NCBI GenBank assembly: GCA_003160635.1
Contig: PMLV01000201.1
Span: 1-64,000 of the forward strand
DNA: 64,000 nt
Reading direction: 5' to 3'
Origin: Acidimicrobiaceae bacterium
GTDB taxonomy: Bacteria; Actinomycetota; Acidimicrobiia; Acidimicrobiales; RAAP-2
Shown here: in pieces, positions 1 through 64,000 of the stretch
Layout: the number at the start of each line of letters is the position of its first letter
Numbering within the stretch: the stretch's first letter is position 1
Program-made: the position numbers and the translations under genes
Notes under the pieces: generated by a model
Told to the model about the DNA's origin: nothing
Database searches by the model: none
Seen by the model: only the letters and a program-made list of their open reading frames with translations

Positions 1-14
1 GATGTGGTCGTCAT
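1..14 (-). CDS. First codons of a gene leaving the left edge, probably an amidohydrolase
   Basis: Read on the minus strand, a start codon lies at 14-12 behind an AAGGAGC ribosome site and gives M-T-T-T before the window ends. The first 25 bases of the window, covering ribosome site and start, are identical to 11804-11828, the 5' end of the minus-strand amidohydrolase at 10483-11817. I infer a paralogous amidohydrolase runs off to the left. Only four codons are visible, so the family assignment rests on that repeat alone. Confidence 0.4.
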
Positions 15-41
15 CGGTGCTCCTTCGTCCGACCAGTTGTA

Positions 42-58
42 TGCAGTACAGTACCGCA
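42..58. promoter_or_regulatory. Near-perfect inverted repeat, operator candidate
   Basis: TGCAGTAC-A-GTACCGCA is an 8-1-8 inverted repeat with one mismatch. It lies in the 129-bp divergent gap between the gene leaving the left edge and the SMP-30 gene, a usual place for a TetR-type operator. No regulator can be assigned. Confidence 0.35.
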
Positions 59-143
59 ACGTGCCCCGAGGCATCCCGAGAGATTCATAGAGACGGGATC
101 TCGGATTCTGCCCACCTGAACAGCTTCGAACCTACGGAGTGGA

Positions 144-1022
144 ATGGCGCCACCGGAACAGATGAATGAAGGAGCGGAACTGGTCTGCACGCTCGCGTCG
201 ACGCCGCTCGCCGAGGGATTTGTGTTTGGCGACGGAGTGCGGTGGCATGAGAACCGAGTCTGGTTCTCTGATCTCCACGGGAATCGCATCATGACGGCTG
301 ACGTGGCAGGAAACCTGGCGGTTATCGCCGAGACGGACCACCCGTCGGGACTCGGGTGGCTGCCGGACGGAACATTGGTCTTCGGGACGTTCGGTGCGCC
401 CTACCTCAAGCGGCTGGAAACCACAGGTGACGTCTCAGTGATCCACGACTTCGGGCCGGACGCTTCTTCACTCAACGACCTCGTCGTGGGTCCCGGGGGC
501 CGGATCTATCTCGACCTCTACGACGACGGATACGGCGAAGCGCGACGAGGTCACGTAGTGCTGGTTACGCCGGGCGGGGCCCAGCAAGTGACCGAAGACC
601 TGATGACGCCCAACGGAATCGGCATCACGCCCGACCAGACCACCTTGATCGTGAGCGAGACGTACGCATGTCGCTTGCTCGCCTATCCCATAATGGCCGA
701 CGGGACCCTGGGTGACCGTCGTATCTTCGCTGACCTAGCCACGCCGCTCCGTCCGGACGGCTTGTGTATCGACGAGGAGGGTGCCGTGTGGGTCGGGACG
801 GTCGACGCTAGTGAGTTCCTGCGTGTCCTCGATGGCGGCGTCGTAACGCATCGCATACCGACGCCTGGACGCTGGGCGGTCGCACCTGCCCTCGGAGGGA
901 ACGACCGGCGGACCCTCTACCTCTTGACTGCGGAGACGACTTATCCCGACCTTGCCCGAGGCCAGTCGAAGGGGTACATCGAACAAACCCGTGTCGAGAT
1001 TCCTGGGGCCGGCTGGCCGTAG
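144..1022 (+). CDS. SMP-30/gluconolactonase/LRE-family protein
   Basis: A 292-residue beta-propeller of the SMP-30/gluconolactonase type, predicted to hydrolyse a sugar or cyclic-ester lactone with a divalent metal. Visible blade motifs are GDGVRWHENRVWFSD near residue 30, SGLGWLPDG near 68, NDLVVGPGGRIYLD near 110, PNGIGITPDQ near 155 and PDGLCIDEEGAVWVG near 200, which supply the usual Asn/Asp metal-site neighbourhoods. Length is normal. The ATG at 144 follows ACGGAG. Its substrate is unknown; the family also includes calcium-binding and drug-responsive lactonases. It is the first rightward gene and is separated from the LuxC/LuxE pair by a gap with a StrR-type palindrome. Confidence 0.85.
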   Translation: MAPPEQMNEGAELVCTLASTPLAEGFVFGDGVRWHENRVWFSDLHGNRIMTADVAGNLAVIAETDHPSGLGWLPDGTLVFGTFGAPYLKRLETTGDVSVIHDFGPDASSLNDLVVGPGGRIYLDLYDDGYGEARRGHVVLVTPGGAQQVTEDLMTPNGIGITPDQTTLIVSETYACRLLAYPIMADGTLGDRRIFADLATPLRPDGLCIDEEGAVWVGTVDASEFLRVLDGGVVTHRIPTPGRWAVAPALGGNDRRTLYLLTAETTYPDLARGQSKGYIEQTRVEIPGAGWP

Positions 1023-1052
1023 GGAGACAAGTGGTCGTGGAAGCGACGGGCC

Positions 1053-1081
1053 GTCCAGATGGAGATAATCCACAGTTAGAC
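1053..1081. promoter_or_regulatory. StrR-type palindrome, copy 1
   Basis: GTCCAGATG, 11 bp, then CAGTTAGAC, centred at 1067. It belongs to a six-copy family with 9-bp arms and an 11-bp middle. It lies 185 bp before the TTG start of the LuxC-like gene and about 30 bp after the SMP-30 stop, so it is placed to act on the LuxC/LuxE transcript. Confidence 0.6.
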
Positions 1082-1265
1082 GTTCATTGCCATCACAAAA
1101 TAAGCGCTATCCCACCTAAAAACCTGGTCACTTTGGGGAGAACCATATGAGCTTCAAATAATTCACACCAACGGCGCGTGCTGTCCTCTTCAGAGCATAG
1201 ATCGCACTCACTGCGGCGCCGAAACAGGATGTCATAATCTATTGCATCGGGACAAAGGAGAACTT

Positions 1266-2663
1266 TTGCCAACGTCTGTCGGCACCGCCATCAAGGTCCC
1301 CCATGTCGTGCGAGGACGCGTGCTCTGGGGGGAAGATGACCAATACCTCTCTCGGGATCTCGGCGTTCCCCTCGTCACGCCAAGGTTGCACCTGAACGAT
1401 CTGTTCCCTCCCCGGAGCGAGCCGGGTCCAGCTTTCGACGTCCCCGTGTCGGACATCGTCGACTTCGTCGCGGAGACGGCAGCGCAGCTCGACCTTAAGA
1501 CGAATGAGCACCTGCAGGAGTCGCTGGAGATGACGGTCCAGCTGAGTCAGCTGCCGCGCAGGGTGATCGTGAACACCTATTCCGGACTGAGTCCGTATCT
1601 GACGCGTGACGCGCTGCTCTACCGACTGCGAGGAACGTTCGGGAATATCGATGTACTCGACGGATGGGTTGAACACACGGACCCGCTCGGGAACACCGGC
1701 AAGATCCGTGCGTTCCCACCCCGGCTTGTGCACATGCTGGCCGGGAATTCTCCTGGTGCGGCTCTCATGTCGATCGCCGACGGTGCGATGGTTAAGGCAG
1801 TCAACGTGTACAAGCTGCCCTCTGCCGATCCGTTCAGCACTATCGCCGTGCTGAGGACGATGGCGGACATCGCACCCGATCATCCGGTTCTCCGCTCGAT
1901 TTCTGCCGTGTATTGGCGAGGGGGCGACGCTTCGGTCGAGGGTGTGCTCTACCGGTCGCAATATTTTGACAAGCTTGTCGCCTGGGGCGGCGGTGAGGCT
2001 ATTTCGAACGCAGCGAAGTATGTCGGGCCGGGATTCCAGCTCATATCCTTCGACCCGAAGGTCTCCATGGCGGTTATCGGGCTGGAAGCGTTCGCCAGCG
2101 ATGCGACGCTCGAGGAGGTGGCTGACCTGACGGCTCAGGACGTGACCATCTTCAATCAGGACGCGTGCGTCGCACCGCGACAAATCTTCGTCGAGGCGGA
2201 GATCGTCGACGTTGATCGGTTCTGCAGCCTGCTGTTCGAGCGCCTGGGCGTTGACCGCCCGTTGGCTTCCGCCATTGGCCCTAAGCCACCGAGCGACATC
2301 CGTGACGCCGTCGATGGGCTGCGGTGGCTCGAACCCGAATACCGAGTGTGGGGAGAATGCGATGGTCGCGGCTTAGTGGTTCGATCACCTCAGCCCGTCG
2401 ACTTCCACCCCTCCAACAAGACGGTCAACGTCGTGCCCGTCAGGGCGATGCTCGACGCCGCCGCCTTCGCCACCGTTGCCACACAGACGGTCGGCGTCTT
2501 CCCTTCACACCGGAAGGAGGAACTGCGCGACCGGCTCGCTTGTGCGGGGGTACAACGGGTGGTGCGAATCGGGAGCGTGCTCAAGGGATCGTCCGGCGGG
2601 GTACACGACGGGATGTACCCATTGCACCGCATGGTCAACTGGGTGGTCGACGACGACGCATGA
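1266..2663 (+). CDS. LuxC-like acyl-CoA/acyl-protein reductase
   Basis: A 465-residue member of the LuxC acyl-CoA reductase family, which reduces an enzyme-bound acyl thioester with NADPH to an aldehyde. The nucleotide-binding stretch HMLAGNSPGAALMSI lies near residue 158. The QDACVAPR motif near 301 carries the acyl-accepting cysteine. The C-terminal LHRMVNWVVDD is also typical. I place the start at TTG 1266 because AAAGGAG lies five bases before it; an in-frame TTG at 1242 has no such site. The LuxE-like gene follows after 73 bp, as in fatty-acid reductase operons, but no luciferase genes are present, so the aldehyde must serve another purpose. Confidence 0.85.
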   Translation: MPTSVGTAIKVPHVVRGRVLWGEDDQYLSRDLGVPLVTPRLHLNDLFPPRSEPGPAFDVPVSDIVDFVAETAAQLDLKTNEHLQESLEMTVQLSQLPRRVIVNTYSGLSPYLTRDALLYRLRGTFGNIDVLDGWVEHTDPLGNTGKIRAFPPRLVHMLAGNSPGAALMSIADGAMVKAVNVYKLPSADPFSTIAVLRTMADIAPDHPVLRSISAVYWRGGDASVEGVLYRSQYFDKLVAWGGGEAISNAAKYVGPGFQLISFDPKVSMAVIGLEAFASDATLEEVADLTAQDVTIFNQDACVAPRQIFVEAEIVDVDRFCSLLFERLGVDRPLASAIGPKPPSDIRDAVDGLRWLEPEYRVWGECDGRGLVVRSPQPVDFHPSNKTVNVVPVRAMLDAAAFATVATQTVGVFPSHRKEELRDRLACAGVQRVVRIGSVLKGSSGGVHDGMYPLHRMVNWVVDDDA

Positions 2664-2736
2664 CCGGGCACACGTTGAACCAGAGCTGGTGCGTCCGCGC
2701 CGGGAACGCTCACCAATACCGCAAGTGGGAGGGACG

Positions 2737-4032
2737 ATGGAAACAGTCGTTGCGCGACCGATTGTTATCGAAGCACTTGATCGTCGCTTTCAAGAGGCCC
2801 TGATCCGGGTTCCGGTCCTTCGTCGGCGTGCCGAAGCGGAAGGGATCACAAGGGTTCGATCCCTCGAAGATGTTGTCCCCCTGCTCTTCCCGCATACCGT
2901 CTACAAGAGTTACCCCGCGTCATTGCTGACCGAGGGACGCTGGGTGCAGATGAACCGTTGGCTCGACTCGACATCGGCAGACCGTATCGACGTCGAGGTC
3001 TCCGGAGTCAGCGATGTCGACGGCTGGATTGAGCGATTGGGAGCTGCGGGACACTTCATCACGTCGTCGAGCGGGACGACCGGCAAGTCGTCGTTCCTCC
3101 ACAAGTCGCAGGCTGATCTCGACGCAGCGACTAAGAACATGCTGGATCATCTGCGCACGACTGGTGTGGCGGGCGACAACAGCTGGCACATGATCAGCCT
3201 GGGAGCGGACAACCAGAGTGCCAGTCGGCGGCCTATGCAGGAAGAGTTCGAGCGCGATTTCGCACGATCCGACAACATCGCGCCGTTCCCATCCCCGCCG
3301 CAGGCGGAAGGACATTATGCATTCATGACCCGCATGACCGGTTTCCGGCGGGCCATGGCCGAAGGGACCGTGACACCGGAAGAACTGCAGGCGCATGAGG
3401 CCGAGGCGATGCGCCGCGACCAAGAGACGAAGAGTCGTCTGTCCTACTACGCGGCGCAGGTCCTGGAGCGACCAGGCGACAGCTTCCTGATCGGGACCAT
3501 GATGGCGCTGGCGTGGCGTTTCGTGGAGGAACTCCGCGAACTCGGTGCCAAGCCGGGCGACCTGACCGGGGATAATGCCATCTTCATGGCGGGTGGCACC
3601 AAGGGCGTCGTCCTTCCGCCCGATCACGTCCCGCAGATCCTCTCCATGCTGCACATCGACCCGACCAGATTTGTTCAGTTCTATTCGATGCAGGAGATCA
3701 ACCTGGGCATGCCCCGGTGTATCGAGGATCGCTACCACGTCCCCGATCAACTACTCCTCTTAGTGCTCGATGAACCCGGAGAGAAGCTGGAGTCGATATC
3801 GGATTGCCAGACAGAAGGTAGAGCCGCGTTCTTTGACGTCTCTGTGGACGGACGGTGGGGTGGGATTATTTCGGGCGATCGCATCCGAGCGGAATATGGG
3901 ATGTGTCCCTGCGGCCGTCCTGGCCCGACCGTGTTTAGTGACATCGTCCGTTACTCGGGACTCTCCAACGACGACAAGATCACCTGCGCCGGCACGATGG
4001 ATGCATACGTCCGGGGACTGGTGGAGGACTGA
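2737..4032 (+). CDS. LuxE-like acyl-protein synthetase (adenylate-forming)
   Basis: A 431-residue protein of the LuxE/PaaK-like adenylate-forming group. In LuxE systems this enzyme activates a carboxylic acid with ATP and hands the acyl group to a cysteine for transfer to LuxC. The phosphate-binding loop SSSGTTGKSSF is near residues 110-120, and YSMQEINLGMPRC is near 310. A cysteine pair, CPCGRPGP, near 390 resembles the C-terminal loop of this family. The ATG at 2737 has a strong GGGAGG site; longer in-frame upstream extensions are out of character. Together with LuxC it should form an ATP- and NADPH-driven carboxylic acid reductase. A phenylacetate-CoA-ligase-like role is the alternative. 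Confidence 0.8.
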   Translation: METVVARPIVIEALDRRFQEALIRVPVLRRRAEAEGITRVRSLEDVVPLLFPHTVYKSYPASLLTEGRWVQMNRWLDSTSADRIDVEVSGVSDVDGWIERLGAAGHFITSSSGTTGKSSFLHKSQADLDAATKNMLDHLRTTGVAGDNSWHMISLGADNQSASRRPMQEEFERDFARSDNIAPFPSPPQAEGHYAFMTRMTGFRRAMAEGTVTPEELQAHEAEAMRRDQETKSRLSYYAAQVLERPGDSFLIGTMMALAWRFVEELRELGAKPGDLTGDNAIFMAGGTKGVVLPPDHVPQILSMLHIDPTRFVQFYSMQEINLGMPRCIEDRYHVPDQLLLLVLDEPGEKLESISDCQTEGRAAFFDVSVDGRWGGIISGDRIRAEYGMCPCGRPGPTVFSDIVRYSGLSNDDKITCAGTMDAYVRGLVED

Positions 4033-4139
4033 GGCGTCGGCGATGGGAGGTCCGGTGGTTGGCGGTATGCAAGAGCGAGCGAGCAAGCGGGTGAAGCGTA
4101 CGTACAGAATGGGGTTCTAGCGATGAGCCAAGGGTCTGA

Positions 4140-5174
4140 TTGAAAGATGACACGATGACCTCACACACGGCCGCATTTGGAGCCGACTCGACGACGGAGG
4201 ACGTCCTGTGCGGGATCGATCTCAGTTCAATTACTGCTCTCGTGACAGGCGCCTCCGCTGGTTTGGGGGTTGAGACCGCCCGTGCTCTGGCAGCGCATGG
4301 TGCCACCGTGATCGCAGCATCCCGCGACGTCGCGAAAGCCGAGAAGGAGCTCGCCGAGGTCCGGATTGCGACGGGGAGTCGGGTCACCGTCGAAGAGGTT
4401 GATCTCGCTAGTCTGGCGTCCGTCCGTTCGTTCACCGATCGGATACGGGAGACGTACGACAGGTTGAACTTGATCATCGCCAACGCGGGGGTCATGGCGT
4501 GTCCCGAAGGGCGCACGGTCGATGGGTTCGAGATCCAGTTTGGGACGAACCACCTGGGACACTTCCTTCTCGTGAATCGGTTGATCCCTCTGCTCGTAGC
4601 GGGAGCTCCGAGTCGCGTGGTGTGCCTGTCGTCCGCCGGCCATCGCCGGGCCGACATCGACCTCGGCGACCCGAACCTCGATGCCACTCCGTACAGTGCG
4701 TTCGACGCGTACGGTCGATCGAAAACGGCAAATATCTTGTTTGCCGTGGCGTTAGACCGTAGGATGCGCGACCAGGGCGTGCGCGCCTGCGCAGTGCATC
4801 CGGGGACGATCGGTACGACCCAGCTAATGCGGCATCTCGATCAAGAGCACATTTCGCTCCTGAACGAGCACAGTCCGAACATGAAGTCGGTCGGTGCCGG
4901 TGCGGCCACGACCGTCTGGGCAGCGGTCATAGCGGAGGGCGAAGCGGTCGGCGGTCATTATGCGGAGGACTGCGCGGTAGCGCCGGTGTCAGACGAGGAG
5001 GTAACGGCTACCGGCGGGCGAGCGGGGGTGCGCTCGTACGCCGTGGATCCCGACCGTGCCGAAGCTCTTTGGGCAGTCTCAGAACATATGGTCGGCGAAC
5101 AGTTCACGGCGCATGACAGCACTTCTGCGCAGGAGGGGAGTTCAAGGACCCACAGCCCGCCCCGTCTGGTGTAA
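4140..5174 (+). CDS. SDR oxidoreductase, retinol dehydrogenase/WWOX-like
   Basis: A 344-residue short-chain dehydrogenase. It shows the cofactor loop TGASAGLG near residue 37, the NADP-favouring AASRD at the end of the second strand, NAGVM near 116, FGTNHLGHF, the catalytic serine in CLSSAG, and the catalytic YGRSK near 193. Sequence and length resemble retinol dehydrogenase or protochlorophyllide-reductase-like SDRs acting on hydrophobic alcohols or aldehydes. Following the LuxC/LuxE pair, it could reduce the aldehyde they make (inference). The start is either TTG 4140 with AAGGGT upstream or ATG 4155 with a weak site. Confidence 0.8.
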   Translation: MKDDTMTSHTAAFGADSTTEDVLCGIDLSSITALVTGASAGLGVETARALAAHGATVIAASRDVAKAEKELAEVRIATGSRVTVEEVDLASLASVRSFTDRIRETYDRLNLIIANAGVMACPEGRTVDGFEIQFGTNHLGHFLLVNRLIPLLVAGAPSRVVCLSSAGHRRADIDLGDPNLDATPYSAFDAYGRSKTANILFAVALDRRMRDQGVRACAVHPGTIGTTQLMRHLDQEHISLLNEHSPNMKSVGAGAATTVWAAVIAEGEAVGGHYAEDCAVAPVSDEEVTATGGRAGVRSYAVDPDRAEALWAVSEHMVGEQFTAHDSTSAQEGSSRTHSPPRLV

Positions 5175-5462
5175 CCCTGGGACGAGATCCGCCTCATTGG
5201 GTCGGTTGCCAAACCCACGATCGCTGCCGTTCAGGGGGGATGCATCGGTGGAGGACAGCGGCGACATCAAGACCCTGCACGCCGATACCGTCGCCTTCGC
5301 GCACGAAGTAGGCGAACAGGATCCGGTCGTCCTTCGACAAGCAAAGCGCGCATCACGCATCACGCATCGCGCATCACGCATCACCATGGACATCACTATG
5401 TGCTGCCGCGCATGGAGGAACTCCTCGACGAGTTCCTCAAGATGCAACATTCGGGGATCTGA
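5175..5462 (+). pseudogene. Decayed enoyl-CoA hydratase/isomerase with missing middle
   Basis: Frame 5175-5462 begins WDEIRLIGSVAKPTIAAVQG and continues with GCIGGG, which is the oxyanion-hole region of a crotonase. About 100 residues of the family fold are then missing. In a neighbouring frame, HADTVAFAHEVGEQDPVVLR plus QAKRA matches the C-terminal crotonase helix. An expanded heptamer run (5350-5384) interrupts the end, and the first frame then resumes with RMEELLDEFLKMQHSGI and a stop. There is no start codon context. I read this as an internally deleted, frameshifted remnant, not a working gene. Confidence 0.7.
5350..5384 (+). repeat. Five tandem heptamers GCATCRC
   Basis: GCATCAC, GCATCAC, GCATCGC, GCATCAC, GCATCAC stand head to tail inside the crotonase remnant. 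A 7-bp unit shifts the reading frame, which fits slippage in a sequence no longer under selection. It has no spacers, so it is not a CRISPR array. Confidence 0.9.
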
Positions 5463-5736
5463 CTGATCGGACGGGAGGCTGGGCCGAACGTCGCGTTCGA
5501 CAGTCAGGTATTGCGTCGTGGTAGATGCGTGCCTACACCTAAACGCTAGGGAGACCCAATTGCAGGTGCGACTGGTGAAAACGTGTTGGTCCGTATTGAT
5601 CGCATGGACGCCGTCCCTCGCACTCACAAAGCGGACCGGACGTGGCGGGTAGAATCGAGGTCATGCAACTGATAATTGCCGCGGTAGCCGAGACAGCGCA
5701 TTCTGAGGAGCGGGCTGCGGGCCGAGGCACCTGAAC

Positions 5737-6072
5737 GTGGCGTTTACCAGGGTGTGTGGGCTTCAAGAATTGGCAGAAGGGCAGATGGAGTCTTACTTCG
5801 TAGACGACATCGAAGTGCTCGTGGTGTGCAGCGCCGTTGGGCTCCATGCCTTCGACGGGACGTGTCCACATGAGGATTTTCCGCTGGTGGACGGTGTGTT
5901 CGACGGTTCCACGATCGTCTGCAGCGGGCATGGGTGGATTTTCAACGCCATGACCGGGCAAGGGGTGAATCCTCCGGGGTGCCGCCTCACCGAGTACCCC
6001 ATCAAGGCGGAGAACGACGGGATCTATGTGGACGTTGACGCCGTTGTGCCGCCGCTGGCACAATCGCGCTGA
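5737..6072 (+). CDS. Rieske [2Fe-2S] ferredoxin
   Basis: A 111-residue soluble Rieske protein. The cluster ligands are seen as CPHEDF near residue 47 and CSGHGW near 66, the C-x-H plus C-x2-H pattern. Length and the absence of a membrane anchor match ferredoxin components of multi-component oxygenases rather than the large oxygenase subunit. No reductase or oxygenase alpha subunit is adjacent, so its electron partner must lie elsewhere; the P450 at the right edge is one possible but unproven client. Start is GTG 5737. An amidohydrolase follows 187 bp later. Confidence 0.9.
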   Translation: MAFTRVCGLQELAEGQMESYFVDDIEVLVVCSAVGLHAFDGTCPHEDFPLVDGVFDGSTIVCSGHGWIFNAMTGQGVNPPGCRLTEYPIKAENDGIYVDVDAVVPPLAQSR

Positions 6073-6259
6073 CGCTTTCGCTGGCTGATCGCGCGTGAGG
6101 CGGCACTTTTGGGGAGGGACTTATGACGGCGGATTTGGTGGGTACGGGAGAACCTGACGACAACGAGGCTGGACGACCCCCTCGTTGTGGTCATCTGATT
6201 GCCATGTATTGCCATCGCTCGAGACGCTCCGCTCGTACTGCCCGAAGGGGTACCGCCGC

Positions 6260-7603
6260 ATGAGCGTGACCACGTCGCAAAGCGGAGCAAGTAGCACGGA
6301 GGATTCTGCTCCGATGGTGATCGTGTCCTGCGACACGCACATCGGACCCCGTCTGGCGGAGGATCTCCGTCCGTATTGCCCCCGGGGCCTGCTCGAGCCG
6401 TTCGACGACTACGTGGATGGCTTGAACAGGAAGCGGGCGGAAGCGGCTGCCAACAAGGAGAAAGTCTCCTTCGGTGGGAACAGCGTGGGTCCCGATTGGG
6501 GAGTGCGTTTCGCCAACCTCGAGACGCCGGGCCACTACGACATGCATGCTCGACTCCGTGATCTGGACAGCGACGGGGTAGCAGCCGAGGTCATGTTCCA
6601 CGACAGTCAAAACGGCGAGCCCATTCCATTCCAACAAGGCACCCTGCTTATGCGCGGGACTGGAGTGGACCAGGATTTCAGATTGCTTCGCGCTGGCCAG
6701 CGGATCTACAACGAATGGCTCGCTGACGTCTGTTCGATTGAGCCTGAGCGCCACGTCGGGTTGATGCATCTCCCGATGTGGGACATAGAGGCTGCACTCG
6801 AGGAGCTCCAGTGGGCCCGCTCGGTTGGCTTGAAGGGACTGAATTTCCTCTATCCAAGAGCCTACATCCAGCCCTACAACGATCCGGCATGGGATACGTT
6901 CTTCTCCGCTTGTGAGGATCTCGGCGTCACACTGTGTAACCACGGTGGGGCAGGTGCGAGCGGGGGGACGTACCCGGGAGCGATGTCAATCGCGAAGTAC
7001 GAGTTGTCGATGATGACGAGGATCTGTCCCATGGACCAGCTCGTCTTCGGCGGCGTCTTCGAGCGCCATCCCCAGCTACGTTTAGTCAATACGGAGTCGC
7101 CTGGGTTGTGGTGGGAATTCGTGTTGAAGGAGATGGACAGTATCTACCTCACCGACACGCAAAGCTATGGGCCGCGGGAGAAAGAACGGGTGCCCCGCCT
7201 TCCCAGCGAATACGCGGGGAAGCAGGTTTGGATTGGAGCGAGCTTCCAGGCCCGCTTTGAGGCCGAGGATGCGATCGCCAAAGGCTACGAGGACCGTGTG
7301 ATCTGGGGATCTGACTATCCGCACTTCGAAGGCACGTACCAGTACGATGCAACCGGTCCGAACGGCGAGCCGATGACATGGGCTTCCCTCCGGTTCACCT
7401 ACGCCGGGCTCCCGGCCGATCGGGTGCGCGCCATGATCGGCGGCAATGCGATGAATGCCTATGACCTCGACTACGGCGCGCTTGAGCGTGTCGCCGCCCG
7501 CATTAACGCACCGACCTATGAAGACCTCAACAATGCAACGGTCGAGAGCCGTCCGAAGGACAGTGGACACCTGGCCTTCAGGACCTTCGGGTTCTGGAAT
7601 TAG
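6260..7603 (+). CDS. COG2159 amidohydrolase (Amidohydro_2 family)
   Basis: A 447-residue metal-dependent TIM-barrel protein of PF04909. The N-terminal metal motif appears as CDTHIG near residue 24 (D-x-H in place of H-x-H). The central NHGG lies near 230, and the C-terminal WGSDYPHFEG near 350 carries the conserved Asp. The family includes hydrolases and non-oxidative decarboxylases (ACMSD, gamma-resorcylate decarboxylase types), so either reaction is possible. I use ATG 6260 because GAAGGGG precedes it; an extension to 6185 would be untypical. The Rieske gene lies upstream and an Ltp-like thiolase downstream. Confidence 0.85.
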   Translation: MSVTTSQSGASSTEDSAPMVIVSCDTHIGPRLAEDLRPYCPRGLLEPFDDYVDGLNRKRAEAAANKEKVSFGGNSVGPDWGVRFANLETPGHYDMHARLRDLDSDGVAAEVMFHDSQNGEPIPFQQGTLLMRGTGVDQDFRLLRAGQRIYNEWLADVCSIEPERHVGLMHLPMWDIEAALEELQWARSVGLKGLNFLYPRAYIQPYNDPAWDTFFSACEDLGVTLCNHGGAGASGGTYPGAMSIAKYELSMMTRICPMDQLVFGGVFERHPQLRLVNTESPGLWWEFVLKEMDSIYLTDTQSYGPREKERVPRLPSEYAGKQVWIGASFQARFEAEDAIAKGYEDRVIWGSDYPHFEGTYQYDATGPNGEPMTWASLRFTYAGLPADRVRAMIGGNAMNAYDLDYGALERVAARINAPTYEDLNNATVESRPKDSGHLAFRTFGFWN

Positions 7604-7911
7604 CTCGTCGTCGCCCACCGGGCGCTCCTGTCTGCACAACGAACGACCAGTAGGAAGCTCGATCCCGTGGATTGCGACTTCGGCTGAGACAGCGCAACTC
7701 CACGGTGTTCGCGCTGCCCAGGCTGGAATCCTGAAGCGATACTGCTTTCTCGTCAATCAACAGTTCTTTGAGATTTGCATGCGGCTGCGGTACGTGTGGG
7801 GTCTGTCTGCTGAGGACGATTGCCTAGTGTCTGTGCAGGGTAAGTTTGGACATGATGATCGACCCGCGAGGCGACCGGTCGTGACAATCGAACGCGAGGG
7901 GGTCGAGCAGA
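7604..7911. other. Intergenic stretch with nothing recognised
   Basis: About 300 bases between the amidohydrolase and the Ltp-like gene. No conserved frame, hairpin or palindrome was convincing on either strand. The GAGGGGG ribosome site of the next gene lies at its right end. Confidence 0.5.
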
Positions 7912-9075
7912 GTGGTTGATCGAGTCGCGATAGTCGGCGTTGGCTATTCCGCTCTCGGACGAGACACCGGTCTTAGCTATAAGGAGCTTGCGGTGCAGTC
8001 TGCGCTCGCAGCAATGCGTGACGGGGGCATGGGTCCGAGTGACATCGATGGCATGAGCCTCCGGGCTTTTGGTCAACCCGAGCCTTGGGGCGAAACAGCA
8101 GAGTCAGCGGCGAACGATCGCATGGCAGCGCAGATGCTCGGTATCACACCGCTCAACTGGTATTCGGGAGCGCCATCAACATTCGCGGACCTCTTCGTGT
8201 CGGCGATCGCCGCCGTGCGAGCTGGGTTGTGCCATACGTGCCTGGTCGTTCACCCGTGTCGCACCTACGCGCGGAGGCAAAGCAATGGCAATCAGCCCCA
8301 GGGCATGGGCATCACTGGCGACCATCAGTTCGCCATGCCTTTCGGCGCCACGGGTCCCGGAATGGTCGCGGGGATCACGATGCAGCGTCACATGGCGGTG
8401 TACGGCACGACAGAAGAGCAGTTCGGGCTGCAACAAGTCGCACAACGCCGCCACGCTCGACTCAATGAGCGCGCATTGCTGCGCGAGCCGCTCTCTCTCG
8501 ATGGTTATCTCAGTTCCCGATGGGTGAGCAGGCCAGTACGGCTGCTCGATTGCGACTATCCGTGCGACGCCAGCGGCGCTGTCATTGTCACGACGGAGGA
8601 TAGGGCGAGAGACCGGAGAAAGAAGCCGGTGTTCGTCGAGGCGTTGGCGTTGGCGGCGATCGATACCACTTCGTGGGAATATCTCGAGAACATCCTCGAG
8701 GGCGCCTTGGTTCCGTGCGCAAAAGCCCTTTGGTCTCGAACGGATCTGCGTCCCTCAGACGTAGACTGCGCGCAGTTGTATGACGGATTCTCCGTATTCA
8801 CGCTTTGCTGGTTGGAAGCCCTGGGATTTTGCGGCTTCGGTGAAGCCGGACCCTTCATTGCGGATGGACACACCACATTGGGCGGCTTGCTCCCGATGAA
8901 TACTGATGGCGGCGTCTGCAACGTCGGGCGTCACCATGGATCCAGCCACTGCATCGAGGCGGTCCAACAGTTGCGAGGCGAGTGTGGTGAACGCCAGGTG
9001 CCCAGTGCCGAGGTGGCCGTTTTCACCGTCGCCCATGGCTCGTACGGCCATGCTGCGCTTCTGACGGCCAGCTGA
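7912..9075 (+). CDS. Thiolase-fold lipid-transfer protein (Ltp-like), no nucleophilic Cys
   Basis: A 387-residue thiolase-superfamily protein with the N-terminal VAIVGVGYSALG and C-terminal GGVCNVGRHHGSSHCIEA region. Where classical thiolases have the acyl-accepting cysteine (CASG), this protein reads GAPSTF near residue 88, so it is unlikely to be a normal thiolase. That pattern, plus QLYDGFSV near 286 and a DUF35 partner encoded two bases downstream, resembles Ltp-type retro-aldolases that cleave beta-hydroxyacyl-CoA side chains in steroid breakdown. The actual substrate is not readable. Start is GTG 7912 behind a GAGGGGG-containing leader. Confidence 0.8.
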   Translation: MVDRVAIVGVGYSALGRDTGLSYKELAVQSALAAMRDGGMGPSDIDGMSLRAFGQPEPWGETAESAANDRMAAQMLGITPLNWYSGAPSTFADLFVSAIAAVRAGLCHTCLVVHPCRTYARRQSNGNQPQGMGITGDHQFAMPFGATGPGMVAGITMQRHMAVYGTTEEQFGLQQVAQRRHARLNERALLREPLSLDGYLSSRWVSRPVRLLDCDYPCDASGAVIVTTEDRARDRRKKPVFVEALALAAIDTTSWEYLENILEGALVPCAKALWSRTDLRPSDVDCAQLYDGFSVFTLCWLEALGFCGFGEAGPFIADGHTTLGGLLPMNTDGGVCNVGRHHGSSHCIEAVQQLRGECGERQVPSAEVAVFTVAHGSYGHAALLTAS

Positions 9076-9077
9076 GC

Positions 9078-9509
9078 ATGAGCAATCGTTCAGAACCAAC
9101 GGCATCTCCTCCTTTCCCGGTACCCGATCCGTTAACCCGGTTCTTCTGGGAAGGCGCGAATCAGGGAAAACTCATGGTGCTCCAGTGTCGTACGTGCTCC
9201 AAATACATTCACCCGCCGCGCCCAGTCTGCCGGTTCTGCCTGTCATTGGACCTCGCTCCTTCCGAGGTTTCGGGTCGAGCATCGCTTTACACCTGGACGG
9301 TGTCAGAGCATGCGTTCCACCCGTTCTTCGCCGACAAGCTGCCTTACGTCTACGCGACCGTCGAGCTTGTCGAGCAACCTGGCCTGCGCCTGATCACGAA
9401 CATCATCGAGTGTCCTTTGAGCGACCTCCGGATAGAGATGCCCCTCGAAGTAAGCTTCCGTGAGCTGGCTCCTGAATTCACAGTTCCGATGTTCAGGCCA
9501 ATGCCGTAG
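9078..9509 (+). CDS. DUF35 OB-fold/zinc-ribbon acyl-CoA-associated protein
   Basis: A 143-residue protein with an N-terminal helix (PLTRFFWEGANQGKL), a zinc ribbon C-R-T-C and C-R-F-C near residues 39-57, and an OB-fold ending in the usual FRPMP. DUF35 proteins such as ChsH2 pair with Ltp-like thiolase-fold enzymes, binding acyl-CoA and completing the active complex. Its ATG sits two bases after the Ltp-like stop, so the two are translationally coupled. A decayed paralog is found at 59561-59958. Confidence 0.88.
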   Translation: MSNRSEPTASPPFPVPDPLTRFFWEGANQGKLMVLQCRTCSKYIHPPRPVCRFCLSLDLAPSEVSGRASLYTWTVSEHAFHPFFADKLPYVYATVELVEQPGLRLITNIIECPLSDLRIEMPLEVSFRELAPEFTVPMFRPMP

Positions 9510-9608
9510 ACGTGTGCGGACCAGTCGTTGCACGAAGGGAGTCCCCTAGCCTTGTTGACGTCGGTCGACACTCATGCTGGTCGATGCCTCGACACAGAAA
9601 GGACATCA

Positions 9609-10448
9609 GTGTCAGTTCGAATGGAAGGGAAGAAGACGCTCGTCGTGGGTGGGGGGCAGCCGGCCAGCCTGCATGTGGGTATCGGACGTGCCATCTCCGA
9701 GACCTTTGCTCGCGAGGGTGCAGAGGTCTGCGTCGTCGACCGCGTGCTTGAACGAGCCGGCGAAACGGCCCAGGAGATTACCGCTGCTGGAGGCCGAGCC
9801 CACGCGATCGCCGCGGATGTCGGTGATCCGGAGAGTTGTGCGCGGCTCGTAAACGAGGCCCATGCCCTCATGGGCCGGATCGACGCAATGGTAAACAACG
9901 TCGCGACCGAAGAGGGGGACAACGACCCGCTCACGCTCGAGGTAGACGGCTGGCAGCGGGTGATGGACGTCAACCTGCGTGCCATGTGGTTGACATGTCG
10001 AGCAGTCCTGCCGATCATGCAGGAACAAAGGAGTGGCACCATCGTCAATACTTCCTCCGTCGGCTCCAAAACTACAGGTGGATCGATGTTCGCCTACGGG
10101 ATCTCCAAGGCTGGCGTCGATGCGATGACCCAGAAACTTGCTGTGGTATTCGCCCCGTGGGGTATCCGGTGCAATTCGGTTCTTCCGGCGTGGGTGGCGA
10201 CCCAGCACTCGATGGACGGGCTCATGCAAGCCGGATTCGCCAGCAGCGAAGAGGAGATCTTCGAGATGGGTCGTCGAGCCAACCCATTAGGCCGCATGGG
10301 CACGGCATGGGATGTCGCAAATGCCGTCCTCTTCCTTTCATCGGACGAGTCCTGCCACACCACCGGTGTCAACTTTCCAGTCGACGGAGGAACGACATCG
10401 GTCATCGGGGGCTACCAGCGGCCGAAAAACGCTCCGCAGCCGCACTGA
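9609..10448 (+). CDS. SDR oxidoreductase, classical type
   Basis: A 279-residue SDR. The cofactor loop is longer than usual, VVGGGQPASLHVGIGRA instead of the compact TGxxxGIG, giving some likeness to enoyl-ACP reductase-type loops. NNVATEEG replaces NNAG. The catalytic serine is in NTSSVG, the YGISK motif is near residue 163, and the C-terminus is typical (HTTGVNFPVDGGT). Start is GTG 9609 with AAAGGA six bases upstream; ATG 9621 is the alternative. It follows the Ltp/DUF35 pair and probably handles a hydroxy/keto-acyl step. It converges with the minus-strand amidohydrolase 34 bp later. Confidence 0.82.
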   Translation: MSVRMEGKKTLVVGGGQPASLHVGIGRAISETFAREGAEVCVVDRVLERAGETAQEITAAGGRAHAIAADVGDPESCARLVNEAHALMGRIDAMVNNVATEEGDNDPLTLEVDGWQRVMDVNLRAMWLTCRAVLPIMQEQRSGTIVNTSSVGSKTTGGSMFAYGISKAGVDAMTQKLAVVFAPWGIRCNSVLPAWVATQHSMDGLMQAGFASSEEEIFEMGRRANPLGRMGTAWDVANAVLFLSSDESCHTTGVNFPVDGGTTSVIGGYQRPKNAPQPH

Positions 10449-10482
10449 GGGTTAGATCGTTCCCCCTCCGGGCACGGTCCCA

Positions 10483-11817
10483 TCACCGCAGCGCCGGAGC
10501 CAGGAAGGCTTCGAGGTTGTCCCGCATGATCCGACGCTGGTCTTCCTCTGAGAAGCTGGAGAGCTGGGCCCCGACGTATTGGTCGGGGAAGGCCAGACCT
10601 TCGCCGTGGGGGAAGTCCGAGCCGAAGACGATGGGCTCGATACCCACCTCGGCCACCACGCGCTGGACGTTCTCCTCGGGGTAGGGGGCGACGATGAAGT
10701 GCTCCCGGAAGATCTCAGAGGGCCGGCGCTCGAGGCGCCCTGACTCGGACCATTTCGCGGAGCGGCCCATCATGAAGGCGTGGTCCATCTTGCGCATGGT
10801 GTAGGGCACCCAGACCGTCCCCATCTCAGAGAGGCAGACCTTGATGTTGGGGAAGCGTCCGAAGAAGTTCCCCAAGATGAGGCCAGCGGTCAGTTCCATG
10901 GCCGGGCGATCACCCCAGTACATCATCCACTGGAAGGCGTCGAAGTCCCCAAAGACGGTCTCGGGGTCCTCGGACCAGTCCGCCCCGTACTTTTGGTAGT
11001 CGGTCCCACCGAGGTGGACCGTGAGGCGGAGCTCGGCCTCGTTGACGATGGACCAGAAGCGGTCGTAGAGAGGATCGGCGGGGGAGCGTCCCCCGAAGGG
11101 GTTGTCCACGCCGCCGTGGGCGTGACCCGACTTGATCTGGATCATGGTGGCCCCGTCGGCCATCACCCGCTCGAGTTCGGCGATAGCCAGGTCGGGGTCG
11201 GCCAGGGCGATATAGGGAGGTAAGAACATACGTCGCTCGGCCACATAGCCGACCTCTTCGTGCATCCAGCGGTTGAAGGCCCTGATGTTGGCGTACAGGG
11301 CCGGGATGTTGTCGGCGAACTCGAACTCGATGTCGTGCGCGGCGGCGGGGAACATGAGGGCCTTGTCGATCCCCTGCTCGTCCATCAGCGCCAGCCGCAG
11401 GTCACGGTTGCCGAAGGCCTCAGACCGGTGGCGGAACTCGGAGACGAAGGCCCTTCGCTCCTCGTCGCTCAGGCCCTTGAGCGGGTTGAGCCGGTTCAAC
11501 AACATGCCCGGGATCACCGCCAGCTCGGGCTCGCCTTCTTCTCGGGGGACCCGACCCCTTCCGGTACCGATGTTCGACGTATCACCGAGCAGGTTGGCGA
11601 GCTCCTCGGGCGAGAACGTCACCTGGCCCGAGAAGAACTTCGAGGGCTTGCCGGCGAAGAGCTGCATCTCGCGTCCATCGGGCCCGGTGACGCTGCGGAT
11701 CGCCAGATCGGCCTGCTGCGGGTCGATGTAGCGCTCGAAGCAATCGGGCGGCTCGTTGAAGTGGTTGTCGGCGTCGTTGATCCAAAAACCCAGCCTCGGC
11801 TCGGATGTGGTCGTCAT
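10483..11817 (-). CDS. COG2159 amidohydrolase
   Basis: A 444-residue PF04909 protein. It has DADNHFNEPPD near residue 15 (D-x-H variant metal motif), VHLGGTDYQ near 265 and FGSDFPHGEG near 405 with the conserved Asp. It starts at ATG 11817 behind AAAAGGAGC. The leader and start are duplicated at the left window edge. A 15-bp perfect palindrome overlaps its promoter. Its codons are visibly more G/C-ending than those of the flanking genes, which may point to separate acquisition. The reaction could be hydrolysis or decarboxylation. Confidence 0.85.
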   Translation of the reverse strand: MTTTSEPRLGFWINDADNHFNEPPDCFERYIDPQQADLAIRSVTGPDGREMQLFAGKPSKFFSGQVTFSPEELANLLGDTSNIGTGRGRVPREEGEPELAVIPGMLLNRLNPLKGLSDEERRAFVSEFRHRSEAFGNRDLRLALMDEQGIDKALMFPAAAHDIEFEFADNIPALYANIRAFNRWMHEEVGYVAERRMFLPPYIALADPDLAIAELERVMADGATMIQIKSGHAHGGVDNPFGGRSPADPLYDRFWSIVNEAELRLTVHLGGTDYQKYGADWSEDPETVFGDFDAFQWMMYWGDRPAMELTAGLILGNFFGRFPNIKVCLSEMGTVWVPYTMRKMDHAFMMGRSAKWSESGRLERRPSEIFREHFIVAPYPEENVQRVVAEVGIEPIVFGSDFPHGEGLAFPDQYVGAQLSSFSEEDQRRIMRDNLEAFLAPALR

Positions 11818-11828
11818 CGGTGCTCCTT
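11804..11828. repeat. 25-bp sequence identical to positions 1-25
   Basis: The run covering the first codons, start and AAGGAGC site of the minus-strand amidohydrolase is repeated exactly at 1-25. The flanks diverge at once on the upstream side. It points to a recent duplication of a gene start, or of a whole gene, 11.8 kb apart. Confidence 0.85.
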
Positions 11829-11838
11829 TTGGTAGAGC

Positions 11839-11853
11839 TTATACAACGTATAA
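11839..11853. promoter_or_regulatory. Perfect palindrome over the amidohydrolase promoter
   Basis: TTATAC-AAC-GTATAA is a perfect 6-3-6 inverted repeat, 22 bp upstream of the minus-strand start at 11817. Read on that strand it contains TATTATACG, a likely -10 region, so a bound repressor would cover the promoter. It is notably AT-rich for this window. The cognate regulator is unknown. Confidence 0.5.
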
Positions 11854-11915
11854 TAGCGGAGGGAACCTCTTTTGGGAAGGGGCACGTGCTCCTGCTGCCC
11901 AGAAGCGTCCGAGTT

Positions 11916-13040
11916 TCATAGGCCGATGCTGGGAGCCAGACGATCACGGTGGTAATCGGCACCGCCAAGGATTGCCGCGTTCGACTCAACCCGCCTCAAG
12001 TACAGATGCAGGTCGTGCTCCCAGGTGTAGCCAATGCCACCGTGTAACTGCAGACATTCCCGAAGGATTACTGGGTATCGGTCTGCGATGTACGTTTTGG
12101 CGACCGAGGTCATGTGCGGCGCGTCGATTCCGGATTGAACTGCTTCGAGACTTGCCACCGCCGCCGCTTTGCCCGACTCGAGCCACAACAACATGTCCAC
12201 TAACCGATGCTTAAGGGCTTGGTAGGAGCCGATTGGACGCCCAAACGACTTTCTGTGCGTCATGTATTCGAGCAGGACTTCGTACATCCGATCTGTCGAC
12301 CCGACGGTCTCGGCGCACTGCAATGCGAGCGCCAGGGACATCTGTGCCTGAACGTCTTCTTCGGCGAGATCAATGGTACCGACGACTGCACCTGGGGGAA
12401 CCATGACTCCGTCGAAAGTGACTCGTCCGAATCGACGCGACAAGTCCAAGCCCTCGAGAAGTTCGACCGTAAGCCCAGGAGTCTTCGCGGGCACCAAGAA
12501 CTGGGAGTAGCCAGTGGCTGTTCTCGCCGCCACCAAAATCTGGTCTGCAATGTGTGCGTCCTGTACCGGGCTCTTAGTACCGGATAACCGATATGCGTCT
12601 CCCTCACTCGAAACCTCCAGGGCACCGGACTCGCCGACCCATTTGTCCGGTTCTTCAGCTATGGCCCACGTCGCGATCTCGTGACCGGCCGAGATGGCCG
12701 GCAGGTGCTGTGCCTTCATCTCGTCGGAGCCGCTCCGAGCCAACGCGTAGGCCACGACATTCGTCGGGAGCACCGGGCCAGCCAGAAGAAACCGACCGAG
12801 CTCTTCGGCGATGATTCCGAGATCGCTGACTCCATTGCCCGAGACATTGCCGCCTCCGAACACCTCCGGCACCAACATCGACGTCCAACCGAGATCTGCA
12901 CCCTGAGCCCAGACGTCACGATCGAATCCGATCGGATCATCGATCAGTTCGCGTACGGCCGACGTGGGCCAGTTGGCGGTAAGGAACTTATGCGTCGTCT
13001 CCCGCAGAAGCTCTTGGTCGTCAGTGAGGTTAAGGTCCAC
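11916..13040 (-). CDS. Acyl-CoA dehydrogenase
   Basis: A 374-residue FAD flavoprotein of the acyl-CoA dehydrogenase family, predicted to introduce a 2,3-double bond into an acyl-CoA. N-terminal LTDDQELLRETTHKFL, the AEEPDKW segment in the middle, RKSFGRPIGSYQALKHR near 270 and LQLHGGIGYTWEHDLH near 338 are family hallmarks. It resembles the shorter, actinobacterial FadE-like subgroup that often works as heteromers, but no sister subunit adjoins. Start is GTG 13040 after GGGATGAGGT. A StrR-type palindrome lies about 170 bp upstream. Confidence 0.88.
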   Translation of the reverse strand: MDLNLTDDQELLRETTHKFLTANWPTSAVRELIDDPIGFDRDVWAQGADLGWTSMLVPEVFGGGNVSGNGVSDLGIIAEELGRFLLAGPVLPTNVVAYALARSGSDEMKAQHLPAISAGHEIATWAIAEEPDKWVGESGALEVSSEGDAYRLSGTKSPVQDAHIADQILVAARTATGYSQFLVPAKTPGLTVELLEGLDLSRRFGRVTFDGVMVPPGAVVGTIDLAEEDVQAQMSLALALQCAETVGSTDRMYEVLLEYMTHRKSFGRPIGSYQALKHRLVDMLLWLESGKAAAVASLEAVQSGIDAPHMTSVAKTYIADRYPVILRECLQLHGGIGYTWEHDLHLYLRRVESNAAILGGADYHRDRLAPSIGL

Positions 13041-13206
13041 ACCTCATCCCTTCGTGGTCGGACAGTAGGAGTGTAGATCTAGGGCTCAAACGGATCGCTC
13101 TACCCGTTGTGGTCAGCGGTTTGTTATGTGTGCGTTATGCAAATCACCTCATGAACCCGGTACACTGGTGGACGTCGAGAGGAACTGCAGAGAACGAGCA
13201 GTGAGC

Positions 13207-13235
13207 GTCCATCTGAGGAAAATGCACACTTAGAC
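13207..13235. promoter_or_regulatory. StrR-type palindrome, copy 2
   Basis: GTCCATCTG, 11 bp, CACTTAGAC, centred at 13221. It lies between the acyl-CoA ligase stop and the acyl-CoA dehydrogenase start, both on the minus strand, so it is upstream of the dehydrogenase by about 170 bp. Confidence 0.6.
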
Positions 13236-13257
13236 GGCTATGGCGAAGCTCCGCCGG

Positions 13258-14775
13258 TCAATTTCCCCCTGATTCGAGATAGTTGGCACGCGCTGCGTGT
13301 TTGTCCACCTTGCCCATTGGCGACCTCGGAACCTCAAGAACGACCAAGAGGCGGCGGGGAACTTTGAAGTTGGCGATGGACCGGCGGCAGAACTCAATGA
13401 GCATCTCTGGAGTCGTCGCGTCGTCGTCAAGGGATACCAGCCCAACGAGGCGTTCGCCCATTTCGTCGTCTGGAATCCCGAACAAGGCGACGTCGCGTAC
13501 GGAAGGATGGTCGGCCAGGATGCGCTCGCACTCGGCCGGATAGATGTTGACACCGCCCGAGATCACCATGTCGGTGACGCGGCCGGTGATGTAGAGATAG
13601 CCGTCTTCGTCGACATGGCCGACGTCACCGAGGGTGAACGTTCCAGGTACCACATGGGCCGCAGCCGTCTTCTCCGGGTCGTTGAAGTAGCGGATCCCCC
13701 GTCCCGAGTCGTCGACGAAATGCAGGACACCCTCGGCCCCCGGGGGACACTCTGAACCAGCCTCGTCCAGGACGAGCGGATGAAAAGGCGGAGCCGCTTG
13801 GCCGACGGACCCGGGATGCTTCAGCCACTCATCCGACGTGATGCGGCTGACGATCCCGCTCTCACTGGCGCCGTACGTTTCCAACAACACAGGGCCGAAC
13901 CATTCGATCATGGATCGCTTTACCGTTGTCGGGCAGGCGCTGCCCGTTACCGAGATCATTCGGAGCGACGACACGTCGGCTTGGCGCCGACGCTCCTCGG
14001 GCAGACCCAGCAACCGGATCAGGTGGGTCGGAACCATGATGGAGGTGGCGATGTGGAAGTCGCTGATTGCGTCAAGAATGAACTCGGCGTCGAAACGGCC
14101 TGTGATGACCACCGGGCTCCCTCTCAGGAGCAGGCTGACCGCCCCATGCGGTCCTGCGTGGTACATCGGCCCGACCACGAGATGCGGGCCCAATCCCGCC
14201 ATGTGGTGACGTGCCATGGATTCAAGTCTGCTGTCGACTGTAGGGGTCACGACGTTAGGAAACTCGACGGCCTTCGGTCTTCCGGTGGTACCCGAGGTGT
14301 AGATCAGATCGGTCGTCGCTGGGAGGTCGGCTGGGGGATGCTTCTCCGCCGCCTTGTCGACGAGCTCGTTCCACCCACTGGTGTTCCCGTCCGAGAAGAC
14401 CCGGAACCCATGGCGGTCTGCCGCATCAGCTGCCTTGGTCAAGCTCTCGGGAGACGCCCAGATGGTATGGGCGGCGCCATCAACGAGTAGGTACTCAATC
14501 TCATCAGCCGTCAGGTGGTAGTTGACGAGGACGGTGCCTACTCCGGCGAGGACCGCCCCGACATAGACGAGGAGAGTGTCATTGGAATTTTCGCCGACAA
14601 CGGCCAACCTGCTGCCCTGAGGGAAGTCGAGTTCCAACAATGCGTTCGCTATCCGAAGGACCCGCGCTTCGACATCGCGCCAGGAGAGCCATTCCGAGCG
14701 GTCCACCAACGCGGGATCGTCCGGATGAAGCCTCGCGCACTCGAACAGAGTCGGAATCGTCACGTCCACGTCCAA
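13258..14775 (-). CDS. AMP-dependent acyl-CoA synthetase (FadD-like)
   Basis: A 505-residue adenylate-forming ligase that would activate a carboxylic acid to its CoA ester. The phosphate loop IYTSGTTGRPK is near residue 158, LETYGASESG near 297, the YITGRVTDMVISGG hinge near 397, and the C-terminal lysine sits in SPMGKVDK. Length is normal. The likely start is TTG 14775 with GGAG six bases before; in-frame GTG codons follow at once. It overlaps the crotonase stop by 16 bp, so the two are cotranscribed and coupled. Confidence 0.9.
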   Translation of the reverse strand: MDVDVTIPTLFECARLHPDDPALVDRSEWLSWRDVEARVLRIANALLELDFPQGSRLAVVGENSNDTLLVYVGAVLAGVGTVLVNYHLTADEIEYLLVDGAAHTIWASPESLTKAADAADRHGFRVFSDGNTSGWNELVDKAAEKHPPADLPATTDLIYTSGTTGRPKAVEFPNVVTPTVDSRLESMARHHMAGLGPHLVVGPMYHAGPHGAVSLLLRGSPVVITGRFDAEFILDAISDFHIATSIMVPTHLIRLLGLPEERRRQADVSSLRMISVTGSACPTTVKRSMIEWFGPVLLETYGASESGIVSRITSDEWLKHPGSVGQAAPPFHPLVLDEAGSECPPGAEGVLHFVDDSGRGIRYFNDPEKTAAAHVVPGTFTLGDVGHVDEDGYLYITGRVTDMVISGGVNIYPAECERILADHPSVRDVALFGIPDDEMGERLVGLVSLDDDATTPEMLIEFCRRSIANFKVPRRLLVVLEVPRSPMGKVDKHAARANYLESGGN

Positions 14776-15542
14776 GTCGGGCTCCGTTTCTCGACGAAGG
14801 CCAACATGGCCTCATCAGAGTCGTGGAAGGTCCGGAGCCGGTTGGTGTAGTCGTTCTCGGTGCGGTACTGCTGCATCATTTCGTCCGCTTCGATACGTAA
14901 GATCGACTCCTTGGCCAACCTGAGCGCAATCGGGCTCTTCTTTGTCATTTCGGCGGCAATCTCGAGCGCGCGGTGCTCGGCCTGCCCGGCAGGTACCACC
15001 TCCTCGATCGACCCCAGCCGATACATCTCACCGGCCGGGAGCAGCTCGCCCATGAACAGCATCCGACGGGCTTTCGAAGGTCCCACCAGACGGAGTGCCT
15101 TGCTGGCTCCCCCGAGAACGCCCACGTTTATTTCCGTGAGGCCAAACGTTGCGTTCTCGCCCGCTATGACGAGGTCGCATACCCCCACGAGGCCGAACCC
15201 CGCTCCGATGGCAGCATGTTCAATCGCGCCGATCACGGGCACGAGGCACTCGCGGATGGAGTACTGGGCCTGCCTCCATTCCCAACCGGGGTCGAGAAGG
15301 GCTCGCACGTCAGACGTCGTTGAACCCTGCTGTGAGGAGAGCTCCTTCAAATCGATTCCGCCGCAGAACGCACGATCACCTCTGGCAGCGAGCACCACCG
15401 CAGCCACGTCGCGATCCTGGGAAAGCTCCGAGAAGCACGAACGGATCTCGCGCATCATTGCGTTGTTCACCGCGTTGACAGGAGGGCGGGCCAATCGCAC
15501 AACGGCAACGCCATCCTTCTTTTCCAGCTCAAGGGTTTCCAT
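14760..15542 (-). CDS. Enoyl-CoA hydratase/isomerase (crotonase)
   Basis: A 260-residue crotonase-fold enzyme, hydrating or isomerising an enoyl-CoA. The first oxyanion-hole segment is RAFCGGIDLKEL near 58. The second is HAAIGAGFGLVGVCDLVIA near 105, and the C-terminal EMTKKSPIALRLAKES helix is typical. The usual catalytic Glu pair is not clearly conserved, so isomerase or hydrolase activity is also possible. Start is ATG 15542; a longer frame to 15791 lacks support. The ligase overlaps downstream, giving an activation plus beta-oxidation unit with the dehydrogenase beyond. Confidence 0.85.
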   Translation of the reverse strand: METLELEKKDGVAVVRLARPPVNAVNNAMMREIRSCFSELSQDRDVAAVVLAARGDRAFCGGIDLKELSSQQGSTTSDVRALLDPGWEWRQAQYSIRECLVPVIGAIEHAAIGAGFGLVGVCDLVIAGENATFGLTEINVGVLGGASKALRLVGPSKARRMLFMGELLPAGEMYRLGSIEEVVPAGQAEHRALEIAAEMTKKSPIALRLAKESILRIEADEMMQQYRTENDYTNRLRTFHDSDEAMLAFVEKRSPTWTWT

Positions 15543-15846
15543 GTCTGACGGCTCACTCTCTCTCGCTGCTCCCATAGGTCGAGCGCGGCCGTCACCGAGA
15601 TGCCACGAACCCGGCGACTCGGAGATGGAGTCGAGGGAGCGAAGCGGACGAAGCAGCGTTTCACGTTTGGTGAGCGCTGTAACGTTACGCTCGGTTGAAA
15701 GATTCGAGCAAGAGAGGGATGACTCGATGCAAGTAATCGATACCGACCCCGCTGTCCATTGCTCGGATTGGCCACGGGACGGACATCGCAACCCAGGCGG
15801 GGGCGGGCCGCTCGCAGACTAGGCCGGAGAATCCTCGGCCACCCGC
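15543..15846. other. Intergenic region with a short perfect palindrome
   Basis: About 300 bases between the crotonase start and the SDR stop. It holds GTAACGTTAC at 15679-15688, a perfect 10-bp palindrome about 137 bp upstream of the crotonase start. No coding frame looked conserved. Confidence 0.4.
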
Positions 15847-16626
15847 TCACAAGGACAAGGTGTACCCGCCGTTGACCGGATAGGTCTGGCCGGTGATCCA
15901 CGACGCCATTGGGCTGGCCAGGAACGCCACCAGACCCGCGGCATCCTCGGGCTCGCCTCGTCGCCTGATGATGTACCGCTTGAGTGTCTCGTCCGACTTC
16001 TGTGATTCCGGTGCAGGGTCCCCCTCGCGGGTCGTCGTAGGGGTACGCACTGTGCCCAGGGCGACGCAGTTGACCGTGATGCCATACCGGCCGACCTCGC
16101 GCGCAATGGATCGGCAGAATCCGGCTGCGCCGGCCTTTGCTCCCGCGTACGGGGCGATGTACGCGTCTCCGTACCGTGCCGCGTCGGACACGATCGTGAC
16201 GATCCGCCCCTCCGTGCGGGTGATCATCCCCGGTAGGGCGGCGCGGGTGCAGTTCATCACGCCGTAGAGGTTCACGCGGATAAAACGGTCCCATTCGTCG
16301 GGCTGGGTCTCGACGAATGGGCGCAGGTCGGCGAATCCCTCGGTCCCAGCATTTCCTGCGTTATTGATGAGGATGTCGAGCCCGTCGGCTCCGTTGATGG
16401 AGGCTTGGACTTGGGTCCAATCCGTCACGTCGAAGGGCATTCCCTGGGATCTCCCCCCGCGGCGACGAACCTCTTCGACGGCCTCGTCCATCCGCGACTC
16501 CACGACATCGTTGACGAAGACGGTCGCTCCCGCTTCTCCTAGCGCGCAAGCGATCGCCCTCCCGACCCCTTGTCCGGCTCCCGTGACGAGTGCGCGCTTA
16601 CCTGCAAGATCGATTTCCAGGGCCAT
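15847..16626 (-). CDS. SDR oxidoreductase, 3-oxoacyl reductase-like
   Basis: A 259-residue classical SDR. It shows TGAGQGVGRA near residue 14, NNAGNAG near 85, the serine in IVSDAA, the catalytic YAGAK near 153, and the standard ending ITGQTYPVNGGYTLSL. Likely reaction is NAD(P)-dependent oxidation of a hydroxyacyl-CoA or alcohol. I start it at ATG 16626, where the usual leader of the fold begins; the ribosome site is weak. It faces away from the amidohydrolase at 16802 across a 175-bp divergent gap. Confidence 0.85.
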   Translation of the reverse strand: MALEIDLAGKRALVTGAGQGVGRAIACALGEAGATVFVNDVVESRMDEAVEEVRRRGGRSQGMPFDVTDWTQVQASINGADGLDILINNAGNAGTEGFADLRPFVETQPDEWDRFIRVNLYGVMNCTRAALPGMITRTEGRIVTIVSDAARYGDAYIAPYAGAKAGAAGFCRSIAREVGRYGITVNCVALGTVRTPTTTREGDPAPESQKSDETLKRYIIRRRGEPEDAAGLVAFLASPMASWITGQTYPVNGGYTLSL

Positions 16627-16801
16627 TTGGGTAGGGTAGCGTGCGAGTAGCGGCGATCGCCGTGGATGATACGAACCTTTGTCCACCTGATTCTGTGACG
16701 ACGGTTGCGCGCAAGACCACTCTGTGACCGGGTAAATTCCATACGAGATTCCGCCGTAGTCTTGGCCGGCTCAGAAGCGACGCCGGGGCAGAAAGGACAC
16801 C

Positions 16802-18070
16802 ATGCACGTAGATGACATGATCCTGATCAGCATCGACGATCACGTTGTTGAACCCCCCGACATGTTCAGTGGTCATTTGCCGTCTCGCTATTTGGACCAA
16901 GCTCCCCACGTCGTTCTCACCGAGGAGGGGAAATCCCAGTGGGTCTTTGAGGACCAGGAGATGGCCATGGTGGGTCTCAATGCCGTCGTGTCGTGGCCCA
17001 AGGAGGAGTGGGGCTTTAATCCGACCGCCCACGCTGAGATGCGTCCTGGCGCCTACAACATTCATGAGCGGGTACGCGACATGAATCGGAACGGGGTGCT
17101 GGCGTCCATGTGTTTCCCGAGTATGGCGGGGTTCAGTGGCCGGACCTTCCAGGAGGCAAAGGACAAGGATCTCGCGCTCGTGATGCTGAAGGCATACAAC
17201 GACTGGCATATCGACGAGTGGTGCGGAGCCTATCCGGGGAGGTTCATCCCCCAAGCCATCTTGCCGCTTTGGGATATGGGGGCCACGATTGCAGAACTCC
17301 AGCGGGTTGCTGAGAAGGGAGCTCGGGCAGTGAGCATGCCGGAACTTCCACATGTACAGGGCTATCCGAGTTACCACTCGGATTCCTGGGATCCATTCTT
17401 TGCTGCGATCTGCGATGTCGATCTCGTCATGTCCCTCCACATTGGTCAGGGACTAAATGCGATCAATCTGCCGGACATCAATTTTGACGAGTACATGGTT
17501 TTGTCCACTCAGGTGACGGTCCTCGCCGTCCAGGATCTTCTCTGGGGTCACGCCATGCGCGAATTTCCCGCTCTGAAGATCGCCTTCTCCGAGGGCGGGA
17601 TCGGCTGGCTTCCCTTTCTGCTGGACCGCGTGGACCGTCACTATCAAAACCAGCGCTGGACGGGACAGGACTTCGGCTTGAAGCTGCCGTCCGATGTCCT
17701 TCGCGAACACTCGCTGGCCTGCTTCATTGCCGACCCCACCTCTCTCAAGTTGTACAAGGAGATCGGGATCGACATGATTGCCTTCGAGACCGACTATCCG
17801 CACTCGGACTGCCTATGGCCCGACGCGCCCGAGGCGTTGCTCATCCAGTGCGAGGGCGCGGGCTGCTCTGACGAGGACGTCGACAAAATCAGCTGGCAGA
17901 ATGCCGCCCGTTTCTGCGGGTGGGACCCCTTTGCTTCCATCTCCCGACCGGACGCCACAGTGGGTGCGCTGAGGGCTCAGGCTGGTGATGTCGAGACCGG
18001 CGTCGTGTCAAGAGCGGAATGGCGCGCCCGCTATGAGGCCAAGCCGTACTACGCAACGGCCTCGGTCTGA
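16802..18070 (+). CDS. COG2159 amidohydrolase
   Basis: A 422-residue PF04909 protein. SIDDHVVEPPD near residue 10 is the D-x-H metal motif, SLHIGQG is near 205, and FETDYPHSDCLWPD near 325 keeps the conserved Asp. An AAAGGA site precedes ATG 16802. A CoA-transferase follows after 34 bp, and this amidohydrolase/CoA-transferase pairing recurs at 21607-25497. Tail residues after 370 extend beyond the barrel. Confidence 0.86.
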   Translation: MHVDDMILISIDDHVVEPPDMFSGHLPSRYLDQAPHVVLTEEGKSQWVFEDQEMAMVGLNAVVSWPKEEWGFNPTAHAEMRPGAYNIHERVRDMNRNGVLASMCFPSMAGFSGRTFQEAKDKDLALVMLKAYNDWHIDEWCGAYPGRFIPQAILPLWDMGATIAELQRVAEKGARAVSMPELPHVQGYPSYHSDSWDPFFAAICDVDLVMSLHIGQGLNAINLPDINFDEYMVLSTQVTVLAVQDLLWGHAMREFPALKIAFSEGGIGWLPFLLDRVDRHYQNQRWTGQDFGLKLPSDVLREHSLACFIADPTSLKLYKEIGIDMIAFETDYPHSDCLWPDAPEALLIQCEGAGCSDEDVDKISWQNAARFCGWDPFASISRPDATVGALRAQAGDVETGVVSRAEWRARYEAKPYYATASV

Positions 18071-18104
18071 GCGACCGCAGAGATCACGGAGGAAGGGTTC
18101 ACGT

Positions 18105-19334
18105 ATGGCTTCACGACCGATGGAGGGCGTCCGCGTCGTCGAAGTCGCCCAGTACACGTTCGTACCTGCCGCCGGGGCCATTCTGGCCGAGTGGGGTGCC
18201 GAGGTCATCAAGGTGGAGCACGCGGAGAAGGGTGATGCGCAACGCGGGCTCGTCAGCCTCGGAGCTGTGTCGGCTGGCGGCCCCTTCGCTCCGATCATGG
18301 AGCACCCGAACCACAACAAACGCAGTATCGGGATCGCTCTCGAGGTGCCGAAGGGATTGGAGATTCTCCATCGACTTGTGCGGGATGCCGATGTGTTCGT
18401 CACCAATTTCCTCCCCGGTGCCCGATCACGGCTCCACATCGAAGTAGAGGACATGCGCAAGGTGAATCCCCGGATCATCTACGTACGTGGCACCGCGCTT
18501 GGCGTGCGTGGTGAGGACCGGGCGCGCCCCGGCTTCGACGGAATCTCTTACTGGTACCGGGGTGGCAGCGCGTTCGGTGGTACGCCTCCGAACCTGGAAG
18601 GGATCGCACCGATGCCTGCACCAGCATATGGGGACTCGATCGGGGGGATGACGATTGCCGGAGGTATCTCGGCGGCATTGTTCGCGAGAGAACGAACGGG
18701 GGAGCCTTCGATTGTCGACGTCTCACTTCTTGGTGTCGGAGCGTGGGCTAACGCCCTAGCGATAGAGATGTCGTTCCTGAATGGTCAACCTTGGCAACCG
18801 GCGCCGATGGGCAAATATCAAAGTGTCCCGACGAATCCCCTCGTGGGCGTGTTCCCGACGGAGGATGGTCGCTGGATCGGTCTGAGTATGTTGCAACCGG
18901 GGAGGTTCTGGCAGGACTTCTGCCGCCATCTCGGCCGGGAGGATCTGATTACGGATCCACGGTTCGACACGATCGACAAGGTCGTCTCCAACGCAGTAGA
19001 GGCCGGAGCGATCATCGCTTCCGAGTTCAAGTCTCGACCGTACGCCGAGTGGGTCGAAAGATTCCGTACTCTGGAGGGGCCATGGGAACCTGTCCAGGAC
19101 AGTGTCGAGCTGGGTCAGGACCCCCAGTTGCTGGCCAACGGACTCATTGGAGACGTGACCGACGTCGAGGGCCGGACCCAACGTCTCGTTGCCGCGCCAG
19201 TCCAATTCGACGAGTGCGCCGCCGTTCTGGAGCGCGCCCCCCAGTTTGCTGAGCACACCGACGAGATCTTGAGAGAGTTGGGCATCACCGATTCCGAACT
19301 CATCGAGTTGAAAGTGGCCGGGGCAGTCACCTGA
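18105..19334 (+). CDS. Family III CoA-transferase (CaiB/BaiF)
   Basis: A 409-residue CoA-transferase moving CoA between acids without ATP. Hallmarks are the N-terminal GVRVVEVAQYTFVPAAGAIL, EWGAEVIKVEH, the NHNKRSIGIAL segment, and GDSIGGMTIAGGISAAL near 180. The catalytic Asp expected near residue 170 would fall in the GIAPMPAPAYGDSIGG stretch. A very strong GGAGGAAGGG site fixes ATG 18105. It is cotranscribed with the amidohydrolase upstream. A strong hairpin follows the stop. Confidence 0.88.
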   Translation: MASRPMEGVRVVEVAQYTFVPAAGAILAEWGAEVIKVEHAEKGDAQRGLVSLGAVSAGGPFAPIMEHPNHNKRSIGIALEVPKGLEILHRLVRDADVFVTNFLPGARSRLHIEVEDMRKVNPRIIYVRGTALGVRGEDRARPGFDGISYWYRGGSAFGGTPPNLEGIAPMPAPAYGDSIGGMTIAGGISAALFARERTGEPSIVDVSLLGVGAWANALAIEMSFLNGQPWQPAPMGKYQSVPTNPLVGVFPTEDGRWIGLSMLQPGRFWQDFCRHLGREDLITDPRFDTIDKVVSNAVEAGAIIASEFKSRPYAEWVERFRTLEGPWEPVQDSVELGQDPQLLANGLIGDVTDVEGRTQRLVAAPVQFDECAAVLERAPQFAEHTDEILRELGITDSELIELKVAGAVT

Positions 19335-19357
19335 CTCCGCTTCGGGGAGTGGTGGGA

Positions 19358-19391
19358 GTTGCGCCCTGGCTGGACCCATCCAGGGCGCAAC
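19358..19391 (+). terminator. 12-bp hairpin after CoA-transferase
   Basis: GTTGCGCCCTGG pairs perfectly with CCAGGGCGCAAC around a 10-base loop, 23 bp after the stop at 19334. There is no T-run. U-tract-free hairpins of this sort often end transcripts in GC-rich actinobacteria. It separates the 16802-19334 operon from the dehydrogenase. Confidence 0.65.
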
Positions 19392-19499
19392 AACCCCCGG
19401 TCGATTCGATCTTCGAGGAAATGAGAACACCGCTGAATTCGATACCATTGCTGGGACGTCTTGCGGCGGTTTAGACGAGGAAAGGTTGCGTAGAGCGAC

Positions 19500-20723
19500 A
19501 TGAACGACCATACGGGAGACGCACACCTTCAGGAGTATCGGCTGAAAGCGCGAAGGTGGTTAGCCGAGAACGTACAGCGTCGGGAAGCCGTGTCGACCAA
19601 GAAATACATCAACGAAAGGGTAGAACGCCTGGACGAGTTCAAAGCCCTTCAGCAAAAACTTTACGAAGCAGGTTACGCCGGCTTCACGTTCCCGGTCGAG
19701 TACGGCGGCCAAGGTCTTACCTTGGAGCACGAGCGAGTGTTCAACGCCGAGGCGGGCAGGTACGACATGCCGCAGGTCAACTTCGGTGTGTCGATCAACA
19801 TCATTGGTGCAACGCTCATCGCTTTTGGCACTCACGAGCAGAAACTCGCGCACGTTCCTGACATCCTCGCCGGCAGGAAACTGTGGCTCCAGTTCTTCTC
19901 CGAGCCCAGCGGAGGATCGGATCTGGCGGGCCTGCTGACCAGCGCGAATCGCGATGGTGATGTATTCATCGTCAACGGACAGAAGACGTGGAGCAGTAGC
20001 GCACACCTTTCCGATTTTGCGTTGTGTCCGGTACGCACGCGGTGGGACGTGCCGAAGCACAAGGGGATATCGGTCTTGATAATCGATCTCAAGTCACCCG
20101 GAATCGACTTCCGCCGGATCAAGCAGATCGACGGTAATGCGGAGTTCAGTGAGGAATTCTTCACCGATGTCATTGTGCCGGCGGGCAACCTTGTCGGTGA
20201 GGAGAACCAAGGTTGGCGTGTCGCCCGGGGGCTGCTCGAATTCGAGCATGCCTGGGTGGGACGCGGCGGGGCGAGCACCAGTTTCGAAGAGCAGGCTGCC
20301 GCATTGGCGTCACTAGTGAGGAGCAAGGGTCTCGCCGAAGACAAGGGCGTGCGGCGCCAAGTCGTGGCGATGCACGTCGCTGCGACGGTGCAGGGGTTGG
20401 TGTCCGCACGGATCTCCGACGCCATGGCCGACGGCAAGCTCCCCCATGGTTACGGCGGCCTCCTCAAGCTCGGTGATGACATCGTGATCCAGCGTCGTGC
20501 AGAACTGGCCCTCGCCCTGGCGGGCGCAGACGGCGTCACCTGGGGATCGGGTGATCCGCATGCGGGAGACTGGTCGTTCCAACTTCTCAACTCTCGACGT
20601 GTCTCCATCGCCGGGGGGACCGACGAGATTCAACGCAACAACGTGAGTGAACGCGTGCTCGGGTTGCCCAGAGAGCCCGCGGTGGACCGTGACATCCCCT
20701 TCAACCAGGTCCCTCACAACTGA
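19500..20723 (+). CDS. Acyl-CoA dehydrogenase
   Basis: A 407-residue acyl-CoA dehydrogenase. FPVEYGGQGLTLEHERVF near residue 64, WLQFFSEPSGGSDLAGLL near 128, GQKTWSSSAH near 160 and ISIAGGTDEIQRNNVSERVL-like ending (VSIAGGTDEIQRNNVSER) near 370 are typical of the FadE/IBD group. It oxidises an acyl-CoA with FAD and passes electrons to ETF. Start is ATG 19500, with a purine-rich leader further up. It stands between the amidohydrolase/CoA-transferase operon and a decayed CoA-transferase. Confidence 0.88.
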   Translation: MNDHTGDAHLQEYRLKARRWLAENVQRREAVSTKKYINERVERLDEFKALQQKLYEAGYAGFTFPVEYGGQGLTLEHERVFNAEAGRYDMPQVNFGVSINIIGATLIAFGTHEQKLAHVPDILAGRKLWLQFFSEPSGGSDLAGLLTSANRDGDVFIVNGQKTWSSSAHLSDFALCPVRTRWDVPKHKGISVLIIDLKSPGIDFRRIKQIDGNAEFSEEFFTDVIVPAGNLVGEENQGWRVARGLLEFEHAWVGRGGASTSFEEQAAALASLVRSKGLAEDKGVRRQVVAMHVAATVQGLVSARISDAMADGKLPHGYGGLLKLGDDIVIQRRAELALALAGADGVTWGSGDPHAGDWSFQLLNSRRVSIAGGTDEIQRNNVSERVLGLPREPAVDRDIPFNQVPHN

Positions 20724-20794
20724 GCACGCACCGCCATGGTGCCGATATATGCCCAGAGACAAACCAGAGCGACGGCGATCGACCGGGGTGGCGC

Positions 20795-21462
20795 GTGATT
20801 CGTAACGAATTTCTGGCACGCGATAACGCGTACCCTCTCGATGGCAAGCGGGTGTTGGACGTGACGGGCTCGATCGGCGCCTACTGCACGAAGCTTCTGG
20901 CGGACCTCGGCGCGGACGTGATCAAGGTCGAACAGCCAGAGGGCGATCCCATGCGAGGTCGCCCCCCTTTTGCCGGGGGAGATGATGCAGCGGGATACAG
21001 CGCCGTGTTCGCTTCGTACCATGCCAACAAGCGCAGCGTGACACTCGACACCAGAAGAGATGAGGCGATCCCTATTCTCGAATCCCTGGGTGCGGCCTGT
21101 GACGTCGTGATTGTCTCGCCGACGCGGCGGACTCCCGTGGCAGGTTTCGATCGGGCAACACCGCGATGCACCATCTCCAGCGAGCGGGTCTCGCCGCCGG
21201 CGTCGTTCAGGATATGGAAGACCTCTGGCGAGATCTCCAGGTGCGAGCGAGAGACCTGCCCGTCCAGGTCTCGCAGCCGGACCTGGGATCTGTCGCCTAT
21301 ACCGGTTCGGCGCAGCGTTGGAGCAAAACTCCGGGAACCGCTCCCTTTCCGCCTGCCCGGCTGGGGCAGGACACTCGTGACGTTCTTCAGCGGTGGCTGG
21401 GAACCTCGAACGAGGAGCTCAGATCACTGGAGGAGGGCGGCGCCATCTTCACGGCAGAATGA
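20795..21462 (+). pseudogene. Family III CoA-transferase with missing centre
   Basis: The first ~105 codons encode a good CoA-transferase N-terminus (RVLDVTGSIGAYCTKLLADL, GADVIKVEQPEGDPM, ANKRSVTLD). After about 21115 the frame loses meaning. Another frame, 21166-21462, gives the family C-terminus (LQRAGLAAGVVQDMEDLWRD). The central ~200 residues with the catalytic region are gone and the ends are out of frame. Start GTG 20795 and its spacing to the upstream dehydrogenase are preserved. It is a deletion pseudogene. Confidence 0.8.
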
Positions 21463-21606
21463 GCCGCACGGATTCGGTTGCCGCCCGGCGGTCAACGCGC
21501 TGAGGAAATAGGGCAGGACAACGTCGGGATCCGAACTTCGTATCATCACATGACGGAGCCAGAACCAGGGCGGCGATCCGGTCGCCCGCGTCCAAGGAGA
21601 CATCCA

Positions 21607-22809
21607 ATGCCGTCACGAGCCCTCGATTTCCCAGTGTTCGACGTCGACAACCACATGTATGAGACAACGGACGCCTTCACGAAATTTCTGCCCCCGGATT
21701 ACAAGGGTTTCATCAGGTACATCGATGTCGAGGGACGAACAAAGATCGCCATTCGCAATCTGATCAGCGATTACATCCCCAATCCGACCTTCGAGGTGGT
21801 CGCGGCACCGGGCGCCCAGGAGCAGTACTTCAAGGAGGGAAATCCGGAGGGCAAGTCGCGTCGGGAGATCATGGGGAAGGCGATCCGGTCCATTCCCGCC
21901 TATCACGACCCTGAACCTCGGTTGAAGCTGATGGACGAACTTGGAATCGACCGGGCCTTGATGTGGCCGACTCTCGCCAGCCTGCTCGAGGAGCGATTGA
22001 GCGACGATCCATATGCAGTGCACGTGGTGATCCACGCCCTCAATGAGTGGATGCACGAACATTGGAGGTTCAATTTCGAGGAGCGAATCTTCCCAGCCCC
22101 AGTCGTGACGTTATGCATCGTCGGGCGAGCAATCGAGGAACTGGATTGGTTGCTCGAGCGCGGCGCACGGGTGATCCTGATCAGACCGGCGCCCGTGCCC
22201 GGCCTGTTGGGCCGTCGCTCGATGGCACTCCCGGAGTTTGATCCCTTCTGGAAGCGAGTCGTCGAGTCCGGTGTGTTCGTGGGGATGCACGGATCAGACA
22301 GCGGTTACCAGCGGTATCAGAACGAATGGGAAGGCGTGCACACCGGCGAGATGCTGCCCTTCAGCAATCAATCCGCATTCTCCACGATCATGTTCCGCAT
22401 GCATCGTCCGATCGTCGACACGATTGCATCGCTGATCGGCCATGGTCTGTGCAGCCGGTTTCCTGAACTCAGGATCGCCCCAGTCGAGAACGGGAGCAAC
22501 TGGGTGCGCCACCTGCTGGAGGACCTTGCACACGCCTACGAGATGGCCCCGCAGGAGTTCGATGAAGACCCGGTTGAGGTTTTCAAGCGCAATATCTATG
22601 TGCACCCCTTCCACGAGGAGGATCCGAAGGGGTTGGTCAAGCTACTCGGGGCGGACCGGGTGTTGTTCGGATCGGATTACCCGCACCCAGAAGGGATGTC
22701 GGATCCCATCACCTTCGTCGACGAGCTCGAAGGGCTCGACGAAAGTGCGATCCGCAAGGTTATGGGTGGGAATCTGGCGCGCCTGATGCACGTTTCCGAT
22801 GCGGTGTAG
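21607..22809 (+). CDS. COG2159 amidohydrolase
   Basis: A 400-residue PF04909 protein. FDVDNHMYET near residue 10 gives the D-x-H metal motif, VGMHGSDSGYQ is near 220, and FGSDYPHPEGMSDP near 355 carries the conserved Asp. ATG 21607 follows an AAGGAGA site eight bases upstream, so the longer frame from 21478 is rejected. Next downstream is the double CoA-transferase, repeating the amidohydrolase/CoA-transferase pairing. Confidence 0.87.
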   Translation: MPSRALDFPVFDVDNHMYETTDAFTKFLPPDYKGFIRYIDVEGRTKIAIRNLISDYIPNPTFEVVAAPGAQEQYFKEGNPEGKSRREIMGKAIRSIPAYHDPEPRLKLMDELGIDRALMWPTLASLLEERLSDDPYAVHVVIHALNEWMHEHWRFNFEERIFPAPVVTLCIVGRAIEELDWLLERGARVILIRPAPVPGLLGRRSMALPEFDPFWKRVVESGVFVGMHGSDSGYQRYQNEWEGVHTGEMLPFSNQSAFSTIMFRMHRPIVDTIASLIGHGLCSRFPELRIAPVENGSNWVRHLLEDLAHAYEMAPQEFDEDPVEVFKRNIYVHPFHEEDPKGLVKLLGADRVLFGSDYPHPEGMSDPITFVDELEGLDESAIRKVMGGNLARLMHVSDAV

Positions 22810-22914
22810 CTGTCCTCATGCGAGATCGGGGCATCGGTACTTCCGTACACTCTGAGCAACCTCTCGTGATGTTGGGTGGGTCCAGCGCCCCTGTCGGGGT
22901 GAATGAGTGACTAG

Positions 22915-25497
22915 GTGGATCGGGTCGGCACATCAGCCGGCCAGCTGACGACAAGGATGGGTGCGTTGATGCAAGGAGCCTGCGAAGGTCTACGTATTCT
23001 GGATCTGACCCATGGAATGGCCGGTCCGCTCGCGACCATGGTCCTGGCCGACTTCGGCGCGGAGGTCGTGCGGATTGAGTCGCCGGAGCGCGTTTCGGAC
23101 TGGGACGAGCCGGCGCACCTGCTACTGCAGAGGGGAAAAAAGAGTGTGCCCCTCGACATTCATACCGACCAAGGTCGGCGCGGTGCGGCGGACTTGGCCG
23201 CGGGTATGGATGTGGTCATCGAATCCCTGGGAGCCGGGGTCGCCGATCGGGCGGGAATCGGATATCGGACCCTGTCGGCAGCGAATCCCGGACTGGTCTA
23301 TTGCTCAATCAGCAGCTTCGGTCCGTCGGGTCCCCTCGCGGGCGTCAAAGCAGATGACGGGTTGGTCATGGCGAAAGCGGGAATCCTGCGGGACCAGCCG
23401 GGCTGGTTCGGAGGGGAGAGGCCCGTGTACCGGGCGCCCCGTGACGGGTCGTACTTCGCGGCAATGCTCGCAGTCCAGGGCATATTGGCTGCCGTCAGGG
23501 CGCGGGACCTCACGGGCAAGGGGCAGCTGGTCGAGACGAGCCTGCTCCAGGCGCTCTGTTGCCGGCAGAATCCCAAGGTCCGTTGGTTGCTACGACAAGG
23601 TGAGAGCCTACCGGTCGAGTCGGGATCCCACGCCGCCGCCAAAGAGGACGAGCACTCCTTGGCCCACCACAGGGATCCACGGGAGATCAACCTGATCGGG
23701 ATGAGGGTTCAGTGCAAGGACGGCCGCTGGATGGTCCACTCACATACGGAGCCACACTTCTTCCCCGCTTGGATCAAGGTGCTTGGGTTCGACTGGATCT
23801 GGGAGGACGAACGGTTCAAGGGTGCACCGCATCAATTCCCAGATGAAGATGCGAAGGTCGAACTTGTTCGCCTCCTCACTGCGAGGATGCATGAGAAGTC
23901 CTCCACGGAATGGATGCAGGCGTACCTGGCGAACGGCAATGTGTGCGGCGATGTGATACAGACCACCCAAGAGGCACTTCGCCATCCTCAGATGGTCGAA
24001 ACCGGCAACGTACAGTCTGTCGACGATCCTCGCGTGGGAGAGATCTTGCAGGTCGGACCTCTCGCGAAGATTCCGGGAGCACCTGCCACAGTGAGCGGGC
24101 CAGCTCCTCTTCCCGGACAGGACAGCCTCGAGTCCGTGCTCAGCGAGCGAGGGGCGACTGCTGCTTCTTTCCCCGGTCCGGTACGCGGACTTTCCGGACC
24201 GCTCGAAGGCGTGACCATTATTGAGTGCGCCTACTACTATGCCACCCCGTTTGCGACGGCCCTCCTTGCAGATCTGGGGGCGCGCGTGATCAAGATCGAG
24301 CCCTTGAAGGGTGATCCTTACCGTCTTCTCGGTGGCGATCCCTATAACGTGTCCGGAGGTGGTTCGGATCCCGTCCTCAACTTGGGCCATAACAACATGG
24401 TCCGAGCCATGCAGGGCAAGGAGAGCATCGCGCTCAACCTCAAGGACGAACGGGGTCAAAGGATCCTACACGGCCTCATAGCCAGAGCCGACGTGTTCGT
24501 GCACAGCTTCCGGCCCGGAGTTCCCGAATCCCTTGGTATCGATTTCGACACCTTGCGAAAAATCAATCCGAGGCTGGTCTACCAATACGGCGCATCCTAT
24601 GGTTCGACGGGCCCTTACAGTCGCCAGCCCGCGATCGATCCGATTATTGCTGCATTTGCCGGAACCACCGTGCACCAGGCTGGGGAAGGCAACCCGCCTC
24701 TGACCGAGACTGGCGCCGATCCCGTGGCCGCAGCCGGACATGCTGCCGCTATGGTCCTGGGGCTCTTTGCTCGCCATCGAACCGGCGAAGGACAGTACGT
24801 CGAATCGTCGATGATCGTCTCGAACATCTACCTGAATTGTGACGATGCCCTTTCCTATGAAGGGAAGTTGCCTCGGACGAACGTCGATAACCAGCAGTTC
24901 GGTACCGCCCCGGCTCGGAGGTTGTACGAGACAGCCGCGCCGTCGGCCAATGGCAGGCCTGAATCATACGAGAACCCGGATTCCCGCTGGGTGTTCCTGT
25001 CTGCTGAAGGGGATGAGGAGTTCTCCACGTTCTGTGAAGTTGCCGATCGGTTGGATCTGATGGAAGACGAACGGTTCTCGAAGGCTCGCGCCCGTGATCA
25101 AAACCGGGTTGCGTTGTCCGAGATCCTCCAAGACGTATTCAAGAGTCGATCGGCTAGCGAATGGGAGGCAGCGCTGCTGAGTGCCGGGGTCGCCTGCGTG
25201 ACCGCCGATGCAATGTCGCACTTTGCGTTTCTCTATCGAGATCCTCAAGCGGTTTCCAACGGCATGATGGTCGAGACCGAACACCCGAGCTTCGGCGGTC
25301 GGTATTGGAGACATGCACCAATGCTGCGATTCTCCGAGACCCCAGCAGAGGTCCGACCGCATTGTGAGCTGGGTGAGCACACCCGGGCGCTCCTTGAGGA
25401 ATTGGGTTATGACCAATCCGAGGTGGCCGAATTGCGCCAAGCCGAAGTCGTTGCCTGGCCGACCACGAACACCGAGAAAGTTACTACCGGATCGTGA
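22915..25497 (+). CDS. Tandem fusion of two family III CoA-transferase domains
   Basis: An 860-residue protein, twice the normal CaiB/BaiF length. Domain 1 covers residues ~20-400 (LRILDLTHGMAGPLATMVLA, DFGAEVVRIESP). Domain 2 covers ~425-850 (VTIIECAYYYATPFATALLA, DLGARVIKIEPLKGDPYR, TGEGQYVESSM). CaiB-type enzymes work as interlocked dimers, so the fusion could form an intramolecular pseudo-dimer or hold two specificities. Domain 1 lacks an obvious match to the catalytic-Asp block of domain 2 and may be structural. Start is GTG 22915 or ATG 22957; neither has a strong ribosome site. Confidence 0.85.
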   Translation: MDRVGTSAGQLTTRMGALMQGACEGLRILDLTHGMAGPLATMVLADFGAEVVRIESPERVSDWDEPAHLLLQRGKKSVPLDIHTDQGRRGAADLAAGMDVVIESLGAGVADRAGIGYRTLSAANPGLVYCSISSFGPSGPLAGVKADDGLVMAKAGILRDQPGWFGGERPVYRAPRDGSYFAAMLAVQGILAAVRARDLTGKGQLVETSLLQALCCRQNPKVRWLLRQGESLPVESGSHAAAKEDEHSLAHHRDPREINLIGMRVQCKDGRWMVHSHTEPHFFPAWIKVLGFDWIWEDERFKGAPHQFPDEDAKVELVRLLTARMHEKSSTEWMQAYLANGNVCGDVIQTTQEALRHPQMVETGNVQSVDDPRVGEILQVGPLAKIPGAPATVSGPAPLPGQDSLESVLSERGATAASFPGPVRGLSGPLEGVTIIECAYYYATPFATALLADLGARVIKIEPLKGDPYRLLGGDPYNVSGGGSDPVLNLGHNNMVRAMQGKESIALNLKDERGQRILHGLIARADVFVHSFRPGVPESLGIDFDTLRKINPRLVYQYGASYGSTGPYSRQPAIDPIIAAFAGTTVHQAGEGNPPLTETGADPVAAAGHAAAMVLGLFARHRTGEGQYVESSMIVSNIYLNCDDALSYEGKLPRTNVDNQQFGTAPARRLYETAAPSANGRPESYENPDSRWVFLSAEGDEEFSTFCEVADRLDLMEDERFSKARARDQNRVALSEILQDVFKSRSASEWEAALLSAGVACVTADAMSHFAFLYRDPQAVSNGMMVETEHPSFGGRYWRHAPMLRFSETPAEVRPHCELGEHTRALLEELGYDQSEVAELRQAEVVAWPTTNTEKVTTGS

Positions 25498-25519
25498 AAC
25501 GCTGCGGCGATACCCAAAT

Positions 25520-25594
25520 ACCTTTATGCGATCAGAGGCGACGGTAGCTGCTTTTTCGGTGCGTGGTGTCATGACTGATCCACGCGACCTCTAA
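25520..25594 (+). pseudogene. C-terminal scrap of an aconitase-like large subunit
   Basis: The frame ending at TAA 25592-25594 reads TFMRSEATVAAFSVRGVMTD followed by PRDL. The intact large subunit at 39902-41131 ends VFMGSPATVAASAVTGVITD then PRDI. Identity of layout and stop position shows a fossil of a second copy of that gene. Nothing upstream of this short piece belongs to it, since the CoA-transferase ends at 25497. Confidence 0.65.
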
Positions 25595-25896
25595 CGTCAC
25601 TCGATCCGGACTGGCGCAGCGTAGCGATTGGTTCCTGATGTCCCGGTTGCCGCCAATGTCCAGATAACTGCCCGGATCTCATGCGAAACCTTCTACCGTG
25701 GCCTCCACCAGGCCGGTAGTCGGACTGAACTCGAACGACATTTCCGGCGATGATGCCCGAAGGCTGGGATCCTGATCACGACGACCTGATACATGTCGTT
25801 GTGATCGATGTTGGTGTCGCCGCAAGCAACGCGCCTCTTGGGGGGGACGGTGAGATTGCTCCGTGCGCTGACCTGGGCGTCCAGCAGTGAGGTCAA
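25595..25896. other. Unassigned stretch with coding-like minus-strand frames
   Basis: About 300 bases. On the minus strand two overlapping frames look partly coding: one with VACGDTNIDHNDMYQVVVIR, then after a shift SPEMSFEFSPTTGLVEATVE ending at 25679. I recognise no family. It may be another frameshifted remnant. Confidence 0.3.
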
Positions 25897-26847
25897 TCAG
25901 TCTGCGGCGAAAGTCCAACGGCGCTTCGACTCGCCAGGTAGTAGTCGGCCGAATTGCAGGCCGGGGAAATGGCTGGCGGCAACGAGCACGTCACTACCCT
26001 CGAGTTCCCGAGCGTACGCCTCTCTCACGGAGTTGGCGAGGTCCTGGTCGTAATCGACGAGGAGGTTGAAGTCGTCATCCATGAGCTCGAGTGGGCAATG
26101 AATGATGTCCCCGAGCAGCATGGCGCGATGGATCCCCTCAGAGATGACGACGACAGAGCTCCCTGGAGTATGTCCTGGAGCAAGACGCACATCGATCCCG
26201 GTCAACAGTGTGCAGTCGCCCTCCCACGTCTCGACACGATCGAGTACCGGGCCCAGCCTTTCGGCAACAGTGATCGATCGGTATACGCGCGTAGTGAAGA
26301 AGTCCTCTTCGGTTCCTGGCAGGAAATGGTCGAGGTCAGCCGACGCGCATCGAATGGTGGCGTTCGGGAAATAGGCGGAACCCCCGGCAGACGCCCAGCC
26401 AATGTGGTCGAAATGCAGGTGGGTGAATATCAGGTCGGTGACTTCCTCAGGATCGACCCCTAGGGCTCGGAGGGAAGCGGGTAACTGCCCCTGAGACACT
26501 TGAATGTTGCTGAAATCATCGTTCAGGTGCTGGAAGTCTTGCTCGGTTACGCCCCTCTCTCGCAGGTGTCGGACGAATGTATCGGCAAGGTCGTTTGGGT
26601 CGATTCGCGGAGGCGAGTACCCGTCCGGAAAATCCTGCCCGAGACCCGCATCCACCAGCGCAAGGCGGTCACCGGCTCGAACGAGGAACCCACCAACAGT
26701 GCTCTCGATCAATCCGCCCGGGCGAAACATTCCGTGCTGTTGTCGCCAAGCATCCGACCCCTGGTCGGGCAGGGGCTGTGTCGATTGCAACCTGCCGACG
26801 ATGTACCCGTCGAGCACCGGCTGGACTTCGATATTGCCGACATTCAT
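25897..26847 (-). CDS. MBL-fold metallo-hydrolase
   Basis: A 316-residue metallo-beta-lactamase-fold hydrolase with the zinc motif THLHFDHIG near residue 140, a later HTPGSSV near 232, GDIIHCP near 256 and an ASHFPG ending. The fold covers lactonases, thioesterases and esterases; AHL-lactonase-like or quinone-type hydrolysis are possible, but substrate residues cannot be read. I prefer ATG 26847 with GGAGG upstream; a longer frame to 26904 has no such support. It is divergent from the SDR at 27093. Confidence 0.82.
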   Translation of the reverse strand: MNVGNIEVQPVLDGYIVGRLQSTQPLPDQGSDAWRQQHGMFRPGGLIESTVGGFLVRAGDRLALVDAGLGQDFPDGYSPPRIDPNDLADTFVRHLRERGVTEQDFQHLNDDFSNIQVSQGQLPASLRALGVDPEEVTDLIFTHLHFDHIGWASAGGSAYFPNATIRCASADLDHFLPGTEEDFFTTRVYRSITVAERLGPVLDRVETWEGDCTLLTGIDVRLAPGHTPGSSVVVISEGIHRAMLLGDIIHCPLELMDDDFNLLVDYDQDLANSVREAYARELEGSDVLVAASHFPGLQFGRLLPGESKRRWTFAAD

Positions 26848-26923
26848 CTCCAGGACCTCCACTTCAACGCCTCCATGCCACCCTAAGGCAGGATCGCGGG
26901 ACATGGGCGACGACGAAATGTGG

Positions 26924-26941
26924 CGCGATTTTGCAATCGCG
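26924..26941. promoter_or_regulatory. Inverted repeat in a divergent promoter region
   Basis: CGCGATT-TTGC-AATCGCG is a perfect 7-4-7 inverted repeat between the divergent MBL hydrolase and SDR genes, 77 bp from the first and 152 bp from the second. It could be an operator for one or both. Confidence 0.4.
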
Positions 26942-27092
26942 GCGCGGGCTGCCCGACATCAAAGGGTGAAATTTTGACATTCGGATGGTGCGCGCGCCCG
27001 ATATTGGCTAAGACGGGGGGCAGACGGATACAGGAAGCCGTTCGCCGACCTCGGACTGGGTCGGGTTCCACATTCGAAGAAGGGGCGCACAG

Positions 27093-28040
27093 ATGAGCAC
27101 ACTTCGCTTCGATGGTCGGGTGGCCGTCGTCACGGGAGCTGGCCGAGGGATGGGACGTTGCCACGCACTCCTCCTGGCCTCGAGGGGCGCGAAGGTCGTC
27201 GTCGCTGACTTCGGGGTGGAACTGGATGGCAGCGGCTCGTCGCAAGAGCCGGCGAGAGACGTCGTTCGGGACATTCAGGCTGCAGGAGGTGAGGGAGTCG
27301 CCTGCTTCGCATCAGTGGCGACTGAGGCGGGCGCGAACTCAATTGTGGAAAGCGCACTCGACGCATTCGGACGGATCGATGTACTGATCAACAACGCCGG
27401 GATTAGCAATCCCGAGCTGTTCGAAGATCAGACAGCGGAACAGTTCCGGACAATGGTGGATGTGCAGTACCTCGGTACGGTGTATGTCACCAAGGCCGCT
27501 TGGCCTCACTTCATGAAGGCTAGAAGCGGACGAATCGTGAACACCGTCTCCGAAGGTCCCTTGGGCATCCACGAGAAGATGACAAGCTACGGTGGTGCGA
27601 AGGGTGGCGTGATCGGGTTTACGCTCGCGCTGGCCGCTGAGGGACGAAAATACGGTGTGTCGGTCAACGGATTTTCCCCACGCATCGCAACCAGGCTCTC
27701 TGCCCCCGAGGTCTTGGCGAAGGTGTATGACCGTCCCAAGGAGCATTTCGTCGAGAATATGAAGAGGTTCCCTCCCGAGTTGGCGTCTCCCGCCGCGGTG
27801 TATCTCGCGCATGAGTCCTGCCCACTCAATGGTGTGATCCTGGTCAGCGGCGGCGGTCAGGTCTTTCGGATGGCGATCATGCAGAACCAGGGAGCAACCA
27901 GTGATGATATTTCGCCTGAGTTCATCGCCGACAACATCAATCAGATCGTCGACATGAGCGACGCCCGGAATATCGGCGTGGGTGTGGGTGGCGAGGCGGC
28001 TTTACCCGAGGTCCAACTCCGGGACGGTGCCGAGTCATGA
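27093..28040 (+). CDS. SDR oxidoreductase, 17-beta-HSD4-like type
   Basis: A 315-residue SDR with TGAGRGMGRCHALLLASRGA near residue 14, DFGVELDGSGSS after the second strand, NNAGISN near 103, the serine in NTVSEG and the catalytic YGGAK near 167. The DFG-containing insert resembles the hydroxyacyl-CoA dehydrogenase domain of multifunctional beta-oxidation enzymes, favouring an acyl-CoA substrate. The C-terminal 70 residues extend past the core. ATG 27093 follows GAAGAAGGGG. Confidence 0.84.
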   Translation: MSTLRFDGRVAVVTGAGRGMGRCHALLLASRGAKVVVADFGVELDGSGSSQEPARDVVRDIQAAGGEGVACFASVATEAGANSIVESALDAFGRIDVLINNAGISNPELFEDQTAEQFRTMVDVQYLGTVYVTKAAWPHFMKARSGRIVNTVSEGPLGIHEKMTSYGGAKGGVIGFTLALAAEGRKYGVSVNGFSPRIATRLSAPEVLAKVYDRPKEHFVENMKRFPPELASPAAVYLAHESCPLNGVILVSGGGQVFRMAIMQNQGATSDDISPEFIADNINQIVDMSDARNIGVGVGGEAALPEVQLRDGAES

Positions 28041-28103
28041 ACTCCAGACGGCGTGGCGAGTGACTGAAAGGTTCACGCCGCAACGACATCGAAAAGTTTT
28101 ACC

Positions 28104-28132
28104 GTCCAACTGAGGAAGATCGGCACTGGACG
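28104..28132. promoter_or_regulatory. StrR-type palindrome, copy 3
   Basis: GTCCAACTG, 11 bp, CACTGGAC; the right arm is one base shorter than in the other copies, but the outer CCGTCCA/TGGACGG pairs perfectly. It lies between the SDR stop and the amidohydrolase fragment, about 105 bp before the latter's start. Confidence 0.6.
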
Positions 28133-28236
28133 GGTCTCGGCGACCCGGGTCGACAACTTCCCTCCGGGTAACGTTGGAGGAACAGCGCCGACTTTCGGCG
28201 AAGTCAAGCTGCAAGGGTAAGGGAAGAGCTTTGAGA

Positions 28237-28656
28237 ATGAGTGATTCGGCCGAGCACCATCAGATCCTTATTTCCACCGACGGTCATTGTGGTGCGGACT
28301 TGGGTGACTACAAGCCGTATCTCGAAAGCAAGTACCACGAAGAGTTCGATGCGTGGGTAGGGACGTTCCATGATGCTTGGGCGGATGACATCGACCAGGA
28401 TCGCCCAGCCAACCACCGCGTCGGCGTGGCGTCCGCCAACGCACCGCTTAACTGGGACGCCAACCTCCGCCTCGAGCACCTTGACGATCAGGGCATCGCG
28501 GCCGAGGTGCTTTTCACCAATACGGCACCACCCTTTTATCCCTCTGGTGTGCTCACGTCACCTGGACCTCGCAGTCGGTCTGAGTACGAACTCCGATTCG
28601 CCGGCCTGCGTGTATTCATGGATCTGGCCGCGCTTCTCGAGCCGACGGCCCTCTGA
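28237..28656 (+). pseudogene. N-terminal fragment of a COG2159 amidohydrolase
   Basis: A 139-codon frame from ATG 28237 (GGGAAGAG upstream) begins LISTDGHCGADLGDYKPYLE, the D-x-H entry of this family, and continues through LRLEHLDDQGIAAEVLF. It stops at 28654-28656, where other members go on for ~300 residues with the central His and GSD motif. Past the stop only short out-of-frame scraps remain before the MDR gene at 28779. I call it a truncated, inactive copy. Confidence 0.75.
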
Positions 28657-28778
28657 GGTCCCGCAAGCGAGTCGGGAAAACGTCTTCGTGAGCGCGACGC
28701 AAGCGATCGATCGAATGCGGGCGGCGCGGTGCCCCTGGGTGCGCGCCGTCGCCGTGTAACGCGCTCTTCCGTCCGCTC

Positions 28779-29744
28779 ATGTTCTCTGTTTACGCGTCGG
28801 CGCCCAATCCCGAGGACCCCCTCGCCTCACTTGTCGTCGGGGAGCAGCCTTCCCCGAAGCCGCGGGCTGGATGGGTTCCGGTCAGAGTCGGCGCGGCCAG
28901 CCTCAACATGCACGACATATGGACGCTACGCGGGGTCGGCCTCGCCGAGGATCAATTTCCGATGATCCTTGGCTGCGACGGCGCGGGCACGCTTGCGGAC
29001 GGCACGGAGGTCGTCATCCACTCGATCGTGAATGCACCGGGCTGGCGAGGTGACGAGACGCTCGATCCCCAGCGGACGCTTCTCACGGAGAAGTATCAAG
29101 GAACGTTCGCGGAGGTCGTCCTGGTTCCCGAAGGCAACGTCATTGTCAAGTCGCAAAGGATCGCAATGATCCACGCAGCTGTCATGGGTACCGCGTGGCT
29201 TACGGCGTATCGCATGCTTTTCGTGAAGTCGGGACTGCGTCCCGGGCAACGAATGCTCATCCAAGGTGCCTCAGGTGGCGTCTCGACCGCGCTGATCCAG
29301 CTCGGTCGCGCCGCGGGCATGACGGTCTGGGTCACCGGGAGGACGAAGGAGAAGCGCGCCCTAGCGGAGAGCCTGGGTGCGCATGAGGTCTTCGAGACAG
29401 GGGACCGCCTCCCAGGCCGAGTGGACGCCGTGTTCGAGACCGTGGGTGAGGCGACATGGGCCCACTCCATGCGAGCGGTCCGCCCCGGCGGGGCCGTCAT
29501 CTGTTCTGGAGCGACGACCGGACCTCATGCTGATGCCGAACTCCAAAGGCTTTTCTTCCTGCAGATCCGTGTCGAGGGCTCCACCATGGGTACCCGGAGC
29601 GAGCTCGTCGATCTCCTGCAATTTGTGGAGGCTGCGCACATCGAACCGCAGGTGGGCCTCGTTCTGCCGATGGGGGAGGCGGACATGGGATTCCAGGCAA
29701 TGTTGGCGGGGGAGACGTCCGGCAAGATCGTCTTCACACGATGA
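28779..29744 (+). CDS. Zinc-type alcohol dehydrogenase/quinone oxidoreductase family (MDR)
   Basis: A 321-residue medium-chain dehydrogenase/reductase. GroES-like part with SLNMHDIWTLRG near residue 45 and GCDGAG near 67; NADP-binding loop IQGASGGVSTALIQLGRAAG near 166; C-terminal ETSGKIVFTR. The structural-zinc cysteines are missing, which points to the zinc-free quinone reductase/enoyl reductase branch. Its stop overlaps the DUF2889 start by 4 bp, so the two are coupled. Confidence 0.85.
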   Translation: MFSVYASAPNPEDPLASLVVGEQPSPKPRAGWVPVRVGAASLNMHDIWTLRGVGLAEDQFPMILGCDGAGTLADGTEVVIHSIVNAPGWRGDETLDPQRTLLTEKYQGTFAEVVLVPEGNVIVKSQRIAMIHAAVMGTAWLTAYRMLFVKSGLRPGQRMLIQGASGGVSTALIQLGRAAGMTVWVTGRTKEKRALAESLGAHEVFETGDRLPGRVDAVFETVGEATWAHSMRAVRPGGAVICSGATTGPHADAELQRLFFLQIRVEGSTMGTRSELVDLLQFVEAAHIEPQVGLVLPMGEADMGFQAMLAGETSGKIVFTR

Positions 29745-30781
29745 GCAGAGGAAGCGTGACCAGGCAGAAGGCAACACACGAAGCCGGGGATCCTCTCCTT
29801 GCGTCCCCGAGCGTGCCCATTGCCTCGTCGCCTCGGCGGCCGAACTCCATACGGAGGACGACGACGCACGATGCAGTGCGACCCGAAGGGCTTCGGGGTC
29901 CCGTGACCGTGCTCGGTCGGGGAAGAGATCTTTTCACTGACGCCGATCACTCGGGAGCAGTGCTTGATGTGGGTCGAGTGGAGTTGCGTGCCGAGTACCT
30001 GAAGAGACGCGTCATCAGTATCTCGAGCGAGCCGTCGTACCCTGAACTGGCCGCACTTGTAGGCGCGAATCCGTTTTCGGGTTTCCGGGACGCGATCGGT
30101 GATCTGATGCCACGTGAGCGAGCGGCCCATTCGATCCGCTTTCGGTTGCTCTACGACCTCGCGCCGGCGCTCCTCGTCAGTGGGCGAGCTCTCCGGGCTG
30201 CCGGTGTGCCGATCGAGATGTCGGGACGAACGCGCAATACCGTCGACATCTGCGCGGGTTGGGTCCAGGGGGGCACTTTACTCAGGGGTTTGACAGAGGC
30301 GGGACCGCCTCTCCATGTGGGTCCGATCGCACCCACGCTTTGGCTCGAGGACGACCCACTCTCGTGGCACGACGCAGATCCTTTACCCGTCCATGCCACG
30401 CGTCGATCCCGTCGTCTCGATCTTTGGCCGGACAACGGTGCGGTCTTGCTCGAATCCTACTTTCGCGACAGTCACGTCGACACCCACGGCCGAGAGACGA
30501 TCGTGCACGAATACGGGCTACGCGGAGCCATTAATCCGCTCAAGCGACGGATTCTGTGGTGCGTCACCACTCCCGGAGCGCTGCCGTACCCGGAGTGTCC
30601 CAGCGCAGCGGGGAGTGCTGACCGACTTGTTGGGATGCACCTCAGTGAGGTGACGGCGCTGGTGCGGCGTGAGTTCATCGGTTCAAGTACCTGCACGCAC
30701 TTGAACGACACGTTCAGATGTCTCGAAGACGCGGAGGCTCTCATGTTGTTACTCAAACCGACGGTTGGGACCCTCACTTGA
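29741..30781 (+). CDS. DUF2889 family protein
   Basis: A 346-residue protein whose C-terminal FIGSSTCTHLNDTFRCLEDA near 310 and internal VISISSEPSYPELAALVGAN match my memory of DUF2889, a family with no established reaction that is often found near CoA-linked degradation genes. No signal peptide or membrane helix is visible. ATG 29741 overlaps the MDR stop (ATGA). The first ~40 residues are low-complexity and may be a late extension. Confidence 0.72.
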   Translation: MSRGSVTRQKATHEAGDPLLASPSVPIASSPRRPNSIRRTTTHDAVRPEGLRGPVTVLGRGRDLFTDADHSGAVLDVGRVELRAEYLKRRVISISSEPSYPELAALVGANPFSGFRDAIGDLMPRERAAHSIRFRLLYDLAPALLVSGRALRAAGVPIEMSGRTRNTVDICAGWVQGGTLLRGLTEAGPPLHVGPIAPTLWLEDDPLSWHDADPLPVHATRRSRRLDLWPDNGAVLLESYFRDSHVDTHGRETIVHEYGLRGAINPLKRRILWCVTTPGALPYPECPSAAGSADRLVGMHLSEVTALVRREFIGSSTCTHLNDTFRCLEDAEALMLLLKPTVGTLT

Positions 30782-30984
30782 CGTCCCACCGCCCTTTTTA
30801 CTCCCGTCCATACATGAGGAGACCATCGGGCCAGCCTTGGTGGGAGTTCACGCTTCCTGGCTCTGTCAGTAGACTGCAAGGCGATACTCGGAGCGGACTC
30901 CGCTCCAGGACGCGGGCGTTGAGCGCGGGGTAGATGGACTCCACGTGAAGAAGCCAGAAGCACGGACTGACAGGAGCGAGAGAC

Positions 30985-31842
30985 ATGTCACAGTTCGAAA
31001 TACGAGACATCACCCCGGACTTCGGTGCCGAGATCGTCGGTTTCGAACCGGTGGAGCTCGACCCGGAGGAGCGTGACCTGCTGCGTCGCACCTTCGACGA
31101 GCGCGGGCTGTTGGTGTTCCGTGATCTCGACATCGATCGCGACTACCAGACCTACCTGGTTGACGCCCTGATCGACTACGACCGACCGGCCGACGCGGTC
31201 AAGCAGAAGCAGCGTGAAACGCTGGTCTCCAACAAGGAGCCCGAAGGTAACGCGCCTTTCGGGCGGCTCCTTTTCCACTCCGACATGATGTGGGCCGCCG
31301 AGCCCTTCCAGGTCCTTTCGCTCTACGGCGTCGAGGTGCAGCCGCCAGCCGTGCCCACGGCCTTTGTCAGCACGGTGGCCGCCTGGGAGACCTTGCCGAA
31401 GGATCTGCGCCAGCGCGTCGAGAACCTCCACGTGGTCAATGTCACCGGCCAACAGCGTCGCGGCGACGAAGAGGAAGAGGACCTGCTCCAGCCGATCCGC
31501 GAGCACGAGCAGTCCGTTACCACCTCGGTGGGTCATGCCCACCCGCGTACGAATCGCACCATCCTCTACGTGAGCCAGATGAACACCCGCGAGATCGTCG
31601 AGCTCTCACACGACGAGAGCGAAGAGCTCATCGAGGCGCTCTTCAACCACCTTTACGACCCCGCACACGTGTTCAAGCACGAGTGGCGCGAAGGCGACCT
31701 GGCGGCCTGGGACAACCTGGCCATCCAGCACGCGCGCGCAACGGTGAAAAAGGAAGGGCCCGTCCGCACCCTGCGCAAGGTCATCAGCCCTATTCCATCC
31801 ATGGCCGGCATCGAGACACCCAAGTTCTCCAAGGTGGGTTGA
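30985..31842 (+). CDS. TauD/TfdA-family Fe(II)/2-oxoglutarate dioxygenase
   Basis: A 285-residue dioxygenase. The iron-binding H-x-D is in LLFHSDMMW near residue 98. The distal His lies in AIQHARATV near 250, followed by the Arg that holds 2-oxoglutarate (RTLRKV). It would hydroxylate its substrate using O2 and 2-oxoglutarate. AGGAG precedes ATG 30985. A broken paralog with the same layout is at 61747-62448. A StrR-type palindrome lies 60 bp after its stop. Confidence 0.88.
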   Translation: MSQFEIRDITPDFGAEIVGFEPVELDPEERDLLRRTFDERGLLVFRDLDIDRDYQTYLVDALIDYDRPADAVKQKQRETLVSNKEPEGNAPFGRLLFHSDMMWAAEPFQVLSLYGVEVQPPAVPTAFVSTVAAWETLPKDLRQRVENLHVVNVTGQQRRGDEEEEDLLQPIREHEQSVTTSVGHAHPRTNRTILYVSQMNTREIVELSHDESEELIEALFNHLYDPAHVFKHEWREGDLAAWDNLAIQHARATVKKEGPVRTLRKVISPIPSMAGIETPKFSKVG

Positions 31843-31902
31843 CACCGATAGCAGGTGGTCGGCTTACCGAGCTCCGAGAGACCAGAGAGGTGACCATTTT
31901 CC

Positions 31903-31931
31903 GTCTAAGTGAGGAAGTTCATCACCTGGAC
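31903..31931. promoter_or_regulatory. StrR-type palindrome, copy 4
   Basis: GTCTAAGTG, 11 bp, CACCTGGAC, centred at 31917. It is the only copy lying between two converging genes (TauD and an SDR), so it has no obvious target promoter. Confidence 0.55.
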
Positions 31932-31951
31932 AGGTTTGATGGGCATGTCCG

Positions 31952-32767
31952 TCAGCCTGCGCGAACGCTCCCGCCCGTCGAGTCTTCGGGGATCACCGCC
32001 ACCATGCCGCCGTCGATGAGTACGTCGCTGCCGGTCATGAAGGAGGCTCCGTCGGACGTCAGAAAATCGACGACACTTGCGACCTCTTCCGGGCGCCCTC
32101 GTCGTCCCAGCGGGCCCGACTTGACGAAGTCCGCCATGATCGGATTGTTCTGTTCGTCGAGGCGGTTCATCGGCGTGTCGTTGATGCCCGGAGACACAGA
32201 CATGATGCGGGCTCCGCGGGCACCCCAGGCCGGCGCCAGGCGCCGTACGAGACGGTGGACGCCGAGCTTCGAGACAGGGTAGGCGCCACGCACCTCCAGA
32301 TCGAAGCCCAGTGCGTCAAGGTTGTCGAAGAACTTGTCGGAGAGTGGATCATCTAACACTGCGAGGAGTTCGTGATTGTTCGGGACTCGGTACCCGGACA
32401 TCGATGCGAAGCAGATTCCCACGGAGCCCGGTCGGAGATGCGGCTCGACCGCCGCGAGCACCCGCGCCACACCGATGAGGTTGACTTCGAGGATGCGACG
32501 CCCAGGCGCCATTGATCCTGAAAGCCCGGCCGAGATAACGAAGGCCTCGAGATCGTCCAGTTCGGCGATGCGGCCCATCAACGCTTCGATCTGCGCGTTG
32601 TCGGTGATGTCGCATGCCAGGGCTTCGACATCTGCACCGAGGTCTTTGGCGACGACTTGGACGCTTTCGAGGCTGAGATCCGCGACGATCAAATGCCCGC
32701 GGGGAGAGAGCACCTGGGCTACCGCAGTTCCCATGCCCGATCCGGCACCAATCACTACGTTGGTCAT
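31952..32767 (-). CDS. SDR oxidoreductase
   Basis: A 271-residue SDR with the loop IGAGSGMGTA at the N-terminus, ISAGLSGS in place of NNAG, the serine in FASMSG, YPVSK near 162 and the ending MTGSDVLIDGGM. The stretch between serine and tyrosine is unusually long (about 40 residues), as in 3-alpha-hydroxysteroid dehydrogenase-like SDRs. ATG 32767 follows GGGAGG. It converges with TauD. Confidence 0.84.
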   Translation of the reverse strand: MTNVVIGAGSGMGTAVAQVLSPRGHLIVADLSLESVQVVAKDLGADVEALACDITDNAQIEALMGRIAELDDLEAFVISAGLSGSMAPGRRILEVNLIGVARVLAAVEPHLRPGSVGICFASMSGYRVPNNHELLAVLDDPLSDKFFDNLDALGFDLEVRGAYPVSKLGVHRLVRRLAPAWGARGARIMSVSPGINDTPMNRLDEQNNPIMADFVKSGPLGRRGRPEEVASVVDFLTSDGASFMTGSDVLIDGGMVAVIPEDSTGGSVRAG

Positions 32768-32943
32768 CTGGGGCCTCCCTTAGTTCCCTCGCTGCACACA
32801 GATCTTCTCGGCTCTGAAAAACTTGCACCGCGTCCTCGTACAGCCAAGGAGAAGCTATTGCTGGCCAGACAAGGTGTCAAAGGATTCACCAAGGGGGAGG
32901 AGAGGGACGCCGGGCCGCACTGGCCACGACAGAGCGAGCAGTG

Positions 32944-33579
32944 CTAAGAGGCGGCAGTAGCTTTGGCTGTAGACCGCCGGGAAAACTGCGCCATGAGAAT
33001 CTCGAATTCCTCAGAGATCACTTCGCCCAAATCAAGGTTCCCTTGTGCGAGCCAGGCATCGAGAGCGCGACGGTGGGTCAAGAGCGCTGTTGCCGCCACG
33101 AGAGCGCAACCCTCGTCGTGAGAGGAGAGTCCGCGCCGGGCAGCCACCGCCTTTGCCAGTTCGTCGATCTCTTCGACATGGCGATCCTGCTGACGCCCCC
33201 GCAGGGTTGGCGAGGAGACCAGCGCTCGACGGTACAGCTGCAACGATCGCCGCCTCGGAACTAAGTCGGAAGAGAACTCGACCAGGGTCGCACTCAGGGC
33301 TTCGATGTCGCTCCGAGAGCGTGGTTGGGCAAGATAGATCTCGGTCATGGACTGAAACCAAATGTGCTCGTGGGCGTAGAGAACCGATTCTTTTGTCGGG
33401 AAGTACCGGAAAAACGTTCGCGCCGAGACCCCGGCACTCTCGGCCACCTCCTCGACCGTTGTGGTGTCGTACCCCTGGGATGCGAACAGCTTGAGGGCGG
33501 CCGCACGAAGCGTACGTTCAGTGTGAGCCTTGTGCTCGTCACGCAATGAGGGGGCTCGTTTCAAGGTGTTCTGAGGCAA
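32944..33579 (-). CDS. TetR-family transcriptional regulator
   Basis: A 211-residue repressor type. The N-terminal helix-turn-helix is visible as TTTVEEVAESAGVSARTFFR followed by YFPTKESVLYAHE; the rest is the variable ligand domain. I choose TTG 33579, preceded by GGAGAAGAG, although the frame is open to ATG 33660. It is divergent from the StrR-like gene; the 33738-33767 repeat in the gap is its most likely operator (inference). Confidence 0.82.
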   Translation of the reverse strand: MPQNTLKRAPSLRDEHKAHTERTLRAAALKLFASQGYDTTTVEEVAESAGVSARTFFRYFPTKESVLYAHEHIWFQSMTEIYLAQPRSRSDIEALSATLVEFSSDLVPRRRSLQLYRRALVSSPTLRGRQQDRHVEEIDELAKAVAARRGLSSHDEGCALVAATALLTHRRALDAWLAQGNLDLGEVISEEFEILMAQFSRRSTAKATAAS

Positions 33580-33737
33580 GACTCTTCTCCGGGGCCGAGT
33601 AATAGGTGCTCGTACCTTAACTTCTCGCAGGCTCCCCCCCCTGTAGATGCATTTGCCCACCGGAGATTGCGACCCAGCTTCGGTAGGACGCGCCGCACTC
33701 CTTGACGGTCGGACCGGACTGGATTACTCTGACAGTC

Positions 33738-33767
33738 AAGTGACACTTATGCAGCAGGCTGTCACTT
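33738..33767. promoter_or_regulatory. Perfect 8-bp inverted repeat upstream of the StrR-like gene
   Basis: AAGTGACA and TGTCACTT flank a 14-base spacer, ending 18 bp before the StrR-like start. Position and symmetry suit an operator for the divergent TetR repressor, which would link TetR ligand sensing to StrR expression. Confidence 0.55.
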
Positions 33768-33784
33768 AAAGCGCGGAGTCACCA

Positions 33785-34780
33785 GTGGCTCCGCGATCGA
33801 GCAGCGCTGGTCGGAAACGGCCGGATCGCAGAACATCGGGGGCGTCGTTGGTTCAGTCGATGGTTCAGAGTTTTGAAGCAATGCCCGCGGCAGACGAGGT
33901 GGTGTCGATCGCCTTGGTCGAGCTCACGGTCTGTTCGTCGTTCCGAGAAGCGGGACTGAGCGAGGAGCACGTTCAGCGACTCGTAGCTCTGGGAGGGCAT
34001 TGGCCACCCGTTCTCGTGAACCGCGCCGACGGGTCGGTCATCGACGGGGCCCACCGCGTCGAGGCGGCCCGGCACCTCGGCTTGGATCGACTCGAGGCCT
34101 GGTATTTCGACGGTGGCGCCGAAGAGGCTTTCGTTGAGTTTGTCCGGCGGAACGTGCACCAGGGGCTCCCACTGACGTTGAGCGAACGAAAGCGGGCTGC
34201 CGAGCACGTGCTCATGACGTACCCTGAATGGTCTGACCGCCGGATTGCCGAACTTTGCGCCATTTCTCCGAAGACGGTGGGACGCCTACGGCCGAAGTCG
34301 TCGGGGCGTCCAACTGAGGGAATTCTTCAACTGGACGCTCGATCGCGGATCGGACGTGACAACAAGTGGCGGCCTGTCCACAGCGCCTCGGTCCGCTCCC
34401 GCGTCGCCGAGGCGATCAAGCAATACCCTGGTGCGTCACTCCGTTCGGTCGCGAAGTCCGTTGGCGTCTCGCCCGAGACCGTTCGCATCGTGCGTATGAA
34501 TTTGGGCACGACGAGCGTGCTCGAGCCACCGCCGCCTGCGCCGTCCCCTCCACAGTGCTCTTCGTGGAACGAGGACCTTGCCCTCGTCTCCTCTGATCAT
34601 GGGGCAGAGTTCGTCGCCTGGTTCGACCGAACGACTGTGACAAAAGAAGAGTGCTGGCGCTTCGCCGACTCGGTGCCACTCAGCCGGATATACGAGATAG
34701 CGGATGAGGCGCGGCGGCGATCTGAGGTCTGGCAACAGCTCGCAGCGTCTCTGGATACGCGGTGGGGCAAGCGGAAGTAG
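33785..34780 (+). CDS. StrR/ParB-like DNA-binding transcriptional regulator
   Basis: A 331-residue protein of the StrR type. A ParB-like N-terminal domain (PPVLVNRADGSVIDGAHRVE near residue 73) is followed by GLPLTLSERKRAAEHVL, then WSDRRIAELCAISPKTVGRL (helix-turn-helix) near 150. RIGRDNKWRPV and a second HTH, ASLRSVAKSVGVSPETVRIV, complete it. This order matches StrR of streptomycin clusters, a pathway-specific activator that binds long inverted repeats. Here it sits among catabolic genes. Six matching palindromes are in the window, one inside this gene at 34308-34336, suggesting self-control. Start GTG 33785. Confidence 0.82.
   Translation: MAPRSSSAGRKRPDRRTSGASLVQSMVQSFEAMPAADEVVSIALVELTVCSSFREAGLSEEHVQRLVALGGHWPPVLVNRADGSVIDGAHRVEAARHLGLDRLEAWYFDGGAEEAFVEFVRRNVHQGLPLTLSERKRAAEHVLMTYPEWSDRRIAELCAISPKTVGRLRPKSSGRPTEGILQLDARSRIGRDNKWRPVHSASVRSRVAEAIKQYPGASLRSVAKSVGVSPETVRIVRMNLGTTSVLEPPPPAPSPPQCSSWNEDLALVSSDHGAEFVAWFDRTTVTKEECWRFADSVPLSRIYEIADEARRRSEVWQQLAASLDTRWGKRK
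34308..34336. promoter_or_regulatory. StrR-type palindrome, copy 5, inside the regulator gene
   Basis: GTCCAACTG, 11 bp, CAACTGGAC, the best copy; outer GCGTCCA and TGGACGC also pair. It overlaps the codons for the segment linking the first helix-turn-helix to RIGRD. Regulatory use is inferred from the repeat family. Confidence 0.6.
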
Positions 34781-35095
34781 GCACTCCATCCCGCGATGAT
34801 CCACAATGCTGCCGCGCCCGGCATTGGAAGGAGTAAGGCCGGGAGGGTACTGTCGGTCCGCGTATGAGGCCCCAGCACTCCGAGCCGCCCCACCCTGTGA
34901 CAGTCTTTGGACACGCGGAGCCAGGCGCGAGCCAAGGCCTTCATGTACATCCAGGTGCGGTAGCCGATCGGGACCGAGCAAGTCGATAGCAGCGACGAAA
35001 GCCGGCACTGCCTCGGCTTCGGTGACGTCGGCGGCGGTGCCTGCCAAATATTCGGACAAGCGACGTCGGGAGAACGGCGTCAGAAGGGTGGATGC
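34781..35095. other. Stretch with an unassigned minus-strand coding-like piece
   Basis: On the minus strand, 34960-35090 reads RRRLSEYLAGTAADVTEAEA then VPAFVAAIDLLG with coding-like codon use, and then seems to change frame to YRTWMYMKALARAWLRVSKD. I recognise no family. It may be the remains of a gene cut by rearrangement next to the regulator. Confidence 0.3.
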
Positions 35096-35809
35096 ATGGA
35101 ACGGACTGTCAGTGTCGATGTAGCGGAGACCCCGATGGAGATCTATGAGGTCGAGCCAGAGGGATCCGCACGGGGAGCGGTAATCGTGATCCAGGAGGCC
35201 TTCGGCATCACCGACCACATCAAGGACGTTTGCAAACGGTTTGCCGGCGAGGGATACCGAGCGGTAGCCCCCCACTTGTTCCATCGCAGCGGAGACCCCG
35301 TCATCGGTTATGACGAGATGGACAAGGTGGTTCCGCACATCATGGAGTTGAACGCTGACAACCTCCTGTCGGATCTCGACGCCACACTGAGCTACCTCGC
35401 TGACGCCGGATTCGAAGCGACCCAGGTCGCAGTGGTGGGCTTCTGCATGGGTGGCAGCGTCGTGTTCCTGGCAGCAGCAAAGCGCTCACTCGGTGCCGCT
35501 GTCACGTTCTACGGCGGCGGCGTGAGCCAGGGCCGCTTCGGGATGCCACCATTGGTCGAACTTGCGGCGGATCTCAAGACACCGTGGCTGGGACTCTTCG
35601 GTGACCGTGACCAGTCGATCCCAGTCGATGATGTCGAGGCTCTGCGCAAGGCGGTCGCGGTCGCATCCGTGGCCACCGAGGTGATCCGGTACCCCGAGGC
35701 AGACCACGGCTTCCACTGCGACGCCCGGAGCTCGTACCACCAGGAATCCGCAGAAGACGGATGGAAGCGAACCTTGGATTGGCTCGCCACGCATCTCTCT
35801 GCGCGCTGA
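35096..35809 (+). CDS. Dienelactone hydrolase family protein
   Basis: A 237-residue alpha/beta hydrolase of the dienelactone hydrolase type. The Cys nucleophile is in GFCMGG near residue 120, the Asp in FGDRDQSIP near 168, and the His in DHGFHCD near 203, giving the Cys-Asp-His triad. It probably opens a lactone or ester formed in ring-cleavage catabolism. ATG 35096 follows GAAGGGTGG. It stands alone between the regulator and an amidohydrolase pair. Confidence 0.88.
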   Translation: MERTVSVDVAETPMEIYEVEPEGSARGAVIVIQEAFGITDHIKDVCKRFAGEGYRAVAPHLFHRSGDPVIGYDEMDKVVPHIMELNADNLLSDLDATLSYLADAGFEATQVAVVGFCMGGSVVFLAAAKRSLGAAVTFYGGGVSQGRFGMPPLVELAADLKTPWLGLFGDRDQSIPVDDVEALRKAVAVASVATEVIRYPEADHGFHCDARSSYHQESAEDGWKRTLDWLATHLSAR

Positions 35810-36016
35810 GATCGCGCCGGAAGTTCCTTCTTGGCGCGGGAGCGATGACCGCGACGACGCGCTAATGTGTCATACGACTGACAGATTTTGGCCACGTTTG
35901 ACCGGCTCGGCACTGCGACCGTTCCGATCGACCGGTGTACCTCGGGAGGACGGCCGCACGTTCCCGTTGCCGAGCATACGGGATTCTGGCTCCTTCCTGG
36001 AGAGACGAGGGTAAAG

Positions 36017-37228
36017 ATGCAGTATCGAGCGATTTCCGCAGACGGGCACGTGAACGAGCCGCCGACGTTGTGGACGGACCGGCTCCCCGACAAGTTCAAG
36101 GAGCGCGGTCCTCACATCATCGAGACGCGCAAGACCAAGGGCCATGCCTGGATCATGGAGGGCCAGAAGCGTCCCTCGCCCATGGGTTTCAGCTCCATGT
36201 ATTTCCGTTCGTCCAAGCGGTTCGACCGGGCCTCGCTGGTCGACAGCTTCAAGCAGATCAAAGACCGCGGCGTGCGTTATGAGGACGTGTTCCCCGGGTC
36301 CTATGACCCGGCGGCCCGGGTCAAAGAGATCATCGAGGACGAGACCGACGCCGAGGTGATCTTCAACGGCGTGGGGACGGTGTGGAACGGGATCAAGCTG
36401 TGCCCGGACAAGGACCTCAGCCTGGCCTGCTTCAAGGTGTACAACGACTGGATCGCGGAGTTCCAGGCCTACGCGCCCGAGCGCTTCGTGTGCAACGCCA
36501 CGCTTCCCACCACCGGCCTCGAGGACTGCCTGGCCGAGTTGCACCGGGTCGCCGACCTCGGCCTGCGCACGGCCCAGCTCGAGTCGTACCCGAGCGGCTC
36601 TTTCTTCGAGCCCGCGCCCGAAGACGACCGCTTCTGGGCTGCCGCAGTCGAGATGGGCATGCCCATCAACGTCCATACGCAGTTCTTCTTCCCCGCCGGC
36701 GACCTGGGCTCGAGGATCAGTGCCGAGGGGGTTGCCGATACGCACAAGAGGGCCCAGAACCTCGGACTCGACGTCGAGGCCGGCAGCTTCCCTGTCATCT
36801 TGGCCAAGATGATCACGTCGGGAGTTTTCGAGCGGTTCCCTGAGCTCAAGTTCGTGGGCTCAGAGGTCCACACGGGCTGGGTTCCCTACTACCTCGAGCG
36901 CTTCGACGAGTCGGTTCGGCGCAACCGCGCCGACTATGGCCTGCCGCTGCTGCCGAGCGAGTACTTCCGGCGCAACGTGAGCGTCGTCTACATCGTCGAC
37001 GAGATGGGTGCGGCGAACCGCTACGACATCGGGGTGGGCAACATCATGTGGGGACCCGACTTCCCGCACTCGTCGAGCAGCTGGCCTGTCGACTACCAGC
37101 TGGGCCTCGAGATTCTCGAACGGGCGGGGGCGACGCCGAGCGAGATCGAGCGGATCATGTGGCGCAACGCCGCCGACACCTACAAATTGCCTTACGACGA
37201 GCCGGACAGCGTCACCGTGGCGGCCTAA
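36017..37228 (+). CDS. COG2159 amidohydrolase
   Basis: A 403-residue PF04909 protein with SADGHVNEPP near residue 8 (D-x-H), NVHTQFF near 218, and WGPDFPHSSSSWP near 345 that retains the Asp. ATG 36017 follows GAGGGTAAAG. A second amidohydrolase starts 37 bp after its stop; the two share the SADxHVxEPP opening and are probably one operon of diverged duplicates. Confidence 0.87.
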   Translation: MQYRAISADGHVNEPPTLWTDRLPDKFKERGPHIIETRKTKGHAWIMEGQKRPSPMGFSSMYFRSSKRFDRASLVDSFKQIKDRGVRYEDVFPGSYDPAARVKEIIEDETDAEVIFNGVGTVWNGIKLCPDKDLSLACFKVYNDWIAEFQAYAPERFVCNATLPTTGLEDCLAELHRVADLGLRTAQLESYPSGSFFEPAPEDDRFWAAAVEMGMPINVHTQFFFPAGDLGSRISAEGVADTHKRAQNLGLDVEAGSFPVILAKMITSGVFERFPELKFVGSEVHTGWVPYYLERFDESVRRNRADYGLPLLPSEYFRRNVSVVYIVDEMGAANRYDIGVGNIMWGPDFPHSSSSWPVDYQLGLEILERAGATPSEIERIMWRNAADTYKLPYDEPDSVTVAA

Positions 37229-37265
37229 GGGTGGGTACTGTGCGCCGCATCAGCGCGGGAGACCA

Positions 37266-38450
37266 ATGACGGACAGAAACGAATACAGACTGATCTCGGC
37301 GGATTCTCACGTTCTGGAGCCGCCCGACCTTTTCGAGAAGCGCCTCCCGAAAGAGCTGCGGAGCCGGGCTCCCCGCCTCGGTTCGAGCGAGGGCGGTGAC
37401 GCATGGCTGCTCGAGGGAGCCGAGCCCATCCTGCTCCCGGCCACGGCTGCCACGGGTTCGGGGTACCAGCGCTTCAACGGGAACCACGGGTCCGGGCGGC
37501 CGCTCGTCTTCGGGGACGTGCTTCCAGGCCTCTACGACCCGGTGGAGCGACTCAGGGCGCAGGACGCTGACAGCGTCCAAGCGGAGGTGCTTTACCCGTC
37601 CCCCCGGCTCTGGGAGGCAATCATCCAGTCGGACGACGCGGAGCTGAAGTTGGCATGTGTGCGCGCCTATAACGACTGGATCGCCGAATTCAGTGCGCAC
37701 GAGCCGGATCGGCTCATCGGGCTCGCCAAGATCCCGTCGACGAACAGCGAAGACGCCCGGGAAGAGCTGCTGCGCTGCGTCAAGGAGCTCAACCTGCGCG
37801 GCGCGATCCTCGATGCCTGGCCGAACGGCGGCGGGGTGGCCGGGGACCCTGGTGACGATCCGTTCTGGGAAGCCGTCAACGAGACCAAGGTGCCCGTGAG
37901 CCTCCACTACGCAGTAGGAGGCGTGAAGGCGACAATGCCGCCCAGCGGAATCGCTCCCGGCCTGAAGCCGCCCATGGCAGACGCTGCGCTGCCTCTCGTG
38001 GCGGCCGGCGTCTTCGACCGGTTCCCGGAGGTGAAGCTCGTGTTCACCCACGGGAACGCCGGCTGGGCCTTCCACTGGCTCGAGTTCATGGACATCAACT
38101 ACGTCCGCCATCGGCACCTCGAGGAGTATGCATTGCCGAACCCGGACGCCATCCCGAGCGAGTACATCCGGAAGTTCTCCTGGTTCGTCTTCCATCAGGA
38201 TCGTTCCTCGGTGAAGAATCGCCACAAACTGGGTGTTGCCCACCTCATGTGGGGCAGCCACTTTCCCTTTGAGGACGCCAACTGGCCGGACGACCGCGAG
38301 CAGGCCATGCAGGTGACCGACGAGGTGCCGGTCGAGGACAGGCAAGCACTCCTCTCGGGAAACGTTGAGAGCCTGTACCGGCTCCGAGGCCATGAGAGCG
38401 GATTCGCAGATGGCGAGGTCGAGAGGTTCGAGCAACTGGTGCATTTCTAA
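37266..38450 (+). CDS. COG2159 amidohydrolase with altered active-site motif
   Basis: A 394-residue PF04909 protein opening with SADSHVLEPPD and keeping SLHYAVGG near 215 and THGNAGWAFHW near 260. The C-terminal motif that reads GSDFPH or GSDYPH in its relatives here reads WGSHFPFEDANWPDD: the conserved Asp is His and the following His is Phe. Either the neighbouring Glu-Asp substitutes or the protein has changed or lost its chemistry. ATG 37266 follows GCGGGAGACC. The MmgE/PrpD gene follows after 46 bp. Confidence 0.85.
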   Translation: MTDRNEYRLISADSHVLEPPDLFEKRLPKELRSRAPRLGSSEGGDAWLLEGAEPILLPATAATGSGYQRFNGNHGSGRPLVFGDVLPGLYDPVERLRAQDADSVQAEVLYPSPRLWEAIIQSDDAELKLACVRAYNDWIAEFSAHEPDRLIGLAKIPSTNSEDAREELLRCVKELNLRGAILDAWPNGGGVAGDPGDDPFWEAVNETKVPVSLHYAVGGVKATMPPSGIAPGLKPPMADAALPLVAAGVFDRFPEVKLVFTHGNAGWAFHWLEFMDINYVRHRHLEEYALPNPDAIPSEYIRKFSWFVFHQDRSSVKNRHKLGVAHLMWGSHFPFEDANWPDDREQAMQVTDEVPVEDRQALLSGNVESLYRLRGHESGFADGEVERFEQLVHF

Positions 38451-38496
38451 GTGGGAGTGAGGCACGAACCAGCCTTGGTCGTTCCCGGGGGGCTCC

Positions 38497-39885
38497 ATGC
38501 AGACAACTGAGGAAACGGTGACCGGTGGGCGCATGGTCACGTGGGAGCTCGCGGAGTGGGTAGCGGGGCTGCAGTTCGACGACCTGCCCGACGCCGTGGC
38601 CGACGAGGCGGCGCGCTCGTTCACCGACTTCCTGGGCGAGTGCCTCTTCGTGGGAGCGACCAAGCCTTGGGGCCGGAGCATCGCTGACTTCTGCGCACGA
38701 GAAGGCGGGCAGCAGCCTGAGGCGACCATCATTGCGTCCGGAGTGAAGACGCTGTCGTCACGTGCAGCCCTGGCCAACGGCACGATGGCACTAGGTTTCG
38801 AGTACGCCGATTTTGCGGCCGGCAGCCGTGCTTACCCGTTCGCCGTCACCGGTCCGCTCGCACTGGCGGAGACCCGCCATCGGCCAGGCAAGGAGCTCGC
38901 CTTGGCGATCGTCATCGGGTACGAGGTGATGTCCCGGGTGACGCGGGCCACCCTCACGCACGGCTCGGGGTTCTACGTCCCGGCGTTGTACGGCACCTTC
39001 GGCTCGGCGGCGGGAGGTGCACGCGTCCTTGGGCTGACCCCGCAGTACACGAACTATGCACTCGGCCTTGCAGCAGCATTCACCGGGGGCACGTTCCAAG
39101 GGCATGAGGAAGGAGCCTGGCAACGCTCGCTGAACGGCGGCATGGCCAGCGAGCGCGGCGTGACGGCCGCGCTGCTTGCGGAGACAGGCTTCCGGGCCAC
39201 CGAATTGGGTTTGGAGGGCGTGCAGGGGTTCGCCAACATGTTCTGCGGCGGGCGGCTCGATACTGAGGCGCTCCTGGGCCACCTCGGATCGTCATTTGTC
39301 ATCACCGACCGCTGGGTCAAGGCGTACCCGATGAACGTAACGTTGCACGCCCCTGTTGAGGCCCTGCTCAAGATCATGCGAGCGTACGACCTCCATTACG
39401 AGCAGATTGAGGAGATCGATGCCGGATGGCAGAAAGTGGAGCCCTTTCTGGCGAAGCGGAAGGTTGCGACGGTGGTGAGCGCCCAAGCGAGCCTGCCCTT
39501 CGCATTGTCGGTTGCCGCGGTGCGTGGCAAGGCAGGAGTCGATGAATTCACCGACGAAACGGTGGCAGACCCAGTAATTCAAGGAATGATTGCCCGAACG
39601 ACGATCCATCAGGACACCGAGCTCTTCGAGCGGGTGAAGAACTCCATGCCGGGCCGTGTGACCGTACGCCTCCGGGATGGGAGAGAGTTTACCGACGAGG
39701 TGCTCTATCCCAAGGGAAATCCGGGGAATCCCATGACGGAGGCGGAGTTCAAGGCCAAATTCATGGACATGGCAGCGCGCGTCCTAGGTGACACGCAGGG
39801 CGAGGAGCTCTACGCTCGAGCGCGCGACCTCGTCAACGTGAATGACGTATCCGACTTGGCACCGCTCCTCAGTCCGAGACCATAG
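38497..39885 (+). CDS. MmgE/PrpD family protein
   Basis: A 462-residue protein of the 2-methylcitrate dehydratase/cis-aconitate decarboxylase fold. ANGTMALGFEYAD near residue 90 (His of the usual HALDYDD replaced by Phe-Glu-Tyr), GHEEGAWQRSLNGGMASERG near 205, KAYPMNVTLHAP near 275, and GNPGNPMTEAEFKAKF near 408 mark the family. It should act on a polycarboxylic acid. It leads directly into the aconitase-like subunits, 16 bp downstream, suggesting successive dehydration/hydration or isomerisation of the same acid. Confidence 0.85.
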   Translation: MQTTEETVTGGRMVTWELAEWVAGLQFDDLPDAVADEAARSFTDFLGECLFVGATKPWGRSIADFCAREGGQQPEATIIASGVKTLSSRAALANGTMALGFEYADFAAGSRAYPFAVTGPLALAETRHRPGKELALAIVIGYEVMSRVTRATLTHGSGFYVPALYGTFGSAAGGARVLGLTPQYTNYALGLAAAFTGGTFQGHEEGAWQRSLNGGMASERGVTAALLAETGFRATELGLEGVQGFANMFCGGRLDTEALLGHLGSSFVITDRWVKAYPMNVTLHAPVEALLKIMRAYDLHYEQIEEIDAGWQKVEPFLAKRKVATVVSAQASLPFALSVAAVRGKAGVDEFTDETVADPVIQGMIARTTIHQDTELFERVKNSMPGRVTVRLRDGREFTDEVLYPKGNPGNPMTEAEFKAKFMDMAARVLGDTQGEELYARARDLVNVNDVSDLAPLLSPRP

Positions 39886-39901
39886 GAACGAGGTTTTTGA
39901 A

Positions 39902-41131
39902 ATGGGCATGACAACTGTCGAGAAGATCCTGGCAAGCCACTCCGACCAGAAGGAGGTCAAACCGGGTGACGTGGTGATGGTGGAGGTCGACGTCTCAGTT
40001 CACTTCGACCGTATGCGACCCGACGTGCTCCGCATCAACGACCCCAACAAAGTCGTGCTGCTCCACGATCACCTGGTTCCGGCCCCGACTGTCCAGGCAG
40101 CCAACAACGCGAAGTTGCTCCGGGAGTTCGTCGAGAAGTTCAAGGTGCCGAACTACTTCCCGGTGGGCGCACACGGGATCTCGCATGTCCTGGTGGCCCA
40201 AGAGGGATTCGCACTTCCCGGCAAGATCTTGACCAATGCCGATTCGCACACGTGCTCGTCGGGTGCGCTCAATTGCCTCGCCCGGGGAATGGGCCCTTCG
40301 GAGATGCTCTACATTCTCTGCAAGGGCCGGACGTGGTTCCTCGTCGGACCCACCACCAAGGTCGTGCTCGAAGGTGAATTACCTGAGCGCGTGTATCCGC
40401 GCGATGTGATCCACTACATCCCCGGAAAGTACGGCGACTTCGCTGGGCGCAATCTCGAATGGCACGGCGACGGTCTCGGTGGCATTGGAATGGACGGGCG
40501 CCTCACCATGGCCACCATCTCGGCTGAACTGTCGGCCGAGTTCTCTTTGTTCCCGTATGACAGCATCCTCGAGGAGTATCTCGAAGGGCGAGCGAAGTGG
40601 CCCTATGAGCCGGCCCATCCTGACGACGACGCGCAATATGACCAAACCATCACCGTCGACTTGGGATCCCTCGAGCCACAGGTGATGCTGCCTGGGAAAG
40701 TGGCATGGAACTCGAGGAGCGTCCGGGAGGTCGCAGGGCAGAAGGTCGACCAAGCCTTTATCGGCTCGTGCGCCAACGGTCGCCTGAGCGACTTCGCCAT
40801 CGCAGCAGAGATCGTGGACGGTCGACACGTGGCACCTGGAACGCGCTTCATCGTCACTCCTGGCAGCCAGGAGATCCTCAAGCAGGCGATCAAGATGGGG
40901 TACGTCGAGACGCTCATGGATGCAGGAGCCGTGGTCACGAATTCGACCTGCGGCGCCTGTTTTGGTGGCCATATGGGAGTCCTCGGCGACGGCGAGGTGT
41001 GTATCACCGCTTCGACGCGGAATTTCAAGGGACGGATGGGAAGTCCCTCCGCCGACGTGTTCATGGGTTCACCGGCCACCGTTGCGGCCTCAGCAGTGAC
41101 GGGTGTCATCACCGATCCACGAGATATCTAG
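39902..41131 (+). CDS. Aconitase-superfamily hydro-lyase, large subunit (LeuC-like)
   Basis: A 409-residue large subunit of the 3-isopropylmalate dehydratase/homoaconitase group, with a [4Fe-4S] cluster at the active site. Cluster-region motifs: ADSHTCSSGALNCLARGMG near 115 (first Cys), IGSCANGRLSDFAIA near 290, and NSTCGACFGGHMGVLG near 348 (two Cys). It isomerises or hydrates a carboxylic acid. ATG 39902 and the small subunit gene 50 bp after its stop show a heterodimer. Clustering with MmgE/PrpD argues against plain leucine synthesis. Confidence 0.87.
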   Translation: MGMTTVEKILASHSDQKEVKPGDVVMVEVDVSVHFDRMRPDVLRINDPNKVVLLHDHLVPAPTVQAANNAKLLREFVEKFKVPNYFPVGAHGISHVLVAQEGFALPGKILTNADSHTCSSGALNCLARGMGPSEMLYILCKGRTWFLVGPTTKVVLEGELPERVYPRDVIHYIPGKYGDFAGRNLEWHGDGLGGIGMDGRLTMATISAELSAEFSLFPYDSILEEYLEGRAKWPYEPAHPDDDAQYDQTITVDLGSLEPQVMLPGKVAWNSRSVREVAGQKVDQAFIGSCANGRLSDFAIAAEIVDGRHVAPGTRFIVTPGSQEILKQAIKMGYVETLMDAGAVVTNSTCGACFGGHMGVLGDGEVCITASTRNFKGRMGSPSADVFMGSPATVAASAVTGVITDPRDI

Positions 41132-41181
41132 GCAACGACAGCGCGCACGGGTCGCAAGAGGAACGAGAAAGGTAGGGTCGC

Positions 41182-41685
41182 ATGGGGAACGTTTTCAGTG
41201 GCAGAGTGTGGAAGTTCGGAGACGACATTAACACCGACCTGCTCATTCCGGGATTCGCCATCTTCATGCCTCTCGAGGAGCAGGTCCGGCATGTCATGTC
41301 GGCGAATAGGCCAGGTTGGGCGGACGAGGTAGAGCCCGGTGACGTGCTCCTCTGCGGGAGCAACTTCGGTGTGGGCTCGGCTCGTCCAATCGGTGACGTC
41401 ATCCTCGGTCTCGGGATCGTCGGCGTGGTGGCAGAGTCCTTCAATGGGCTTGGCCTCAGGAACTGTGTCAATGTCGGCCTTCCGGTTCTTCCTTGTCCTG
41501 GGATCCTCGCGGCGTTCGAGGAAGGCGAGGTCGCCGAAGTGGACTGGACGAACGGAACCGTCAGCAACGTCACCAGGCAGACCTCTCTTCGGGGAGAGCC
41601 ACTGCCGATGGCACTCCAGGACATCGTCCAAGCCGGAGGCGTCGAGGCAGTGCTGCGAAGCGAGGGGTTCCTTGCTACTAAGTAA
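41182..41685 (+). CDS. Aconitase-superfamily hydro-lyase, small subunit (LeuD-like)
   Basis: A 167-residue swivelling-domain subunit. It shows KFGDDINTDLLIPG near residue 10, CGSNFGVGSARPIGDVILGLG near 58 in the loop that grips the substrate carboxylate, and VVAESFNGLGLRNCVNVGLP near 80. Together with the upstream large subunit it completes the enzyme. GAAAGG precedes ATG 41182. The next gene, a collapsed MmgE/PrpD, starts 21 bp after its stop. Confidence 0.86.
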   Translation: MGNVFSGRVWKFGDDINTDLLIPGFAIFMPLEEQVRHVMSANRPGWADEVEPGDVLLCGSNFGVGSARPIGDVILGLGIVGVVAESFNGLGLRNCVNVGLPVLPCPGILAAFEEGEVAEVDWTNGTVSNVTRQTSLRGEPLPMALQDIVQAGGVEAVLRSEGFLATK

Positions 41686-41706
41686 GGACGCGTCGAGGAG
41701 GCTCAC

Positions 41707-42168
41707 ATGACGACGTCCGTTACCGAACGGCTCGCAGAGTGGATAGCGAAGGCGACTTACGACGAGATCCCCGACGTCGGGATCCGGAGAGTGGAGGAGC
41801 GCTTCATCGACTCACTCGGCGTGCAGGTCGCAGGGTTATCAGTCCGGGCCGGACAGATCATCACGCAGTGGGTGAAGGGACAGGGCGGGACTCCCGAGAG
41901 CAGCGGCCAGCTGGGCGAGGTCAAGCTGGAGAGCAAGGTCGTGGTCACGTTGAAAGACGGGACCGAGTCGGAAGGGACTGCCCACCAGTCACACGGAAAT
42001 CCGCGGGATCCGCTGACCGAAGCCGAGGTGGCAGCCAAGTTCCACGAGTGCACCGAGGCCCTTGTGTCGGAGGAACGGCGCGCCGTTGTGATCGATCTCT
42101 GTTACCAGCTCGACTCGTTGCCAAGCGTGCGTGCACTGGGCGACGCCGTCTGTTCGACGTCTAGCTGA
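41707..42168 (+). pseudogene. MmgE/PrpD with in-frame central deletion
   Basis: A 153-codon frame joins an MmgE/PrpD N-terminus (TERLAEWIAKATYDEIPDVG, ERFIDSLGVQVAGL) directly to the C-terminal domain end (VVVTLKDGTESEGTAHQSHG, NPRDPLTEAEVAAKFHECTE). About 300 residues, including the catalytic core, are absent. Unlike the other fossils here it is still in frame with a good start, so a short protein could be made; I nevertheless expect no dehydratase activity. It ends the aconitase-like cassette. Confidence 0.75.
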
Positions 42169-42270
42169 TGCGTCATCGGGGCAAATACGAACAGAGCGGA
42201 ACTGTCGATGATGTCGACTACGTTTGAACTGGAATAACCGATCGATACTGCAATCGTCAGGAGTTGACGT

Positions 42271-43959
42271 ATGGCCTATGACCTCGTCATCAGAGATGCA
42301 CTAATCGTCGACGGAACGGGCAGGAAAGCCTTCACCGGAGATGTGGCCGTCCTGGACGGGAGCATTGTTGCCGTGGGCAAGGTCGACGGGGAGGCCACGC
42401 GCACGATCGACGCAGACGGTCTGGTGGTGGCACCGGGATTCATCGACGCGCATACGCACTACGACGCCCAGCTTCTGTGGGACCCAACGGCGAACCCGTC
42501 GACGGCGCATGGCGTCACGACGGTTCTCATGGGCAACTGTGGCTACACGTTGGCGCCCGTGCGTGCCGAGGACCAGGAGTATCTGATGGGCCTCTTCAGC
42601 GCAGCGGAGGAGGTACCAAAGGCGGCGCTGCAGAAGTTCGCCCCGTTCGCTTGGCAGACGTTCCCGGACTACCTGGCCTGGCTGCAGCGCAGCCCGCTCG
42701 GATTGAACGTTCTCACTCAGGTGGGCCACAGCGCGGTGCGACGTTTCGTGATGGGCGAGGAGGCGCTCGAGCGCGCGGCCACCGACGAGGAGATCGCTTC
42801 CATGGTGCAGATCGTCGAGGAGGCGATGGACGCCGGAGCGGCCGGGGTGAGCTCAAGCCAGGCCCCGCACCAGGTTGGCGAGCTCGGCGAGCACATCCCG
42901 TCCTACTTCGCCACGAACGCTGAGAACGAAGCGCTGGCCGCCGCGGTGCGTCGTAAGGGCAAGCGCCTGGTATCGATCAACCCTCGCTCCAAGCGCGATG
43001 GACTGTCGGAGGAGGACCGGGTGTTCCTGTCCAGGTTGGCAGAGATCTCCGGTGCAATCGTGTCGTGGAACGACTTCGGCATGGGATCACCGAGTTGGGA
43101 GACCTCCCTCGAATACATGGAGGCGGAACTCGAGCGTGGCCACGAGATCTATGCCATCGCGCGCTGCCAGAAGCCCGAGACACGGTTCACGCTGAAGAAG
43201 ATCTCGGCGATCTTCGCGACCTCGGAAGCGTGGCTCGACTATTCCCGGCTCGACCCAGCTGACAAGATCGTGGCCCTGTCCGACCCCGAGTGGCGCGCTC
43301 GACTGGCGGAGTTCTGGGAGACGGCCCGGTTCATGCCGATGGTGTCCGTCGAGAAAGGCGTTGGTCCGGGCGCAGAGGCGCTCGAAGGCCGTCTCCTGAC
43401 GGAGATCGCTGAGGAGCGGGGCGTGAGCCCGGCGGACGTCATGTTCGACGTCGCGGCGGAGGACAAGCTGCAGACGTTCTTCCGAATCTCCGGCCCGGTC
43501 AACGTCGACGAATCGAACCTCGAGCGGATCCTGAAGAGCCCGGCCACCCTGATCGGGATATCGGATGGCGGCGCGCACCTCCAGACGTTCGCTGGAGGCG
43601 ACTACACGAGCTACTTCCTCGAGCATTGGGTGCGCGAGAAGGGGGCGTTCTCCCTCGAAGAGGGGGTCGCGGCCCTGACATCGCGCGTTGCCGAATTTCT
43701 GGGCCTCACTGACCGGGGCACGCTCGAGGTCGGCAAGGCGGCTGACCTCGTGGTCTTCGACCCCGAGACGGTGGGACCGCTCACGCTGGAGACACTCAAC
43801 GACATCCCGGGCGGTGGCACTCGGATGACCAAGGGTGCACGTGGCATTTCCTGGGTGGTCGTCAATGGGACGCCTGTCGTGGAGCGTGGCGCAGCCACCG
43901 GGGAAGTCCCTGGCCTCGTCCTCGGGGTGCCGGCGCCAGTCTCTCATGCGGTGGTCTGA
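42271..43959 (+). CDS. N-acyl-D-amino-acid deacylase-type amidohydrolase
   Basis: A 562-residue amidohydrolase of the D-aminoacylase/dihydroorotase-like branch (COG3653), distinct from the COG2159 genes. GFIDAHTHYDAQLLWDP near residue 50 carries the H-x-H, GNCGYTLAP is near 90, ISDGGAHLQTFAGGDYTS near 430 holds the catalytic Asp, and GTLEVGKAADLVVFDPE near 485 closes the flanking beta-sandwich. It would hydrolyse an amide or cyclic amide. AGGAG precedes ATG 42271. A cupin gene follows 26 bp later, probably in the same operon. Confidence 0.87.
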   Translation: MAYDLVIRDALIVDGTGRKAFTGDVAVLDGSIVAVGKVDGEATRTIDADGLVVAPGFIDAHTHYDAQLLWDPTANPSTAHGVTTVLMGNCGYTLAPVRAEDQEYLMGLFSAAEEVPKAALQKFAPFAWQTFPDYLAWLQRSPLGLNVLTQVGHSAVRRFVMGEEALERAATDEEIASMVQIVEEAMDAGAAGVSSSQAPHQVGELGEHIPSYFATNAENEALAAAVRRKGKRLVSINPRSKRDGLSEEDRVFLSRLAEISGAIVSWNDFGMGSPSWETSLEYMEAELERGHEIYAIARCQKPETRFTLKKISAIFATSEAWLDYSRLDPADKIVALSDPEWRARLAEFWETARFMPMVSVEKGVGPGAEALEGRLLTEIAEERGVSPADVMFDVAAEDKLQTFFRISGPVNVDESNLERILKSPATLIGISDGGAHLQTFAGGDYTSYFLEHWVREKGAFSLEEGVAALTSRVAEFLGLTDRGTLEVGKAADLVVFDPETVGPLTLETLNDIPGGGTRMTKGARGISWVVVNGTPVVERGAATGEVPGLVLGVPAPVSHAVV

Positions 43960-43985
43960 CAGGTCTGGGAGGTACCTTCGGTCAC

Positions 43986-44438
43986 ATGCGAACCCTCATC
44001 ACTGGAATTGACGCGCAAGGGCGTTCATGTGTCGTGTCGGACATCGACATGGCGACCGCTGCCGTTCCGGGCATTCCCGGCGTGCGTAATGCCGTTCACT
44101 ACCGCACAACGGAGAGTCCGCCCTCCGCACGACTCCCGGCACTGGCGGACAACGTGGACGTGCAGTTGCCACCGGGGATCCTCAGGTTGATGGTGGTTGA
44201 TCACGCACCGCACGGGCCGAACGACGATCCGACCACAGCAACGAAGATGCACAACACGGACGCGCTCGACATCGTGTACGTCGTTGAAGGCCAGGCAGAG
44301 CTCGCCCTTGAGGACGGCTCCCATGCCGTTGGCCCCGGTGACTGCGTGGTCACGCCAGGCGTCGACCATGCGTGGCAGGCAGGCCCAGACGGTGTCCGTT
44401 TCCTCGTCTTCAGTATCGGCACGCCGCGACTGCAATAG
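43986..44438 (+). CDS. Cupin-domain protein
   Basis: A 150-residue small barrel. The second half reads TDALDIVYVVEGQAELALED and GPGDCVVTPGVDHAW, the two cupin motifs, with the His of the second visible near residue 126. The first motif has Asp/Tyr in place of the usual His pair, so metal binding is doubtful. It follows the deacylase closely. A related arrangement of cupin plus amidohydrolase recurs at 51433-52940. Confidence 0.75.
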   Translation: MRTLITGIDAQGRSCVVSDIDMATAAVPGIPGVRNAVHYRTTESPPSARLPALADNVDVQLPPGILRLMVVDHAPHGPNDDPTTATKMHNTDALDIVYVVEGQAELALEDGSHAVGPGDCVVTPGVDHAWQAGPDGVRFLVFSIGTPRLQ

Positions 44439-44510
44439 CTCGCTCGGAACGCCCTTCCGGGCCTGTTCCGTCGGCGAGTACATCAAAGAACTCCCCAAGA
44501 AATTCTCAGA

Positions 44511-44539
44511 TAACAACTGAGGAAATTCCTCAGTCCCTG
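44511..44539. promoter_or_regulatory. StrR-type palindrome, copy 6
   Basis: TAACAACTG, 11 bp, CAGTCCCTG, centred at 44525. The outer arms are weak but the inner 19 bp (44516-44534, ACTGAGGAA-A-TTCCTCAGT) is a perfect palindrome using the same inner sequence as the other copies. It lies 198 bp before the TIM-barrel gene. Confidence 0.6.
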
Positions 44540-44736
44540 GGGGTGTTGCAACCCTGTATCGCGAGTTGTGATGATACGGGCATCGGCATCAGAGTTTGGC
44601 GGTACATGCGACCAACTCGAACTCAGAAGAGTGGCATCACAGAAGAAAGAATGACGTGTGCAGTAACTCCATCCCGTGGACCTCGACCGCATCAGGAGGA
44701 ACCGTGGAGACATGTCCACTCGCGGGGAGGTGATGC

Positions 44737-45483
44737 GTGGATCTTGGGTTGACACCTGACACCCGGTGGAAGACCGACGCGGCAGCGCTGGTTGGAGCGG
44801 CGTACGCCGCCGGTTTCACGATGTTGGGCACCACCTCGTTGCTCGTCACGCCCGAGGTGCCCGATCTCTATGTCCGTGCGGGCCTGGGTTGTCACGAGTT
44901 GCTGGGTCTCGTCGTCACTGACATCGATGCGACGCTCAACTGGGCCACGCAGGTGGCCGAACAGGCGGCTTTGATGGGCGCGACCTGGGTCAACACGACC
45001 TTCAAGGCGGTCGACGGTGACACGTCTTCGCTGGTCAGGCGGTGCGCAGCCATGCTGGCCGAGGCCGGCGCCGGCATGGCGATCGAATTCAGCCCGCTCG
45101 GACCCGTCGCCTCGCTCCAGGACGGACTCGACATGGTCGACCTGTCGGGGAGCGACCGTGCGGGCGTCGTGGTCGACATCTGGAACGTGTCCTACGGTCC
45201 CACCACGTGGGCGGAATTGGAGCGGCTTCCAGCGGACCGGATCGCCTACGTGCAATTCAACGATGCGCTGCCGCGGGTCGGAGCTCTCGACATTGAGGCG
45301 ATGAACCGCCGGACATACCCAGGTCAGGGCGCGTTCGAAGTCGACCGGTTCGTGTCGGTCGTCCGCGCCAACGGATGGGACGGCGTCGTAAGCGTCCAGA
45401 TCCTCAGCGAAGAGCTCCGGCAGCTCCCACTGGCCGAATTCGCTCGCCGGGCCTTCGAGACATCGACGGCCTACTGGCTCTGA
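44737..45483 (+). CDS. TIM-barrel sugar isomerase/epimerase-like protein
   Basis: A 248-residue protein of the xylose-isomerase-like TIM-barrel superfamily. WVNTTFKAVDGD near residue 88, AIEFSPLG near 112, VVDIWNVSYGP near 146 and VQFNDALP near 170 provide the usual Glu/Asp/His-type metal positions, with FEVDRFVSVVRANGWDGVVS near 205. Sugar or ketoacid isomerisation, or IolE-like dehydration, are possible. Start is GTG 44737 with GGGGAGG just upstream. A StrR-type site lies about 200 bp before it. Confidence 0.75.
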   Translation: MDLGLTPDTRWKTDAAALVGAAYAAGFTMLGTTSLLVTPEVPDLYVRAGLGCHELLGLVVTDIDATLNWATQVAEQAALMGATWVNTTFKAVDGDTSSLVRRCAAMLAEAGAGMAIEFSPLGPVASLQDGLDMVDLSGSDRAGVVVDIWNVSYGPTTWAELERLPADRIAYVQFNDALPRVGALDIEAMNRRTYPGQGAFEVDRFVSVVRANGWDGVVSVQILSEELRQLPLAEFARRAFETSTAYWL

Positions 45484-46213
45484 CTGAGATCGTCGCCTGC
45501 CGCGCAATCCCGCTATTACAAAAGGCGTCTCTCACTTGAGAGTGTTCCCAGACCTCTGAGCGACCGGCAGGCTCATGCGGTCATGTTGTGACGTGAAGGG
45601 GATCCCTATAATGACGGGCGCCACCTCGGCGAGGGAATTGTGACGTGGGAATCGGTATGGCACGACACGAATGGCTCAGATTGCCCCGAACATCAGCTGT
45701 CAAACTGGCGAAGTGGACACTCGCCGGTTTGAGTGAGCTCGCGGTGAGCATGTTGCCTGGCGCGATTGTCCTCCTCCCAGAAGGGTCCGTTGTCGATGCG
45801 GCGGGAGTTCTGAGTGAGGTCCCGCCGTGCGATATCCAAGACCTTGACGCGGCCATGTTTGTCGTGGAAACCGAGGCATGGCTCCGCTCCCTATAACACC
45901 CGGCCGATCTTCTTTTGCAGAGGTTCGATACGAAGAAGCAACATCCCGCTGGCGAGGTTTATGAAGTTGCGCAGTTGGTCAACAGTAGGGAGGCAGCGCG
46001 CCGTGGGCACCATGCTCAAGCCTCGTACGACAGCGGATCAGAATAGAGTTGGTGGTCAGCGGTGGTGACATACGACCCATTGCTGCGATGTATTGACGAC
46101 GTGATTCGGTGTCAGTCCTCAGTCGCTATTGGTTTGCCCGACAGGATAGTGTCGAAATGCCGACAATCTGGTCGGTTTTGCTAACGATTCGACGTTTAGG
46201 AGCAAGTGGTCTG
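45484..46213. other. Long spacer with one small uncertain frame
   Basis: About 730 bases between the TIM-barrel gene and a crotonase. It contains CTCTCACTTGAGAG (45529-45542), a 14-bp inverted repeat 46 bp after the TIM-barrel stop that could end transcription, and the small frame at 45645. The AGGAG of the crotonase gene lies at its right end. Confidence 0.4.
45645..45896 (+). CDS. Small hypothetical protein, possibly one half of a broken gene
   Basis: An 83-codon frame from GTG 45645 with a hydrophobic middle (LAGLSELAVSMLPGAIVLLP) and no family I know. The same frame continues after its TAA for another ~50 codons with coding-like content (VYEVAQLVNSREAARRGHHA) to a stop at 46044. That suggests a longer gene with one nonsense mutation. 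It could also be chance. Confidence 0.3.
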   Translation: MGIGMARHEWLRLPRTSAVKLAKWTLAGLSELAVSMLPGAIVLLPEGSVVDAAGVLSEVPPCDIQDLDAAMFVVETEAWLRSL

Positions 46214-47122
46214 ATGCCCGATTACAAGTACGTCCTCTATGAGACTCTCGACTCAGGGACTGTGGTGCGCATCATGCTCAATCGACCCGATTCGCGTAAC
46301 GCGCAAAACCGGGGGCTTCTTGTGGAACTCAACGACGCGTTCATGCGGGCTGAGGGGGACGACGACGTGAGGGTCGTCATTCTCGGTGGCATGGGGCCGA
46401 TGTTCTCCTCTGGTCACGACTTGGGTTCCAAAGCGTCGCTGGAGGAGATGACGCCGGGCCCGACGTTGCACCCGACCCGGGCCATCAACGGGGGCACACG
46501 AAAGGGTGCTGAGGCGCTCATGCTCCAGGAGTGGCACTACTACTTCGAAAACACGCGCCGCTGGCGCAACCTGCGCAAAATCACCATCGGGCAGGCGCAC
46601 GGGGATGTCTACGCAGCGGGTCTGATGCTGTTGTGGGCCTGCGACCTCATCGTGTGCGCCGAGGGCACACGGTTCGCCGACGTGGTGGGTACGCGGCTCG
46701 GAATGTGCGGTGTCGAGTACTTCGCCCACCCATGGGAGTTCGGGCCACGCAAGGCCAAGGAGCTCCTCTTGACTGGCGACTCGATCGATGCCGAGGAGGC
46801 ATACGGTCTGGGCATGGTCAGCAAGATCTTCCCGGCTGACGACGTGAGGGACCGCACGGTCGAGCTCGCGCAGCGGATCGCCCAGCTTCCGACCGTGACG
46901 TCGCTCCTCATCAAGGAAGCGGTGAATCAGTCGGTGGACAACATGGGCTTTTACAACGCGTTGAACGCCTGCTTCACGTTGCACGAGCTGAATCACGCTC
47001 ACTGGGCCGGGATCAACGAGAACAAGGCCCCGCGTGCCCAAGAGGATTCCGGTATCCCCAATTGGAAGGAAGCACCGCCGATCGTGCCCTCCGTGAAGGA
47101 CAAGGTGCGTGCTGAGCAATAG
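46214..47122 (+). CDS. Enoyl-CoA hydratase/isomerase family protein
   Basis: A 302-residue crotonase. VRIMLNRPDSRNAQNRGLL near residue 17, MFSSGHDLGSK near 66 (first oxyanion-hole segment), GQAHGDVYAAGLMLLWACDL near 125 (second, altered from the usual GGG), and VSKIFPADD near 200 are visible. An extra C-terminal ~40 residues extend past the fold. The altered GDVYAAG loop means hydratase activity is not certain. AGGAG ten bases before ATG 46214 sets the start. The ABC transporter operon follows 231 bp later. Confidence 0.84.
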   Translation: MPDYKYVLYETLDSGTVVRIMLNRPDSRNAQNRGLLVELNDAFMRAEGDDDVRVVILGGMGPMFSSGHDLGSKASLEEMTPGPTLHPTRAINGGTRKGAEALMLQEWHYYFENTRRWRNLRKITIGQAHGDVYAAGLMLLWACDLIVCAEGTRFADVVGTRLGMCGVEYFAHPWEFGPRKAKELLLTGDSIDAEEAYGLGMVSKIFPADDVRDRTVELAQRIAQLPTVTSLLIKEAVNQSVDNMGFYNALNACFTLHELNHAHWAGINENKAPRAQEDSGIPNWKEAPPIVPSVKDKVRAEQ

Positions 47123-47290
47123 GGCGAGCGGCGGCCGGGTTCGGGAGCTGCGTGCATCGTCTACGACCTTTGAGATGGGCCTCCATTGCGAGCTGGATGC
47201 GTAGGCTCCGAGGTTGGACGACACTTCGCATAGAACCTGCTCAAGTGTAGAATTTGGCGGCACGGCAGATGGCGTCTCTTTGGCATCTGA

Positions 47291-47302
47291 ATCGAATTCG
47301 AT
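47291..47302. promoter_or_regulatory. 12-bp perfect palindrome before the ABC operon
   Basis: ATCGAATTCGAT lies 52 bp before the permease start. GAATTCGATA also occurs about 65 bp before the dehydrogenase at 19500. It may be an operator or part of a promoter; short palindromes of this kind can also arise by chance. Confidence 0.25.
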
Positions 47303-47353
47303 AACGGATCACCGGCAGGAGACTTGCCGGCAAGGAGGGGTGGGACCCGCTTA

Positions 47354-49384
47354 ATGCTGCAATTCGTGATCGCCGGACTCGTACTGGGTGGGATCTACGC
47401 CATCGCCTCAGCAGGACTGGTGATCACCTACACCTCCTCGGGCATCCTCAACTTTTCCTTCGGTGCTATCGCATATTTCATTGCGCGCTTCTACTACTAC
47501 CTTCACTCCCAGCAGAACTGGGGCATTCTCCCGGCTGCCGTTGTTGCCGTCCTGATCGCCGCGCCAGCACTCGGCGTCGTTCTTTACTTGCTCCTCTTTC
47601 GCCACCTCCGGCTGTCCTCCCCGCTCATAAAGGTGGTGGCAACCATTGGTTTGCTCGTGGCAATCCCGTCTCTGGCGACCATCATCTTCGGCAACGGGGC
47701 CATCCAACAGGCACCGGGGCTCGCCCCCGAACCCGTCGCCGTGTACCACTTCCTCGGTGTGCCGGTGACGCTGGATCAGATCATCGTCTACATCAGCGTC
47801 GTCGTGACCGTGGCTGCTGGCGCCCTGGTGTTGCGCTATACGGAGGTGGGTCTCAAGGTGCGTGCCATGGTCGATTCGCCGGCCATGACAAACCTGTCGG
47901 GCACCAACCCCACCGCGATCTCGGTCGGAGTGTGGGCGGTGAGCACACTCTTCGCCGGACTGGCCGGTGTCCTGGCAGCCCCGATCATCGGGCTCGACCC
48001 GAACACCTTCACCCTGCTCATCGCTGCCTCCTTCGCCGCCGTGGTGGCCGCCAAGCTCCGCAGCCTTCCGGTGGCGGTGATCGTTGGCTTGCTGATGGGA
48101 GTTGCGACCTCGCTCATCCAGCGGTATCTGCCGCCAGCGAGTAGGTGGACCACCGAGGTCATCGATGCCGTGCCCTTCATCGTGATCGCTCTCTTCCTTC
48201 TTTACAGCTTGGTGCGCAGGGGCGGCAGGATGGGGGAGGCCGAAGGCTGGGGTGGCGCGCTTGACCGAGCTATCACGCCGCAGGGCGAGAGCAAGTTGGC
48301 TGGGTCCACGAAGAGCATCGTCGCGGAGGGCTCACTCAGCTTCTCCGGCAAGTACGCCGGGCCCTTGCTCCTGATCATGGCCGTGAGCGTCCTGCCGGCC
48401 ATTGTGAGCGGATACTGGGTGGGCCTGTTCGCGCAGGCGTTCGCCTATGGCGTGATCTTCCTCTCGTGGACCGTCGTCACGGGCGAGGGAGGGATGCTCT
48501 GGCTCTGCCAGATCACCTTCGCTGGCGTCGGAGCGCTGACGACCGCGCAGCTTGCCACCCACTACGGATGGCCGGTGTTGGCCGCTGCCGTCGCTGGCGG
48601 CCTGATTGCTGCCGCCATCGGTGCGCTGGTCGGCTTCCTAAGCATCCGGTTGGGCGATTTGTATGTCGCCTTGGTCACGTTGACCTTCGGGCTGCTCATG
48701 GAAAACCTCGTCTTTACGCTGCCAACCTTCGTCAACAATGGGCTCGGGCTGACGGTCAACCGTCCCAGATTCGCAAGCTCTGATCTCTCCTTCACCTACT
48801 TGTGCCTGGTCGTGTTCATCATCATTTCGCTCTTCATTGTCAACCTCAAACGCTCGACTACCGGCCTCGCTCTCAACGCGGCGCGCTGGAGCGAGGCCAG
48901 CGCCCAAACCTCGGGCGTCAGCGTGGTGCAGATGAAGGTGATTGCCGGTGCGCTCGCGGCCTTTATCGCTGGCATCGGAGGCGCGCTTCTCGTCTTGGCG
49001 CAGACAACGTTTCAATCAGCCGAATTCGCCACATTCGCCGGCGTGATTTGGCTGGCCGTGCTGGTAACCATCGGCGTGCGGTCAAACGTTGCGGCGTTGA
49101 TCGCTGGGCTGGCGTTCGTGTTGCCGGCCGCGCTGCTGCAGTACTACCTCCCCTCGCAGACAATTCTCACCGAGCTCCTCCCCGTTCTCTTCGGTCTCGG
49201 GGCAATCTCTGCGGCGAAATACCCCGACGGCTCGTTGGCCGAGAACAGCCGTCAGTTGCGGCGCCTGTTCCTCAGGCTGAGCTCGGCTGGCCCGACCGAC
49301 CTGGAGCTCACAGATGGGACGAACGAGACCGATCAGGTCGGGACGAGTGACAGCGCGCCGCGCCTGGCCGAGGGCGCGTCATGA
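47354..49384 (+). CDS. Branched-chain-type ABC permease, LivH-LivM fusion
   Basis: A 676-residue inner-membrane protein carrying both permease halves of a branched-chain amino acid-type importer. The N-terminal ~290 residues are LivH-like (GLVLGGIYAIASAGLVITYT, GLKVRAMVDSPAMTNLSG). The C-terminal part from ~335 is LivM-like (LSWTVVTGEGGMLWLCQITF). About sixteen hydrophobic spans are expected. Normally these are separate proteins. ATG 47354 is preferred, with AAGGAGGGG slightly far upstream; TTG 47324 is possible. The LivG-like ATPase overlaps by 4 bp. No binding protein is in this operon. Confidence 0.9.
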   Translation: MLQFVIAGLVLGGIYAIASAGLVITYTSSGILNFSFGAIAYFIARFYYYLHSQQNWGILPAAVVAVLIAAPALGVVLYLLLFRHLRLSSPLIKVVATIGLLVAIPSLATIIFGNGAIQQAPGLAPEPVAVYHFLGVPVTLDQIIVYISVVVTVAAGALVLRYTEVGLKVRAMVDSPAMTNLSGTNPTAISVGVWAVSTLFAGLAGVLAAPIIGLDPNTFTLLIAASFAAVVAAKLRSLPVAVIVGLLMGVATSLIQRYLPPASRWTTEVIDAVPFIVIALFLLYSLVRRGGRMGEAEGWGGALDRAITPQGESKLAGSTKSIVAEGSLSFSGKYAGPLLLIMAVSVLPAIVSGYWVGLFAQAFAYGVIFLSWTVVTGEGGMLWLCQITFAGVGALTTAQLATHYGWPVLAAAVAGGLIAAAIGALVGFLSIRLGDLYVALVTLTFGLLMENLVFTLPTFVNNGLGLTVNRPRFASSDLSFTYLCLVVFIIISLFIVNLKRSTTGLALNAARWSEASAQTSGVSVVQMKVIAGALAAFIAGIGGALLVLAQTTFQSAEFATFAGVIWLAVLVTIGVRSNVAALIAGLAFVLPAALLQYYLPSQTILTELLPVLFGLGAISAAKYPDGSLAENSRQLRRLFLRLSSAGPTDLELTDGTNETDQVGTSDSAPRLAEGAS

Positions 49385-50283
49385 TGAGGGTGCCGGCCAC
49401 AGCAGATCCCAGTCTGGGCGAAACCGTCGACAGTGGGGCGCCGCCCGCCCTGGCGGCTGCTGGTATCACGGTCCGCTTCGGGGGATTGACGGCGCTCTCC
49501 GATGTCTCGCTGGAGGTGGCGCCCCGACAGATCACCGGGCTGGTGGGCCCCAATGGAGCCGGCAAGTCGACCCTTTTAGGCGTGTTTTCCGGCCTTGTAC
49601 GCCCCAACTCGGGTCGGGTCTGGCTGCGCGGGGAGGACGTCACGGCGGCCTCGCCGCGGTCGCGAGCCGCCCGTGGCCTGGCGCGGACCTTCCAACAGCC
49701 CGAACTCTTCCTGGGGCTGACGGTGCGGGAGCATCTGGTACTGGCCCATCGCGCCCGCCGCGAACCTGCGCGCATGTGGCGAGACATGTTCGATCCCCGG
49801 TCACTCTTTAGGCCTTCCAAAATAGAGAAGGAGCGCGTCGACGGGTTGCTTGAGCTTGTGCGTCTGACCCGGGTGGCCAAGGTCCCAGTGGCGGCGCTTC
49901 CGCTCGGTATCGCGCGGCTGGTCGATGTGGGGCGGGCCCTGGCGAGCGATCCCAGTGTCCTGCTCCTCGACGAGCCGCTGTCCGGGGTCGACATGAAGGC
50001 CTCGGAAAACCTGCTCCGAGTCTTCGAGCAGGTTGTTGTGCAGGCTGACGACCCGCTGTCGCTCATCATCGTCGAACATGACGTAGCGGCGGTACTGGCG
50101 CTGTCGCACGCAGTGGTTGTTCTCGACTTCGGAGAGCGCATCGCGGTCGGGACGCCCGAGGAGATCCGCAACGACCCGGCCGTGCGTACGGCCTATCTTG
50201 GCGACAGCGAGCCGTTAGCGCGCACATCGACGGCGACCGCTTCTTTGGCGCCGCCCGTCACCGACGTCGGCCAACAGGCGTAA
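49381..50283 (+). CDS. livG: ABC transporter ATPase, LivG-like
   Basis: A 300-residue ATPase with Walker A GPNGAGKST near residue 57, Q-loop region ARTFQQPELF near 103, Walker B VLLLDEP near 200 and H-loop IIVEHD near 230. The signature motif, normally LS-x-GQ, reads LPLGIARLVDVGRALA near 178, an unusual version. ATG 49381 overlaps the permease stop (ATGA) and LivF follows after 8 bp, so permease and both ATPases are one translational unit. Confidence 0.9.
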   Translation: MMRVPATADPSLGETVDSGAPPALAAAGITVRFGGLTALSDVSLEVAPRQITGLVGPNGAGKSTLLGVFSGLVRPNSGRVWLRGEDVTAASPRSRAARGLARTFQQPELFLGLTVREHLVLAHRARREPARMWRDMFDPRSLFRPSKIEKERVDGLLELVRLTRVAKVPVAALPLGIARLVDVGRALASDPSVLLLDEPLSGVDMKASENLLRVFEQVVVQADDPLSLIIVEHDVAAVLALSHAVVVLDFGERIAVGTPEEIRNDPAVRTAYLGDSEPLARTSTATASLAPPVTDVGQQA

Positions 50284-50291
50284 TCGGGCCG

Positions 50292-51077
50292 ATGACGCAG
50301 AGCGCTGTCCGGGTGGCCTTGGTACCGGGGACCCAACCCATCCTCGAGGTGCGCTGCCTCGATGTCTGCTACGGCACGTCGCAAGCGTTGTTCGGCATCT
50401 CGCTCAACGTACCGCCGGGAGCGGTCATCGCGGTGCTCGGCGCCAACGGTGCTGGCAAGAGCTCGCTCGCCCGAGCCATCTCGGGACTGGTGCGCCCCAC
50501 TGCGGGCCGAGTTCTCTTCGAGGGCGAGGACGTGACAGGATGCTCGGCCTACAAACTCCGCCGACGCGGTCTGACGTACATCCCCGAGGGTCGCGGCGTC
50601 TTCCCTGGCCTATCGGTGATCGATAATTTGAAGATGGCGGTGGCGCAGGAGAAACGCCAGGACCGTCCAAGCGCCATCGATCGCGCAATCGAGCGGTTCC
50701 CCGTTCTCGGCATTCGCACCAATCAACGAGCTGGCAGTCTGTCCGGCGGGGAGCAGCAGATGCTTGCCATGGCCCGGGCGCTTGCCGTGTCGCCGAAACT
50801 GGTGATCGCCGACGAGATGTCCCTTGGCCTCGCGCCCCTGGTGGTCCAGTCGGTCTTCGAGGGTCTGGAGGTAGCCCGCAAGTCCGGGATCACTATTGTG
50901 CTGATCGAGCAATTTGTGCACCGGGCACTCGCCATGGCGGACAGCTGCGTCATTCTGACTAGAGGCAAAGTGGGCTGGGAGGGGTCGGCGGCAGATGCCG
51001 GTCAAGCGGTGATCGAGCGCTACCTCGGTGAGGCTGACGGGGCGGCCACAGAGCGGGTTGAGCACGGATCGCAATAG
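50292..51077 (+). CDS. livF: ABC transporter ATPase, LivF-like
   Basis: A 261-residue ATPase with Walker A GANGAGKSS near residue 57, the orthodox signature LSGGEQQMLAMARAL near 150, Walker B LVIADEMSLGLAP near 172 and the LivF-type IVLIEQFVHRALAMAD near 200 (Gln in place of the H-loop's Asp partner, usual for LivF). It pairs with the LivG-like protein. A 355-bp gap and converging genes follow, so the operon ends here. Confidence 0.9.
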   Translation: MTQSAVRVALVPGTQPILEVRCLDVCYGTSQALFGISLNVPPGAVIAVLGANGAGKSSLARAISGLVRPTAGRVLFEGEDVTGCSAYKLRRRGLTYIPEGRGVFPGLSVIDNLKMAVAQEKRQDRPSAIDRAIERFPVLGIRTNQRAGSLSGGEQQMLAMARALAVSPKLVIADEMSLGLAPLVVQSVFEGLEVARKSGITIVLIEQFVHRALAMADSCVILTRGKVGWEGSAADAGQAVIERYLGEADGAATERVEHGSQ

Positions 51078-51432
51078 CCTTGTTTGCAGAGAGCGGACGC
51101 TTCACCCACACCATGTACGGTGCGTTCGGGAAGCAATGAGGGTCTCGGAGGTCCGAGCACGATGCGGTCGACTTTGGTATCGCGGTGCAGGCACCCAATG
51201 GAACTGAAGGGGGATCAGGACAACTTTCCCAAAATCAGTCTCGCATGGGAGACGCGGCGTAATCGATGATGGCCATTTTGGGACATGCCTCCGCGGCCGA
51301 CGTGACCCTGTCTCTCAGTTGCTCGGCGGTTCGAATTCCTGCTGATCGTCAGAGATTTCGGAGCAAGAACGTCGGGCGACGGCGAACGCCGTATCTTTCA
51401 AGACGATTCTCACCTCGGCCCTACGACTCAAC
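51078..51432. other. Intergenic region between converging genes, nothing recognised
   Basis: About 355 bases between the LivF stop and the minus-strand amidohydrolase stop. I saw no conserved frame and no convincing hairpin. Confidence 0.4.
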
Positions 51433-52557
51433 TCAGAGCCGGTAGAATTTGCGCGCCGTGCCGCCCCTGAGGAGACGCTTCGCCTCGTCGTCGAGCTCGA
51501 GCTGGCTTAGCTCCTCGAGCTCGTGCTTGCAGGACTCGACGCTGACCTCGTGCGGGAAGTCCGACGCGTACATGAAGGGCTGGCAGCCGAGATAGTCGAT
51601 GGCGGTCGTCAGGTGGTGCTCCCCGCCCTCGCACCCCAACACGATCCGGCCCTGCGACATGAGCTCGCGCAGGTAGTCGATGACCGACGTGCCCTCCTTG
51701 AGCTGCAGGACGCGCGGCGAGATCGGATGAAGAAACTTGTACGACTCGGTGAAGCGCTCACCTGCCATCAGGATCCATCCCGCGCCCGCCTCGAGGTACG
51801 CCGCGCGCAGACCGGGGAAGATTTCAAAGACGTTGTTGAACAGCATCCCGGCAAGCACGATGAGTTGCCCGATGGGGTGGCCGAGAGCGTGGGCGCCCGC
51901 GAACACGTTGAAGTCGTCGAACCCGAGACCCTCGAAGCCGGCGCCGTGGAACGCGATGCCGACATCGAGGTCTTGACACGCCTCGTACACCGGGTAGTAG
52001 AACTCGCTGCCGAGGTGGTTCGGCATCCCGTGCGCCTGGGTGACCGATCCCACGAACCCGAGCTGTTTGACCGCGCGCTTTAGCTCCTCGACGGCGGCCG
52101 AGGGCAGTTGCATCGGGATCAGCGCGACCGCCTGGAACCTCCCCGACGGATGCCGGAGGTAGGTGTCGGCAACCCAGTCGTTGTACGCCTGGCAGAGCGC
52201 GATCGCGTAGTCGAAGTCGCGAGAGCGGTGGATCGTCTGGCCGAAGGTGGGATAAAGGACGGTCTGCTCGATGCCGACGGCATCGAGGAAGTAAAGCCAC
52301 GACTCCGGCGTCCTGCCCGTCTCCTGCGGCTGGCGGTCAACGACTGCGGTCTGCTCGAATGGTGTCGCGTTCAGGAAACCGATTGGCGGGAACACGTTGC
52401 GCTGTCCCATCAGGGAGAATTCCGCCTCCTTCATCTCTCGATACGGGGAGCGCAGCCTGTCAATGATCGCCCGAAAATCCTCGAAGAGATGGCCGTCAGC
52501 ATCGAGGAGCCCCGTCCCCTTGACCTCAACATCCACCGGCGCTTCAACGGCCGTCAT
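51433..52557 (-). CDS. COG2159 amidohydrolase
   Basis: A 374-residue PF04909 protein with LLDADGHLFEDF near residue 17 (D-x-H), IAFHGAGFEG near 202, and YASDFPHEVSVES near 332 carrying the Asp. Its start overlaps the stop of the upstream cupin gene by 4 bp, so they are coupled. Shares the general layout of decarboxylase-type members, but residues specifying the reaction cannot be judged by eye. Confidence 0.87.
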   Translation of the reverse strand: MTAVEAPVDVEVKGTGLLDADGHLFEDFRAIIDRLRSPYREMKEAEFSLMGQRNVFPPIGFLNATPFEQTAVVDRQPQETGRTPESWLYFLDAVGIEQTVLYPTFGQTIHRSRDFDYAIALCQAYNDWVADTYLRHPSGRFQAVALIPMQLPSAAVEELKRAVKQLGFVGSVTQAHGMPNHLGSEFYYPVYEACQDLDVGIAFHGAGFEGLGFDDFNVFAGAHALGHPIGQLIVLAGMLFNNVFEIFPGLRAAYLEAGAGWILMAGERFTESYKFLHPISPRVLQLKEGTSVIDYLRELMSQGRIVLGCEGGEHHLTTAIDYLGCQPFMYASDFPHEVSVESCKHELEELSQLELDDEAKRLLRGGTARKFYRL

Positions 52558-52940
52558 CGGTTTTGCCTTCGGGTGTCGCCGTTTGGCGCGGGGGTCTCGT
52601 CGGCGTCGAAGCGCCCCATCGGGCCGAAGCTGATTAGGAGCGACTCAAGGGGATCGTCGCTCGCCTGCTCCGCGTCATAGGCGGTCCCGCCCATGACCCA
52701 GCGACAGTCGCCCGGCTTGTACACGCCCTCGCCCTTGACATGCAGTTCGCCGCTCAACGGGATGTAGAGCGTGTCCGAGGGGTGCCAATGGGAGCTGCTC
52801 TCAAACTCCGGCGCAGGCCAGATCAGGGCCGCCGAATAGTCCCGACCCCTTGGCAGAAGGTTGGGAGGCACCGTGGCCTCCGTCTGCACGAGCGAATGCT
52901 CCACGCTGCTGAAGTGGTTGAGATAGTCCAAGCTCGGCAT
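52554..52940 (-). CDS. Cupin-domain protein
   Basis: A 128-residue cupin with SSSHWHPSDTLYIPLSGELH near residue 46, where the His pair supplies metal ligands, and GVYKPGDCRWVMGGTAYDAE near 72. ATG 52940 follows AAGGAG, so the longer frame to 53045 is rejected. It is the first gene of a two-gene minus-strand operon with the amidohydrolase, and could store or alter that enzyme's substrate or act as a small dioxygenase or decarboxylase. Confidence 0.8.
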   Translation of the reverse strand: MPSLDYLNHFSSVEHSLVQTEATVPPNLLPRGRDYSAALIWPAPEFESSSHWHPSDTLYIPLSGELHVKGEGVYKPGDCRWVMGGTAYDAEQASDDPLESLLISFGPMGRFDADETPAPNGDTRRQNR

Positions 52941-53335
52941 GTCGCTCCTTGAGGCGATGGACTCCGTCCGGCCTGCTGCGGTCTCCCCGAGAATGTCGCG
53001 CCGTCTCGACGCCCCGAAACGGACGTTCCTTGACTTCTTGAACATAAATGAAATACGAATAGACAGTCAAGGGCCGACTCGGCGAGTCGGCCTGCACTTC
53101 GTGCTCGGAAACCTGGAACGGTGCGGCACGTCGCCTCGCAAGCCGCTCTGATCCAAAGGCCCGGTGTTACGTTGCCGCTGGAGACGACCCGTACCGCGAT
53201 GCCCCTTCTGGGCAGTCCTGCGGGATCCGGTACCCTCGAGGGCATCATGAAGCGTCACACCGCTTCCGAGTAGAAGCCCGACGGCCGGGCGCGAGTCGTC
53301 CACCGAACCCGTACCGGGCTGGCTTCACCCTGCAG
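52941..53335. other. Upstream region of the cupin operon
   Basis: About 395 bases between the cupin start and the stop of the next minus-strand gene. It holds an AT-rich promoter block and a 21-bp perfect palindrome (53042-53092), listed separately. The remainder showed nothing. Confidence 0.4.
53042..53092 (-). promoter_or_regulatory. Promoter with abutting 21-bp perfect palindrome
   Basis: On the minus strand TTGACT (53070-53065) and TTATGT (53047-53042) are separated by 17 bp, a fair sigma-70-like promoter about 100 bp before the cupin start. Directly upstream lies GGCCGACTCG-G-CGAGTCGGCC (53072-53092), a perfect palindrome. As DNA it suits an operator; as RNA it would be a hairpin, so termination from the upstream gene is the alternative. 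Confidence 0.5.
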
Positions 53336-54139
53336 TCATCTCCACCACAGCTGGAGGCTGGTCGAAGCGAAGAAGGCTTGGCGGTCCTGGTCGGACAGAG
53401 TGCTGGCCGCCAGTTCGGCCACGCGGCACATTTCGGCATACGAGAGCTCTTGCAGCTGCGGGTAGTCCGATCCCCAGCAGAGCCGCGCCGCGCCGAACGA
53501 GGCGACCAGACGACCCAACCAGTCTGCAGAGTCGGCCCCTACCAGATTGTTCGTGGTGACCTTCAGGTGGACCCCGGGGAGGTCGGCCAGGCACAGCAGC
53601 GCCTCGTCGTTGCCAACTCGGCTTCCGAAGTGGACGAAGCCACAGTGGTCGAGGACGACGGCCGCCGACGGGACGGCGGCGCAGAGCGCCGCCAACGAGC
53701 CCAGGTTCTCCGGGAGCAGGTTGGGCACCACCACCACGTTGGCTTGAGCGGCGGCGGCCCACAGGGAGGCGCCGCGGCCGTCGCCCAGCCAGCGAGGCAC
53801 TTCCGCCCCGAGGCCCGACACCCGGACCCCGGTTGCACCGGCGCCGGCCAGCGCCAGGAGGTTGGCGACAGGCTCCGGACCGTCCATGTCGATGCCGGCC
53901 ACCAACGCGAGCCGCGACGGGTCGGCCGCCACGACGTCGATGGCACACCGACAGTCGTAGCCGTAGAGGCCGCCTGCGTGGACGACGACGGCTCTCGCCA
54001 CGCTATTGTCGTCAAGCGTTTGCCTCAATTGGTCGGCACCACCGCTGGTCTTCCACCACTCACTGCCCAGGCCGGAGGGCCGACGCGGATAACAGATGAC
54101 GTCCGGACACGCGACGTGGACGTGGGCGTCGACGATCAT
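53336..54139 (-). CDS. Amidohydrolase, Amidohydro_2 family with H-x-H
   Basis: A 267-residue shorter TIM-barrel hydrolase. It is the only COG2159-type protein here with the orthodox VDAHVHV metal motif at the N-terminus. VLDHCGFVHFG is near 165 and CWGSDYPQLQEL near 222 keeps the Asp, with Gln where others have His. Its size resembles lactonase-type members (2-pyrone-4,6-dicarboxylate lactonase-like). I start it at ATG 54139; the open frame to 54274 is composition-driven. A CoA-transferase lies upstream on the same strand. Confidence 0.83.
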   Translation of the reverse strand: MIVDAHVHVACPDVICYPRRPSGLGSEWWKTSGGADQLRQTLDDNSVARAVVVHAGGLYGYDCRCAIDVVAADPSRLALVAGIDMDGPEPVANLLALAGAGATGVRVSGLGAEVPRWLGDGRGASLWAAAAQANVVVVPNLLPENLGSLAALCAAVPSAAVVLDHCGFVHFGSRVGNDEALLCLADLPGVHLKVTTNNLVGADSADWLGRLVASFGAARLCWGSDYPQLQELSYAEMCRVAELAASTLSDQDRQAFFASTSLQLWWR

Positions 54140-54228
54140 CGGTCGTTCGTCCTGGTACCTACTTCCCGACCACGGTTGATCCGCCGCGCGGGTGACCGGG
54201 CCGCTCAGATCGCCCACGTTTGGGTGGG

Positions 54229-55446
54229 TCAATTGATGACCCCCTCCTCCTTCAGCTGCGTGATGTCTTCCCACGAATGACCGAGCTCGAGGAGAATCTT
54301 CTCTGTGTGCTCTCCAACCTCGGGAGCAGGGGACGCGCGACGCGGCCCGCCATAGTCGTCGAACGTAACCGGGCTGGAGACGACCTCGAGCGGTTGATTG
54401 GGTGTCTCGATCTCCGTGAAGAAACCGTTGAGACGGGCTTGCTCGTCGTGACGGAGGTCATAGGGCTTCTGCACGGGCGCCCATGCGCCCGAGAAGCCGG
54501 CGAACGCCTGGCACCAGTACTCGAACGTCCTCGAACCGAAGACCTCATCGAGCAGGGCGACACACTCTTCCCCGTACTGCTCTCGGATTTCCATGTTCGA
54601 GAACCGCTCGTCGTACACCAGGTCAGGCCTTCCGATGACCGCGCAGAATTCTTTCCAGTAGACATCTGCATTCACCACCGCCAGTGAGATGAAGCGACCG
54701 TCGCTGGTCCGGTACGACCCGGTGAGGGGGTTGCGTTGGGCCCGAGTGATGGTGATCTGGGGTGGATTTGGCCCCTCGAACTGCGCGTTCAAGATGTCGC
54801 GCTGCACCTGCCACATGCCGACGTTCATGAGGGCGACATCAACCACCGAGGGCTCACCGTGCGCTGCTCGTCGATAGAGCGCGGCGGCAACGCCTCCGGC
54901 CAGCGTGATGGCAGCCATCACGTCTCCGAAAGCCGGGCGCTGCGACAACGGCCATTCTGACCCCGCTGGCGTCAACGCCCCGCCGACGCCACCGCGGGCC
55001 CAGTACGCGGTGCCGTCCAGCCCCGCGGTTTCGCTCAGCGCACCCTTCTGACCGTAGCCGGACCCGCGCACGTAGATGATCTGTGGATTGACGGACCGAA
55101 TGGACTCCAGCTCGAGACCGAGTCGAGCGCGGACACCGGGCCGCAGGTTGGTGGCGAACACGTCGGCCTGCGCGACCAGCTCTCTCAGGAGCTCACGCGC
55201 ACGGGGCTTGGTGAGATCGAGTCCGATGGAGCGCTTCCCACGATTGGCGTACTGGAAGGCCAGGTCGATGCCGTCGACCGTTGAGGTCAGACCCGCCGTC
55301 CTCAGCCCCCGGTAGGGATCTCCGGTGATCGGATGCTCCACCTTGATCACCTCGGCACCCCAATCCGACAGGACCGCTGCCGCCAGCGGAACGAAAACAA
55401 AGGAGCCGATCTCGACGACGCGCACTCCCTTCAGAATCTCGTACAC
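54229..55446 (-). CDS. Family III CoA-transferase (CaiB/BaiF)
   Basis: A 405-residue CoA-transferase with GVRVVEIGSFVFVPLAAAVL at the N-terminus, DWGAEVIKVEHPITGDPYRG, ANRGKRSIGLDL, FGDVMAAITLAGGVAAALYR near 170, and the C-terminal GEHTEKILLELGHS. Start is GTG 55446 behind AAGGAG; the very long open frame to 56091 comes from base composition. It resembles the protein at 18105-19334 and again neighbours an amidohydrolase. Confidence 0.88.
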   Translation of the reverse strand: MYEILKGVRVVEIGSFVFVPLAAAVLSDWGAEVIKVEHPITGDPYRGLRTAGLTSTVDGIDLAFQYANRGKRSIGLDLTKPRARELLRELVAQADVFATNLRPGVRARLGLELESIRSVNPQIIYVRGSGYGQKGALSETAGLDGTAYWARGGVGGALTPAGSEWPLSQRPAFGDVMAAITLAGGVAAALYRRAAHGEPSVVDVALMNVGMWQVQRDILNAQFEGPNPPQITITRAQRNPLTGSYRTSDGRFISLAVVNADVYWKEFCAVIGRPDLVYDERFSNMEIREQYGEECVALLDEVFGSRTFEYWCQAFAGFSGAWAPVQKPYDLRHDEQARLNGFFTEIETPNQPLEVVSSPVTFDDYGGPRRASPAPEVGEHTEKILLELGHSWEDITQLKEEGVIN

Positions 55447-55628
55447 CGCAGCTCCTTCTGTCGACGGTGCCTCGAACCTAGCGGATCGACGTTCCCGCTC
55501 ACTGCCGCGCCCTCGCCTGGTGCTGACGGATGACTCTGGCGATGGCCCTCGCTCCCACCTCGGTGAACAGGATCGTATACCGGGCCGGGCGTTGGGTGAC
55601 CGAACAGGTGGGCCGCTCTGCCCGTGCT

Positions 55629-55724
55629 CAACCAGCGAGTGAGGTCGGCGATGGAGGACTGGTCCTCTGCGTAACCGCTGAACATCTCGCGAACCACCAC
55701 GGCCTCTTCGATGATTGACCACGC
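55629..55724 (-). mobile_element. Scrap of a large serine recombinase
   Basis: A minus-strand frame reads SIIEEAVVVREMFSGYAEDQ then SSIADLTRWL, matching the Recombinase-domain pattern of large serine integrases/transposases (roughly EEA-VVR-IF--YA-G-S---IA--L). A stop lies just upstream and the downstream frame is lost, so only ~32 residues survive. It marks a former mobile element in this spacer. No attachment site is visible. Confidence 0.55.
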
Positions 55725-55812
55725 TCACGTAGAACTCCCCAGACCTGCTCATTGAAATTCCCCACCCCTGAGTCCTCGGCGCGAGCGAGGCCCGAGTGGG
55801 CGAGTTATCTGC

Positions 55813-55841
55813 TTGACCGACAAGTAGCGGACGTCTATTGT
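55813..55841 (+). promoter_or_regulatory. Sigma-70-like promoter of the binding-protein gene
   Basis: TTGACC and TATTGT are separated by exactly 17 bp, with the -10 box 42 bp before GTG 55883. This is one of the clearest promoters in the window. Confidence 0.6.
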
Positions 55842-55882
55842 ACAAAGTAGAAAGATGGTGCCATCGCAAGAATGGGGGGATT

Positions 55883-57115
55883 GTGGCTATTCGGTTCATG
55901 ATGAGGTTCCTCGCCGTTCTTGGCCTCGCACTGGGGGTGCTGGTGGCGACTCCGCTGACCACGCCCAGCCAGGCGGCATCCAAGGCGTCCCCGATCACGA
56001 TCGGGTATGTCGCTCCGGAGACGGGCGCCCTGTCCGCAGGTTCGACCAACAGCCAGGACGGAGCCGAGGCGTTCATCAAGGCGATCAACAAGCAAGGCGG
56101 CTATCGGGGCCATCCCCTCCAGCTGATCAACGAGGATGACATGTCCGGGCCCACCGGAGCGGACGCCGCCGTCAACCTCCTCATCAGCAAGGGTGTGTTC
56201 GCCATCATCTCGAACAGCGACTTCTTCTTCACCGACGATCGGCCAGTTGAGCAGGCCGGGATCCCAGTGTTCGGCGGTGTCACCGACGGCCCCGAATATG
56301 GAGAGCAACCCTTCACCAACATGTTCGACATCCGTGGCGACGTGGATCCGAACAACGAGGGACTTCAAGTCCAAAGTGTCCCCTTCTTCAAGAGCGTCGG
56401 TGTCAAGAATGTCGCCGGCTTGGCCCTCGGCATCTCGGCCTCGTCGATCAGGACCGTCGTGGACTTCAAGACTGCACTACAGGACCAGGGTCTCCAAATG
56501 GGCTACGAAAACCTTACGGTGCCTTACGGTCCCTTTGACCCAACCGCTGATGTCCTGCAGATGAAGACCACCGGGGTGGACGGGATGGTCTGCTCGTGTG
56601 GAACCTCGACGTTCGTCGATTTCCTCACCACGATGCGGGCAGAGGGCCTGACCAACATCAAGTCGCTCAGCTGGGATCCCCCTGACACCTCCATCTTTGA
56701 CAATTCCACCGATACCGCCGCGGTGAAAGGGTCCTACTTCTTGACGCCTCAGCCGCCACTGACGAATCCCCAGTCGCTGCTTCTTGAGAAGAGGCTTCAC
56801 GCCGTCGAACCCAGCTACAAAGTCGGGGCCCCCCCGAGCTACACCACATTTGAAGCGTATTTGGCAATGACCTTTGTCTATGAGGGTCTCCAGCTCACGG
56901 GCAGCGCAAACCCGACGCAAGCGGAATTCATCAAGCACATGCAGACGCTGAAGAACTGGACTGACAATGGATTGTTGCCAGGACCGATCGGGCTTAACCA
57001 CTTCGGGACGGCGGATTCGAGGTACTGCAGTTGGTTTACCAAGGTGGAGGGCACGAAGTTCGTGTACCTGAACAACGGCAAGACGTTCTGCGCGACGGTA
57101 CCTTCAAATCTCTAG
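55883..57115 (+). CDS. Branched-chain-type ABC transporter substrate-binding protein
   Basis: A 410-residue exported periplasmic-binding-like protein (Peripla_BP_6/LivJ type). A Sec signal is seen in FMMRFLAVLGLALGVLVATP up to about TPSQAASKA, without a lipobox cysteine. The mature part starts ITIGYVAPETGALSAG and has VAGLALGISASS near 180. It should capture a small acid or amino-acid-like ligand. GTG 55883 has GGGGGG upstream and a good promoter. The LivHM fusion at 57529 follows after a decayed aconitase-like gene. Confidence 0.87.
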   Translation: MAIRFMMRFLAVLGLALGVLVATPLTTPSQAASKASPITIGYVAPETGALSAGSTNSQDGAEAFIKAINKQGGYRGHPLQLINEDDMSGPTGADAAVNLLISKGVFAIISNSDFFFTDDRPVEQAGIPVFGGVTDGPEYGEQPFTNMFDIRGDVDPNNEGLQVQSVPFFKSVGVKNVAGLALGISASSIRTVVDFKTALQDQGLQMGYENLTVPYGPFDPTADVLQMKTTGVDGMVCSCGTSTFVDFLTTMRAEGLTNIKSLSWDPPDTSIFDNSTDTAAVKGSYFLTPQPPLTNPQSLLLEKRLHAVEPSYKVGAPPSYTTFEAYLAMTFVYEGLQLTGSANPTQAEFIKHMQTLKNWTDNGLLPGPIGLNHFGTADSRYCSWFTKVEGTKFVYLNNGKTFCATVPSNL

Positions 57116-57130
57116 CAGTCCAGGCCTGCG

Positions 57131-57467
57131 ATGGGAATGACATCGGTTGAGAAAATCCTTGCTGGTCAATCTGGTTCGCGCGAGGTCAGGCAAGATACGT
57201 CGTGATGGTCGACGTCGACGTCGACGTTGCCGCCTATCACAATTGGTTTCCCCGCGTTCGCTCGTGTCGACACCTTGCGGCCAGACTTCACGACGCAGCG
57301 CGTGTTGGACGTCGAGCGGTTGGTGCCGCTGCACGGTCACGACGCTTCCCAAGGCCCTACAAGACATCGTGGAAGCTGAGGGTGTTGAGCCGATCTTGTA
57401 CAAACAAGAGTCTTTGATCGATGGCGCCGGTCCGCGCTATACCCGGGTCGAACTGAGTCCACCATGA
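57131..57467 (+). pseudogene. Collapsed aconitase-like large+small subunit genes
   Basis: ATG 57131 opens MGMTSVEKILAGQSGSREVR, near identical in layout to the intact large subunit's MGMTTVEKILASHSDQKEVK at 39902. After a frameshift come VVMVDVDVDVA and RPDFTTQRVLDVERLVPLHG, equivalent to the next 35 residues. It then jumps to LPKALQDIVEAEGVEPIL, the end of the small subunit (LPMALQDIVQAGGVEAVL). About 1.4 kb spanning the two genes has been deleted. Confidence 0.75.
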
Positions 57468-57528
57468 GACGCAAACGCTCCGATCGATCACTTCTTCGGG
57501 AGACGAGAACCGGGACAGGGGGGGAGCA

Positions 57529-59571
57529 GTGCTCCAGTATGTGATTGCCGGGTTGGTGTTGGGCGGCATCTACGCCATCGCCTCGGCGGGACTCGTCGTC
57601 ACGTACCTGTCGGCGGGCGTCCTCAACTTCAGCTTCGGCGCACTGGCCTACGCGGTCGCCCGCTTCTACTATTTCTTGAACTCCCAGCACAACTGGGCCA
57701 TCCTTCCCGCTGGGCTCCTCTCGATCCTCGGCTTGGGGCCCGCCTTGGGCATCCTTTTGTACTTCGCCCTGTTCCGGCTCCTGCGGCTGTCCTCAGTGCT
57801 GGTGAAGGTGGTGGCCACCCTGGGCGTCTCGGTGGCCCTCCCCCCGCTGTGCACAATCATCTTCGGGAACCAGACGATCCTCCAGGCTCCGGGCCTGGCC
57901 CCCCAACCAGCCCGGGTCTTTAAGTTCCTGGGCGCGCCGGTGACGATGGACCAGATCATCGTCTACGGCTGCGTGGTGGCCATCATGGTCGTGGGCGCCC
58001 TGGTCCTGCGCTACACCGACGTGGGCTTGCGGGTACGGGCCATGGTCGACTCCCCGGCCATGACTTCGTTGTCGGGAACCAGCCCCGACGCGGTGTCGGT
58101 CGCTGTCTGGGCGGTCAGCGTCGGCCTGGCCGGGTTGGTGGGGGTGCTGTCGGCCCCGATCATCGGCTTGGACCCCGAGGACTTCACCCTCCTCATGGTG
58201 GCGGCGTTCGCCGCGGTGGTGGCGGCCAAGCTGCGCAGCCTGCCCGTGGCGGTGGCCGTGGGGCTGGCCATGGGGATCGCCGGGGCCCTCGTCCAGTACT
58301 GGCTGCCGCCGTCAAGCTCTTTCACCGCGGCGGTGCTGCCGTCCATCCCCTTCGTCTTCACCGCCATCTTCCTCATCTACTTCATGATCCGAAGCGGCGG
58401 GGTCGACGAATCGGCCGGGATGGGCGGGGCCTTGGACCGGGCCATCAAGCCCCAGGGGGAGGCCCAGATCGCCGCCAGCACCGGCGGCGAGCCGGCGTCC
58501 AGGGCGCTTGGGTGGCGCTCGGGGGTCTTCGGATTCGCTCTGGTATGCATCTTGCCCCTGGTCCTGCACCCCATCTGGGTGGGAGCGGTCGGCCAGGGCG
58601 TCAGCTATGGGATCATCTTCTTGTCGTTCACTTTGGTGACCGGCGAGGGGGGCATGATCTGGCTCTGCCAGGCGACCTTCGCCGGCATCGGCGGGTTCAC
58701 CATGGCCATCTTGACGGTCAACCACGGCTGGCCGATCATGGCCGCGGTGGTGCTGGGCGGCATCGTGGCGGCGCCCTTCGGGGTGGTGATCGGCTTCTTG
58801 ACCATCCGGTTGGGCAACCTCTACGTGGCCCTGGTCACCCTCATCTTCGGGCTGTTGTTCGAGGATCTCGTCTTCAGCCGCCAGCTCTTCCAGAACAGCG
58901 GGATCGGCATCAACATCACCCTGCCGCAGTTCGCATCGGGACCCAAGGCCTTTGACTACCTGGCCCTCGCCATCTTCGCCGTCGTGGCACTGCTCATCGT
59001 GAACCTCCGACGCTCGACCAGCGGGCTGGCCCTCAACGCGGTTCGCTGGAGCGAGCCGGGGTCCAAGACCCTCGGGATCAGCGTGCTCCAGATGAAGGTG
59101 CTGGTCGCCGGGCTGTCCGCCTTCGTCGCCGGCATCGGCGGGGCGATGCTGGCGATGTCCTTCGGGATCGCCCTCTCGGCCAACTACGACACCCTGACCG
59201 GGGTGGTGTGGCTGGCGGTGCTGGTCACCTTGGGTATCCGCTCGAACGTGGCCGCCCTCTTGGCCGGCATCTCCTACACGATCCTGCCCGAGCTGACCCT
59301 GGTCTATCTCCCCAGGGCCTGGGCCAACGTGCCGCCAGTGCTCTTTGGACTGGGCGCCGTCGCGGTGGCCAAGAACCCCGAGGGCACCCTGGCCATGCAG
59401 GCACGCCAGGTCCGGTGGGCCTGGACCAAGGTCACCCGGCGCCGTGGCCGTCCCGGCGCGCCCTCGGGACCGCGGGGACGACCCGCGCTCAAGCCCAAGC
59501 CCGAGCCCACCACCGTGGCCGCCCTGGGTGGCGTGGCGGATCCCGACCGACGAGCGGACCATGAGCGATGA
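57529..59571 (+). CDS. Branched-chain-type ABC permease, LivH-LivM fusion (second copy)
   Basis: A 680-residue paralog of the permease at 47354 with the same fused layout: LivH-like part (GLVLGGIYAIASAGLVVTYL, GLRVRAMVDSPAMTSLSG) and LivM-like part from ~335 (SFTLVTGEGGMIWLCQATFA). Codons end in G/C more strongly than in the first copy. Start is GTG 57529 after AGGGGGGGAG. No ATPase genes accompany it, so it may rely on LivG/LivF at 49381-51077 (inference). The binding-protein gene lies upstream, and a DUF35 fossil overlaps its stop. Confidence 0.9.
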   Translation: MLQYVIAGLVLGGIYAIASAGLVVTYLSAGVLNFSFGALAYAVARFYYFLNSQHNWAILPAGLLSILGLGPALGILLYFALFRLLRLSSVLVKVVATLGVSVALPPLCTIIFGNQTILQAPGLAPQPARVFKFLGAPVTMDQIIVYGCVVAIMVVGALVLRYTDVGLRVRAMVDSPAMTSLSGTSPDAVSVAVWAVSVGLAGLVGVLSAPIIGLDPEDFTLLMVAAFAAVVAAKLRSLPVAVAVGLAMGIAGALVQYWLPPSSSFTAAVLPSIPFVFTAIFLIYFMIRSGGVDESAGMGGALDRAIKPQGEAQIAASTGGEPASRALGWRSGVFGFALVCILPLVLHPIWVGAVGQGVSYGIIFLSFTLVTGEGGMIWLCQATFAGIGGFTMAILTVNHGWPIMAAVVLGGIVAAPFGVVIGFLTIRLGNLYVALVTLIFGLLFEDLVFSRQLFQNSGIGINITLPQFASGPKAFDYLALAIFAVVALLIVNLRRSTSGLALNAVRWSEPGSKTLGISVLQMKVLVAGLSAFVAGIGGAMLAMSFGIALSANYDTLTGVVWLAVLVTLGIRSNVAALLAGISYTILPELTLVYLPRAWANVPPVLFGLGAVAVAKNPEGTLAMQARQVRWAWTKVTRRRGRPGAPSGPRGRPALKPKPEPTTVAALGGVADPDRRADHER

Positions 59572-59958
59572 CCCGGCCATTCCCTGACGCGATTGCTACC
59601 GCAGCTGCGCGACTGGAACCACGCCTACAGGACTTCAGGCGCGGATGGTCGGCTGCGGTTCCAACATTGCCTGGGTTGTGATCGGTTACCGCACCCACCG
59701 ACCCCGGTGTGCCGGAAATGCGGAGCAAGCACGCTCGACGAGCACGCTGTCTCCGGACGCGGGCTCGTCTAACGCCACGCCGCCACCCGGTAACGATGGG
59801 ATGCCGACGACCCATACCCCTACGTCGTAGCCATCGTAGCGATCGAGGAAGACCCAACTGTGCGTCTTACGACGACATCGTGGGCTGCAAGCCCGACGAT
59901 GTGTGTGTCGGCCTGCCTGTGCAGGTGGTGTTCGAGCAGTACGAGGATATCTGGCTCA
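59561..59958 (+). pseudogene. Decayed DUF35 zinc-ribbon/OB-fold gene
   Basis: ATG 59561, overlapping the permease stop, opens a clean N-terminus: LTRLLPQLRDWNHAYRTSGA, then GRLRFQHCLGCDRLPHPPTP and VCRKCG, the four-cysteine zinc ribbon. A TAA at 59771 ends it. The OB-fold follows in other frames: PYVVAIVAIEEDPTVRL, then VGCKPDDVCVGLPVQVVFEQ and YEDIWL. At least one stop and two frameshifts are present. The intact relative is at 9078-9509; no Ltp-like partner remains here. Confidence 0.75.
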
Positions 59959-59983
59959 ATGCCGAGGCCCGGCGGGCGTGGAA

Positions 59984-61225
59984 TCAGGACGACGACGCGG
60001 TGGTCAGGTTCGACCCGGGGATGTCCGTCCCGCAGATCGGCTTGGGCGACAGAGGCGTGAACCCATTCTTCTCAGCCTTCATGAGCCAGTGACATTGCTC
60101 AGGATCCTTGCCGAAACCGGTGGCGTAGTCCTGCGGGACCGGGAGAATGCCGTTCGCCGTGTAGGACTTGACGGTTCGCAGAGCCTTGATCACGGTGGTC
60201 GGCGTGGCGTGGGGCCCCGCCAGATGAATGCCGTTGATCATAAGGTCCGCCCCCAGCCACGACTCGTACTGGGCGAAGGTCGGGAACTGCGACTTGGTGA
60301 AGTGGGCATACTTGTCGAGGGCCGCCTGCATCTCCTTCGTGCCGGCGTTGGGTAGGTCGAAGGGCTCGAACTGGGTCTCGAAATCGAGGCCTTGGAGGCT
60401 CGACCAGGCCGGGGAGTGGATGACGGAGGGGGCGTACCCGACCGGGAAGATGGCGGCCTTGAGCTTGAGCCCGGCCTGCTCGAAGGCCTGGGCCAGCGCG
60501 TAGTCCGAGCTGTCCAACAGGTTGGGCCACAGGGTGTCGACGTGTTGCTGCTTGGCAGAGAGTGCCTCGGTGGTGAAGTCGACTGTGCCGAAAGGAACTG
60601 AGGTGTCCTCGACCCCCACCGTGCCACCGATCCGCTGGAATGCGTAGCTCGCGGCTCGGGCGGCGTAGACCGAGTTCGGGGCGATGGCATAGCCGTACGT
60701 CCCGAGCACCTTGGCGCCAACCAGCTTCAGCATCTTGCCGATGAACGCGTTGACCGGGTAGTTCGGGTTCACCGGCCCCCCGTCGGAAGAGAACATGTTG
60801 GTGTAGGGCTGCTCCCCCCACTCCGGACCGTCGGTGGATTCCCCGGTGACCGGCAAACCCGTCTGCTGGGCGTATTTGGCAGCGGACGAGAAGAGGGCCG
60901 AATCGGCGACGATGCCGATGGGATGCTTTGACAGGGCGTACTGCATGGCGGTCACCACCTGGGTGGTCTGGTCGTCGATGACCAGCGGGACCAGCTTGTG
61001 CCCGTCCACTCCGCCTTCGCTGTTCTGCAGGGCGACCCGCGCATCGAACCCGGCGGCGGCACCGGCGTAGCCGGCCGCTCCGAGACCCGTCTCAGTAACG
61101 ATCAGGGCGATGGTGTACGGGGCCGGAGCGGCGGCGGCGGGCTGGGCCGCGGCGCCGACCAACAGCATCGGCACGCAGACGACGGTGGTTGCGAACGCGG
61201 CAATCGGCGCAAGGAACTTTCGCAT
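59984..61225 (-). CDS. Branched-chain-type ABC transporter substrate-binding protein
   Basis: A 413-residue exported binding protein. A signal peptide (FLAPIAAFATTVVCVPMLLV up to about PAAAAPA) precedes YTIALIVTETGLGAAGY. LVGAKVLGTYGYAIAPNS is near 170 and SLQGLDFETQFEPFDLPN near 300. ATG 61225 follows GGGGAAG. It converges with the second LivHM fusion and may be an alternative receptor for it. Sequence differs clearly from the 55883 protein, suggesting a different ligand. Confidence 0.85.
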   Translation of the reverse strand: MRKFLAPIAAFATTVVCVPMLLVGAAAQPAAAAPAPYTIALIVTETGLGAAGYAGAAAGFDARVALQNSEGGVDGHKLVPLVIDDQTTQVVTAMQYALSKHPIGIVADSALFSSAAKYAQQTGLPVTGESTDGPEWGEQPYTNMFSSDGGPVNPNYPVNAFIGKMLKLVGAKVLGTYGYAIAPNSVYAARAASYAFQRIGGTVGVEDTSVPFGTVDFTTEALSAKQQHVDTLWPNLLDSSDYALAQAFEQAGLKLKAAIFPVGYAPSVIHSPAWSSLQGLDFETQFEPFDLPNAGTKEMQAALDKYAHFTKSQFPTFAQYESWLGADLMINGIHLAGPHATPTTVIKALRTVKSYTANGILPVPQDYATGFGKDPEQCHWLMKAEKNGFTPLSPKPICGTDIPGSNLTTASSS

Positions 61226-61746
61226 CTTCCCCGAGTCCTCTTCTCCCTCAACCACTCGCTGGCGAGAGAGTTCTCGTTGGCGGTGAGCGACACTGGAGCT
61301 TAACAGCGCTATCTGAATGCCTTTTGTCCAGGTGCGGACCCAGCTTGTCAAATGTTCGTGAGGCACCACCGGACCCGGTCTCGCCGCCCGATGGTCGAGC
61401 GAGGACGTCGTAGTTGACGAGACCATCATTCGGGTTCTGGATCCTCGCCGCACCTGACGTTTGCCCACGGCGCGCACCACTGCATGGTTCGCACTTGGCG
61501 CAGTTGGACGTGAGGCTCTCAGAGTCGCTTCCGCTGAGCTGGTGAGCGGCTGCCAATATGTCCTCGCGGATCATGTCGTCGACCACCGGCCGTCGCGCCT
61601 CGCCTTCTGCGGGCTTGAGGTAGCCGCCGCGCGCGTCGAAGCTGGCGATCAGCTCATCGGTGAGCGGGGTCCGGTCGTCGCTGATCGCGGCGATGGTCGG
61701 ACCGATCTTCTCCGCAATGGTCGGCTGCCGATCCCGGTCCAGGCTC
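61226..61746. other. Upstream region with an unidentified coding-like minus-strand piece
   Basis: A minus-strand frame runs from about 61762 to 61248. Its upstream two-thirds look coding: PTIAEKIGPTIAAISDDRTP, LTDELIASFDARGGYLKPAE, RRPVVDDMIREDILAAAH. I recognise no family. It joins the broken TauD gene without a start codon, so it is probably the tail of another deleted gene. Confidence 0.35.
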
Positions 61747-62448
61747 AGGAAACCCGGTGCGTGAAGAGCGCGTCGAGGAGTTCCTCGCTCTCGTCGTCGG
61801 GCATTCCAACGATCTCCCGGGTGTTTTGCTCGCAGACGTAAAGGATCGGCTCACCGGTTCGGGGGTGGGGGAGCGCAACGGGCTTACGGGTCCAAGGAGG
61901 ACGCTCGACCTCCGGGAGGAGGACGTCACTCACGTCACCCCTGAGGCGGATTTGACCTGCGGAAAGGATGACCTCTTTGCCCTCGATCCTGGCTCTCAGA
62001 TCCTCGGGGAGTGTCTGGTAGGCCCTGATCGCGCTCACAAAGTTCGTCGGTGCCACAGGTGGCTCTCTAGCTCGGTCGCGTAAAGCGACACTGTCTCGCA
62101 TGGCTCGTGGACCCAAGCGGTGTCGATGTGGAATTGCAGACGTCCGTGAGGCGCTGCTGAGTTTGGCCGCCGATTCGAGATGTACCAGTCGTCGGTGAAA
62201 GTCTCCTCGGCGGAAGCATCCGTGCTACGAATTAGGAACAGAGCGATCTCGACCTGTTCAGCGTGACTAATTTCCAGGTCGCGAAAAAACCGGCACACCA
62301 CGCGCATCGAACAGCCGCAAGAGTTCCGCGGCAGTCGGCTCATCACCTAGCATTGGGGTTCGAACTCCTCGATCTCCGCGCCGAAATCTATGCCTAGGTC
62401 GCGGATCTTCAGTTCTGCTGATTCTGCGGAATCGATTCCCTGACTCAA
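61747..62448 (-). pseudogene. Broken TauD/TfdA-family dioxygenase
   Basis: Start TTG 62448 with a fine GAGGAGGAAA site is intact, then LKIRDLGIDFGAEIEEFEP as in the functional relative at 30985, and a TAG. Further on, in changed frames: MLGDEPTAAELLRLFDARGV, FRDLEISHAEQVEIALFL, QFHIDTAWVHEPCETVSLYA (iron-binding H-x-D), then PPVAPTNFVSAIRAYQTLPE and LYVCEQNTREIVGMPDDESE. It ends before the distal His. One shift coincides with a T6 run. Not functional. Confidence 0.8.
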
Positions 62449-62504
62449 CTTGGGTTTCCTCCTCGTAAGAACATGAAGCAACGCGTCTTTACGTTCGCGA
62501 CCGC

Positions 62505-63320
62505 CTACCGTTTGTTGACCATGCCGGCGTCTACTGGGATAACGGTTCCCGTCACGTAGCGACCCTCATCGGAGACCAGCCACGCGATGGCATTAGAAAT
62601 GTCGATCGCATCAACCATGCCGACGGGCAGGGCGTTTGTCCATGCCCTTGCCAAATCGGGGTTCGCCTCCAACGCCTTTGCCATCAGATCGTTGACAGCC
62701 ATCGGTGTGCTCACTGCAGTCGGAGCAACACTATTGACCCGGATGTTGTGCGGAGCGAGGTAGTTGGCCCACGATCGCATCAGACCGATCACGCCGTGCT
62801 TCGAAGCCTGGTAAGCCAGCATTCCGGGTTCATTGGTAGCCACACCGATCAGACCCCCTGTGGAGCTCGTGATCACGATTGATCCTCCCTGCCCCCGTTC
62901 GACCATCGACGGTATGGCGACCCGCACCGTGTTCCAGACCCCGGTGAGATTGACGTCGATCACATCGAACCAGTCTCGGTCAGCGGCGTCGAGGCCACCG
63001 ACCCCGATTCCTGCGTTGGCCAGGACGATGTCGACCGGCCCGAGTTCGGCCGTCCCGTTTTCGAAGACCTCGCGCACGGCAGCTATGTCCCGCACATCAG
63101 CCTCGCGAGCGAAGATGCGCCGCCCGTTGGCTTCGACCTCTTTGACCGTCTGTTCAAGATCGGCAGGGGTGGACATGGGATAGGGCACCGACTCCATCTG
63201 CTCGCAGATGTCGAAGGTGATGATGTCCGCTCCCAGTTGAGAGAGCAGAGCAGCGTGACTCCGGCCCTGGCCCCTCGCTCCACCACTGATGAACACCACC
63301 TTGCCGTCAAGCTTTCCCAT
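62505..63320 (-). CDS. Mycofactocin-coupled SDR oxidoreductase
   Basis: A 271-residue SDR of the group with tightly held NAD that hands electrons to mycofactocin. Signs are GKVVFISGGARGQGRSHAAL at the N-terminus, the long insert after DICEQMESVPYPMSTPADLE, READVRD, NAGIGVGG near 98, and the catalytic YQASK near 160. It would oxidise an alcohol to ketone or aldehyde. AAAGGAG precedes ATG 63320. The P450 gene lies 21 bp upstream on the same strand, so hydroxylation then oxidation is a plausible pair. Confidence 0.85.
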   Translation of the reverse strand: MGKLDGKVVFISGGARGQGRSHAALLSQLGADIITFDICEQMESVPYPMSTPADLEQTVKEVEANGRRIFAREADVRDIAAVREVFENGTAELGPVDIVLANAGIGVGGLDAADRDWFDVIDVNLTGVWNTVRVAIPSMVERGQGGSIVITSSTGGLIGVATNEPGMLAYQASKHGVIGLMRSWANYLAPHNIRVNSVAPTAVSTPMAVNDLMAKALEANPDLARAWTNALPVGMVDAIDISNAIAWLVSDEGRYVTGTVIPVDAGMVNKR

Positions 63321-63341
63321 ACTTCGTCTCCTTTATCCGCT

Positions 63342-64000
63342 TCACACGACCACCGGCAGGCTTTGCCACCCCCGGGTGGCGACGCCGGGATTCATTACTG
63401 CGTTCTCCATGTCCACTGTCCAGTCCGGTACCCGTCTGAGCAGCTCCTCCAATGCGATACGACCTTCCAACCGAGCCAGGTTGGCTCCAAGGCACAGGTG
63501 AGGACCGAACCCGAAGGCAAAGATCCGTCCGACTTGGCGGTGGATATCGAAGGTCTCGGGCTCGGCGAACCTCCTGTCATCCCGATTGGCTGCACCGGGG
63601 AGGACCACCATGGCGCTGCCGGCCGGAACCGCTTGCCCGTGGATCTCGACGTCATGGGCCGCGGTCCGGCAGAAATGGTAAGGAGGTGGCTCGTAACGAA
63701 GGATCTCTTCAATCCCGCCCGCTATGAGCTCGGGGTGCTCGGTCATCTCCCTCCGTTGGCCGGGGTTTTCCCCAAGGAGTTTCCCGGCCCAGCTGATCAG
63801 CTGGGCGGTCGTGTCGCTCCCTGCCGCAGCCAATAGCTCCAGGTAAATCAACACCTCGTCACGGCGCAACCGGCGAGTGGTTCCTGTCTCGTCCTCGAAC
63901 TCTAGGTTCAAGAGCTGAGTCATGAGGTCATCGGAAGGATGCTCAGCCCTCCAGTCGATGTACTCCCCGAACAGGTCGTCCGCGGCCATCGTAGTCAGAG
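63342..64000 (-). CDS. Cytochrome P450, C-terminal part (runs off right edge)
   Basis: The last ~218 residues of a P450. The oxygen-binding I-helix AAAGSDTTAQLISW, the ExxR helix EEILRYEPPPYHFCR, and the haem loop FGFGPHLCLGANLARLE with the Cys ligand are all present. The frame stays open to base 64000, so the 5' half lies outside; the internal ATG at 63989 is not the start. It resembles bacterial soluble P450s acting on terpenoid, steroid or fatty substrates. It is the upstream member of a unit with the mycofactocin-type SDR. Confidence 0.9.
   Translation of the reverse strand, partial: LTTMAADDLFGEYIDWRAEHPSDDLMTQLLNLEFEDETGTTRRLRRDEVLIYLELLAAAGSDTTAQLISWAGKLLGENPGQRREMTEHPELIAGGIEEILRYEPPPYHFCRTAAHDVEIHGQAVPAGSAMVVLPGAANRDDRRFAEPETFDIHRQVGRIFAFGFGPHLCLGANLARLEGRIALEELLRRVPDWTVDMENAVMNPGVATRGWQSLPVVV

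Follow-up and report, generated by a model that had tools for sequence, protein, structure and literature searches.

Why should a gene for a StrR-like regulator carry, within its own reading frame, an inverted repeat with the layout of a StrR-type operator, and what might such a site do? The question is raised by a stretch of 64,000 nucleotides from an Acidimicrobiaceae bacterium (hereafter the window), in which the earlier note had placed a palindrome after the first helix-turn-helix (HTH) and before the RIGRD segment of a StrR-like gene. The quoted sequence and location matched exactly: GTCCAACTG-N11-CAACTGGAC lies at 34308-34336, inside the StrR-like frame 33785-34780, where its codons read (R)P-T-E-G-I-L-Q-L-D. 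Our best explanation, held overall at roughly 60%, is that the StrR-like regulator has its own operator in these 29 bp of its gene; that binding there limits the gene's transcription is the least certain part of it. The features of the locus are as follows.

32944..33660, minus strand: TetR-family regulator, the divergent upstream neighbour (domain match)
33785..34780, plus strand: StrR-like regulator gene (likely start ATG 33860)
34178..34300, plus strand: first helix-turn-helix, residues 132-172 (AlphaFold2 model; Pfam HTH_28 near 150-168)
34304..34351, plus strand: codons of residues 174-189, which form the linker predicted to be disordered (pLDDT <50)
34308..34336, no strand assigned: embedded operator GTCCAACTGAGGGAATTCTTCAACTGGAC (sequence match; equivalent position in homologs)
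34346..34375, plus strand: codons of RIGRDNKWRP, conserved segment and alignment anchor (sequence)
34382..34504, plus strand: second helix-turn-helix, residues ~200-240 (Pfam HTH_23; model)

The encoded protein comprises, in this order, a ParB/Srx-fold domain, HTH1, a linker, the RxGRD segment, HTH2, and C-terminal helices. Its membership in the StrR-like family is indicated by a ParB/Srx-like N-terminal domain with DGxHR followed by an HTH, an RxGRDGRxRP-type segment (RIGRDNKWRP), and a second HTH (HTH_23). The structure model, whose confidence is moderate (mean pLDDT 69.7), places the residues encoded by the embedded site in a disordered stretch (pLDDT <50 at 174-189) that links the two ordered HTH domains, and because this linker is predicted to be disordered, the protein could afford whatever the operator spells. 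Homology starts near residue 40, which makes ATG 33860 the more likely start; measured from the GTG that opens the longest frame, the distance to the site is 523 nt, in line with the earlier estimate of about 520 bp, and from the likelier ATG it is ~448 nt. Regulators of the StrR type activate many antibiotic clusters. The window gene resembles StrR of Streptomyces griseus in domain order, RxGRDGRxRP segment, and operator length and spacing, and differs from it in its setting, a CoA-dependent catabolic-type region of an Acidimicrobiia-like genome with no obvious antibiotic cluster. This genome has five StrR-like genes, and its relatives are almost all without any.

The StrR-type operator layout (29 bp, with 9-base arms and an 11-base spacer) also appears near candidate target genes elsewhere in the window:

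1053..1081, no strand assigned: intergenic copy upstream of a LuxC-type acyl-CoA reductase gene
5864..5892, no strand assigned: intergenic copy upstream of an amidohydrolase gene
13207..13235, no strand assigned: intergenic copy upstream of a minus-strand acyl-CoA dehydrogenase gene
31903..31931, no strand assigned: copy between a TauD-family gene and an SDR gene whose ends converge on it

A search for 29-mers resembling the embedded site with up to 3 mismatches found 3, against 0.04 expected in shuffled windows. The embedded copy is not strictly the most symmetric one, as had been claimed: its outer half-sites GTCCA/TGGAC are perfect, but those at 5864 are as well; 7 of its 9 arm positions pair, a number shared by the copies at 5864 and 31903; and when 14 pairs are counted it reaches 10, compared with 11 at 31903, the copy with the best symmetry, which is not situated at a promoter. 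When a matrix was built from the four non-coding copies only (both orientations), the embedded site ranked fifth with a score of 30.3, while the next unrelated place scored 17.1. Among 20,000 synonymous recodings of the linker at local codon usage, one reached the score of the embedded site, the synonymous constraint on the window gene itself thus being read from one sequence and a codon null. In the whole 6.9-Mb genome, six sites were found with up to 2 mismatches, namely the five copies described here, on the window contig, and one on the contig of a paralog. Given the matrix score, the recoding test, and the whole-genome search, the embedded site is a member of a cluster-specific operator family and not a coding accident. 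Another operator-like element, GTCCAACTGAGGAAGATCGGCACTGGAC (28104-28131), is 28 bp long with a spacing one base short and lies in intergenic DNA after an SDR gene.

Orthologs within the same taxonomic family were almost absent (2/172 genomes), and since no true ortholog of the window gene turned up, constraint could be measured only on distant homologs. We therefore used 119 distinct homologs, mostly from Streptomyces, together with other Actinomycetia and Acidimicrobiia, in which the RxGRDGRxRP segment served as an anchor and the arm pairs of 29-mers were counted at 91 offsets. The 29-mer ending 3 nt before the anchor had at least 8 of 9 arm pairs in 15/119 homologs and at least 7 in 24/119, whereas the remaining offsets yielded at most 1 and 5 homologs, respectively. 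With shifts of one or two codons allowed, and a C/G core plus no fewer than 6 of the 9 arm pairs required, an operator-like palindrome was present at equivalent codons in 32/119 StrR-family genes, i.e., about a quarter; the site of the window gene is in the same reading frame, displaced by two codons (offset 9 vs. 3). Genes bearing the site are scattered over the tree (at least six changes are forced by well-supported branches) and occur in four taxonomic families. The other 87 of the 119 homologs lack it, which means that the site is dispensable for the family.

Several embedded sites, e.g., GTTCGACCG-N11-CAGTCGAAC, match almost letter for letter the published StrR operator consensus, GTTCGActG(N)11CagTcGAAc (PMC8306873). 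In independently fetched plasmid records, a matching site was present in 2 of 8 regions. The exact pattern GTTCAACYG-N11-CAGTTGAAC occurred in 30 of 393 Streptomyces genomes, in which a reversed control pattern gave no match, and when one locus per genome was inspected, 10 of the 30 carried the exact consensus site in this same register of a StrR-family gene. Moreover, of the 28 genomes carrying embedded sites, 9 have no exact GTTCRACYG-N11-CRGTYGAAC other than the one in the regulator gene.

Read in frame, the operator GTTCAACTG-N11-CAGTTGAAC gives S-T-(GNN)-x-x-x-Q-L-N, which is the motif found in the proteins. The palindrome could in principle be a by-product of STEEIPQLN-like residues required for function. 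S-T and Q-L/S-N residues do recur in many homologs; however, they lie in a predicted disordered segment, 87 homologs manage without them, and they are encoded there by rare synonymous codons in arms that co-vary. In a set of 22 homologs picked solely by the protein motif [ST][TS]x5[LS]N, 167 of 198 arm pairs were found, compared with 93.3 expected (sd 5.1; maximum 115 in 5,000 synonymous recodings). Codon choice in this set was equally skewed, with CGT used for 17/18 Arg, TCA for 17/21 Ser, and TTG for 16/17 Leu, against background usages of 10, 6, and 7%. Covariation between the arms, with each pair assessed on rows chosen through the remaining pairs, was evident at pairs 3, 5, and 2 (p <1e-4, 2e-4, and 0.0013, respectively), examples being S..L encoded by TCA/TTG, S..S by TCG/TCG, P..D by CCA/GAC (the window gene), and A..H by GCA/CAC. 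The spacer, in turn, is variable at the protein level, with 31 different nine-residue strings in 32 genes. Because synonymous codons are fixed, arms co-vary, and spacer residues vary, we read the family motif STEEIPQLN as an in-frame operator that codes for a linker modeled as disordered. Requirement for the residues themselves is contradicted by codon choice in the motif-picked homologs and by arm covariation, and we give it next to no credence.

The same constraint is visible codon by codon. At the four half-site codons, synonymous differences among site-bearing homologs numbered 0/109, 1/111, 0/91, and 1/111, compared with 69/108, 35/87, 30/53, and 14/37 in homologs without the site, a comparison partly biased by palindrome-based selection, from which the test on protein-motif-selected homologs is free. 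Codons flanking the 29 bp change synonymously at a normal rate in the site-bearing homologs. The earlier note had suggested that this DNA is under both coding and binding constraint and had proposed comparing synonymous positions among orthologs; the dual constraint is strongly supported, as the half-site codons of site-bearing homologs are synonymously near-invariant rather than freely changed, and the motif-selected set agrees. Selection at the embedded site acts on the DNA letters and not only on the amino acids, which we consider close to certain.

The palindrome might alternatively work in mRNA as a hairpin, and the transcript does fold well in the window gene and in one homolog (z -3.9 and -4.0). 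Departures from pairing, however, comprise 44 ordinary mismatches and just 5 G-U pairs, the letters themselves are conserved (GTTCR...YGAAC), and intergenic DNA carries further copies of the sequence. The predominance of ordinary mismatches led us to reject the RNA hairpin as highly improbable.

The protein that recognizes the embedded site is very probably the regulator encoded by the same gene, since the site matches the StrR consensus and agrees with each cluster's own sites. This agreement is clearest in the window (GTCCA/TGGAC) and in genomes G592 (GTTCGA) and G640 (GTTCAA); matching of operator subtypes between embedded and nearby sites is confined to a few clusters (the window, G592, G640, and G719). 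Residues of the recognition helix (HTH) showed no significant association with the operator variant among the only 28 sequences compared. The half-sites of the window differ from the StrR consensus. Balhimycin/A40926-type StrR-like regulators (Bbr, Dbv4) use the operator GTCCAR(N)17YTGGAC, and the window half-sites GTCCA/TGGAC resemble this type. A site of the GTCCA/TGGAC type is also found in Nonomuraea gerenzanensis, 12 kb from its StrR-like regulator gene, which, unlike the window gene, has no embedded site. The most likely role of the embedded operator, as predicted from these matches, is that of a self-binding site for autoregulation.

How binding might be converted into regulation can be outlined in three steps. 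The regulator would bind the operator within its own coding sequence; binding ~450-540 bp into the gene would limit the regulator's own transcription, by a roadblock or sterically, which is the least certain step; and the gene product would cap its own level. In the homologs, the site lies 324 to 1077 nt after the predicted start, mostly at about 440-540 nt. Site-bearing genes rarely stand behind a co-directional gene (4/21 vs. 33/58, p = 0.004, obtained with a crude gene caller and uncorrected for relatedness), as expected if such a gene is its own transcription unit, and this rarity fits self-limitation, because a roadblock would otherwise silence an operon. The solitary embedded copy in the 9/28 genomes mentioned above fits it as well.

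StrR-type proteins are described as activators, and a repressive self-site for a protein of this type is an assumption that speaks against self-limitation. In four loci whose StrR-family genes lack an embedded site (L095, L099, L141, and L156), the operator can stand 16-38 bp beyond the stop codon; from there it could have no limiting effect on the gene's coding transcript, and a roadblock would not explain such an arrangement. Self-limitation by blocking transcription thus stands, in our estimate, at slightly below even odds. Intragenic operators as such have precedents. The lac O2 operator lies within lacZ. The Kpn2I controller is reported to be autoregulated by a roadblock, the protein blocking elongation on its own gene (PMC6237814). 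The StrR-type site shares with both its location in coding sequence and differs from them in recurring at one codon register across a diverse family and in shaping the protein sequence of the linker.

An activator could also use a site within the gene to serve another promoter, whether internal, downstream, or, by looping, the divergent upstream one. The activator character of StrR-type proteins and, with the same crude gene calls, a divergent upstream neighbour at 17 of 21 site-bearing loci are in keeping with this. Against it, synonymous change is normal on either side of the 29 bp, no promoter match lies nearby, and the next gene is ~500 bp to >1.5 kb away and on the opposite strand in 7/21 loci. 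The internal promoter raised in the earlier note finds no support for the same reasons: synonymous change is normal right beside the site, a search for a sigma-70-like promoter near it found none, and the distance and direction of the next gene vary among loci. We regard action on another promoter as rather unlikely.

The fold of the N-terminal domain suggests yet another function, in which the embedded operator would be a parS-like entry site where the protein loads and then moves, by spreading or sliding, to distant promoters, the divergent upstream one included. In Bacillus subtilis, parS is found inside spo0J/parB. The two cases are alike in that a ParB-fold protein has its site in its own gene (binding by the StrR-type protein being predicted), and unlike in the letters and length of the site and in nucleotide-dependent clamping, which is known for ParB and hypothetical for StrR-type proteins. 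The best matches of the predicted model in a structure search were Noc-DNA, ParB-nucleotide, and KorB entries (E 2.5e-5 to 6e-5), and sequence profiles matched ParB (E 0.0012), SbnI, and sulfiredoxin. KorB is a ParB-family clamp for which silencing over long distances is reported (PMC11790492). Loading would further suit an embedded copy that is often the sole exact site in a genome of 7-11 Mb, the lack of any other strong site within 10 kb at 28/30 site-bearing loci, and the divergent neighbour in 17/21.

The structure model, however, is of moderate confidence, and of the features of a ParB-type clamp, the ParB fold of the N-terminal domain and the HTH are present, the GERR-type and ENxxR boxes are absent, and DGxHR and NxxHG stand in their place. 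The nucleotide motif DGxHR (118/119 homologs) is nearer to SbnI/sulfiredoxin than to the GERR-type box of ParB, and several clusters, including that of the window, carry ordinary promoter-side copies. ParB-like loading is unlikely in our view, and it is distinctly unlikely that the regulator enters DNA at the embedded site and acts on the cluster at a distance, its own gene being the cis-acting centre of the cluster. The scarcity of further strong sites within 10 kb (2/30 site-bearing loci vs. 24/74 loci without the site, p = 0.006) is compatible with both loading and self-limitation. Nor did an embedded site prove in general to be a predictor of additional strong sites within 10 kb, as loci with the site score below those without it.

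In the open-access literature, we found no account of an operator within the coding sequence of a StrR-type regulator. The preferred reading, an operator by which the regulator limits its own transcription, would have one short DNA stretch encode a floppy protein linker and probably act as a self-control switch as well. The embedded operator explains a protein motif as DNA-level selection and offers a clear case of one sequence with two codes. If a quarter of the genes carry their own operator at fixed codons, the site can be read from the regulator gene and used in the search for targets, and autoregulation in the StrR family becomes directly testable. StrR-type genes codon-optimised for strain engineering would lose the embedded site silently.

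Among the other StrR-like genes of the genome, three paralogs have different linkers without an embedded site, and the one on contig C296 contains such a site at the same codons (TCA ACT GAG GAA ATT CCT CAG TTG, encoding STEEIPQL). The contig of another StrR-like paralog (L209) bears the operator-like GTCCAACTGAGGAAAATCCGAAGATGGAA (G000:C11:19388-19416), the sole further copy in the genome with up to 2 mismatches, which suggests shared or overlapping regulons. The C296 site is a 27-bp palindrome, perfect except for the central base, and its core, searched genome-wide with up to 3 mismatches, occurs at one other place, window positions 44514-44536 (two mismatches). The latter is the intergenic near-palindrome CAACTGAGGAAATTCCTCAGTCC, which lies upstream of a sugar-isomerase-like gene and, judging by this match, is probably a target of the C296 paralog.
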